DNA from: an uncultured Lachnospiraceae bacterium
GTDB lineage: Bacteria > Bacillota > Clostridia > Lachnospirales > Lachnospiraceae
Length of the DNA: 36,125 nucleotides
Direction: 5' to 3'
Assembly: GCA_902792005.1 (NCBI GenBank)
Contig: CADAXW010000010.1
Location: 1 to 36,125 of the forward strand
Translations under genes and position numbers: made by a program
The notes under the pieces: generated by a model
Database searches by the model: none
What the model saw: only the letters and a program-made list of their open reading frames with translations
What the model was told of the DNA's origin: nothing
Shown: positions 1-36,125 of the stretch, one piece after another
Position numbering within the stretch: position 1 is the stretch's first letter
How the letters are laid out: each line of letters begins with the position of its first letter

Positions 1-250
1 AAGGTCGCACTGGTTACCAATAACAATGACATGTGCTCAATGATCACTGATGAACACATTGTTACATGGTCGAGGAGCAGATGCGAAGGGGGATAAATGT
101 CAACCGTCCGTTCAAGTAAATGGAATGTTGCTTTACTTTTGATTCCAGGAAAAGGGTACGATATCGATCTTCGTCGGACAGATCATCGTTCCTCAGAATT
201 CTGATCAGATCATGATGTCTCCATCTGTTATAAATACTTCTTCAACGCGG
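1..250. other. Unassigned segment inside mobile element
   Basis: No gene can be supported here. Frame 1 on the plus strand is open from the window edge to a TAA at 94-96 and could be the last 31 codons of a gene starting upstream, but it resembles no family I recognise. A 35-codon ORF (97-204, ATG after an AAGGGGG stretch) is also present but has no recognisable features. The segment lies between the body of the element, outside the window, and the terminator at 251-284, so it is probably the tail of an element operon plus its 3' untranslated region. Confidence 0.3.
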
Positions 251-284
251 AAAATGGCGGAGTTTGATTACTTCGCCATTTTTT
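251..284 (+). terminator. Rho-independent terminator
   Basis: AAAATGGCGGAG (251-262) pairs with CTTCGCCATTTT (271-282) with one G-U pair and an 8-nt loop, followed by a T run to 284. It would end transcription arriving from the body of the mobile element before the excisionase/integrase module. Confidence 0.8.
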
Positions 285-363
285 GTACTTTACTAATATT
301 CTGATTGTGCATACCTCGCCGTTCATCTCCAGTCCTAAGTAGGAGGTGAGACACCTATGACTA

Positions 364-477
364 TTGAAGTTTATCAAGAAACGCATGGAGCATATCCGTG
401 CAGAAATCCGGGAGGAAATCCTAGAATGCCTGGAAATGAACTGCAGGGGAGGTGAGCGAGATGAATGTTATATCTGA
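364..477 (+). CDS. Small charged helical ORF overlapping xis
   Basis: A 37-codon frame begins at TTG 364 (or ATG 385, 30 codons) and stops at TGA 475-477. Its product is a charged, helix-prone peptide with alternating Lys/Arg/Glu and Leu/Ile (for example RAEIREEILECLE) and looks protein-coding. The other frame from ATG 357, which has the better-placed AGGAGG (341-346), gives a Gly/Pro-rich product that looks random. The frame overlaps the excisionase start at 461 by 17 bases, so translation could be coupled. I do not recognise the family. Small ORFs just upstream of xis are common in Tn916-like elements. The start codon is uncertain, and the ORF may be a decayed gene. Confidence 0.4.
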   Translation: MKFIKKRMEHIRAEIREEILECLEMNCRGGERDECYI

Positions 478-718
478 CAGAGATTACCGAGAATCCGGTA
501 TGTATGCCAAGGAACAGGCAGAGGTTCAGACGGTTCCAATTCAGTGCAAAGTCGCACTCACCATAAAGGAAGCTGCTGAGTATTCCAATATTGGCATCAA
601 CAAATTGGAGAGTCTTCTCAGATTGCCGCGATGTCCATTTGTTTTATATGTAGGCAAGAAGAAACTGGTTAAGCGAAAGGAATTTGAGAAGTTTATTTCG
701 GACAACATAGAAATATAG
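461..718 (+). CDS. xis: Tn916-type excisionase (Xis)
   Basis: This is a small basic recombination directionality factor, predicted to bind the element ends and bias the integrase toward excision. The 85-residue product contains the family core LTIKEAAEYSNIGINKLESL, a winged-helix/MerR-like recognition region, followed by a Lys-rich wing (VGKKKLVKRKEFEKFI); both match the Tn916 Xis family layout and length. ATG 461 is preferred because GGGGAGGTGA (447-455) sits a few bases upstream; an in-frame GTG at 452 would add three residues but has no proper ribosome site. It lies directly upstream of the integrase, the standard Tn916 order. Recognition rests on motif memory, not a search. Confidence 0.85.
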   Translation: MNVISDRDYRESGMYAKEQAEVQTVPIQCKVALTIKEAAEYSNIGINKLESLLRLPRCPFVLYVGKKKLVKRKEFEKFISDNIEI

Positions 719-779
719 GGTATCACTGACAAAACCGTTAATCACGCTTTTTTTTAACCATCAAAAAAATGAAACAACA

Positions 780-830
780 TTGCATTTGAGCCCCGATTAG
801 TGTAAAATATATCGTGCTAATTTGGGGCTC
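780..830 (+). promoter_or_regulatory. Integrase promoter inside an inverted repeat
   Basis: A candidate promoter has TTGCAT (780-785), a 17-bp spacer and TAAAAT (803-808). Its -10 box lies in the loop of an inverted repeat: GAGCCCCGATTAG (788-800) against CTAATTTGGGGCTC (817-830), complementary apart from one mismatch/bulge. The repeat could be an operator or Xis/Int binding site in DNA, or a hairpin at the 5' end of the integrase message. It is followed by TTATAG rather than a T run, so it is not a convincing terminator. Confidence 0.5.
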
Positions 831-854
831 TTATAGCTTAGAAAGGAGCCTTAA

Positions 855-1985
855 ATGGGAAAAGATCTCAAAGGAAAGGAGATTGGAGCAGGAATCGTTC
901 AGCAGCCAAATGGGACATATTTTGCCAGATTTGTTGATAAATTTGGAAAGCGCAGGACGAAGAGATCCAAGAAACTACAAGAGGTAAAACAGTGGCTTGC
1001 TGATGCTACTTACATAGACCAACACAGTGACTTGGACCAGGCTACGGATATGCTCGTAGATTCCTGGTTTGATTATTGGATAGGGATAAAGAAGCAGACA
1101 GTAAGACCCAATACGGTCAGAAATTACTCAGAACGGTATGAGCGTAATATCAAGGGCGTTATTGGTAATAAACTTTTGACGGATGTTAAGCCGATTCATT
1201 GCCAGAAGATTTTTTCTAATATGGCAGACGAAGGCTATAAGACAACCACCATATACCAGACGCGGATTGCTCTTTTTAATATGTTTGAGTTTGCCAGGGA
1301 GAATGATGTACTCATCACGAATCCTTGCAAGAAATCATTAAAGAGCGATATGGGAAAGCCGTCAGATAAGAAAGAAGCCCTTACGATTGACGTTCAAAAG
1401 AAGTTCCTGGATGCTGTAGTGGGTTACAGCTACGAGAATCAGTACCGTTTCGTATTACAGACCGGTCTTCGTACAGGAGAACTTATAGGACTTAAGTGGA
1501 ATGACATCGACTTCGAAAATCGCACTATGAAGATTGAGAGGACGATGGAATATCGCTACAAGGTAGGTGAATGGAGAGTGGGTCCACCTAAGAGCAAATC
1601 CGGCTACCGTACAATTCCTCTTACAGACGAAGCGATTCGTATTCTTGAAAATCAGAGATCGAAGAATAAGAGCTTAAAGCTCGTGCCGATGGAATGGAAA
1701 GATATCGTTTTTCTTTGCAGAAAGGGAACACCGGTCAAGAACAGCACTTATGATACAGGGCTTTTTAAGTATTGCGACCGTGTAGGCATTCCGAGATTTT
1801 CAATGCATGTCTTGAGACATACTTTTGCTACCAGATGCATTGAAGGCGGGATGAAGCCCAAGACCCTGCAGAAGATTTTAGGTCATTCCAACATTGGTAT
1901 TACCATGAATCTGTATGTTCATATTACAGAAGATGAAAAGCATAGAGAAATTGACTTAGTGGCTGACGCGTTAAAAGTGGTATAA
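855..1985 (+). CDS. int: Tn916-family tyrosine recombinase (integrase)
   Basis: This site-specific recombinase integrates and excises the element. The 376-residue protein has three parts: an N-terminal arm-binding domain (about residues 8-50, AP2/Tn916-Int type, with the pattern PNGTYFARFVDKFGKRR), a SAM-like core-binding domain (about 65-165), and a catalytic domain (about 175-370). All expected catalytic residues are present: Arg206 in TGLRTGEL, a beta-strand Lys near 246-248, His318 and Arg321 in HVLRH, His344 in LGHSN, and the nucleophile Tyr354 in MNLYVH. AAAGGAGCC (843-850) precedes ATG 855 at good spacing. It is the last gene of the element, so the chromosomal junction must lie just downstream. 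The gene looks intact and functional. Confidence 0.95.
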   Translation: MGKDLKGKEIGAGIVQQPNGTYFARFVDKFGKRRTKRSKKLQEVKQWLADATYIDQHSDLDQATDMLVDSWFDYWIGIKKQTVRPNTVRNYSERYERNIKGVIGNKLLTDVKPIHCQKIFSNMADEGYKTTTIYQTRIALFNMFEFARENDVLITNPCKKSLKSDMGKPSDKKEALTIDVQKKFLDAVVGYSYENQYRFVLQTGLRTGELIGLKWNDIDFENRTMKIERTMEYRYKVGEWRVGPPKSKSGYRTIPLTDEAIRILENQRSKNKSLKLVPMEWKDIVFLCRKGTPVKNSTYDTGLFKYCDRVGIPRFSMHVLRHTFATRCIEGGMKPKTLQKILGHSNIGITMNLYVHITEDEKHREIDLVADALKVV

Positions 1986-2093
1986 AACTTGATGCGAAAT
2001 TCATCTCCGTGGTACTCGATGTGGTACTCGGTCAAAACCATGAATCGCGGAAAGCCCGTAAAATAAAGGAACTTTAAAGGAGATAATTGAGAT
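1986..2093. other. Element end / attachment region with direct repeats
   Basis: The 108 bases between int and ychF must contain the element-chromosome junction. GTGGTACTCG occurs twice as a direct repeat, 12 bp apart (2009-2018 and 2021-2030), in the position where Tn916-type integrases bind arm sites through their N-terminal domain. The junction is probably between about 2031 and 2075, but the other end of the element is not in the window, so the core duplication cannot be read. No convincing promoter for ychF is visible; a lone TAAAAT at 2059-2064 lacks a -35 box. Confidence 0.5.
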
Positions 2094-3191
2094 ATGAAAT
2101 TAGGTATCGTAGGTTTACCGAATGTCGGAAAGAGTACACTGTTCAACTCTCTGACTAAGGCGGGAGCTGAGTCGGCCAACTATCCGTTTTGTACCATCGA
2201 CCCGAATGTCGGTGTGGTTGCTGTACCGGATGAGCGGCTGAATGTACTGACTAAGATGTATGACTCGGCCAAGACGACACCGGCTGTGATCGAATTCGTG
2301 GATATCGCAGGTCTGGTAAAGGGTGCATCCAAGGGAGAGGGACTTGGAAACCAGTTTCTCGCAAATATCCGTGAGACCGACGCCATCGTTCATGTGGTTC
2401 GCTGCTTTGAGGATGATGATGTCATCCATGTGGAAGGATCCGTGGATCCGATCCGGGATATTGATACCATAAATGTGGAGCTGATCTTTGCAGATATCGA
2501 GGTTCTGGAACGCCGCCTGGCGAAGCAGATCCGTGTTGCCCGCAACGATAAGACGGCCGCAAAGGAAGTGGATATGCTGAATCGTCTGAAGGAGCATCTG
2601 GAGTCAGGAAAGCTGGCCATCAGCTTTGAGCCTCAGGACGAGGATGAAGAGGGATACTTTAAGGAGTACAACCTTCTGACCGCCAAGCCGGTGATCTTTG
2701 CTGCAAATGTGGCGGAGGATGATATGGCGGATGATGGTGCAGGAAATGATTATGTAAACCGCGTGCGAGAGTTTGCTGCTGAGAATCATAGTGAGGTATT
2801 CACCATTTCTGCCAAGATGGAAGAGGAGATCGCGGAGCTGGATGATGACGAAAAGGCAGAGTTTCTTGCTGATCTGGGCCTTTCGGAGTCCGGTCTGGAT
2901 AAGCTGATCCGGGCAAGTTACAGCCTCCTGGGACTCATCAGTTATCTGACTGCGGGCCCCACAGAGTCCAGAGCGTGGACCATCACCAAGGGAACCAAGG
3001 CGCCACAGGCTGCGGGCAAGATCCATTCCGATTTCGAGAGGGGCTTTATCAAGGCCGAAATCGTAAGCTACACGGATCTGATCGAGTCAGGAAGCATGGC
3101 TGCTGCAAAGGAGAAAGGCCTGGTTCGTCAGGAAGGAAAGGAATATGTGGTTCAGGATGGCGATGTGATCCTGTTCAAGTTCAACGTCTAA
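2094..3191 (+). CDS. ychF: Redox-responsive ATPase YchF (Obg family)
   Basis: YchF is a universally conserved P-loop ATPase of the TRAFAC/Obg class. It associates with ribosomes and is linked to stress and translation control. At 365 residues it has the family's usual length. The sequence shows the P-loop GLPNVGKST (7-15), a switch region with [20 protein letters not shown], and NVAE at 205-208 in place of NKxD; this replacement is why the family prefers ATP. An acidic helical insert and a C-terminal TGS domain with the typical end ([10 protein letters not shown]) follow. The start is supported by AAAGGAGA (2076-2083). It is the first chromosomal gene beyond the mobile element, and 26 bases separate it from lgt. 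Confidence 0.97.
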
Positions 3192-3217
3192 CAGAGGTAA
3201 TGTAAAAGAGGTAACAC

Positions 3218-4342
3218 ATGGAAGGAATATTCTTCCCGGGACTTGGCATCTATTTTTCAAATGTGCCCTCGGGTTTTACAATCTTCGGCTTCGAGGTGAA
3301 GTTCTACGGACTCATCATAGCCCTCGGGTTTATGCTGGCACTGGTGCTTGCGATCCGGGAGGGAAAGCATACCGGCTTCGGAAATGATGAGTATCTGGAT
3401 TACTGGCTTTGGATGATCATTCCCACCATTCTGGGAGCGAGGATCTACTATATCTTATTTAATCTGAGTGAATATGTGGGAGAGGGCATCAGCTTCGGTG
3501 AGTCTCTCCGCAGGATGATCGATATCCGTCAGGGAGGTCTCGGCATCTACGGTGGTATCATCGCAGGCGTCACCGTCTCCTGGATCTATACAAAAAAGAA
3601 GAAGATCAAGCTGCCACATTTTGCTGATAATATCGTAATTGGAATCCTCATCGGACAGATCATGGGCAGATGGGGTAACTTCTTCAACCGTGAGGTATTC
3701 GGAAGCTATACAAGCGGCTTCCTTCGGATGGGCATTCCGGTGGAGTACTATCGGTCGGAGGGGCTGTTGTCCTACTACCAGGGTTCCGGTGTCATCACGG
3801 ATGAAATGATGAACAACACGGAGATAATCCACGATCAGGAGTGTATCACGGTGGTTCCCTCCTTCCTTCTGGAGGGACTGTGGAATCTGGCGATCCTGCT
3901 GTTCATTCTCTGGTATCGTAAGAGAAAGAAGTTCGATGGCGAGCTTTCCATGATGTACATCGCGCTCTACGGTATTGGCCGTTTCCTGATCGAGGGTAAT
4001 CGCACCGATTCCCTGATGATCGGACCGCTGAAGGTAAGCCAGGTGGTTGCTGTTCTCTGTTTGATCACCGGCGTTGCAGTTCTGGTTCGGAACTATCTGA
4101 AGCTCCGGAGAGGAGGGGAAGTGCCTCTTCATCCCTGGAAGAAGGATTATATTTCCTATTATGGAGTCATTAAGGAGAAGGATGGAGTCTCGGTGGAGGG
4201 AAATACCCATGAGACTGACACGGAAGTGGAGGATGATCCTTCCGAAAATGTGACAGACGTGACGTCAGAAAAACCTCAAAAAACCACGGAAAATAAGAAA
4301 AAATCAGGGGATTCCGGCAAAACGGAGAAGCCGGAAAAATAA
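3218..4342 (+). CDS. lgt: Prolipoprotein diacylglyceryl transferase
   Basis: Lgt is an integral membrane enzyme that moves a diacylglyceryl group from phosphatidylglycerol to the lipobox cysteine of pre-lipoproteins. The sequence has several hydrophobic helices and the Lgt signature GRWGNFFNREVFG (from residue 150). The N-terminus carries the usual YFSNVPSGFTIFGFEVKFYG-type stretch and the C-terminal helices contain GRFLIEGNRTDSL. The protein is 374 residues, longer than the usual 260-300, because of a hydrophilic Glu/Lys/Thr-rich cytoplasmic tail of about 75 residues after the last helix. A weak GAGGTAA precedes ATG 3218. It is co-directional with ychF and closed by the terminator at 4393. 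Confidence 0.96.
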   Translation: MEGIFFPGLGIYFSNVPSGFTIFGFEVKFYGLIIALGFMLALVLAIREGKHTGFGNDEYLDYWLWMIIPTILGARIYYILFNLSEYVGEGISFGESLRRMIDIRQGGLGIYGGIIAGVTVSWIYTKKKKIKLPHFADNIVIGILIGQIMGRWGNFFNREVFGSYTSGFLRMGIPVEYYRSEGLLSYYQGSGVITDEMMNNTEIIHDQECITVVPSFLLEGLWNLAILLFILWYRKRKKFDGELSMMYIALYGIGRFLIEGNRTDSLMIGPLKVSQVVAVLCLITGVAVLVRNYLKLRRGGEVPLHPWKKDYISYYGVIKEKDGVSVEGNTHETDTEVEDDPSENVTDVTSEKPQKTTENKKKSGDSGKTEKPEK

Positions 4343-4392
4343 CCCTCAAAACTAGATATGGTAGGGTGGATCCCCTCCACTACTATATATTG

Positions 4393-4422
4393 AAGAACCG
4401 CTGAAAAAGCGGTTCTTTTTTT
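4393..4422 (+). terminator. Rho-independent terminator after lgt
   Basis: AAGAACCGCT (4393-4402) and AGCGGTTCTT (4408-4417) form a perfect 10-bp stem with a GAAAA loop, followed by a T run to about 4422. It separates the ychF-lgt unit from the dcw cluster. Confidence 0.9.
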
Positions 4423-4488
4423 GTGCAAAAAGCCAAATAATCAGCCGAAAATTTGTGAAAAATACATGGAAAAATGAGGATTCTTTAC

Positions 4489-4517
4489 TTGCAAATCTTC
4501 GTTGAATGGGGTATCAT
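4489..4517 (+). promoter_or_regulatory. dcw cluster promoter upstream of mraZ
   Basis: TTGCAA (4489-4494), a 17-bp spacer and TATCAT (4512-4517) make a good vegetative promoter, with predicted transcription start near 4524. It would drive mraZ and the genes behind it. The ftsZ promoter (12267-12295) has nearly the same boxes. Confidence 0.65.
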
Positions 4518-4523
4518 AGACGT

Positions 4524-4609
4524 GTGGTGGAGAGAAGTGGTGTGAACATGAATCGAAAAACCACGAAGTGGATGAACGAATGTTCGAAAGAGTTCGAAAA
4601 ACTCGAAGG
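4524..4609 (+). promoter_or_regulatory. Probable MraZ operator repeats and leader repeats
   Basis: Just after the predicted transcription start, GTGG recurs at 4524, 4527, 4537 and 4568; the 4527 and 4537 copies are one helical turn apart. MraZ proteins are known to bind short G-rich repeats at about 10-bp spacing at their own promoter, so these are candidate autoregulatory boxes. Further on, TTCGAA occurs at 4583-4588 and 4593-4598 and CTCGAA at 4602-4607, again at about 10-bp spacing, just before the ribosome site. Assigning these to MraZ is inference. Confidence 0.45.
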
Positions 4610-4621
4610 GGATCGATCGAC

Positions 4622-5068
4622 GTGTCTAAGAATTTAAGAGGAAAATATTACCATAGCGTCGATGGCAAGGGACGGCTGATCATTCCCTCCAAACTGAGAG
4701 ACGGACTTGGTACCAACTTCATAATGACGCTGGGAGTTGAAAAGTGTATCAACCTTTACTCGGAAGAGGAATGGGACAAGTTCACAGAGAAGCTTAGCCT
4801 CCTGGGTAATTCCAAAAGTCAGAACCGTACCCTGAAGCGTTACTTCCAGTCCAATGCAGTGGACTGCAATATGGACAGCCAGGGACGTACCGTTATTCCG
4901 GCAGAACTCAGAAAGATCTGTGGGATCGAGAAGGATATCGTGATCGCCGGTGTTGGTGAAAAGGCAGAGATCTGGAGTCAGGACGCCTGGGAAGAGACGA
5001 AGATCGAAGAGACAGCAACCAGAGAAGAGATCTTCGCAATGCTGGAGGAAAGCGACATCGATTTCTAA
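4622..5068 (+). CDS. mraZ: Transcriptional regulator MraZ
   Basis: MraZ is a SpoVT/AbrB-fold DNA-binding protein that forms a ring oligomer and represses or tunes the dcw operon. The product has the two tandem MraZ half-domains: residues around 9-50 (YYHSVDGKGRLIIPSKLRD) and around 80-120 (DCNMDSQGRTVIPAELR), each with the DxxGR(L/T)xIP motif. I place the start at GTG 4622, with AAGGGG at 4606-4611, giving 148 residues, the normal length. A longer reading from ATG 4568 adds 18 residues of low-complexity sequence not typical of the family. It is 12 bases upstream of rsmH, the conserved arrangement. Confidence 0.93.
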   Translation: MSKNLRGKYYHSVDGKGRLIIPSKLRDGLGTNFIMTLGVEKCINLYSEEEWDKFTEKLSLLGNSKSQNRTLKRYFQSNAVDCNMDSQGRTVIPAELRKICGIEKDIVIAGVGEKAEIWSQDAWEETKIEETATREEIFAMLEESDIDF

Positions 5069-5080
5069 AAGGAGAAGCAA

Positions 5081-6016
5081 ATGGAATTCTGCCATGTTCC
5101 CATCATGCTGGACAGTGTCCTGGACCATCTGAACATCCGACCCGATGGGATCTACATGGACGGAACGGTTGGCGGAGCAGGCCATTCCTCAGCAATACTG
5201 AAACGGCTTTCCGATAAGGGCAGACTGATCTGTCTGGATCAGGACAGTACAGCCGTTGAAACAGCGAAACAAAGGCTTTCGGCCATTTCAGACCGGGCCA
5301 CTGTGATAAAAAGTAATTTCGTTAATTTCGCTTCCGTTCTGGACGATCTCGGAATCGACCAGGTAGACGGTATTCTATTGGATCTTGGGGTTTCCTCTTA
5401 TCAGCTGGACAACGGCGAACGAGGCTTCTCCTATCGGACGGATGCACCGCTGGACATGCGGATGGATCAGTCAAACCCGGAAACAGCCCGGGATATCGTG
5501 AATAATTACAGTGAAGCTGATCTCGCCCGTATCATTCGTGATTACGGAGAGGAGCCCTTTGCAAGACAGATTGCCGCAAGCATCTGCAGAAAGAGGCAGG
5601 AAGCTGAGATCACCACTACATTTGAATTAAATGAGCTTATCAGGTCCTCCATTCCCGCCCGCGCCAGGCGGAATGGAGGGCACCCCTCCAAACAAACCTA
5701 TCAGGCGATCCGGATCGCACTCAACCGGGAGCTTCAGGTTCTGGAGGATTCGATGGATCAGATGATCGCAAGACTTTCTTCGGGAGGAAGGCTTTGTATC
5801 ATCACCTTCCATTCTTTGGAAGACAGGATCGTAAAACAGGCGATGCGTAAGGCAGAGAACCCTTGTATCTGCCCGCCGGATTTTCCGGTATGCGTATGCG
5901 GAAGGGTATCCCTGGGAAAGGCGAATCCCAGAAAGCCCATCATTCCGGACGCAAAGGAACAGGAGGAGAATCCGAGATCAAAGAGTGCAAAACTGAGGGT
6001 ATTTGAGAAGAAGTAA
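5081..6016 (+). CDS. rsmH: 16S rRNA (cytosine1402-N4)-methyltransferase
   Basis: RsmH (MraW) uses S-adenosylmethionine to methylate N4 of C1402 in the decoding centre of 16S rRNA. At 311 residues it has the usual length. The N-terminus [13 protein letters not shown], the SAM-binding loop [14 protein letters not shown] (about 27-40), [15 protein letters not shown] (about 98-112), and the late motif [17 protein letters not shown] are all family signatures. A Cys cluster ([13 protein letters not shown]) near 265-277 also fits. AAAAGGAG precedes ATG 5081. It is the second gene of the dcw cluster, followed six bases later by the ftsL-like gene. Confidence 0.97.
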
Positions 6017-6022
6017 AGGGGA

Positions 6023-6544
6023 ATGTCGTTCGTGGTGAGAGAAGAGAGAGAAAGAAGAGTACGTCAGATGTATTATGTGGATGGCAGTACCGTTCGCAGG
6101 ACACAGTATCAGGCAGTTCCTGAAAGACGCCGCCGCCCGCAGCAGCCCGCAAGAAGACCGAAGAGAACACCGGAAAATGTTACATATCCGAAAGCAGCGG
6201 CCCGCGCTGAGAGATCTCTGTATTTCGACAGAGGTTACATGATGGTTCTTGGGATCGCGCTTCTGGTCATGATCATCAGTTGTGTTGTCATGCTGACCCT
6301 TCAGAGCAAGGTAAGCAATCAGGAAAGAAATATTCATTCCATGCAGGAAGAGATCCAGGATATGGAAGCGAATAACGCTGCATATTCGGACCTGCTGGAG
6401 AGTAAATATTCGTTGGATAAGGTATACACTGTAGCCACAAAGGAACTGGGTATGGTATACTCCCAGAAGGGACAGATCGTATACTACGAAAGTGCAAATG
6501 AAGACTATGTAAAGCAGTTAAAGGATGTTCCTGAGGCAAATTAA
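6023..6544 (+). CDS. ftsL: FtsL-like septum assembly protein
   Basis: This is a bitopic membrane protein of the divisome. FtsL with DivIC/FtsB and FtsQ bridges early and late division proteins and activates FtsW and the septal PBP. The layout fits: a basic cytoplasmic N-terminus of about 70 residues rich in Arg/Pro, one transmembrane helix (about 74-94, MVLGIALLVMIISCVVML), a coiled coil (about 97-130), and the ending typical of FtsL (VATKELGMVYSQKGQIVYY). Sequence identity in this family is low, so the assignment leans on topology and on position between rsmH and the PBP. ATG 6023 touches its AGGGGA, so GTG 6032 or 6035 is a plausible alternative start. Confidence 0.85.
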   Translation: MSFVVREERERRVRQMYYVDGSTVRRTQYQAVPERRRRPQQPARRPKRTPENVTYPKAAARAERSLYFDRGYMMVLGIALLVMIISCVVMLTLQSKVSNQERNIHSMQEEIQDMEANNAAYSDLLESKYSLDKVYTVATKELGMVYSQKGQIVYYESANEDYVKQLKDVPEAN

Positions 6545-6591
6545 TTGTCTCAGGACTTCGCTTTTCATTTAAGACTATTAAGGCATCGAAC

Positions 6592-8790
6592 ATGAAGAAA
6601 AGAAAGAGGAAGGTGTTCCTCCGGTGGATGCGCCGACGCCTGACACTTGTGATGGCGTTAATATCACTGGCGTTCGCAGTGCTCATCGGAACACTGGTTT
6701 ACATCAACAAAACCAAGGGCGCCAAATATGAAAAAGAGGTGCTCAGCCAGAGGAATTATGAAAGTATCACGGTTCCGTATCGGAGGGGTGATATTTTAGA
6801 TTGCAATGGCACGGTTCTTGCTACAAGTAATAAGATTTACAGCCTCATCATCGAGCCCGCGAACATTGTGAAGGACGAAGACTATCGCAAAGCAACCACG
6901 GACGCGTTGGTGAAGTTTTTTGGTGTCACAAAGGAGACCATCGATAACTGTCTGAAGGATGAGGAGTCCTTCTACAAGGTGGTAAAAAAACACCTGACCT
7001 ATGAAGAGGTTAAGGCCTTTAACGACTTCAGGGAGTCCGATGAGGGAGGAGACATCATAGGCGTCTGGTTTGAGGAGGATTACACACGCGTATATCCTTA
7101 CAAGGAACTGGGATGCCATATGCTTGGCTTCGTAGTCAGCGGAAATGAGGGGATCGGCGGTCTCGAGGGTGCTTACAATGATGAGCTGAACGGGACCAAC
7201 GGACGTACCTATGCGTATCTGAATGATAGCTATAACCTGGAACGGATCACGGAACCGGCTACCAACGGATATAATCTGGTAACCTCCATCGATGCCGAGG
7301 TTCAGAAGATCGTTCAGAAAAATGCGGAGAAGCTGCAGAAGAAGATGAATCCGAAGAACATCTCCGTTCTGGTCATGCGTCCCAAGACCTGTGAGGTTCT
7401 GGCGATGTATAACCTGCATCAGTATGATCCCAACGATGCCTATAGTCTGAAATCTACAAGGTATCAGTATCCCAAGCTTTCCGACAAGCAGTTTGAAGCC
7501 AAGATCGCGAAGCTGGATGATGAGAAACGACTGGACTCGCTGAATAAGGTATGGCGTAATTTCGTTCTCAGCGATACATTTGAGCCGGGTTCCACCTATA
7601 AGACCTTCGTCCTGGCGGGCGCGATCGAAGAGGGCGTTCTGACCGGCGACGAGACCTACTACTGTGACGGTCATCAGCAGGTGGCGGACTATGATATCTA
7701 TTGCTCCGAGCATGACGGCCACGGAACACTGAATCTGTCTCAGGCCCTTGCATATTCCTGCAATGACAGCTTCATGCAGATCGGTGCTCTGATGGGACGT
7801 ACCATCTTTGCAAAGAATCAGAGTCTGTTCGGCTTTGGCCAGAGGACCGGTATCGATATCTACGGCGAGATGGACAGCGACTCTCTGTCCTCCCTGATCT
7901 TTGATGAGGACAAGCTGAATGAAGTTGAGCTTGCAACCTCGTCGTTTGGACAGGGTGTGTCCGTTACCATGATCCAGCTGGGTACGGCATTCTGCTCCGT
8001 CATTAACGGTGGATATTACTATCGTCCGAATCTGGTGCGTCAGATCAAGGACGAGCACGGAAATGTGATCAAGAATTATGATAATATCCTGGTGCGCCGC
8101 ACCATTTCCACCGAGACCTCTGAGAAGATGTGCAAGATGCTTCAGGGCGTGGTTGAGAATGGTACCGGCTGGCGTACAGCCATCGAGGGTTATACCATCG
8201 GCGGTAAAACAGGTACTGCTGAGAAGTGGCCCAGAAATGAAGGTAACTTTATTCTTTCCTTTATCGGGTTTGCGCCGGTGGAGAATCCGGAGGTCATGAT
8301 CTATTGCGTAGTAGATGAACCGGATGTACCGGAGCAGGATATGAGTGGTGCGGGGACCACACTGTTCCAGTATATTGCCAGCGACCTCTTCCCGTACATG
8401 AACATTTACAGAACCAATGATGTAAAGCCTGAGGATATCAAAAAGGTGGATGATCCGGTGAGCCCCGTGTTCACGGAGGACAGCCCGACGGATAATGACC
8501 GTGATCCGGCCGGAGATACGGACGAGGATGATGAGGACACGGATGATGATGAGGATAAGGATAAAGAAGATGAGGAAGCCAATCCGGATGCCGAACAGGT
8601 AGAAGGAGAGGACGGAGATAATACAGACGATGGCGGCGGCGAGGACGAGGATGCCGACGAGGATACCGGCGGAGACGACGGTGAAAACGAAGATAACGGT
8701 GGCGAGGATGACGGAGATGACTCCGGAGGCGACGACACCGGAGGAGAAGACGGCGGTGAAGAAACCGGCGATGATACAGGCGGGGAGTAG
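6592..8790 (+). CDS. ftsI: Class B penicillin-binding protein (FtsI type) with acidic tail
   Basis: This is a monofunctional D,D-transpeptidase that cross-links septal peptidoglycan together with FtsW. After a basic N-terminus comes one membrane anchor (about 17-38), the PBP dimer domain (about 55-210) and the transpeptidase domain (about 240-600). The active-site motifs are intact: SxxK at Ser334-Lys337 (GSTYK), SxN at Ser389-Asn391 (SCN) and KTG at 539-541 (GGKTGTAEK). No PASTA domain is visible, unlike SpoVD. From about residue 627 to 732 the protein is almost entirely Asp, Glu, Gly and Thr with three basic residues; this extracytoplasmic tail is unusual. The ribosome site (AAGG near 6579) is weak. 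FtsI and SpoVD cannot be separated with certainty. Confidence 0.92.
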   Translation: MKKRKRKVFLRWMRRRLTLVMALISLAFAVLIGTLVYINKTKGAKYEKEVLSQRNYESITVPYRRGDILDCNGTVLATSNKIYSLIIEPANIVKDEDYRKATTDALVKFFGVTKETIDNCLKDEESFYKVVKKHLTYEEVKAFNDFRESDEGGDIIGVWFEEDYTRVYPYKELGCHMLGFVVSGNEGIGGLEGAYNDELNGTNGRTYAYLNDSYNLERITEPATNGYNLVTSIDAEVQKIVQKNAEKLQKKMNPKNISVLVMRPKTCEVLAMYNLHQYDPNDAYSLKSTRYQYPKLSDKQFEAKIAKLDDEKRLDSLNKVWRNFVLSDTFEPGSTYKTFVLAGAIEEGVLTGDETYYCDGHQQVADYDIYCSEHDGHGTLNLSQALAYSCNDSFMQIGALMGRTIFAKNQSLFGFGQRTGIDIYGEMDSDSLSSLIFDEDKLNEVELATSSFGQGVSVTMIQLGTAFCSVINGGYYYRPNLVRQIKDEHGNVIKNYDNILVRRTISTETSEKMCKMLQGVVENGTGWRTAIEGYTIGGKTGTAEKWPRNEGNFILSFIGFAPVENPEVMIYCVVDEPDVPEQDMSGAGTTLFQYIASDLFPYMNIYRTNDVKPEDIKKVDDPVSPVFTEDSPTDNDRDPAGDTDEDDEDTDDDEDKDKEDEEANPDAEQVEGEDGDNTDDGGGEDEDADEDTGGDDGENEDNGGEDDGDDSGGDDTGGEDGGEETGDDTGGE

Positions 8791-8842
8791 CCTCCTCCCG
8801 GAACGGTGGACGAACTGAGAAATCGGTGATCATGTGAATAAC

Positions 8843-8963
8843 GGGATATCCGTAGCACGTAAGCTGCATCTGCAGGAGAGACCGGCGTGGGCAAAGACGC
8901 CGGAGAAAATGTGGGGACATTTTATTACCTTTTGATCAGATGCAGCAGTGCTGATCCCTTTTT
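8843..8963 (+). ncRNA. Candidate structured RNA between PBP and murD
   Basis: A long interrupted helix can form: GGGAT (8843-8847) with ATCCC (8954-8958), AGCAC (8854-8858) with GTGCT (8948-8952), and GCTGCATCTG (8863-8872) with CAGATGCAGC (8937-8946), all perfect pairs. It encloses two hairpins: CCGGCGT (8882-8888) with ACGCCGG (8897-8903), and AAAATGT (8906-8912) with ACATTTT (8917-8923). The outer helix ends at a run of five T (8959-8963), as an intrinsic terminator would. It matches no riboswitch class I know by sequence. The gap contains no plausible ORF. It could be a riboswitch-like leader for murD and the downstream genes, a processed sRNA, or a 3' stabilising structure for the PBP message. 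Confidence 0.5.
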
Positions 8964-8964
8964 G

Positions 8965-9008
8965 CATCCTGAGCGGAGGGCTGTAATTTAGCTCTTCTGC
9001 TTGGGATG
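8965..9008 (+). promoter_or_regulatory. Long leader hairpin before murD
   Basis: CATCC (8965-8969) pairs with GGATG (9004-9008), AGCGGA (8972-8977) with TCTGCT (8996-9001), and GGGCT (8978-8982) with AGCTC (8990-8994), with a 7-nt loop and few irregularities. It ends 15 bases before the murD ribosome site (GAGGAGA, 9024-9030). Its strands can also pair with parts of the upstream structure. An alternative reading is a weak promoter, TTGCAT (8962-8967) with 16 bp to TAATTT (8984-8989). Confidence 0.45.
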
Positions 9009-9036
9009 ACGTGGTGTAAAACAGAGGAGAGTATAA

Positions 9037-10395
9037 ATGAAAGATAAAAGAGTGATCGTAGCAGGTGCCGGAAAGAGCGGGATCAGCTCCATGGGACTTC
9101 TGCTTCGGAATGGCGCGAGTGTAATACTGTTTGATCAGAATGAAGCCCTGGATAAGGAAAAGGTTCTGGCAGATATCGAGCAGAAGGACCGGGTGGAGAT
9201 CGTGCTGGGCAGCATGTCAGTTGAGACGATGAAGACAGCGGATCTGATGGTGATCAGTCCCGGGATCGCACTGGATGCTCCCTTTGTAAACCGCGTGCGT
9301 GATGCAGGTGTTCCCATCTGGGGTGAGATCGAACTGGCCTACTACTTTAACAGAGGCCGGATCGCAGCCATCACCGGAACCAACGGAAAAACAACCACCA
9401 CAACGCTGGTGGGAGAGATCTTCCGTGCAGCGGCTCCGGACAGTCTTGTGGTGGGAAATATCGGAACTCCCTTTACGCAGTTTGCCGATGACACGAAGGA
9501 GGGACAGCTGATAGCAGCGGAGATCAGTTCCTTCCAGCTGGAAACCGTTCATGAATTTCATCCGGAGGTTTCAGCGGTGCTGAATCTGACGCCGGATCAT
9601 TTAAATCGTCATTATACCTTTGAAAACTACGCGGCTGCGAAGATGCGCATCACAGAAAATCAGACTCAGGATGATATCTGCGTCATGAACTATGATGATC
9701 CGGAGGTGCTAAGGAGAGCGGAGCAGCTGAAGAATGTAAAGGTGATCTATTTCAGCCGGCTCACGGCTCTGGAGCAGGGCGTTTTCACGAAGGACGGCGA
9801 GATCATCATTCGCGATGGAGAAAAGGAAATAACCCTGATGCCGGTATCGGAGATCCGCATCCTGGGAACCCATAATGTGGAAAATGTACTCGCTGCTGCG
9901 GCCATCAGCTATTATATGGGCATTTCTACCGACATCATCCGTTCTACCATCGCCGGCTTCATGGGAGTGGAACACAGGATCGAGTATGTTCGTACCCTGA
10001 ATGGAGTTGATTACTACAACGATTCCAAGGGAACCAATCCGGATGCGGCCATTAAGGCAATCCAGGCGATGCAGAAGCCGACGATCCTGATCGGCGGAGG
10101 GTATGATAAGAAATCCTCTTATGATGAATGGATCGAAGCCTTTGACGGAAAGGTGAAGTTCCTGGTGCTTCTCGGCCAGACGGCACAGGCCATCGCGGAC
10201 TGCGCAAGGCTTCACAACTTTACACAGATCGTTTTTGTGGAGTCTCTGGAAGAGGCGGTAAAGTTCAGCTATGATCACGCAAAAGAGGGCGAAGCGGTAC
10301 TGCTGTCCCCGGCGTGTGCAAGCTGGGATATGTTTAAGAGTTATGAGCAGCGTGGAGAGCTGTTTAAGGAGTATGTAAATCAGCTGGAGGGTTAG
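9037..10395 (+). CDS. murD: UDP-MurNAc-L-alanine:D-glutamate ligase
   Basis: MurD is the cytoplasmic ATP-dependent ligase adding D-glutamate to UDP-N-acetylmuramoyl-L-alanine in peptidoglycan precursor synthesis. At 452 residues it has standard length. The N-terminal Rossmann-like part binds the UDP substrate (VIVAGAGKSGIS, about 5-16). The central Mur ligase domain has the P-loop GTNGKTTTTT at 113-122 and LNLTPDHLNRH. The C-terminal domain includes the HRIEYV and NDSKGTNPDA motifs typical of MurD. GAGGAGA (9024-9030) supports ATG 9037. It follows the structured gap and is four bases from ftsW. It is the only Mur ligase in this reduced dcw cluster. Confidence 0.96.
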   Translation: MKDKRVIVAGAGKSGISSMGLLLRNGASVILFDQNEALDKEKVLADIEQKDRVEIVLGSMSVETMKTADLMVISPGIALDAPFVNRVRDAGVPIWGEIELAYYFNRGRIAAITGTNGKTTTTTLVGEIFRAAAPDSLVVGNIGTPFTQFADDTKEGQLIAAEISSFQLETVHEFHPEVSAVLNLTPDHLNRHYTFENYAAAKMRITENQTQDDICVMNYDDPEVLRRAEQLKNVKVIYFSRLTALEQGVFTKDGEIIIRDGEKEITLMPVSEIRILGTHNVENVLAAAAISYYMGISTDIIRSTIAGFMGVEHRIEYVRTLNGVDYYNDSKGTNPDAAIKAIQAMQKPTILIGGGYDKKSSYDEWIEAFDGKVKFLVLLGQTAQAIADCARLHNFTQIVFVESLEEAVKFSYDHAKEGEAVLLSPACASWDMFKSYEQRGELFKEYVNQLEG

Positions 10396-10399
10396 AGGC

Positions 10400-11545
10400 T
10401 TGACAAAGAAGAAGAGGGAGAGGAAGGGAAAACCGTTTTGGGTGCGCGGGACGTATTTTGATTATCCGTCCCTTTTTCTGATTCTTTTCCTGCTTCTTTT
10501 CGGACTCATGATGGTATACAGTATCAGCTCTTATAAAGCCAGTGTATCCTATGATGACAGTGCATACTTCCTGAAGCGGCAGCTCCTGTTCGGAGCCGTA
10601 GGTTTTATCATCATGATCGGCGTATCCAAGATACGTTATCAGCTCCTGATGAAATGGAGCAAGGTGATCATGATCATAACCATCATCCTTCTGATCGCGG
10701 TTTTCATCATGGGTGCTGCCAGCCATGGTGCACAGCGCTGGATCAACCTGGGATTTATCTCATTTCAGCCCTCTGAGATCGCGAAGGTTTCACTGATCAT
10801 CTACATGGCTTATATTTGCTCGACCAAGACCTCGTGGCTGAAGACGAAGAGCGGACTGCTCCCCACATTTGCGGTGGCCGGCATTGTCTGCGCGCTGATC
10901 GTAAAAGAGAATCTGAGTACCACCGGTGTCTGCGCCGTGATCGCAGTTGCGGTCTGGTTTGTAGTCACACCGAAGAAGAGATATCTGGTCATTATCATTG
11001 CGGTGCTGGCACTTTTTGCCTACCTGGGTGTAAAGGGTGCTTCCTATCGTGGTGACCGTATCACAGCATGGCTGGATCCGGAGCATTCCGAAAACGGCTA
11101 TCAGACCATGCAGGCACTTTATGCCATCGGTTCCGGCGGACTCTTTGGCAGGGGGCTGGGACAGAGTGTACAGAAGCTTGGATATGTGCCGGAGGCGCAC
11201 AATGATATGATCTTCTCCGTGATCTGCGAGGAGCTTGGCATTGTGGGCGGTATTGCGCTTATCATCGTTTTCGGCATGCTGCTCTGGAGATTTAAATTCA
11301 TTGCGGAGGCGGCACCGGATCGGTTTGGAGCTCTGCTGGTTACGGGAGTCATAGCGCATATCGGCTTCCAGGTGGCGCTTAATATCGCCGTTGTGACGAA
11401 CCTGTTCCCGAATACAGGTGTCACGCTGCCATTTATCAGTTACGGTGGATCCTCGCTAAGTTTCCTATTGGTTGAGATGGGCATCGTCCTATCTGTGTCA
11501 CGCCAGATCGTCCCGATCAGGGAAGAGAAGGAGGTGACTGTTTGA
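10400..11545 (+). CDS. ftsW: Septal peptidoglycan glycosyltransferase FtsW (SEDS)
   Basis: FtsW is the multi-pass SEDS glycan polymerase that works with the septal class B PBP. The 381-residue product has a short basic N-terminus and about ten hydrophobic segments, with the family signatures FQPSEIAKVSLIIYMA (about 118-133) and, near the C-terminus, PNTGVTLPFISYGGSSL. Position between murD and ftsQ supports FtsW over RodA; SpoVE is a close paralogue and cannot be fully excluded. The start is TTG 10400 with GGAGGG (10386-10391) upstream; no in-frame ATG lies near. It overlaps the ftsQ start by four bases, so the two are probably translationally coupled. Confidence 0.93.
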   Translation: MTKKKRERKGKPFWVRGTYFDYPSLFLILFLLLFGLMMVYSISSYKASVSYDDSAYFLKRQLLFGAVGFIIMIGVSKIRYQLLMKWSKVIMIITIILLIAVFIMGAASHGAQRWINLGFISFQPSEIAKVSLIIYMAYICSTKTSWLKTKSGLLPTFAVAGIVCALIVKENLSTTGVCAVIAVAVWFVVTPKKRYLVIIIAVLALFAYLGVKGASYRGDRITAWLDPEHSENGYQTMQALYAIGSGGLFGRGLGQSVQKLGYVPEAHNDMIFSVICEELGIVGGIALIIVFGMLLWRFKFIAEAAPDRFGALLVTGVIAHIGFQVALNIAVVTNLFPNTGVTLPFISYGGSSLSFLLVEMGIVLSVSRQIVPIREEKEVTV

Positions 11546-12246
11546 AAAAAAGATACATCATACTCCTGATCATTCTTCTGCTTCTGGGCGGAGGCGCGTG
11601 GTACATCAGCACATTTAAACTGGACAACATTCAGGTGGCAGGCTGCGTTCTTTCCTCGGAGGATCGGGTGAAGGAGGTGATCCGGGAGGAGGCTCCCATG
11701 GGGAACATCCTGCTTCTCTGGCTGAAGAACAAGCTCAGCCCCATACAGGATATCCCATTTGTGGCAAAGCTGGATATCGAGTTTATTGACAAGAATACCT
11801 TGTCGGCTACGGTATATGAGAAGTCGGTGGCGGGCTGCCTTGAGTATATGGACAGCTACGTATATTTCGACCGGGACGGTATCGTTCTGGAGTCCACCGA
11901 GGATCGGAAGGAAGGGGTTCCCACCATTGACGGTCTGAACATTTCCTCCTGGGTTTTAAATGAGGAGCTGCCGGTCAGCGACAAGGAGCGCTTCGATCAG
12001 ATCCTCACCATCACGCAGCTGGTGGAGAAGTACGGGCTGAAGATCGACCGGATCGCCTTCACGAAGGAAGGTGAGATCATTCTGAGGCATGAGAAGATCG
12101 AGATCGAGCTGGGTGACGGCACGCATCTCAATCAACAGATGATGAATCTGGGAAGCATTTTAATGGGCCTGAAGGGGAAGAAAGGAACCCTCTATATGAA
12201 AGATTTTGATTCCGATACCGCGACGGCCAGTTTTAAGGAAAAATAG
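11542..12246 (+). CDS. ftsQ: Cell division protein FtsQ/DivIB
   Basis: This is a bitopic divisome protein that recruits and stabilises FtsL and DivIC/FtsB. The 234-residue product has a two-residue basic start, one transmembrane helix (about 5-24, ending at WYISTFKL), a POTRA domain (about 26-100, beginning LDNIQVAGCVLSSEDRVKEV) and an FtsQ-type beta domain. The length fits the family. It starts at TTG 11542 behind a strong AGGAGGTGA and overlaps the ftsW stop. Its sequence is divergent, as is normal for FtsQ; context and fold pattern carry the call. Confidence 0.9.
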   Translation: MKKRYIILLIILLLLGGGAWYISTFKLDNIQVAGCVLSSEDRVKEVIREEAPMGNILLLWLKNKLSPIQDIPFVAKLDIEFIDKNTLSATVYEKSVAGCLEYMDSYVYFDRDGIVLESTEDRKEGVPTIDGLNISSWVLNEELPVSDKERFDQILTITQLVEKYGLKIDRIAFTKEGEIILRHEKIEIELGDGTHLNQQMMNLGSILMGLKGKKGTLYMKDFDSDTATASFKEK

Positions 12247-12266
12247 ACAAAAAATATAATTTTTTG

Positions 12267-12295
12267 TTGCAGAAACACGGAAAAACAAGTATCAT
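12267..12295 (+). promoter_or_regulatory. ftsZ promoter
   Basis: TTGCAG (12267-12272), 17 bp, TATCAT (12290-12295), with predicted start near 12302. This gives ftsZ its own promoter in addition to read-through from ftsQ. The boxes are almost the same as those before mraZ (TTGCAA-17-TATCAT), which suggests matched expression. A/T-only dyad ACAAAAAAT...TTTTTTGT at about 12247-12266 precedes it and may be a weak terminator. Confidence 0.6.
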
Positions 12296-12352
12296 GTACT
12301 ATGTATGATTACGAACAATACAGGTTAGTTTTTATATAAGGAGGAAGAAACC

Positions 12353-13618
12353 TTGCTTGAGATTAAATCTAATGACGAGAAGACACCAGCTAGAATTCTT
12401 GTGATCGGAGTCGGTGGTGCCGGCAACAATGCGGTGAACCGCATGATCGATGAGAATGTTGAAGGTGTAGAACTGATAGCGATCAATACGGATAAGCAGG
12501 CGCTGTCCCTTAGCCGCGCTACAACAAAGATCCAGATCGGTGAGAAGCTTACCAAGGGTCTTGGCGCAGGTGCTAAGCCGGAGATCGGTGCAAGTGCAGT
12601 AGAAGAGAATAGAGAAGAGATCAATGATATCATTAAGGATTCCGATATGGTATTCGTTACCTGCGGTATGGGCGGCGGAACCGGTACAGGTGCTGCTCCG
12701 GTGGTTGCCGAGATCGCACGTAACCTGGGTATCCTTACAGTCGGCGTAGTAACAAAGCCCTTCTCCTTCGAAGGAAAGCCGCGTATGAACAATGCCATGA
12801 ACGGTATTGCAAAGCTGCGTGACAATGTTGATACACTGATCGTGATCCCGAATGACAAGCTGCTTCAGATCTGCGATAAGCGTACAAGCATCCCGGATGC
12901 TCTGAAGAAGGCAGACGAAGTTCTTCAGCAGGGTGTTCAGGGCGTAACAGACCTGATCAACAAGCCGGGTCTCATCAACCTCGACTTTGCAGATATCCAG
13001 ACAGTTATGCGCGACAAGGGCGTAGCTCATATCGGTATCGGACAGGCATCCGGTGATAACAAGGCAGTCGATGCCATCAAGCAGGCTATGGATTCTCCGC
13101 TGCTTGAGACAACTGTAAGCGGTGCGTCCGATATCATCGTAAACTTCTCCGGAAATGTAGGTATCGTAGAGGCATACGATGCGATCACATATCTGACAGA
13201 GCAGGCAGGCGACGAGGCAAATATCATCTTCGGTACCGTTGATAACGACGTGGCAGGCGAGGATGTAAGCATTACCATCATCGCAACCGGCCTTGAAGAA
13301 GGCGGAAAGGGCGGCGGAGTAAGCATCCCTTCGAGAAAGTCAACTCCCGTGATCAAGACTTCAAGTTTTGAGCAGAAGGGAATTCAGAATCCGTCCTTCA
13401 GCAGCAAGCCGAAGAGCAGCGTTCAGCCGGTTCCGCTTTCCATTAACCTGAACCAGCCGCAGGCAACTGCTCCGACACCGAAGCCGGCAGTAGCAGCCGT
13501 AGCTCCGGCAGCTCCGACTCCGGCAGCACAGACACCGGTTGCACCCGCTCCGGAAGCTCCGGCACAGAAGGCAGGCGGACAGGGCATCAAGATCCCTGAT
13601 TTCCTGAAGAGAGGCTAG
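12353..13618 (+). CDS. ftsZ: Cell division GTPase FtsZ
   Basis: FtsZ is the tubulin-like GTPase that forms the Z ring. The 421-residue product has the early GTP-binding stretch [12 protein letters not shown] (about 22-33), the tubulin signature [10 protein letters not shown] (about 107-116), and the synergy-loop region [11 protein letters not shown] near 210. An Ala/Pro/Thr-rich disordered linker (about 335-405) is followed by the C-terminal peptide [11 protein letters not shown], which docks partners such as SepF, FtsA or EzrA. No ftsA is present in the window, as is usual in Clostridia, where SepF takes that role. The start is TTG 12353 behind AAGGAGG (12339-12345). A strong terminator follows. 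Confidence 0.98.
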
Positions 13619-13641
13619 TCAGAAGAATAATCATGATTCAT

Positions 13642-13674
13642 ACACGACCGTGATCCGTCACGGTCGTGTTTTTT
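13642..13674 (+). terminator. Rho-independent terminator after ftsZ
   Basis: ACACGACCGTGA (13642-13653) pairs perfectly with TCACGGTCGTGT (13658-13669) around a TCCG loop, followed by TTTTT. It closes the dcw cluster. Confidence 0.95.
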
Positions 13675-13676
13675 AC

Positions 13677-13753
13677 TTTTATTTTTATCGAAAATGTTGT
13701 AAAATAGGGTTCGTGTATGCGCTCCCCGGGTCTCACTGTCAGGGACGGGCGCA
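13677..13753 (+). promoter_or_regulatory. Possible promoter and leader hairpin for the coiled-coil gene
   Basis: TAAAAT (13700-13705) lies 17 bp after TTTTAT (13677-13682), a poor -35 match. The predicted leader can fold: TGCGCTC (13718-13724) with GGGCGCA (13747-13753) and CCC (13725-13727) with GGG (13742-13744), with a 2-nt bulge. There is no T run after the hairpin. Confidence 0.35.
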
Positions 13754-13785
13754 GCAACATTTAAGAGTAAAGGACGGACGCAGAT

Positions 13786-14745
13786 ATGGAAAAAGATCGT
13801 TCCGTAGCTATTATAGATGAGATCCGTAAACGCGTAGTGGAGGGACAGAACTTTCCGCTGCAGCCATCAAAGGTCGTTCTGGCCAGGGAGGAGCTGATCG
13901 ATCTGCTCGATTCTCTGGAGGGAACGGTTCGTGAGGAGCTGAAGGCTTACCGCGAGGTGACGGACCGGAGAGCGAAGATCCTGAATGATGCAAAGAAGGA
14001 AGCGGAAAAGATCCTGTATGAGGCAGAAAAGAGTGCCAGCCGGATCCGCGTTACCAAGCGAAGAGAAGGCGAACCGATGAACTTCTCACCGGCGGAAATG
14101 AACGCGGAGGAGAAGAAGGCGCTTCGTACGGCAGGAGATATCTATGCGGCATCCCTGATCTATACGGATGAGATGCTGACGGAGGTGGATCATCTGCTGG
14201 CGGATGCCTATGATAAGTTGGATCAGGAGTATAAGCTGATGCAGGGCATGCTTCAGGCAAAGAAGGAGGCAATCTCCGAGAACAAGGCTGAGCTGCTGCG
14301 GTCGCTGAACTCTCTGACCAAGGAAGACCGCTATGCCCAGATCATGGAGCTGTCGCAGCTGCTGTCTGTGGAGCTTTATCGTGAGAAAGAAAAACAGCGT
14401 GCGATTGAACGTGAGAAGGCCAGCCAGATGGAGATCCAGTTCGATCTGGAGGGCTCCGATACCGAGGCTGCAGAGAATATTCCCGGTTTCAATTCGGACC
14501 GTACTCCGGTGAAGCAGGAGAAGAAACCGGAGCAGGTAAGCTCCAATCGTCCGGCCATCAATCCGGACCGCACTCCGGTGAGCCGGAATCGTACCCCTGT
14601 GCCGCTGGATGCTGCGAAGGCGAAGGCAGAGCGGCCGGCAGTACCTGTGAGTGCTGCGAAGGCGAAGGCAGAGCGGTCGGCAGTACCTGTGAGTGCTGCG
14701 AAGGCGAAGACAGAGAAAACGGAAAGGCAGAGTGGAACGGAGTAA
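13786..14745 (+). CDS. Coiled-coil protein, vacuolar-ATPase-H/DivIVA-like
   Basis: The function is not established. The first 90 residues (IDEIRKRVVEGQNFPL, then REELIDLLDSLE, then a long Lys/Glu/Ala helix with AKKEAEKILYEAEKSASR) resemble the small clostridial coiled-coil proteins often labelled V-type ATPase subunit H. These are not ATPase parts in this setting and look more like DivIVA/SepIVA-type scaffold proteins. A second helical block spans about 105-215. The C-terminus (about 240-319) is disordered and repetitive, with several DRTPV units and tandem copies of a 14-residue unit starting AAKAKAE. It is soluble, with no signal or membrane segment. Its position next to ftsZ and its fold type hint at a cell-shape or division role; this is inference. 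Its TAA overlaps the next ATG by one base. Confidence 0.75.
   Translation: MEKDRSVAIIDEIRKRVVEGQNFPLQPSKVVLAREELIDLLDSLEGTVREELKAYREVTDRRAKILNDAKKEAEKILYEAEKSASRIRVTKRREGEPMNFSPAEMNAEEKKALRTAGDIYAASLIYTDEMLTEVDHLLADAYDKLDQEYKLMQGMLQAKKEAISENKAELLRSLNSLTKEDRYAQIMELSQLLSVELYREKEKQRAIEREKASQMEIQFDLEGSDTEAAENIPGFNSDRTPVKQEKKPEQVSSNRPAINPDRTPVSRNRTPVPLDAAKAKAERPAVPVSAAKAKAERSAVPVSAAKAKTEKTERQSGTE
14611..14715 (+). repeat. 42-bp in-frame tandem repeat
   Basis: Two full 42-bp units (14611-14652 and 14653-14694) differ at one base by eye. A third, partial unit of 21 bases (14695-14715) also has one difference. Each unit encodes 14 residues of the coiled-coil protein tail, so copy-number change would keep the frame. 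Confidence 0.9.
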
Positions 14746-15173
14746 TGAAAGAGTTAAAACCGTACCGCCGTAAGATCAATTACTATGAAACGGATCAGAT
14801 GCAGGTGGTACATCATTCCAATTATGCAAGATATCTGGAGGAAGCACGTCTGGATATGATGGAGCAGGCAGGACTGCCCTATGACAAGCTGGAGGAGCTG
14901 GGGATCATCATTCCTGTGCTGGAGCTGCATGATTATTATACTTATGCGTTACATTTCGGTGATACCATCGAGATTTACGCGCATATCGTCCGGCTGACAC
15001 CGGTACGCTTTAATCTGAAGTATGAGATCAAGAACCTGAAGGGAGAGCTGCTGCATACAGCAGAGACCAGCCATGGCTTTGTGGATACGAACTTCCGTCC
15101 CATGAGCCTGAAGCGGAAATATCCCGAGATTTACAGTAACCTGCAGGAATATGTAGAGGATGAACCATTATGA
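14745..15173 (+). CDS. Acyl-CoA thioesterase, 4HBT/YbgC family
   Basis: This is a hot-dog-fold thioesterase predicted to hydrolyse an acyl-CoA. At 142 residues it has the usual length. The N-terminal motif YYETDQMQVVHHSNYARYLEE contains the catalytic Asp of the YbgC/FadM group (pattern Y-x-D-x(4)-H-x-x-Y), and it continues with ARLDMMEQAGLPYDKLEELG. The true substrate cannot be told from the sequence. It starts within the stop of the previous gene (TAATG) and overlaps metF by four bases (ATGA), so the three genes form a coupled operon. No link between its role and folate metabolism is evident. Confidence 0.9.
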   Translation: MKELKPYRRKINYYETDQMQVVHHSNYARYLEEARLDMMEQAGLPYDKLEELGIIIPVLELHDYYTYALHFGDTIEIYAHIVRLTPVRFNLKYEIKNLKGELLHTAETSHGFVDTNFRPMSLKRKYPEIYSNLQEYVEDEPL

Positions 15174-16024
15174 TACGCAATAAATATACAGGACAGGAGA
15201 TCGAGTTCTCCTGCGAGGTGTTCCCGCCGAAACGGGATGATGATATCTATGAGATCTTTCAGACACTGGACGCAATCGAGGACCTGAAGCCGGATTACAT
15301 CAGCGTGACCTACGGTGCCGGTGGAAGTAACAGCAAAAAAACTGCGAAAATCTGTTCCTATATCCAGAATATCTGTGATGTACAGGCACTGGCGCATATG
15401 ACTGCTGTGGGAATGACGAAGGATACCCTGGCGGAACGCCTGGAGGAGCTTCAGAAGAAGGCAGTGACCCGGATCCTGGCACTTCGTGGGGATAAGCCAC
15501 GGACTATGTCAGAGGAGGAGTTTGAGGCGAGAGAGTATCGTTACGCATCGGATCTGATCAGGGGAATTCGGGACTTCGGAGGCTTTCGCATTGCTGCGGC
15601 CTGCTATCCGGAGAAGCACCCGGAATCGCCGGATGTGGAAACGGATCTGAAGTTTCTGAAGGAGAAATGTGATCTCGGCGTGGAGGAACTCATCACGCAG
15701 ATGTTCTTTGATAATGAGAAGTTTTATCGCTTCCGTGAAGCCATCGATCGGATGGGTATCCAGGCTTCCCTGCATGCGGGGATCATGCCCATTACCAAGG
15801 TGAATCAGCTGGGGACCAGCGTGTCCCTGTCCGGATCTTCCGTTCCGACCGAGCTGTCCAACCTGATCGCCAGGTACTCTGAGGATCCGGAGGGCATGCG
15901 AAAAGCCGGCATCGACTATGCGATCCGGCAGGTGGATGATCTTCTGAAGCACGGAGTGGACGGGATCCATATCTATACCATGAATAAAGCGGATGTAACC
16001 CGTGAAATATATAAGGCCTTGTAA
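15170..16024 (+). CDS. metF: 5,10-methylenetetrahydrofolate reductase
   Basis: MetF is a flavoenzyme that reduces methylene-THF to methyl-THF for methionine synthesis. The 284-residue product is a TIM barrel of standard length with the family starts SCEVFPPKRDD (the Glu is the catalytic acid), DYISVTYGAGGS, LAHMTAVGMT, RILALRGDKP, and the later EELITQMFFDNEKFYRF and LHAGIMPI motifs. It overlaps the thioesterase by ATGA. Its stop codon lies in the loop of the terminator hairpin. No methionine-type riboswitch is visible nearby. In anaerobes this enzyme can also take part in C1 metabolism; nothing else here points to acetogenesis apart from the Rnf operon. Confidence 0.95.
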   Translation: MIRNKYTGQEIEFSCEVFPPKRDDDIYEIFQTLDAIEDLKPDYISVTYGAGGSNSKKTAKICSYIQNICDVQALAHMTAVGMTKDTLAERLEELQKKAVTRILALRGDKPRTMSEEEFEAREYRYASDLIRGIRDFGGFRIAAACYPEKHPESPDVETDLKFLKEKCDLGVEELITQMFFDNEKFYRFREAIDRMGIQASLHAGIMPITKVNQLGTSVSLSGSSVPTELSNLIARYSEDPEGMRKAGIDYAIRQVDDLLKHGVDGIHIYTMNKADVTREIYKAL

Positions 16025-16042
16025 ATGCAAGGCCTTATTTTT
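16011..16042 (+). terminator. Terminator overlapping metF stop codon
   Basis: ATAAGGCCTTG (16011-16021) pairs with CAAGGCCTTAT (16028-16038) around TAAATG, followed by T's to 16042. It lies between convergent genes (metF rightward, the GGDEF gene leftward) and, being nearly symmetrical, may act on both strands, although the leftward T run is interrupted. Confidence 0.85.
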
Positions 16043-16059
16043 ATCTATATATATATCTT

Positions 16060-18387
16060 TTATGTCTTTGATTCTTCCTTCACAACATTTTTACGCTTCC
16101 GGCGTTTGTTGATATAGAGTTTCTCGTCCGCCTTGATCATCAGTTCCTCGGAATCCTGGCCACTGCTGCAATCGAATTCCACGAGACCGATGCTGCATTC
16201 GATGTAATAGGGCTTGCCGCAGCTGCGATTTAGCTTTGCTTCCTGCTTGTTCATGGAGTCCTTCAGCTTCTTGGTGTTACCGGAATCCATATTGATCGCA
16301 CAGATGGCAAACTCATCCCCGCCGATCCGGGCGATGATGGCATCCTCGGGCATTACCGTACGAAGCGTGTCGGCAATGGCACGGAGTGCGAAGTCCCCCT
16401 CCTTATGGCCGAAGATATCATTTACCTGCTTCAGATTATCCATATCCACATAACCGATGACTGCGGGACAGCCCCGACTGCCGGAGGAGGTGATGAGCTC
16501 CTGCGCAGCTTCGAAGAAGCCCCGGCGGTTGTACAGACCTGTCAGAGGATCGGTGATAGAGAGATGATTCAGAAGGTCATTCTTCTCACGAATCTCGTTC
16601 ATGCTGGACTCCAGACGGTTCTGGATGGCGATCTGCTGCCGCATCAGCTCCATGAACTTCATGGAGGTGCCCAGCTGAAGTGTGGTGGAGTAGACCTGAC
16701 TGAAATTCTGCAGGGAGGTCTCGCTGACGAAGAGACCATGCTGCACCTCATTTGTGAAAATGGGGGTGATGGTCAGGGTATGTCTTCTGGAGTTCGGAGT
16801 GTACTTGTTCTGGAAGATCATGGAGGAAGGAAGGATCCGGTCATCCCCTGAGAAGATAGTGACCTTTCCGTCCAGCATGCTGGCCTGGAACATAACATAG
16901 TCCGGGATCTGCCAGGTGCCGTTGGGCAGCTGCGTGGCAGTTTTATCATAGAGATAGATATAGGAGCTCTGGAAACCGCCGTTTTGGTACAGCTTATCCA
17001 TGATCAGAGAGAAGCACAGAGACTCATTTCCGCTGGAAATGAGGGTGTCTCTCGTGATATATACGGAAGCCCAGATGCTGCTTTTATGCTGGTGTGTCGC
17101 GTTGTTCAGCTCCCGGGACATGGTAAAGGCAAGTTCCGACTGAATGGTGTTCAGCATGGCGTTGAGCTTTACCCGTCTTGCTGCCTGGATATTGAGGTGG
17201 GACAGGAAGTCTGCCAGCATTCGGAGCATGTTTGCAACCTTCATGTAGGAGAAATAGAAGCGGATCACCTCATCATCCAGCAGGGTATGGAATTCCTCCA
17301 GCAGCTGGGATATGGTGACGCTCTTCCTCTGGAAAACCGCGGTAGTAAACCGCAGGATAAAGGGATCCAGCAGCTCGAATAAACGCTCTGAGTAGAAGCA
17401 GGAATAATAATGGGACAGGAAGAGGTCCTTAAACTCTTTCCGCAGTCCCGCAGGATCCATGTCCGGCAAGGCCGCATTTACGCGCTCCAGTATTTCTGGA
17501 TCTGAGGATGGATTGCATCCGCAGGAGTTCCGGACGATCAGGCTGGATGGCAGCTCAACATGGCGCTGCTTTTTATCCTTTATCAGGTCAATGGTCTGGT
17601 AAATGGAGTTGTAGCCCAGCTCCATGATCTTGTTATCGACTGTGGTAAGGGACGGACTGTGGGTGACTGCCACAGGAGCATTATCAAAACCGGCCACAAG
17701 GATGTCCTTGCCGATCTTCCGTCCATGCTTCATGATGGAGAGATAACCTCCGATGGTCATGGTATCATTTGCAAAAATGACAGCCTCCAGATCGGGGTTG
17801 TTGTTCAGCAGACGGTCCACGATCCGCTCGCTGTATTCGGAGAAATCACCGTATACTACAAGCTTCGGGTCGTAGGGGATGTTGTTCTCCTCCAGCACCT
17901 GGCGGTAAACAGCCAGTCGTTCCTGGGCATCATCATTTTCCTTACGGCCGCTGACAAAGCCGATCTTTGTTTTGCCGTGGTGTTTTATCATATGTTCCAC
18001 TTCCTCCCGCATACCGGGCTTGCTGTCGGTATAAAGGGAAGAGTAGCCTTCCACCGGGATCTCCAACGCCAGGATGGGGATGTTGAACTGACGGAGGAAG
18101 GAGTGGATATCGTCCACGCTAAGAAAGCTTCCGATGGAACCGATGGACACGATCAGGGCGTCCAGAGTCTTCTGGGAAGCGTAGTAGAAAATAGAGTTAT
18201 ACTGATAGTCGTACTTTGCGTTTACGGGATCGTTATAGGATGCATTCAGATACATGCCGGGGAAGATGATCAGGTTGACATCTGCCTCCCGGGCGGCGTA
18301 CTCAACGCCTTTACAGATCTCAAATGCATAATCATTATCCAGATGGCACGTAAAAAAACCGATGTTCAGTCTGTGATCTGATTTCAT
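16060..18387 (-). CDS. LacI-type sensor fused to diguanylate cyclase (GGDEF)
   Basis: This is predicted to make cyclic-di-GMP in response to a small ligand. Residues about 8-290 form a periplasmic-binding-protein type-1 fold like LacI/PurR regulators (NIGFFTCHLDNDYAFEICKG; FANDTMTIGGYLSIMKHGR; DILVAGFDNAPVA), but the N-terminal helix-turn-helix is absent. No signal peptide or membrane helix is visible, so it should sit in the cytoplasm. A middle region (about 300-600) ends in a coiled coil, followed by the GGDEF domain (about 610-770) with DPLTGLYNRRGFF and an intact GGDEF at 689-693. The usual inhibitory RxxD motif is not in its standard place. It is the only leftward gene here, with its own promoter. 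The ligand is probably a sugar or nucleoside, by family analogy only. Confidence 0.88.
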   Translation of the reverse strand: MKSDHRLNIGFFTCHLDNDYAFEICKGVEYAAREADVNLIIFPGMYLNASYNDPVNAKYDYQYNSIFYYASQKTLDALIVSIGSIGSFLSVDDIHSFLRQFNIPILALEIPVEGYSSLYTDSKPGMREEVEHMIKHHGKTKIGFVSGRKENDDAQERLAVYRQVLEENNIPYDPKLVVYGDFSEYSERIVDRLLNNNPDLEAVIFANDTMTIGGYLSIMKHGRKIGKDILVAGFDNAPVAVTHSPSLTTVDNKIMELGYNSIYQTIDLIKDKKQRHVELPSSLIVRNSCGCNPSSDPEILERVNAALPDMDPAGLRKEFKDLFLSHYYSCFYSERLFELLDPFILRFTTAVFQRKSVTISQLLEEFHTLLDDEVIRFYFSYMKVANMLRMLADFLSHLNIQAARRVKLNAMLNTIQSELAFTMSRELNNATHQHKSSIWASVYITRDTLISSGNESLCFSLIMDKLYQNGGFQSSYIYLYDKTATQLPNGTWQIPDYVMFQASMLDGKVTIFSGDDRILPSSMIFQNKYTPNSRRHTLTITPIFTNEVQHGLFVSETSLQNFSQVYSTTLQLGTSMKFMELMRQQIAIQNRLESSMNEIREKNDLLNHLSITDPLTGLYNRRGFFEAAQELITSSGSRGCPAVIGYVDMDNLKQVNDIFGHKEGDFALRAIADTLRTVMPEDAIIARIGGDEFAICAINMDSGNTKKLKDSMNKQEAKLNRSCGKPYYIECSIGLVEFDCSSGQDSEELMIKADEKLYINKRRKRKNVVKEESKT

Positions 18388-18394
18388 TCAATTA

Positions 18395-18434
18395 CCCCCA
18401 ATTATCAACTGGAGCGGAAACCCCCATTTCCGCT
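18395..18434 (-). promoter_or_regulatory. Leader hairpin and ribosome site of the GGDEF gene
   Basis: In the leader, read leftward, AGCGGAAA (18427-18434 as read on the minus strand) pairs with TTTCCGCT (18413-18420) around a 6-nt loop. A GGGGGT ribosome site (complement of 18395-18400) follows before the ATG at 18387. The stem is perfect and could be an operator or a translation-control hairpin. Confidence 0.45.
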
Positions 18435-18451
18435 TACAAAACACCAATCTG

Positions 18452-18480
18452 ATTATAACACTTCCCTCCGGATGATTCAA
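18452..18480 (-). promoter_or_regulatory. Leftward promoter of the GGDEF gene
   Basis: On the minus strand, TTGAAT (complement of 18475-18480), 17 bp, and a perfect TATAAT (complement of 18452-18457). Predicted start is near 18445. It is divergent from the purM promoter, with about 44 bp between the two -35 boxes. Confidence 0.65.
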
Positions 18481-18523
18481 CCGAGCAAAATATAAACAAG
18501 GAAGAAAAAAGGCGCCTACGCGG

Positions 18524-18552
18524 TTTACAAAAAGGGAAACTTCATCTATAAT
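18524..18552 (+). promoter_or_regulatory. purM operon promoter
   Basis: TTTACA (18524-18529), 17 bp, TATAAT (18547-18552): a strong consensus promoter with predicted start near 18559. I saw no purine or ZTP riboswitch in the short leader. CCGAGCAAAAT at 18481-18491 loosely resembles half of a PurR box (CCGAAC-type) but only one copy is visible. Confidence 0.7.
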
Positions 18553-18595
18553 GGGAACGTACTTTTGAACCCAGGACCCTAAGGAGGATCAGAGA

Positions 18596-19621
18596 ATGGA
18601 TTATAAGAATTCCGGTGTTGATATTGAGGCTGGATACAAGTCAGTGGAACTCATGAAGGAACACATCCGTAAGACCCAGAGAGCAGAGGTGCTCGGAGGG
18701 ATCGGCGGATTCGCAGGCGCATTTGACCTGTCTGCCATTAAGGGGATGGAGGAGCCCGTGCTCCTGTCCGGAACGGATGGCTGTGGAACGAAGGTGAAGC
18801 TGGCTTTTGTTATGGATAAGCATGATACCATCGGGATCGATGCGGTAGCCATGTGCGTAAATGATATCGCATGCTCCGGTGGTGAACCCCTGTTTTTCCT
18901 TGATTATATCGCATGCGGGAAGAACTTCCCGGAGAAGATCGCAACCATCGTAAGCGGTGTTGCAGAGGGCTGCCGTCAGGCAGGCGCTGCACTCATCGGC
19001 GGTGAGACGGCAGAGCATCCGGGCCTCATGGAAGAGGATGAGTATGATCTGGCCGGCTTTGCAGTCGGCGTGGTTGAGAAGAAGGAAATGATCACCGGCG
19101 CAGGGATCGTACCGGGGGATGTCCTCATCGGTATCGCTTCCAGCGGCGTTCATTCCAACGGATTCTCCCTGGTCAGAAAGATATTTGACATGTCTGCAAA
19201 ATCTCTGAACCGTTATGTCCCGGAACTGGGAAGAACTCTGGGAGAGACACTGCTCGAGCCTACACGGATCTATGTGAAGGCGCTCAGCAGCGTGAAGCAG
19301 GCAGGCATCACCATCAAGGGAACCAGCCACATCACAGGCGGCGGTTTCTATGAGAATATTCCCCGTATGCTGCCGGATGGCATCGCAGCAAGGATCCGGA
19401 AGGACAGCTACGAGGTTCCTCAGATCTTTAAGCTGATGGCAAGAGAAGGCAAGGTTGAGGAGAAGATGATGTATAACACCTACAATATGGGCCTTGGTAT
19501 GGTGCTGGCGGTTCGTCCGGAGGATGCGGACGGAACCATCGCTGCGCTTAAGGCAGCAGGTGATACCGCTTATATCGTTGGTGAGACCGTTGCCGACGAC
19601 AAGGGCGTGACCCTCGTATAG
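18596..19621 (+). CDS. purM: Phosphoribosylformylglycinamidine cyclo-ligase
   Basis: PurM (AIR synthetase) closes the imidazole ring, ATP-dependently, to give aminoimidazole ribonucleotide, step 5 of IMP synthesis. At 341 residues it has standard length. Family marks include the start DYKNSGVDIEAGYKSVELMK, the loop LLSGTDGCGTKVKLAF, DAVAMCVNDIACSGGEPLFFLDY, GGETAEHPG, and HITGGGFYENIPRMLP. AAGGAGG sits seven or so bases before ATG 18596. It heads the purM-purN-purD-clpC unit. An 87-base gap to purN holds two imperfect hairpins without T runs. Confidence 0.97.
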   Translation: MDYKNSGVDIEAGYKSVELMKEHIRKTQRAEVLGGIGGFAGAFDLSAIKGMEEPVLLSGTDGCGTKVKLAFVMDKHDTIGIDAVAMCVNDIACSGGEPLFFLDYIACGKNFPEKIATIVSGVAEGCRQAGAALIGGETAEHPGLMEEDEYDLAGFAVGVVEKKEMITGAGIVPGDVLIGIASSGVHSNGFSLVRKIFDMSAKSLNRYVPELGRTLGETLLEPTRIYVKALSSVKQAGITIKGTSHITGGGFYENIPRMLPDGIAARIRKDSYEVPQIFKLMAREGKVEEKMMYNTYNMGLGMVLAVRPEDADGTIAALKAAGDTAYIVGETVADDKGVTLV

Positions 19622-19708
19622 TTTTGTAGGATCATTGGACGATGATTCGTATGATATCCCTGTGAACCTTATGGTTTCACGGATGCAGACAGTAGGGAGA
19701 AAACAGAT

Positions 19709-20305
19709 ATGCATAGAGTGTTAGTGCTGGTATCCGGCGGCGGAACAAATCTGCAGGCGATCATTGATGCAGTGGCCGCAGGTACTGTACAGAATACGGA
19801 GCTGGTGGGTGTGATCAGCAACAATCCCGGCGTTTTTGCGCTGGAGCGTGCGGCAAAGGCGGGCATTCCCGCCGAGGTGGTAAGTCCTCATGACTTCCCG
19901 GACCGCGCTGCATTTTACAAGGAGTTTCTGGCCAGGGTGGATTCCTATCGGCCGGATCTGATCGTTCTGGCAGGCTTCCTGGTTGTGATCCCGCCGGAAA
20001 TGATCGATAAGTACGAGCGCCGGATCATCAACATCCATCCGTCCCTGATCCCGTCCTTCTGCGGTACGGGCTACTATGGACTGAAGGTGCATGAGGCTGC
20101 GCTGGCCCGGGGCGTGAAGGTGTCCGGGGCGACGGTACATTTTGTAGATAAGGGAACGGATACTGGACCCATCCTTCTGCAGAAGGCAGTGGAGGTGCTT
20201 CCGGAGGATACACCGGAGACCCTGCAGCGACGGATCATGGAGCAGGCAGAGTGGAAGCTTCTTCCACAGGCCATCAATGATATCGCAACTGGAAAGATCA
20301 GGTAG
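19709..20305 (+). CDS. purN: Phosphoribosylglycinamide formyltransferase
   Basis: PurN transfers a formyl group from 10-formyl-THF to GAR in purine synthesis. The 198-residue product has the phosphate-binding start VLVSGGGTNLQAIIDA and the catalytic region with DLIVLAGFLVVIPP, INIHPSLIPSF (the conserved His) and the late VHFVDKGTDTGPILLQ (the conserved Asp of the DTG motif). The loop after HPSLIPSF reads CGTGYYG rather than the commoner PG-type loop, a variant I believe occurs in Clostridia. AGGGAG lies upstream of ATG 19709. It is 31 bases from purD. Confidence 0.96.
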   Translation: MHRVLVLVSGGGTNLQAIIDAVAAGTVQNTELVGVISNNPGVFALERAAKAGIPAEVVSPHDFPDRAAFYKEFLARVDSYRPDLIVLAGFLVVIPPEMIDKYERRIINIHPSLIPSFCGTGYYGLKVHEAALARGVKVSGATVHFVDKGTDTGPILLQKAVEVLPEDTPETLQRRIMEQAEWKLLPQAINDIATGKIR

Positions 20306-20336
20306 ATCAGATAGATAAAAACAGGAGAGAAAAACT

Positions 20337-21608
20337 ATGAAGGTAATGATCGTTGGCGGCGGCGGAAGAGAGCATGCAATCACCTGGGCTATCGCAAAGA
20401 GCCCGAGAGTGGATAAGATCTATGCGGCACCCGGAAATGCGGGTATCGGCGAGCTTGCTGAGTGTGTAAATATATCCGTAATGGATGCAGAGAAGCTGGT
20501 GGCGTTTGCAAAGGAGAAGGAAGTGGATTTCGTTGTCGTCGGACCGGACGATCCGCTGGCTGCCGGTGTGGCAGATGCCTTCCTGGATGCGGGCTTCCCC
20601 ACATTTGGCCCCAGAAAGAATGCGGCCATCATCGAGGCCTCTAAGGCATTCTCCAAGGAGCTGATGAAGAAGTATGACATCCCCTCTGCAGCTTATGAGG
20701 TATTTGATAATCCGGAGGATGCGCTGGAGTATCTGAAGACAGCGAAGATCCCCATCGTTCTGAAGGCAGACGGACTGGCTCTGGGTAAGGGCGTTCTGAT
20801 CTGTATGACAAGGGAGGAAGCCATGGAGGGCGTTAAGACCCTTATGGTGGACAAGCAGTTTGGAAGCGCAGGCGATAAGATTGTCATCGAGGAGTTTATG
20901 ACCGGACGTGAGGTTTCCGTTCTCTGCTTCTCCGATGGAAAGACCATTCGCCCCATGACCTCTGCACAGGATCATAAGCGTGCAGGAGACGGCGATACCG
21001 GACTGAATACCGGAGGTATGGGTACATTCTCACCCAGCCCCTTCTACACGGAAGAGGTGGACCGCTTCTGCAAGGAGCATGTATATCAGCGCACCATCGA
21101 TGCCATGGCTGCAGAAGGCAGAGAGTTCAAGGGCGTTCTGTTCTGTGGACTCATGCTGACACCGGACGGACCGAAGGTTCTGGAGTTCAATGCGCGTTTC
21201 GGTGATCCCGAGGCGCAGGTTGTGATCCCGCGAATGAAGAATGATATGCTCACTGTAATGGAGGCCTGTGTGAACGGGACTCTGGATCAGATTGAGCTGG
21301 AATTTGAGGATAATGCGGCAGTCTGCGTTATGCTGGCTTCCGACGGTTATCCGGTTCATTACGAGAAGGGCTTTGAGATCAAGGGCCTGGATACATTTAA
21401 AACAAAGGATGGATATTACGCATTCCACTCCGGCAGTGCCCTGAAGGACGGAAAGGTTGTCACAAACGGCGGCCGTGTCCTGGGAGTAACAGCCCTGGGC
21501 CGCACGCTGCAGGAGGCGCGCGCGAATGCTTATGCCGCAACGGACTGGGTTCAGTTTGATAACAAGTATATGCGGCACGATATCGGGAAGGCTATTGACG
21601 AACAATGA
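20337..21608 (+). CDS. purD: Phosphoribosylamine-glycine ligase
   Basis: PurD (GAR synthetase) joins glycine to phosphoribosylamine with ATP, step 2 of IMP synthesis. The 423-residue product is an ATP-grasp enzyme of normal length, with the start MIVGGGGREHAITWAI, VGPDDPLAAGVADAF, the ATP-grasp loop KADGLALGKGVLI, SAQDHKRAGDGDTGLNTGGM, and LEFNARFGDPEAQVV. AGGAGAG precedes ATG 20337. Its stop overlaps the clpC start (ATGA), which couples a purine enzyme to a protein-quality-control ATPase. Confidence 0.97.
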   Translation: MKVMIVGGGGREHAITWAIAKSPRVDKIYAAPGNAGIGELAECVNISVMDAEKLVAFAKEKEVDFVVVGPDDPLAAGVADAFLDAGFPTFGPRKNAAIIEASKAFSKELMKKYDIPSAAYEVFDNPEDALEYLKTAKIPIVLKADGLALGKGVLICMTREEAMEGVKTLMVDKQFGSAGDKIVIEEFMTGREVSVLCFSDGKTIRPMTSAQDHKRAGDGDTGLNTGGMGTFSPSPFYTEEVDRFCKEHVYQRTIDAMAAEGREFKGVLFCGLMLTPDGPKVLEFNARFGDPEAQVVIPRMKNDMLTVMEACVNGTLDQIELEFEDNAAVCVMLASDGYPVHYEKGFEIKGLDTFKTKDGYYAFHSGSALKDGKVVTNGGRVLGVTALGRTLQEARANAYAATDWVQFDNKYMRHDIGKAIDEQ

Positions 21609-24079
21609 AAGACAAATACTCCAAGGCTGCCCGGCAGGTTCTGCAGGAGGCAAGCAAAATAGCAAAACAGATGGACAGCGGATTCGTGGGAACACAGCAT
21701 CTGCTGTTTGGCTTGATCTCTGTTCATAAGGGCGTAGCGTCGGAAGTACTGCTGAAGAACGGTGTGACGCCGGAACATTTTCAGGCGATGCTGAGACAGG
21801 CCAAGGATCTGGCGCTGGAAATGAAGAGCAATTCCGAGGGTGACGGCTTCACGGAGAAGACCATGGAGATCCTTACGGATGCCGGAGAGGAGTCCCGCCG
21901 TTACGGTGTGAAGGAGGTTGGTACGGAGCACATCCTGCTGGCGATCCTGAATCACCGGGAGTGTGTGGCGTCCCAGATGCTGGATCTGATGAAGGTCAAC
22001 CGGAAGCGGATCTACATCGATGTTCTGGTGGCTGACGGACTCAGAGAGAAGGAAGCGGAGCGGACCTATCAGGCGCTGATGGCCGGAAAGCTGAAGCGTC
22101 GTTCGGCCACACCGACTCTGGATCAGTACAGCCGGGATCTGTCCCGGGAGGCTGAGACGGGTGGTTTGGATCCGGTGATCGGCCGTGTGGATGAAATGAA
22201 GCGGGTGCTCCAGGTGCTGAGCCGCCGCAGAAAGAATAATGCATGTCTCGTAGGAGAGGCCGGTGTGGGTAAAACCGCCATCGTGGAGGGGATCACACAG
22301 CTTCTGCATGAGGGTGCGGTGCCCATCGCGCTCAGGGACAAGCGGATCGTATCTCTGGATCTCACCAGTATGGTGGCAGGCTCCAAGTATCGTGGTGAAT
22401 TCGAGGAGCGCATCAAGCGTACCATTCAGGAAGTGATCGATGCCGGAAATGTGATCCTGTTTATCGACGAACTTCATACGATCATAGGTGCCGGTGGGGC
22501 AGAGGGAGCCATGGATGCTTCCAATATCCTGAAACCGGCTCTTTCTCGTGGTCAGATCCAGGTGATCGGTGCTACCACGAGAGCGGAATACAGAAAATAT
22601 ATCGAGAAGGATGCGGCCTTAGAGCGCAGGTTCCAGCCCGTTTATGTGGAGGAGCCTACGGAGAAGGAGGCGCTGGAGATCCTGCAGGGCGTGGCGCCCC
22701 GCTATGAGGTGCATCACCGGGTAGAGATCACAAAGGAAGCCATGGAGGCAGCGGTAAAGTATTCCGTACGGTATATCAATGACCGCTATCTGCCGGATAA
22801 GGCCATCGACCTTCTGGATGAGGCTGCGGCAAAGAAGCGCATGGAAGAGGGCGGCAAGAAGGTTCTTTCCGAAAACAGGGAAGCCGGTCTCCGTACTCTG
22901 AACCAGGAACTGGAAACGGCACTCATGAACGGTGACATGGACAAGGCCATGAAGATCCAGAAGAAGTACCGGAAGGAACAGGCACGCCTGAAGGAAGAAG
23001 AGGCAGCAAGACAGAAGAGCAAGGATAAGGACGGCCTCTCCATCGACGAAAATGATATCGCAGATGTTGTATCCATCTGGACGAAGATCCCTGTATCCCG
23101 TCTGACACAAAGCGAACAGGACAGACTCCTGAAGCTGGAGAAGGTGCTGCATGAGCGGGTTGTCGGGCAGGAGGAAGCGGTTACGGCAGTGGCAAAGGCC
23201 ATCCGGCGCGGAAGAGTGGGACTGAAGGATCCGAAACGGCCCATCGGTACATTTTTCTTCCTTGGCCCCACAGGTGTCGGAAAGACGGAACTGTCCAAGG
23301 CACTGGCGGAGGCGCTGTTCGGCGATGAGAACAGTCTGATCCGTGTGGATATGTCGGAGTATATGGAGAAGCACAGTGTTTCGAAGATGATCGGTTCCCC
23401 TCCGGGCTATGTAGGCTATGATGAGGGCGGTCAGCTGTCGGAGCAGGTGCGGAAGAAGCCTTACTCCGTTATCCTGTTTGATGAGATCGAGAAGGCACAT
23501 CCTGATGTGTTCAACATCCTTCTGCAGGTGCTGGATGACGGTCGGATCACGGATGCCCACGGCAGGATCGTGAACTTCAAGAATACCATCATTATCATGA
23601 CATCCAATGCGGGAGCGCAGAGAATCGTGGATCCGAAGACCCTTGGATTCGTAACGGAGGAGAACACCGAGGAACGTGATCACAGGGAAATGAAGGATCA
23701 TGTCATGGAAGAAGTGAAGCAAATGTTCCGGCCGGAGTTTCTGAACCGTATCGATGAGACCATCGTGTTCCATATGCTGAGTCAGGATGATATCCATGAG
23801 ATCACGGATCTTCTGCTGAAGGATCTGACGCGCCGGGCCGAGTCCCAGCTGGATCTGAAACTGACCTATGGCAACACACTGCGGAAGTTTATCTATGACA
23901 AGGGCTATGATAAGAAGTACGGTGCACGTCCGCTTCGAAGAGCGATCCAGACCTGGGTGGAGGATCCTCTGGCGGAAGAGCTGCTGAACGGAAATCTGAA
24001 GCAGGGTGATAAGGTCTCAGTCAGTGTGAAAAACGAAAAGGTTACATTTTCCCGAAAGAAGGGGAAGAAAGAGAAGTAG
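21605..24079 (+). CDS. clpC: ATP-dependent Clp protease ATP-binding subunit ClpC
   Basis: This is a ring-forming Hsp100 unfoldase that feeds substrates to ClpP. At 824 residues it has the usual length. It shows two Clp-N repeats (about 5-140), AAA domain 1 with Walker A GEAGVGKT at 217-224, a short coiled-coil middle domain (about 420-475), and AAA domain 2 with Walker A GPTGVGKTE at 554-562. A GXPPGYVGY-type pore loop and a C-terminal D2-small domain follow. LGF near residue 680 (in PKTLGFVTEEN) is the tripeptide that docks ClpP. Canonical Firmicute clpC sits with ctsR-mcsA-mcsB; here none is present and no CtsR-like repeat lies upstream. The start overlaps the purD stop by four bases, so expression appears tied to the purine operon. 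Confidence 0.95.
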   Translation: MKDKYSKAARQVLQEASKIAKQMDSGFVGTQHLLFGLISVHKGVASEVLLKNGVTPEHFQAMLRQAKDLALEMKSNSEGDGFTEKTMEILTDAGEESRRYGVKEVGTEHILLAILNHRECVASQMLDLMKVNRKRIYIDVLVADGLREKEAERTYQALMAGKLKRRSATPTLDQYSRDLSREAETGGLDPVIGRVDEMKRVLQVLSRRRKNNACLVGEAGVGKTAIVEGITQLLHEGAVPIALRDKRIVSLDLTSMVAGSKYRGEFEERIKRTIQEVIDAGNVILFIDELHTIIGAGGAEGAMDASNILKPALSRGQIQVIGATTRAEYRKYIEKDAALERRFQPVYVEEPTEKEALEILQGVAPRYEVHHRVEITKEAMEAAVKYSVRYINDRYLPDKAIDLLDEAAAKKRMEEGGKKVLSENREAGLRTLNQELETALMNGDMDKAMKIQKKYRKEQARLKEEEAARQKSKDKDGLSIDENDIADVVSIWTKIPVSRLTQSEQDRLLKLEKVLHERVVGQEEAVTAVAKAIRRGRVGLKDPKRPIGTFFFLGPTGVGKTELSKALAEALFGDENSLIRVDMSEYMEKHSVSKMIGSPPGYVGYDEGGQLSEQVRKKPYSVILFDEIEKAHPDVFNILLQVLDDGRITDAHGRIVNFKNTIIIMTSNAGAQRIVDPKTLGFVTEENTEERDHREMKDHVMEEVKQMFRPEFLNRIDETIVFHMLSQDDIHEITDLLLKDLTRRAESQLDLKLTYGNTLRKFIYDKGYDKKYGARPLRRAIQTWVEDPLAEELLNGNLKQGDKVSVSVKNEKVTFSRKKGKKEK

Positions 24080-24267
24080 GCCGAAGCAGCGGAAGGAGCT
24101 TGAAGGCAGGAAACACTGGAAAGGCAATAAAATTAAGAAAAGTTTTAAGGTAGAAAAAATCAGGAATTGGTGGAAATAATTTCACGAATCGATTATAATG
24201 AAAAATGGCTGTGGATATAACGGCCGACGTAATTTTGAAAGGTACGACGAGTAGGAGGAATAAGGGG
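24080..24267 (+). promoter_or_regulatory. Gap after clpC with candidate promoter
   Basis: This 188-base gap is A-rich. TATAAT (24194-24199) has TGGAAA (24171-24176) 17 bp upstream, an acceptable but weak -35 box, so the gene at 24268 probably has its own promoter. AGGAGG (24253-24258) and AAGGGG (24262-24267) precede the ATG. No clear terminator hairpin for clpC is visible. Confidence 0.45.
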
Positions 24268-24684
24268 ATGGCAGTAATCGAAGAACTGATCCGCGAAGAA
24301 GAAAATGGTGCACTGAGCTTTGGAAATGATGCGCTTGCAGCTAAGACAAAGAAAGATGGTTTCATGTACATGGGTGACAGCTACAAGATCAAGACATTTA
24401 ACGAGATCACAAAGCTTGAGAAGAACGGATCCTTTGTTTATGAGTCAGTTCCGGGAACCGTAGTTCATGATTTCCGCGCAAACAGCGAGCGGATCGAGTT
24501 CACGGTAGAAGGAAGTAAGGATGCTCAGATAACTCTGGAGTTGGAGCCTGAGCAGGAATATAGTGTACAGATCGATGATGTCAATGTTGATACGATGAAG
24601 ACCAACCTGGGTGGCAAGCTGATCCTGTCCGCACCTCTTGAGGAGAAAGATCAGATCAGTGTTGTGGTTGAAAAGGTGAAATAA
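24268..24684 (+). CDS. Small conserved protein ('endosialidase'-labelled family)
   Basis: The function is unknown. The 138-residue product starts MAVIEELIREEENGALSFG and continues with a beta-rich pattern (YKIKTFNEITKLEKNG, FVYESVPGT, and ITLELEPEQEYSV, TNLGGKLIL). I recall this as a Lachnospiraceae family that databases often name endosialidase or peptidase on weak grounds; no catalytic motif is visible. It has no signal peptide or membrane helix. ATG 24268 is chosen for its AGGAGG; an in-frame ATG at 24205 would add 21 residues but has no ribosome site. It is followed by a hairpin and radA. Confidence 0.8.
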   Translation: MAVIEELIREEENGALSFGNDALAAKTKKDGFMYMGDSYKIKTFNEITKLEKNGSFVYESVPGTVVHDFRANSERIEFTVEGSKDAQITLELEPEQEYSVQIDDVNVDTMKTNLGGKLILSAPLEEKDQISVVVEKVK

Positions 24685-24703
24685 TTAGGAATTGATATGA
24701 TCC

Positions 24704-24738
24704 GGGGACGGTTCCTCATAAAGTGGGGAACCGTTCTC
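24704..24738 (+). terminator. Hairpin between the small protein gene and radA
   Basis: ACGGTTCC (24708-24715) pairs with GGAACCGT (24727-24734). The stem extends to 14 bp with G-U pairs (24704-24717 with 24725-24738) around a 7-nt loop. The 3' flank TGTTTATG is only weakly T-rich, so termination is probably partial. Confidence 0.5.
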
Positions 24739-24793
24739 TGTTTATGCACGGGAGATATCGATTTCCTGTGAATGATACGCCGGAGGGCATGGG

Positions 24794-26146
24794 ATGAAGG
24801 AGAAGAAGGTATATTTCTGTAAGGAGTGCGGATACGAGTCCGCCAAGTGGATGGGGCAGTGTCCGGGCTGTCGTCAGTGGAATACATTTGCGGAGGAGAA
24901 GATCACCGTAAGCAAGAGGACTGCTGCGCGTCCCACAGGGGAGAAGCAGGAGGCGGTCAGCATCACGGAGGTGACCTCTGCCCAGGAAAGCCGTATGTTT
25001 ACGAACATCGGCGAGCTGGACCGGGTGCTGGGCGGCGGTATCGTCCGGGGCTCCCTGGTTCTGGTGGGCGGTGATCCCGGCATCGGAAAGTCCACGCTGC
25101 TTCTGGAAATGTGCAAGGCCCTGGTGGCGGAGGATGAGAAGGTTTTATATGTGTCCGGCGAGGAGTCCCTGTCGCAGATCAAAATGCGAGGAGTCCGGCT
25201 GGGCGCCTATGATGAGAAGATCCTGCTTCTTTCCGACGGGGATCTGGAAAATGCGGAGCATGCCATCGAGAAGTCCGGCGCGGATGTGGCGGTGATCGAC
25301 TCCATACAGACCATGTTCTGCTCAGAACTGGACAATGTTCCGGGCAGCGTGACACAGGTGAGAGAAGTGACCAGCCGTCTCATGCAGATCGCGAAACGGC
25401 TGAATGTAGCTATCTTCATCGTAGGCCATGTGACCAAGGAAGGAACCGTGGCCGGACCCAGAACTCTGGAGCATATGGTGGACTCAGTTCTCTATTTTGA
25501 GGGAGATGACAATTCCGGCTTCCGGATGCTCCGGGCGGTGAAGAATCGTTTCGGATCTACGAATGAGATCGGCGTCTTTAATATGACGGAGACCGGCCTG
25601 GAGGAGGTTTCCAATCCCTCCCAGATGTTCCTGACGGGACGGCCGGTGGAGGCACCGGGATCGGTTGTTATCAGTTCCATGGAGGGCACCCGTGCGGTGC
25701 TGGTGGAACTGCAGGCACTGGTAAGTGACTCAAATCTGAATATGCCCAGACGCACGTCGGTGGGCGTGGATTACAATCGGGTAAACCTGCTCATCGCCGT
25801 GCTGGAGAAACGGGGCGGTATCAACCTGTCCGGCTGTGACTGCTATGTCAGCATCGCCGGCGGACTGAAGGTGAATGATCCGGCCTCGGATCTGGGTATC
25901 ATTTGCGCTATCGCATCCAGCTTCCGGAATCGACCGGTGGGAGACGATACGGTGATCATCGGAGAGGTCGGCCTGGCCGGCGAGATCCGCGGCGTGCAGA
26001 ACATCATGCAGCGGGTGAAGGAAGCAGACAAACTCGGTTACAGACGGGTGATCCTGCCGAAGGCAGTGCAGGTAGGACAGATCCCGGATATGAAGGCAGA
26101 GCTGGTATATGTGTCAACGATACAGGAAGCGCTGGAGAGGATATAA
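24794..26146 (+). CDS. radA: DNA repair protein RadA
   Basis: RadA (Sms) is a RecA-related hexameric ATPase that promotes branch migration in recombinational repair. At 450 residues it has standard length. It has an N-terminal zinc finger, CKECGYES...CPGC (Cys at about 8, 11, 24 and 27), then Walker A GGDPGIGKST at 92-101. The RadA-specific KNRFG motif is at 250-254, and the C-terminal Lon-protease-like domain (about 290-450) includes DPASDLGIICAIASS. ATG 24794 follows a GGAGGG stretch. The next gene starts 46 bases later with A/G-rich sequence between. Confidence 0.97.
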   Translation: MKEKKVYFCKECGYESAKWMGQCPGCRQWNTFAEEKITVSKRTAARPTGEKQEAVSITEVTSAQESRMFTNIGELDRVLGGGIVRGSLVLVGGDPGIGKSTLLLEMCKALVAEDEKVLYVSGEESLSQIKMRGVRLGAYDEKILLLSDGDLENAEHAIEKSGADVAVIDSIQTMFCSELDNVPGSVTQVREVTSRLMQIAKRLNVAIFIVGHVTKEGTVAGPRTLEHMVDSVLYFEGDDNSGFRMLRAVKNRFGSTNEIGVFNMTETGLEEVSNPSQMFLTGRPVEAPGSVVISSMEGTRAVLVELQALVSDSNLNMPRRTSVGVDYNRVNLLIAVLEKRGGINLSGCDCYVSIAGGLKVNDPASDLGIICAIASSFRNRPVGDDTVIIGEVGLAGEIRGVQNIMQRVKEADKLGYRRVILPKAVQVGQIPDMKAELVYVSTIQEALERI

Positions 26147-26192
26147 AAGAGGATATAAGGGAATATAAGGGAATAGAAGAAAAGAGGAAACA

Positions 26193-28151
26193 ATGATCCT
26201 TGCATGTCAGAACATCTCGAAATCCTTCGGCGAGGTCGAGGTGTTAAAGAATATCAATTTTCATATCGAAGAAAGAGATAAGCTTGCCATTGTGGGCGTG
26301 AACGGCGCGGGTAAGACCACGCTGCTCCGGATCCTGCTGGGGGAAAGCCGGCCGGATAACGGTACGGTGGTTCGGGCGAAGGATATCCGCATCGGATATC
26401 TGTCGCAGCATCAGGATATCTCCTTCCAGAATACGGTCTATCAGGAGATGGAGCAGGCGAAGGGCTATCTGATCCGTATGGAGCAGCGGCTCCGGGAGCT
26501 GGAGGAGGAAATGAAGCACCTGTCCGGTGATGAGCTGGACAGGGTTCTGGAGACCTACAACCGTCTGTCCACCCGTTATGACCGGGAGAACGGCTATGCC
26601 TATGAGAGCGAGATCACAGGAGTTCTGAAGGGCCTTGGCTTCTCGGAGTCGGATTATGACCGGGATATCCAGTCCCTTTCCGGAGGCCAGAAAATGCGCA
26701 TCGCCCTGGGACAGCTTCTGCTTTCCCACCCGGATGTGATCCTTCTGGATGAGCCCACGAACCATCTGGATATGCCGTCCATTCACTGGCTGGAGGGCTT
26801 CCTGTCCGGATATCCGGGAGCTGTGATCGTGGTCAGCCATGACCGGCTGTTCATCGACCGTGTTTCAAATCAGATCCTTGAGATCGAGCTGGGCAGATCC
26901 ACCCTGTACCGTGGGAATTACAGCTTTTACCGCGAACAGAGTGAGAAGAAGCGGCAGGATGCATGGAAGGCCTATCTTAATCAGCAGGCGGAGATCCGTC
27001 ACGAGGAGGATGTTATCCGGAAGCTGAAGCAGTTCAACCGCGAGAAGTCCATCAAGCGGGCAGAAAGCCGGGAGAAAATGCTGGACAAGATCGACCGGAT
27101 CGACCGGCCGGAGGAGGTTCATTCGGAAATGCGCCTCACCCTGACTCCCGTGACCGAGTCCGGAGAGGATGTGCTTTTTGCAGAGCATCTGGCCAAGGCC
27201 TACGGAGAGAATAAGCTTTTCGAGGAGCTGGGGATCGATATCAAGCGCGGAGAGCATGTAGCGCTGGTGGGCGGAAACGGAACAGGAAAGACCACCCTGC
27301 TTAAGATCCTTGCCCGCAAGCTGGCCAAGGATGCAGGAACCGTAACCCTGGGGGCAAAGGTCCGCATGGGTTACTTCGACCAGGAAAACCAGGACCTGGA
27401 TATGGAGAAGACACTGTTTGACGAGATGTCGGATACATTTCCGGAGATGAATAATACAAGGATTCGAAATGTGCTGGCTGCCTTTCTTTTTACCGGGGAT
27501 AAGGTGTTCCAGAAGATCGGGGATCTCTCCGGTGGCGAGCGTGGGCGTGTGTCCCTGGCAAAGCTGATGCTGTCGCCGGCGAACCTGCTGGTGCTGGATG
27601 AGCCGACGAACCATCTGGACATTCCTTCGAAGGAGATCCTGGAGGATGCCATCCGGAACTATACCGGCACCGTTCTGTACGTCAGCCATGACCGGTACTT
27701 CATCAACCAGACGGCCACCAGGATCCTGGAGCTTCGGAACAAGGTCCTGACCAGTTATCCGGGGAACTATGATTTCTTTGAGGAAAACCGGGACAAGCTG
27801 TATCAGCTGCAGAATGGTGACAATCCTTATGCTGACAATAATCAGTCCACTACGAAGAGTGGGTTCTCCATCGTCTCCACGGAGTCCTATGCCAGGGAGA
27901 CAAATGCCGGCGGTAAGGAGGAATATCTGCAGCGGAAGGAAGCCTATGCGCAGGAACGGAAGCGTGCCAGCGACCGCAGGAAGCTGGAGAAGCAGGTAGC
28001 TGCGGCAGAGGCTGAACTGGAGCAGATCGAGCAGGAGATGAATCTTCCGGAGAACGGAACAAATGTGGAGCTGCTGACAAAGCTTACCACCCGCCAGCAG
28101 GAGCTGGAGGAGCAGCTGCTGGAGTGGTATGAACAGCTGGAGGAAGTCTGA
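26193..28151 (+). CDS. ABC-F family ATPase (YdiF/Uup type)
   Basis: This is a soluble twin-ATPase protein without membrane domains. ABC-F proteins bind the ribosomal E site and act in translation or antibiotic protection. Two ABC cassettes are visible: Walker A GVNGAGKTT (about 34-42) with signature LSGGQ and DEPTNHLDM, then GGNGTGKTT (about 359-367) with LSGGERGRVSLAKLML and DEPTNHLDI. They are joined by a charged P-site linker (about 245-310, with KRAESREKMLDKIDRID). A C-terminal coiled coil (about 585-650) follows. The 652-residue length and C-terminal coil fit housekeeping YdiF-like members rather than known resistance proteins. The pair of EQ2-type DEPTNH boxes is intact. Confidence 0.92.
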   Translation: MILACQNISKSFGEVEVLKNINFHIEERDKLAIVGVNGAGKTTLLRILLGESRPDNGTVVRAKDIRIGYLSQHQDISFQNTVYQEMEQAKGYLIRMEQRLRELEEEMKHLSGDELDRVLETYNRLSTRYDRENGYAYESEITGVLKGLGFSESDYDRDIQSLSGGQKMRIALGQLLLSHPDVILLDEPTNHLDMPSIHWLEGFLSGYPGAVIVVSHDRLFIDRVSNQILEIELGRSTLYRGNYSFYREQSEKKRQDAWKAYLNQQAEIRHEEDVIRKLKQFNREKSIKRAESREKMLDKIDRIDRPEEVHSEMRLTLTPVTESGEDVLFAEHLAKAYGENKLFEELGIDIKRGEHVALVGGNGTGKTTLLKILARKLAKDAGTVTLGAKVRMGYFDQENQDLDMEKTLFDEMSDTFPEMNNTRIRNVLAAFLFTGDKVFQKIGDLSGGERGRVSLAKLMLSPANLLVLDEPTNHLDIPSKEILEDAIRNYTGTVLYVSHDRYFINQTATRILELRNKVLTSYPGNYDFFEENRDKLYQLQNGDNPYADNNQSTTKSGFSIVSTESYARETNAGGKEEYLQRKEAYAQERKRASDRRKLEKQVAAAEAELEQIEQEMNLPENGTNVELLTKLTTRQQELEEQLLEWYEQLEEV

Positions 28152-28214
28152 AGCGCCTGAAGAAGAATGGTTGCGTCAGAAGGATATGGATGATGAGTGT
28201 TTGACGGAGATGAT

Positions 28215-29303
28215 ATGGACGAGTCTTCCAGGAGGCGGATCCTGGCGATCCTCGGGATGCTGCTGGCGGCAGCGGCGCTGATCGCGGGAGCTATGCTTTT
28301 CAGAAATAAGAATAAAGAAACAGGGCAGAGCCGTACGGGGTTTGCCATGGGAAGTGCCGTCTCCGTGAAGCTGTACGGATCGGATGTGAAGAGGCTTGTA
28401 GATCAGGCTTTGGAGGAGGTCCGGAAGCTGGACGAGGAAGTGATCTCCTGGCGGGTGGAGCAGTCGGAGCTTTCTGCGTTTAATAAAAGCGGAAAAGCAG
28501 GAGAGGCTGTTTCGGTCAGTTCCTGCCTGGGATCTGCTTTGGAGCAGGCACTCCAGATCTCAAAGCGATCCGATGGAGCACTGGACATCACCCTTCGTCC
28601 GGTCCTGACTCTTTGGGGAATCGAGGACGGCACTGCAGAAACCTTCCGGGTGCCTTCGGAAGAGGAACTGCGAAAGGCGGCGGAGCATACGGGGTGGAAG
28701 AGTGTTGTGGTGAAGTCGACAGGAGCTTTATATTCAGTTACCCGCACCGACGATCAGACCATCCTGGATCTGGGCTCTGTAGGAAAGGGTTATGCGCTGG
28801 ATGTGGTCTATGATGCATTGAAGCCCGAGATAGGGAAAACACTGGACGGCGGAGTGATCGCCGTGGGCGGAAGCATCCTGGTGTTTGGAAAAAGAGAGGA
28901 TGGCTCAGGTGCTTCGGAAGGAAAGGGATTCCGGGTTGGGATCCGTGATCCTGAAGGACAGCCGGAGGATGTGCTGGGCGTAATTACATTTCCGGAGAAT
29001 ACGGAGAAGTGTTGTATCTCCACATCCGGAGGCTATGAGAAATACGTGGAGAAGGATGGGGTGCGGTATCATCACATCATCGATCCTGCCACGCTGCATC
29101 CCGCGGACAGCGGGCTGGCATCGGTTACCGTCGTCTGTGAGAACGGACTGGTGAGTGACGGACTTTCCACCGCCTGCTTTATCCTGGGAGAAGAGAAGGC
29201 AAAACAGCTGCTTTCCGAATATGGAGCCGAAGGGATTCTGATCCGTGAGGATGGAAGCCGATACATCACACCCGGCCTGGAGGGACGAGTGGAGTGGAAG
29301 TGA
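28215..29303 (+). CDS. apbE: FAD:protein FMN transferase ApbE
   Basis: ApbE attaches FMN covalently to threonine in target proteins, chiefly RnfD and RnfG, outside the membrane. The product has an N-terminal hydrophobic anchor (about 11-28) without a lipobox Cys. The family motifs are present: TGFAMGSAVSVKLYG, SGALDITLRPVLTLWGI, LDLGSVGKGYALD, and near the C-terminus HHIIDPATLHPADSGLASVTVV, including the metal-binding Asp/Thr region. ATG 28215 is chosen for GGAGA at 28206-28210; GTG 28197 would add six residues. It is about 2 kb upstream of the rnf operon that encodes its likely substrates and overlaps the next gene by ten bases. Confidence 0.93.
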   Translation: MDESSRRRILAILGMLLAAAALIAGAMLFRNKNKETGQSRTGFAMGSAVSVKLYGSDVKRLVDQALEEVRKLDEEVISWRVEQSELSAFNKSGKAGEAVSVSSCLGSALEQALQISKRSDGALDITLRPVLTLWGIEDGTAETFRVPSEEELRKAAEHTGWKSVVVKSTGALYSVTRTDDQTILDLGSVGKGYALDVVYDALKPEIGKTLDGGVIAVGGSILVFGKREDGSGASEGKGFRVGIRDPEGQPEDVLGVITFPENTEKCCISTSGGYEKYVEKDGVRYHHIIDPATLHPADSGLASVTVVCENGLVSDGLSTACFILGEEKAKQLLSEYGAEGILIREDGSRYITPGLEGRVEWK

Positions 29304-29686
29304 AAGGGAACAGAGAGTTGAAGAGGACTGCAGGAAAAAGTAAAAAGATCACACGGACTGACCTGATCCTGCTGGTCGCAATTCTGGCCGTCTGCGCTGT
29401 TTTTGCGCTGGCGGTCCGTTTTCTTTCTGCGGAGGGAAGGACGGTGACGGTGTCCCTGGACGGCGTCATAGTGGAAACTCTTCCCATGGACCGGGATGTG
29501 GAACGGACCATCCGTTCTGACGGAGGAATCAACATCGTACAGATCAAAGACAGGCAGGTGTCTGTTACGGAAGCGGACTGCCCGGACAAAATCTGTGTGA
29601 AGCACAGTGCCATCAGCAAAGTCGGAGAGACCATCGTCTGTCTGCCTCATAGGCTGGTGGTGGAGATAGGAGGCGGCGATGAGTAA
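29294..29686 (+). CDS. NusG domain II-containing membrane-anchored protein
   Basis: The function is not known. The 130-residue product has a basic N-terminus, one transmembrane helix (about 24-43, LILLVAILAVCAVFALAVRF) and an extracytoplasmic NusG-II-type beta domain. The domain ends in the typical DCPDKICVKHSAISKVGETIVCLPHRLVVEI, which contains three Cys. This family often lies next to apbE and rnf genes in Clostridia, so a role in flavinylation or electron transfer outside the membrane is a reasonable inference. The start GTG 29294 has GGAGGG (29279-29284) upstream and lies inside the apbE end; the stop overlaps the next gene. Confidence 0.85.
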   Translation: MEVKGNRELKRTAGKSKKITRTDLILLVAILAVCAVFALAVRFLSAEGRTVTVSLDGVIVETLPMDRDVERTIRSDGGINIVQIKDRQVSVTEADCPDKICVKHSAISKVGETIVCLPHRLVVEIGGGDE

Positions 29687-30203
29687 CAACAGGCGAATCG
29701 CATATCGTGGCTGCCTTCTGGCCCTGGCGCTGGTGCTTTCCTATCTGGAGAGCCTGATCCCCGTATTCTATGGGATCCCAGGAATACGGATCGGGCTGGC
29801 CAATATCGTCACGGTATATGCACTCTATAATCTGGGAGCCATAGATGCATGCTTTATCTCCGCAGGCAGGATCCTGCTTTCGGCGCTTCTGTTCGGCAAC
29901 GTAACCACCATGCTCTACAGCCTTGCCGGTGCGGCCTTCAGCCTCACGGTGATGCTGCTGGCAAAGCCGATCCCGAAGCTTTCCTCCATGGGAGTCAGTA
30001 TTCTGGGCGGCCTGTTCCACAACATCGGACAGGTGGTAGCAGCGGCCTTCCTGCTGAAGACCGGAGGGATCCTCAGTTACCTTACCGTGCTGCTTCCGGT
30101 AGGCGCCATCGCCGGAGCCCTGATCGGAATCCTGGCGGGTATCCTGATCAACCGGGTACCGCTGGAGGAGGATGAAGATGAGGAAGAAGATGAGGAAGGC
30201 TAA
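29679..30203 (+). CDS. Gx transporter family membrane protein (PF07456)
   Basis: This is a 174-residue integral membrane protein with about five hydrophobic segments and many small residues. Motifs such as GIPGIRIGLANIVTVYAL, SAGRILLSALLFGN, and GLFHNIGQVVAAAFLL are those of the family once called heptaprenyl diphosphate synthase component I, which has no prenyltransferase motifs and looks like a small-molecule permease. It ends in an acidic tail (about 160-174). It starts within the end of the NusG-II gene (ATGAGTAA overlap). Association with apbE suggests handling a redox cofactor precursor such as a flavin or quinone; this is inference. Confidence 0.85.
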   Translation: MSNNRRIAYRGCLLALALVLSYLESLIPVFYGIPGIRIGLANIVTVYALYNLGAIDACFISAGRILLSALLFGNVTTMLYSLAGAAFSLTVMLLAKPIPKLSSMGVSILGGLFHNIGQVVAAAFLLKTGGILSYLTVLLPVGAIAGALIGILAGILINRVPLEEDEDEEEDEEG

Positions 30204-30206
30204 GAT

Positions 30207-30239
30207 AAGGCACTGCATATCAAAATGCGGTGCCTTTTT
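30207..30239 (+). terminator. Rho-independent terminator before rnf operon
   Basis: AAGGCACTGCAT (30207-30218) pairs with ATGCGGTGCCTT (30225-30236) with one G-U pair and a 6-nt loop, followed by T's to 30239. It begins three bases after the Gx gene stop and separates the apbE trio from rnf. Confidence 0.92.
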
Positions 30240-30262
30240 CGCAAGAATATGCCTCATTTTAG

Positions 30263-30350
30263 TTGCACATAGCCTCTGTTTCGTTTAAAATATCAATATG
30301 TGGGTATCGAAGGAATTGGAACGTGGCACATTTTGTGTCGACATAATTCC
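30263..30350 (+). promoter_or_regulatory. rnf promoter and leader hairpin
   Basis: TTGCAC (30263-30268), 17 bp, TAAAAT (30286-30291); predicted start is near 30298. The leader can fold GGAATT (30312-30317) with AATTCC (30345-30350), enclosing GTGGCACA (30323-30330) with TGTGTCGAC (30334-30342), the latter with an unpaired base. No T run follows, so the hairpin is more likely a message-stability or translation element, or a protein-binding dyad, than a terminator. It does not match the Rex consensus. Confidence 0.5.
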
Positions 30351-30388
30351 AGAACTGACCAAAGTGAATCAAGGAAAGGCAAAATAAG

Positions 30389-31711
30389 ATGATAAAGTTT
30401 AGCTTCCGGGGAGGTATACACCCGGATGATGGAAAGAAGCTGACACAGAATGAGGCTGTTCGTGCGTATGTGACGCAAGGCGAAGCAGTTTATCCCCTGA
30501 GTCAGCATATTGGTGCGCCTGCAAAGCCGGTTGTGAAAAAGGGTGACCGGGTTCTGGCGGGCCAGCTCATTGCCGAGGCAGCAGGCTTTGTCTCGGCCAA
30601 TATCCATTCTGCGGTTTCCGGCACGGTAAAGGCCATTGAGAAGCGAAATGTACCCGCCGGCGGCAAGATGGATTCCATAGTGATCGAGAATGACGGATTA
30701 TTTGAGTCCGTTGATTTTTCTGAAAATGTGCGTCCCCTCAGCGAGCTGTATCGCGAGGATGTGATCGCCATTATTCGTAAGGCCGGTGTTGTGGGAATGG
30801 GCGGTGCTGGTTTCCCTACTGATGTAAAGCTGTCCCCCAGAAATGAAGATGCCATCGACTGCATCATCGTAAACGGAGCAGAGTGCGAGCCGTACCTGAC
30901 CTCCGATTACAGACGTATGCTGGAGGAACCGGAGAAGATCGTGGATGGTCTGAAGATCGCCCTCGGTCTCTTTCAGGGTGCCCAGGGTATCATAGCCATT
31001 GAGGACAACAAGCCGGAGGCCATAAAAATCCTACGTGAGAAGACAAAGGACGAGCCCAGGATCCGGGTGAATAAAGTGAAGACCAAGTATCCCCAGGGTG
31101 CAGAGCGTCAGCTGATCTATGCGAACACAGGACGTTATGTAAACTCGAACATGCTTCCTGCGGATGCAGGATGTATCGTACATAATGTGGATACCATCAT
31201 TTCGATTTATGAGGCAGTGATCATGGGATGTCCCGTGATCTCCCGTGTTGTTACCGTGACCGGTGACTGCATCGCCGAGCCCCGGAACTTCATCGTTCCC
31301 ATCGGAACCTCCTTCCGTGAGCTGGTGGAAGCGGCCGGCGGTTTCAAAAAGGATCCTGCGAAGGTGATCGCAGGCGGTCCCATGATGGGCAAGGCGCTCT
31401 ATGATCTGGATGTTCCTGTGACCAAGGGAACATCAGCCATCCTGGCGCTCAGCAAGGATGCAGTGGCTGATTCCAAACCGTCCCAGTGCATCAAGTGCGG
31501 AAAATGTGTTTCCGTATGCCCGGGCCGGGTTGAGCCCAACCTGCTGGCGGATCTGGCGGAGGCAAAGGACATCGAGGGCTTCCTGAAGTATAACGGCATG
31601 GAGTGCTGCGAGTGCGGATGCTGTTCCTATGTATGTCCCGCAAAGCGACATTTGACACAGACCATTGCAGGAACCAGAAAACAGGTTCTTGCCAATAGAA
31701 AGAGAGGGTAG
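30389..31711 (+). CDS. rnfC: Rnf complex subunit RnfC
   Basis: RnfC is the peripheral NADH-handling subunit of the ferredoxin:NAD+ oxidoreductase (Rnf). It carries FMN/NAD sites and two [4Fe-4S] clusters. At 440 residues it fits the clostridial size. It starts with an RnfC barrel-sandwich/biotinyl-like region (HIGAPAKPVVKKGDRVLAGQ, about 39-58), then the Complex1-51K-type nucleotide fold with GVVGMGGAGFPTDVKL (about 133-148) and NGAECEPYLTSDYR. A SLBB-like segment follows, then CIKCGKCVSVCP and CCECGCCSYVCP for the clusters near the C-terminus. It is the first gene of the rnfC-DG-E-A-B operon; four bases separate it from the DG fusion gene. Confidence 0.97.
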   Translation: MIKFSFRGGIHPDDGKKLTQNEAVRAYVTQGEAVYPLSQHIGAPAKPVVKKGDRVLAGQLIAEAAGFVSANIHSAVSGTVKAIEKRNVPAGGKMDSIVIENDGLFESVDFSENVRPLSELYREDVIAIIRKAGVVGMGGAGFPTDVKLSPRNEDAIDCIIVNGAECEPYLTSDYRRMLEEPEKIVDGLKIALGLFQGAQGIIAIEDNKPEAIKILREKTKDEPRIRVNKVKTKYPQGAERQLIYANTGRYVNSNMLPADAGCIVHNVDTIISIYEAVIMGCPVISRVVTVTGDCIAEPRNFIVPIGTSFRELVEAAGGFKKDPAKVIAGGPMMGKALYDLDVPVTKGTSAILALSKDAVADSKPSQCIKCGKCVSVCPGRVEPNLLADLAEAKDIEGFLKYNGMECCECGCCSYVCPAKRHLTQTIAGTRKQVLANRKRG

Positions 31712-31715
31712 CGGA

Positions 31716-33395
31716 ATGGAAGAGAAAAATCCGATGCTGAACATTTCCGCATCTCCTCATATCAGAAGTAAAAATTCCACAACCCGGATCATGCTGGATG
31801 TGATCATTGCACTGCTTCCGGCATCGGCCATGGGAATCTACAATTTCGGATTCCGGGCGTTTATGATGATCCTGGTTTGTGTTGTTTCCTGTATGATATT
31901 TGAATATCTGTCCGAGCTGATCATGAAACGGCCCATAACAGTGCGGGATCTGTCGGCGGTGGTTACCGGTCTGCTCCTGGCTTTAAATGTACCGGTTGAC
32001 CTTCCTTACTGGATGGCAGTGCTGGGCTCTGCCTTTGCCATCATCGTGGTAAAGCAGATCTTCGGAGGGATCGGACAGAACTTTATGAACCCTGCGCTGG
32101 CTGCACGGTGCTTCCTGGTGATGTCCTTTGTGGGACCCATGACCAGATTTACGTATGATGCAGTGACGACGGCCACGCCCCTTGCGGTGATGAACGAGTC
32201 CGGAGTGGGAAGCGTAGGTATCTGGAAAATGTTCCTCGGCGTTGAGGCGGGAACCATCGGTGAGACCTCGGCAGCGGCCCTTCTGATCGGCGCGCTTTAC
32301 CTGGTGATGGGCGGCGTCATCAAGGTTACCATTCCCTTCTTCTACATGGGAAGCTTTGCTGTGATGATCGCCATTTACGGTCTGACACAGGACATGGGAG
32401 CCTGGGAAGTAACACGGTTCACGGCGGCACATTTATGTGGTGGCGGACTGGTGCTGGGTGCCTGCTTCATGGCAACCGACTATACCACCTCACCCATAAC
32501 GAATAAGGGAAAGATGATCTACGGCGTTCTGCTGGGACTGCTCACCTTCTGCTTCCGGATCTTCGGCAGCAGTGCGGAGGGAGTATCCTACGCCATTATC
32601 ATCGGCAACCTGCTGGTACCCATCATTGAAATGATCACGCATCCCAAGTCCTTTGGCGAGGGCTATGATAAGAAACCCATGTCTGAGAATAAGGGCTGGC
32701 TGAAGCCGGTTGTCCTGGATGAAGAGGGGAATCCTCTGCCGGTACCGAAGAAGATCCGTAAGGAAAGTCCTATCCGGATCGTGGTTTCCATCGTCCTGAT
32801 CGCACTCATTTCCGGTGCGCTTCTTGGAGGCGTGTATGCGGTGACGAAGGAACCCATCGAGGAAACCGCAGAAAAGAAGAAGCAGGAGAGCTACAGACAG
32901 GTGATGAAGGATGCCACGGACTATAAGGAGTCCGAGGATCTGGAGGCACAGAATAAATATCTGGAGGAGCAGGGCTTCTCCGGCGTGACACTGAATGTCA
33001 GCGTTACAGCCATGAAGGATGGAAACCCCATCGGAAGGATCTGGGTCATCACAACCCATGAGGGTTATGCCGGAGATATCAAGATGGCGGTAGGTATCAG
33101 GGATGGCAAGGTCACCGGTGTGGAGATGCTTTCCATCGGAGAGACCAGCGGCCTTGGTATGGAGGCCCGGGACAATCCGGACTTCACGGCCCAGTATCAG
33201 GATAAGCAGGTGGAGGACTTCCATGTGGTGAAGACAGAGCCTGCAAATGATACGGAGATCCAGGCCATCACCGGTGCTACCATAACCTCGAAGGCAGTGA
33301 CCAACGCAGTGAATGCTGCACTTGCAGCAGACAGGATGGACGAACAGTCCGCACCTGTGGAATTAAAGAACGAAGGAGGTGGCGATGATGAATAA
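31716..33395 (+). CDS. rnfDG: RnfD-RnfG fusion protein
   Basis: One 559-residue chain contains both RnfD and RnfG, normally separate membrane subunits of Rnf. Residues about 1-315 are RnfD: multiple helices and the flavinylation site DAVTTATPL, where Thr154 should carry covalent FMN. Residues about 350-559 are RnfG: one anchor helix (about 355-373), an extracytoplasmic FMN-binding domain, and ITGATITSK with Thr522 as the FMN site. The linker (about 316-350) is hydrophilic and Pro/Lys-rich. The order keeps C-D-G-E-A-B. ATG 31716 follows GAGAGGG (31702-31708); earlier in-frame codons lie inside rnfC. An internal in-frame ATG at 32679 lacks a good ribosome site. Reading is open throughout, so this looks like a true fusion. 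Confidence 0.93.
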   Translation: MEEKNPMLNISASPHIRSKNSTTRIMLDVIIALLPASAMGIYNFGFRAFMMILVCVVSCMIFEYLSELIMKRPITVRDLSAVVTGLLLALNVPVDLPYWMAVLGSAFAIIVVKQIFGGIGQNFMNPALAARCFLVMSFVGPMTRFTYDAVTTATPLAVMNESGVGSVGIWKMFLGVEAGTIGETSAAALLIGALYLVMGGVIKVTIPFFYMGSFAVMIAIYGLTQDMGAWEVTRFTAAHLCGGGLVLGACFMATDYTTSPITNKGKMIYGVLLGLLTFCFRIFGSSAEGVSYAIIIGNLLVPIIEMITHPKSFGEGYDKKPMSENKGWLKPVVLDEEGNPLPVPKKIRKESPIRIVVSIVLIALISGALLGGVYAVTKEPIEETAEKKKQESYRQVMKDATDYKESEDLEAQNKYLEEQGFSGVTLNVSVTAMKDGNPIGRIWVITTHEGYAGDIKMAVGIRDGKVTGVEMLSIGETSGLGMEARDNPDFTAQYQDKQVEDFHVVKTEPANDTEIQAITGATITSKAVTNAVNAALAADRMDEQSAPVELKNEGGGDDE

Positions 33396-34593
33396 ATGTA
33401 TCGAGCGCCTCTATAACGGTGTTATAAAAGAAAACCCCACATTTGTACAGATGCTGGGTATGTGTCCCACACTGGCGGTTACCTCTACGGCCATCAACGG
33501 TCTGGGTATGGGACTGGCAACCACCGCCGTGCTTGTGATGAGCAACCTGATGATCTCGGCCCTTCGGAAGCATATCCCGGATAAGGTGCGGATCCCCGCA
33601 TTTATCACCATCATTGCTTCCTTTGTGACCATCGTCAGCTTCCTGATGCAGGCCTTCACACCGGAGCTTTATGACAGCCTGGGTGTGTTTATCTCGTTGA
33701 TCGTTGTAAACTGTATCATTCTGGGACGTGCTGAGGCGTATGCCTCCAAGAACCCGGTGATCCCCTCCGTCTTTGACGGTATCGGAATGGGACTTGGCTT
33801 TACTCTGGGTCTTACCCTCATCGGTATCATCCGTGAGTTTCTGGGTGCCGGAACCATCTTCGGTTTTGTGGTAACAGCGGAGCTTTGGGATCCCATTAAG
33901 ATCTTTTCCTTTAATCCCGGTGCATTCTTTGTCCTTGCCTTCATCGTGGCAGGCATCAATGCAGTGGCGATCCGGAAGGCAAAGAAGAAGGGCGGAAAGC
34001 CGAAGCTTCGCAGGATCGACAGCTGTGCAGGATGTACCAATCTGTCCTGTGCCGGCCGTGACATCGCAAACTGCGGTGATGATGCGAAGAAGTCTGCAGA
34101 TGCGGAAGCGAATGCGGCAGCCCTGAAGGCAAAGGCAGAAGAAGTGAAGGCGAAGGCAAATGCGGCGAAGGCAAATGCAGCGAATGCAGATGCTGCAGAT
34201 TCAGAAGCAGAAACCACTGTCCTGACGGCCGGAATGCCGATACAGGGAAGTGCAGGAACACCGGTACAGGAAGGTGCCGGATCACAGTCACAGGCATCCG
34301 CCGAGACACCCTCAGAGCCGCAGCCGGAAGCTCCCAAGGTGGTACGGACCACAGCGGAGAAGAGAGCTATTGCTGCAAGAAAAGCGGCAGAAGCCCGGAA
34401 GGCGGCAGAAGCTAAGAAAGAGGCGGAAGAAAAAGAGGATGAGGAAGCACTGGAGAAGATCCTGGAGAAGGATCAGTCAAAGCCCAGAAAGGCTTCCTGG
34501 GAGGGAACCGTAACCCTGGATATGGAAACAGGAGAGGTAACCTCGGATATGGACATGAACAATAACAAAAACAAAGACGGCGGGGAGAGGTGA
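33388..34593 (+). CDS. rnfE: Rnf subunit RnfE with long C-terminal extension
   Basis: RnfE is an integral membrane subunit that, with RnfA, forms the electron-carrying core of Rnf. Residues 1-197 are a normal RnfE: KENPTFVQMLGMCPTLAV, ALRKHIPDKVRIPAFI and VNCIILGRAEAYASKNPV, with six helices. The chain then goes on for about 200 residues, against a usual total of roughly 200-230. First comes a four-Cys cluster (CX2CX4CX7C, at 213, 216, 221 and 229), then Ala/Lys/Glu-rich helical repeats, a Gln/Ser/Pro linker, another Ala/Lys/Glu helix and a short Thr/Asp end. ATG 33388 has AAGGAGG eight bases upstream; ATG 33385 is equally possible. It overlaps the rnfDG stop. The tail's function is unknown. 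Confidence 0.93.
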   Translation: MNKCIERLYNGVIKENPTFVQMLGMCPTLAVTSTAINGLGMGLATTAVLVMSNLMISALRKHIPDKVRIPAFITIIASFVTIVSFLMQAFTPELYDSLGVFISLIVVNCIILGRAEAYASKNPVIPSVFDGIGMGLGFTLGLTLIGIIREFLGAGTIFGFVVTAELWDPIKIFSFNPGAFFVLAFIVAGINAVAIRKAKKKGGKPKLRRIDSCAGCTNLSCAGRDIANCGDDAKKSADAEANAAALKAKAEEVKAKANAAKANAANADAADSEAETTVLTAGMPIQGSAGTPVQEGAGSQSQASAETPSEPQPEAPKVVRTTAEKRAIAARKAAEARKAAEAKKEAEEKEDEEALEKILEKDQSKPRKASWEGTVTLDMETGEVTSDMDMNNNKNKDGGER

Positions 34594-34599
34594 AGTGAT

Positions 34600-35172
34600 A
34601 TGAATATATTTCTTTTTGCGATCTCCGCAGCCCTGGTGAATAACGTGGTACTTGTCCAGTTTCAGGGACTCTGCCCCTTCCTCGGCGTATCCAAGAATAC
34701 AAAGACGGCAGCGGGCATGGGAGGCGCGGTCATCTTCGTCATGACCCTTGCCAGCACCGTAACCAGCATGGTTTACTACTGGGTTCTGGTGCCGCTGTCA
34801 CTGGAATATCTGAACACCATCGCATTTATCCTGATCATTGCCGGATTGGTTCAGTTTGTGGAAATGTTCCTGAAGAAGAAGGTTCCCTCGCTGTACAAGG
34901 CGCTGGGCGTATACCTTCCGCTGATCACCACCAACTGCGCGGTTCTCGGAATCGCCATCAGCAATGTAAAGGATGAGCTGTCCATCGGAGAAAGTATCCT
35001 GAACGGCTTCTTCTCCGCAGTGGGCTTCGCCATTGCGATCACGATCCTGGCAAGTATCCGGGAGAAAATGGAACGAAACAATATCCCCAAGGCCTTTCAG
35101 GGCGGCCCTATCATTTTGATCGCCGCAGGACTGATGGCACTGGCATTTAATGGTTTCTCGGGCCTGATGTAG
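34600..35172 (+). CDS. rnfA: Rnf subunit RnfA
   Basis: RnfA is the second integral core subunit, topologically inverted relative to RnfE, and coordinates iron-sulfur with it. The 190-residue length is standard. Conserved stretches include LVNNVVLVQFQGLCPFLGVS (about 12-31), with the core Cys, and YLPLITTNCAVLGIAI (about 104-119), with the second core Cys. Six hydrophobic helices are visible. The TGA of rnfE is seven bases upstream, with GGGGAGAGGTGA giving the ribosome site. It is the fourth gene of the rnf operon. Confidence 0.97.
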   Translation: MNIFLFAISAALVNNVVLVQFQGLCPFLGVSKNTKTAAGMGGAVIFVMTLASTVTSMVYYWVLVPLSLEYLNTIAFILIIAGLVQFVEMFLKKKVPSLYKALGVYLPLITTNCAVLGIAISNVKDELSIGESILNGFFSAVGFAIAITILASIREKMERNNIPKAFQGGPIILIAAGLMALAFNGFSGLM

Positions 35173-35201
35173 GACGGGATGAACGAAAGAGGATAGAATA
35201 C

Positions 35202-35933
35202 ATGGATTTTACAGGAGCACTGGTTGCCGCCGGCATCATCGGCGGTGTGGGAGTCCTGGTGGGACTTCTTCTTGGGAAGGCCAGCCGGGTATTCAAGGTA
35301 GAAGAAAATGAAACGGAGAAGGCAGTGCGTGAAGTGCTGCCGGGAAATAACTGCGGAGCCTGCGGTTATCCCGGCTGTGACGGACTGGCAGCTGCCATCG
35401 CTTCCGGGGAGGCACCCACCAACGCCTGTCCGGTGGGAGGACCTGCTGTGGCTGAGAAGGTGGCTGCCATTATGGGCGGCGGCGCTGAGCAGCCCGCAGA
35501 GCGCATGGTCGCACTGGTACACTGCAAGGGTGACTGTGACAAGGCGAAGGATGTTTATCGTTACGTGGGACCGGAGGTCTGCAGCATCGCAGTCAATTCA
35601 CCCAACGGCGGCCCCAAGGCCTGCACCTACGGCTGTCTTGGCTATGGTGAGTGCGTCTCGGTCTGCGAGTTCGGCGCCCTTTCCCTGGTGGACGGCATCG
35701 CCGTGGTTGATCCGGAGAAATGTGTCGCCTGCGGCAAGTGTGTATCCACCTGTCCGCGACATTTGATCACACTTGTCCCTGCATCGAAGACGCATCACAT
35801 CATGTGCAGCTCCAAGGAAAAGGGACCCCGGAAGGCCATCGAGATGAACGGCAATCTGCCGGTCATTGATTATGAGAAGTGTGTTAATTGCGGCATCTGT
35901 GCAAACAAATGTCCCGCCAAGTCGATTTCTTAA
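35202..35933 (+). CDS. rnfB: Rnf subunit RnfB
   Basis: RnfB is the ferredoxin-accepting entry subunit with multiple [4Fe-4S] clusters. The 243-residue product has an N-terminal membrane helix (about 5-25) and the PF04060 cluster motif CGACGYPGCDGLAAAI plus a later Cys. A further Cys set follows (CTYGCLGYGECVSVC), then two ferredoxin motifs, CVACGKCVSTCP and CVNCGICANKCP. The protein ends four residues after the last motif, so it lacks the longer tail found in some clostridial RnfB proteins; this is normal variation as far as I can tell. It is the last gene of the operon, with 21 bases to nrdR and no terminator between. Confidence 0.96.
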   Translation: MDFTGALVAAGIIGGVGVLVGLLLGKASRVFKVEENETEKAVREVLPGNNCGACGYPGCDGLAAAIASGEAPTNACPVGGPAVAEKVAAIMGGGAEQPAERMVALVHCKGDCDKAKDVYRYVGPEVCSIAVNSPNGGPKACTYGCLGYGECVSVCEFGALSLVDGIAVVDPEKCVACGKCVSTCPRHLITLVPASKTHHIMCSSKEKGPRKAIEMNGNLPVIDYEKCVNCGICANKCPAKSIS

Positions 35934-35954
35934 GAGGAGAAGGGAGAAAGAAAC

Positions 35955-36125
35955 ATGAAATGTCCATTTTGCGGAGATGAGAACACAAGGGTGATCGATT
36001 CCCGTCCGGCAGACGATAACAGTGCTATCCGCCGCCGTCGTCAGTGTGATGTATGCGGGAAGCGGTTTACCACCTATGAGAAGGTGGATACCATTCCGCT
36101 CATGATCATCAAGAAGGATCGTACC
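35955..36125 (+). CDS. nrdR: Transcriptional repressor NrdR (partial, runs off window)
   Basis: NrdR is the ATP/dATP-sensing repressor of ribonucleotide reductase genes. Only the first 57 codons are present. They include the whole zinc ribbon: [21 protein letters not shown], then [17 protein letters not shown], with four Cys (3, 6, 31 and 34), and the start of the ATP-cone (LMIIKKDRT). AGGAGAAGGGAG precedes ATG 35955. The right edge of the window truncates the gene; no defect is visible. Confidence 0.95.

What the first reader, a model, noticed from the sequence alone, without database searches (positions are those of the whole stretch)
8843..9008. Candidate novel cis-regulatory RNA between the PBP gene and murD
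Three stacked perfect helices enclose two hairpins and end at a T run, followed by a second long hairpin before the murD ribosome site. Pairings compete: GATGCA (8939-8944) can pair with TGCATC at 8865-8870 or at 8963-8968, and ATCCC (8954-8958) can pair with GGGAT at 8843-8847 or at 9003-9007. Duplicate strands competing for one partner, next to a terminator-like T run, are what a switch between termination and read-through looks like. It sits in the wall-synthesis operon and matches no class I recognise.
Basis: partly seen in the sequence, partly recalled or inferred. Interest (0 to 1): 0.7.

Follow-up and report, generated by a model that had tools for sequence, protein, structure and literature searches.

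The report
New structured RNA before murD
Between two cell-wall genes of a gut bacterium lies a folded RNA whose shape, but not most of its letters, has been kept in nine related species; it is a real and apparently undescribed RNA element, but not the stop/go switch first imagined.

Summary
The element is conserved: a covariance model finds it in 9 of 61 genomes of the genus (E at most 7e-12), one strong copy each, always between PBP and murD. Closing helix P3 is paired in 90 of 90 cells over nine species, 5 of its 10 pairs with changes on both sides. Two hairpins inside keep their letters: a GGCAAAG loop and AAATGTGGGGACATTT. G-U outnumbers A-C at paired positions, pointing to the murD-sense strand. 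No Rfam family matches. The two-hairpin pattern was found nowhere else except in coding frames. The switch reading fails: T run and competing pairings are not conserved, and the alternative folds cost 18.0 and 9.8 kcal/mol. Best reading: a lineage-specific mid-operon mRNA element whose closing helix presents two sequence-specific hairpins to a trans-acting factor, setting murD-side mRNA processing, stability or read-through apart from the PBP. Shown: the conserved RNA. Inferred: the factor and the effect.

The parts
8840..8960 (+). whole conserved element, as modelled by covariance models R1/R2
   Evidence: 127 bits to R1 in the window, 55-122 bits in 8 other species (six of the nine trained R1)
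8843..8847 (+). P1, 5' strand (pairs 8954-8958); not kept in L032, L033, L034 and doubtful in L013
   Evidence: 85% of cells paired; probability 0.26-0.28
8854..8858 (+). P2, 5' strand (pairs 8948-8952)
   Evidence: (77.5% of cells paired); in L013/L032 (AUUA/UAAU) and L034 (GUGUUGC/GUAAUAC) other pairs stand in its place, read
8863..8872 (+). P3, 5' strand (pairs 8937-8946), conserved closing helix of the three-way junction
   Evidence: 90 of 90 cells paired, 5 of 10 pairs with changes on both sides
8882..8903 (+). hairpin A; loop GGCAAAG 8890-8896 nearly invariant, stem covaries (4 of 7 pairs with changes on both sides)
8906..8923 (+). hairpin B; AAATGTGGGGACATTT (8907-8922) nearly invariant in sequence, GGGG loop; no pair with changes on both sides
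8937..8946 (+). P3, 3' strand
8948..8952 (+). P2, 3' strand
8954..8958 (+). P1, 3' strand
8959..8963 (+). T run; not conserved in relatives
8965..9008 (+). second long hairpin (19 pairs, one bulged base); a hairpin stands here in 8 of 9 species (weak in L012) with unrelated sequence and no T tail
9024..9029 (+). murD ribosome-binding site GAGGAG, predicted mostly unpaired
6592..8790 (+). upstream gene: penicillin-binding protein (dimer and transpeptidase domains, acidic low-complexity tail)
9037..10395 (+). downstream gene: murD

Best explanation
It is a cis-acting structured mRNA element on the murD-sense strand between the PBP gene and murD of the dcw operon. A closing helix of free sequence (P2/P3, 11 to 18 pairs in the predicted folds) holds a three-way junction and presents two hairpins of fixed sequence: hairpin A with a GGCAAAG loop and hairpin B, AAAUGUGGGGACAUUU. 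SHOWN: the structure is kept by compensatory change, is favoured on the + strand, stands at one genomic position and in one strong copy per carrier genome. INFERRED: a trans-acting factor, a protein more likely than a small molecule, recognises the two hairpins; its binding sets processing, stability or read-through of the mRNA there, so that murD, and with it ftsW and ftsZ downstream, are expressed apart from the PBP. It does not work by the proposed terminator switch, nor, in its resting fold, by hiding the ribosome site.
For: Nine genomes carry it, all between PBP and murD on murD's strand. Covariation: 27 cells in 15 pairs changed on both sides against shuffled means of 9.7 cells and 8.1 pairs, 0 of 500 shuffles as high; slid controls give 2-8 cells. 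Loops and hairpin B are near-invariant while P3 and the stem of hairpin A vary, which suggests specific recognition rather than a plain hairpin. In P3 and hairpins A and B there are 12 G-U cells and 1 A-C cell; over all five helices 18 G-U and 8 A-C. Carriers fall in one supported clade of MurD (100/99). Carriers have 176-312 bases between PBP and murD; of the 26 non-carriers where I could measure the gap, 8 have 12-20 bases and 25 have 135 or fewer. The murD ribosome site is predicted 0.64-0.96 unpaired in the 8 carriers where one was recognised.
Against: No partner factor was identified and no expression platform is conserved. The element is missing in three genomes nested in the carrier clade (G020, G035, G073), so it is dispensable or replaceable. 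In G017 and G074 a promoter match (11 of 12) overlaps the P2 5' strand and abuts P3; transcripts started from it would lack part of P3. The murD start codon is less open than the ribosome site in some carriers (0.13 unpaired in L009, 0.43-0.51 in L010, L011, L033). One covariation measure is weaker (further pair types 30 against 25.7, 25 of 500 shuffles as high). Shuffles overstate significance for related sequences, and alignment A4 was fitted by a model trained on six of its nine members.
Confidence: 0.5

Rival explanations
1. A metabolite riboswitch in which ligand binding at the three-way junction switches transcription termination or murD translation.
For: Three-way junction with two near-invariant loops upstream of a biosynthetic gene. 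In the window a T run and complementary strands lie beside it.
Against: T run and competing strands are not conserved. Forced alternatives cost 18.0 and 9.8 kcal/mol. The ribosome site is mostly open in the predicted fold. It was found before murD only; no second gene context.
Confidence: 0.17
2. A processing and stability element: an endonuclease cuts in or beside the long helix and the second hairpin protects the new 5' end of the murD mRNA; no specific regulator is needed.
For: A hairpin follows the element in 8 of 9 species (weak in L012) without sequence conservation. The carriers' gap is enlarged.
Against: Does not explain why the GGCAAAG loop and AAATGTGGGGACATTT keep their letters.
Confidence: 0.2
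3. A processive antitermination element like EAR of the eps operon, loading a factor on RNA polymerase so that it reads through the long dcw operon.
For: Mid-operon position in a long operon; [quoted passage not shown]
Against: No Rfam hit (that EAR has an Rfam family is recalled). LoaP, a known hairpin-binding antiterminator, reached its family's cut-off in 0 of 18 genomes; one NusG-domain hit was found in each of 14 of these 18, and in the window's genome it is the housekeeping nusG between secE and rplK. In the other 4 (G010, G020, G035, G073) not even nusG was found, so there the search says little. LoaP's known hairpin is of UNCG type (PMC12691694, passages seen); I see no such loop here (by eye).
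Confidence: 0.08
4. A fixed relic of a mobile element (MITE- or REP-like) without function.
For: Inverted-repeat architecture. Short CATCCTGAGCGGAG-type repeats lie next to it in the window and in L012, and elsewhere in the window's genome. Absent from some close kin.
Against: One strong copy and one position in each of nine carriers. No plasmid or phage match. The 14-mer of hairpin B occurs 7 times in 61 genomes, 6 of them in this element. Compensatory change shows selection on pairing.
Confidence: 0.05

Closest known systems
mraW RNA motif (Actinomycetales; listed in Weinberg et al. 2010, PMC2864571)
   Same: A candidate structured RNA named for a gene of the same division/wall cluster; function unknown as far as I recall.
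   Different: Other phylum and, by its name, other gene; its model, if in Rfam 15 (recalled as RF family), does not match here. Only the table line of the paper was seen.
EAR, eps-associated RNA (Bacillus subtilis eps operon)
   Same: Structured RNA between genes inside a long envelope-related operon; no promoter match was found in window 8600-9100.
   Different: No Rfam match here; no evidence of antitermination; structure not compared (one passage of PMC7858274 seen).
Three-way-junction riboswitches (purine class and others; recalled)
   Same: A closing helix with two hairpins whose loops are conserved, upstream of a biosynthetic gene.
   Different: No evident complementarity between the two conserved loops (by eye), no conserved platform, no Rfam match.

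Membership tests
Any Rfam 15 family | covariance-model score at or above the gathering score | tested here: not met
   0 matches in the whole window. In 8700-9100 at E up to 5 only RydC (15.8 bits, gathering 48, minus strand 8744-8803) and mir-143 (12.6 bits, gathering 60, over the second hairpin). In 8 relatives at E up to 1, three sub-threshold matches, none over the element.
Transcription attenuator / intrinsic-terminator riboswitch | conserved terminator hairpin with T run | tested here: not met
   Directly after the helices: TTTTT, TTT, CTTATA, ACCAAT, TTTTG, AACGCC, AACGCC, TTACCT, GGGCTG in the nine carriers. Terminator scans of the window and three of the eight relatives: one weak match each in window (8958-8980), L032 and L010, none in L013; expected 0.1-0.3 each.
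Transcription attenuator / intrinsic-terminator riboswitch | conserved mutually exclusive pairing | tested here: not met
   Longest exact complement between the element's 3' half and the bases after it is 3-6, shuffle P 0.14-1.0 over all nine; alternatives cost 18.0 and 9.8 kcal/mol in the window.
Translation-controlling riboswitch | ribosome site hidden in one fold | tested here: inconclusive
   Ribosome site 0.64-0.96 unpaired in 8 of 9 carriers (none recognised in L034); start codon 0.13-0.94; a ligand-induced fold cannot be seen.
Metabolite riboswitch | specific ligand binding | not testable with these tools
   needs probing or binding experiments
LoaP-dependent antitermination | LoaP protein in the genome | tested here: not met
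   0 of 18 genomes over the cut-off of NF033641; in G000 the one sub-threshold hit is the secE-nusG-rplK gene. Four of the 18 showed no NusG domain at all and are uninformative.
MITE or dispersed repeat | several copies per genome | tested here: not met
   one strong copy per carrier genome (second hits in G010, G019, G036 only at E 0.19-0.99); in the window's genome other BLAST matches are 14-29 bases at E 0.9 or worse.
Cis-regulatory structured RNA | structure conserved by compensatory change next to one gene | tested here: met
Cis-regulatory structured RNA | changes expression of the adjacent gene | not testable with these tools
   needs a reporter experiment

The most novel reading that the evidence does not exclude
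A new class of ligand- or protein-sensing RNA that tunes the murD-ftsW-ftsZ half of the division/wall operon against the PBP half, using two sequence-specific hairpins on a three-way junction and no terminator or ribosome-site switch, i.e. through an effect on mRNA processing or on RNA polymerase.
Probability: 0.35. Interest if true: 0.65.

Novelty: new variant of a known kind. Interest (0 to 1): 0.45.

Why it matters
RNA-level control inside the division/wall cluster is, as far as I know, little documented; this is a compact element in front of murD whose structure is now backed by covariation in nine species. If it senses a wall precursor or binds a division-linked protein, it would give a direct handle on how these bacteria balance PBP against precursor synthesis. 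Even if it is only a processing element, it gives a clean model of a lineage-specific mid-operon RNA that was probably gained once and, on one branch, lost.

Tried and rejected
Terminator switch: rejected. A second possible terminator, in which the 3' strand of hairpin A pairs with the GGGG loop of hairpin B ahead of ATTTTT, was suggested by the scans of L032 and L010. I set it aside by reading the nine sequences: the pairing is poor in the window and in L011, and the T stretch is part of the hairpin B stem.

Leader peptide starting at the conserved ATGTGGGGACAT (M-W-G-H): set aside by reading. The frame is 8 codons in the window and 14 in L009, runs much further in others and shifts in L034; no ribosome site before it is conserved. 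CsrA-type site in hairpin B: the loop lacks the A-N-GGA register (motif recalled, not searched). DNA operator reading of AAATGT-GGGG-ACATTT: L034 has lost a base in the right half, and the G-U excess favours RNA. A remnant of the element in G073 (a GGGCAAAGCCC hairpin in its gap): the full model, filters off, gave at most 9 bits, elsewhere in that locus.

Weak model hits in other places (E 0.01 to 1: L025-L031, L099-L103) have neither murD nor PBP within the fetched 3 kb and are taken as chance. The two-hairpin pattern gave 15 stretches in GTDB genomes: 6 are carriers; all of the other 9 lie in stop-free frames of at least 135 codons. One of these, L080, scores 23.2 bits to R1 (E 0.00066) and its near-copy in IMG/VR, L146, 21.7 bits to R2; both lie in one gene, which in L080 is a 244-codon frame that reads like a response regulator (naming by eye), so I take the score as coming from the hairpin letters I searched for. 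A tree of PBP fragments failed to display and was replaced by MurD. Literature searches for an RNA at murD or in this operon found nothing specific; they cover only open-licence PMC papers, so this is weak evidence of novelty.

Full report
WHAT IS THERE. The window is contig C10 of a 2.3 Mb draft genome. Around the finding is a division/wall (dcw) cluster: mraZ 4568, mraW 5081, a small gene with a weak DivIC match 6023, a PBP 6592-8790, murD 9037-10395, ftsW/rodA/spoVE-type 10400, a gene without Pfam match 11542, ftsZ 12353 (gene names by domain and order). The 246-base PBP-murD gap holds P1, P2, P3, two 7-bp hairpins, a T run and a 19-pair second hairpin at the stated places. The fold is much better than dinucleotide shuffles (z -5.74 for 8830-9030; z -5.82 for 8840-8960).

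IT IS CONSERVED. A DNA search of 61 genomes (36 same-genus relatives, 24 of the order, and the window's own) gave matches at E up to 1 in 45 genomes, mostly short chance ones; five same-genus relatives stood out (E 7e-24 to 8e-6) over parts of window 8837-8962, all between PBP and murD. A model built from these six sequences (R1) gave matches at E up to 1 in 13 of 61 genomes of the genus: nine with E at most 7e-12 (G000, G002, G010, G011, G017, G019, G025, G036, G074) and four with E 0.07 or worse. Three of the nine (G036, G074, G019) were not in the training set. In all nine the element lies 3' of the PBP gene and 5' of murD on murD's strand, in gaps of 176-312 bases. Of 59 genomes with a MurD match I fetched the upstream region of 46: the nine carriers and 37 others. 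In these R1 reported the nine carriers and the antisense of one of them, at E up to 1, and nothing else. The other 13 were seen only through the genome-wide search, which scores 58 candidates per genome with strict filters.

IT IS AN RNA AND THE SHAPE IS SELECTED. On the nine-sequence alignment A4, 91.7% of 290 cells form standard pairs; 15 pairs and 27 cells show changes on both sides against shuffled means of 8.1 and 9.7, 0 of 500 shuffles as high; sliding the partner drops pairing to 40.6-47.5%. 'Further pair types' is less striking (30 against 25.7; 25 of 500). P3 is paired in 90 of 90 cells with 5 double-changed pairs; in G036 these five all differ from the commonest pair at once. The stem of hairpin A has 4 double-changed pairs. 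Hairpin B has none: its letters are nearly fixed. P1 is weaker (85% of cells) and P2 as aligned 77.5%, though other pairings take P2's place in L013/L032 and L034. Eight of nine elements fold better than at least 198 of 200 shuffles; L013 is the weakest (z -1.93, 10 of 200 as good). In two (L032, L034) the lowest-energy fold does not show hairpin B. In P3 and the two hairpins there are 12 G-U cells and 1 A-C, over all helices 18 and 8, which favours the + strand. Caveats: A4 was fitted by a model trained on six of its members, and shuffles do not correct for kinship.

IT IS NARROW. R2 in 392 genomes of the order reported the window's genome and two weak hits (E 0.012, 0.037), and in 299 of the family the window's genome and three (E 0.012-0.028); with 9-11 candidates scored per genome under strict filters these two scans can miss copies. 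A pattern for the two hairpins in the genomes of 84,980 species gave 15 stretches: six are carriers; all the other nine lie in stop-free frames of at least 135 codons. The pattern allows no mismatch, so variants would be missed. Plasmid and phage collections gave nothing; IMG/VR gave one stretch, a near-copy of one of the coding hits. In a MurD tree of 26 rows (9 carriers, 16 non-carriers, and G081) the carriers lie in a supported clade of 13 with G081, whose contig begins inside murD so that its state is unknown, and with three genomes without the element, G020, G035 and G073, on one long branch. The tool counts three changes if G081 is taken as a non-carrier; with G081 unknown, one gain and one loss suffice.

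HOW IT WORKS. The murD ribosome site is mostly unpaired in the predicted ensembles of 8 of 9 carriers, though the start codon is paired in some. What is shared is a closing helix of free sequence around two hairpins of fixed sequence, and usually a second hairpin of free sequence after it (8 of 9; L011 lacks one, L012's is weak). Helices that covary around loops that do not are what a recognition site looks like. I therefore commit to a factor-binding cis element that sets murD-side mRNA processing, stability or read-through (confidence 0.5), with plain processing (0.2), a metabolite switch (0.17), antitermination (0.08) and a relic (0.05) as rivals. The step from conserved structure to factor and effect is inference.

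AGAINST KNOWN SYSTEMS. No Rfam 15 family matches. The mraW motif is a candidate RNA named for a gene of the same kind of cluster, in Actinomycetales (table line seen). EAR is a mid-operon RNA with antitermination function (passage seen). LoaP, which binds a UNCG hairpin (passages seen), is not found, with four of 18 genomes uninformative. Papers: search listings only (one search listed none); passages seen in five papers; none read whole.

CHANGES ON CHECKING. The odds did not change.

VERDICT. A real, apparently undescribed, lineage-specific structured RNA; not a demonstrated switch. Interest 0.45.

Noticed in passing
L013:1472-1500 and L032:458-486: In carriers G017 and G074 a TTGACA-17-TATACT promoter match (11 of 12) overlaps the P2 5' strand and abuts P3, so murD may have its own promoter there whose transcripts would lack part of the helix.
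   Followed up: partly
window 8965-9008; L012 about 1415-1490; L091, L092: The window's second hairpin begins with CATCCTGAGCGGAG; L012's gap has three tandem GTCATCCTGAGCGGAGC copies upstream of the element, and two near-copies elsewhere in the window's genome look intergenic by eye (44 sites with up to 2 mismatches against 10 for the reversed pattern).
   Followed up: partly
L035, L037, L057 (PBP-murD gaps of G007, G001, G022): Three non-carriers share a different piece in this gap: CACATTTTCGTGTCTTGTTC followed by a long hairpin with GCCGGCAC or CCGGCAC arms.
   Followed up: no
window 8500-8790: The PBP ends in a long acidic, glycine-rich low-complexity tail; similar tails precede the element in other carriers.
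   Followed up: no
window 855-1985: A tyrosine (phage-type) integrase gene stands just upstream of a YchF-type GTPase gene, lgt and the dcw cluster.
   Followed up: no
window 8792-8797 and 9024-9029: CTCCTC right after the PBP stop is complementary to the murD ribosome site GAGGAG and pairs with it in the lowest-energy fold of the whole gap; with flanks added the site is 0.72 unpaired. Not seen in L009 by eye.
   Followed up: partly
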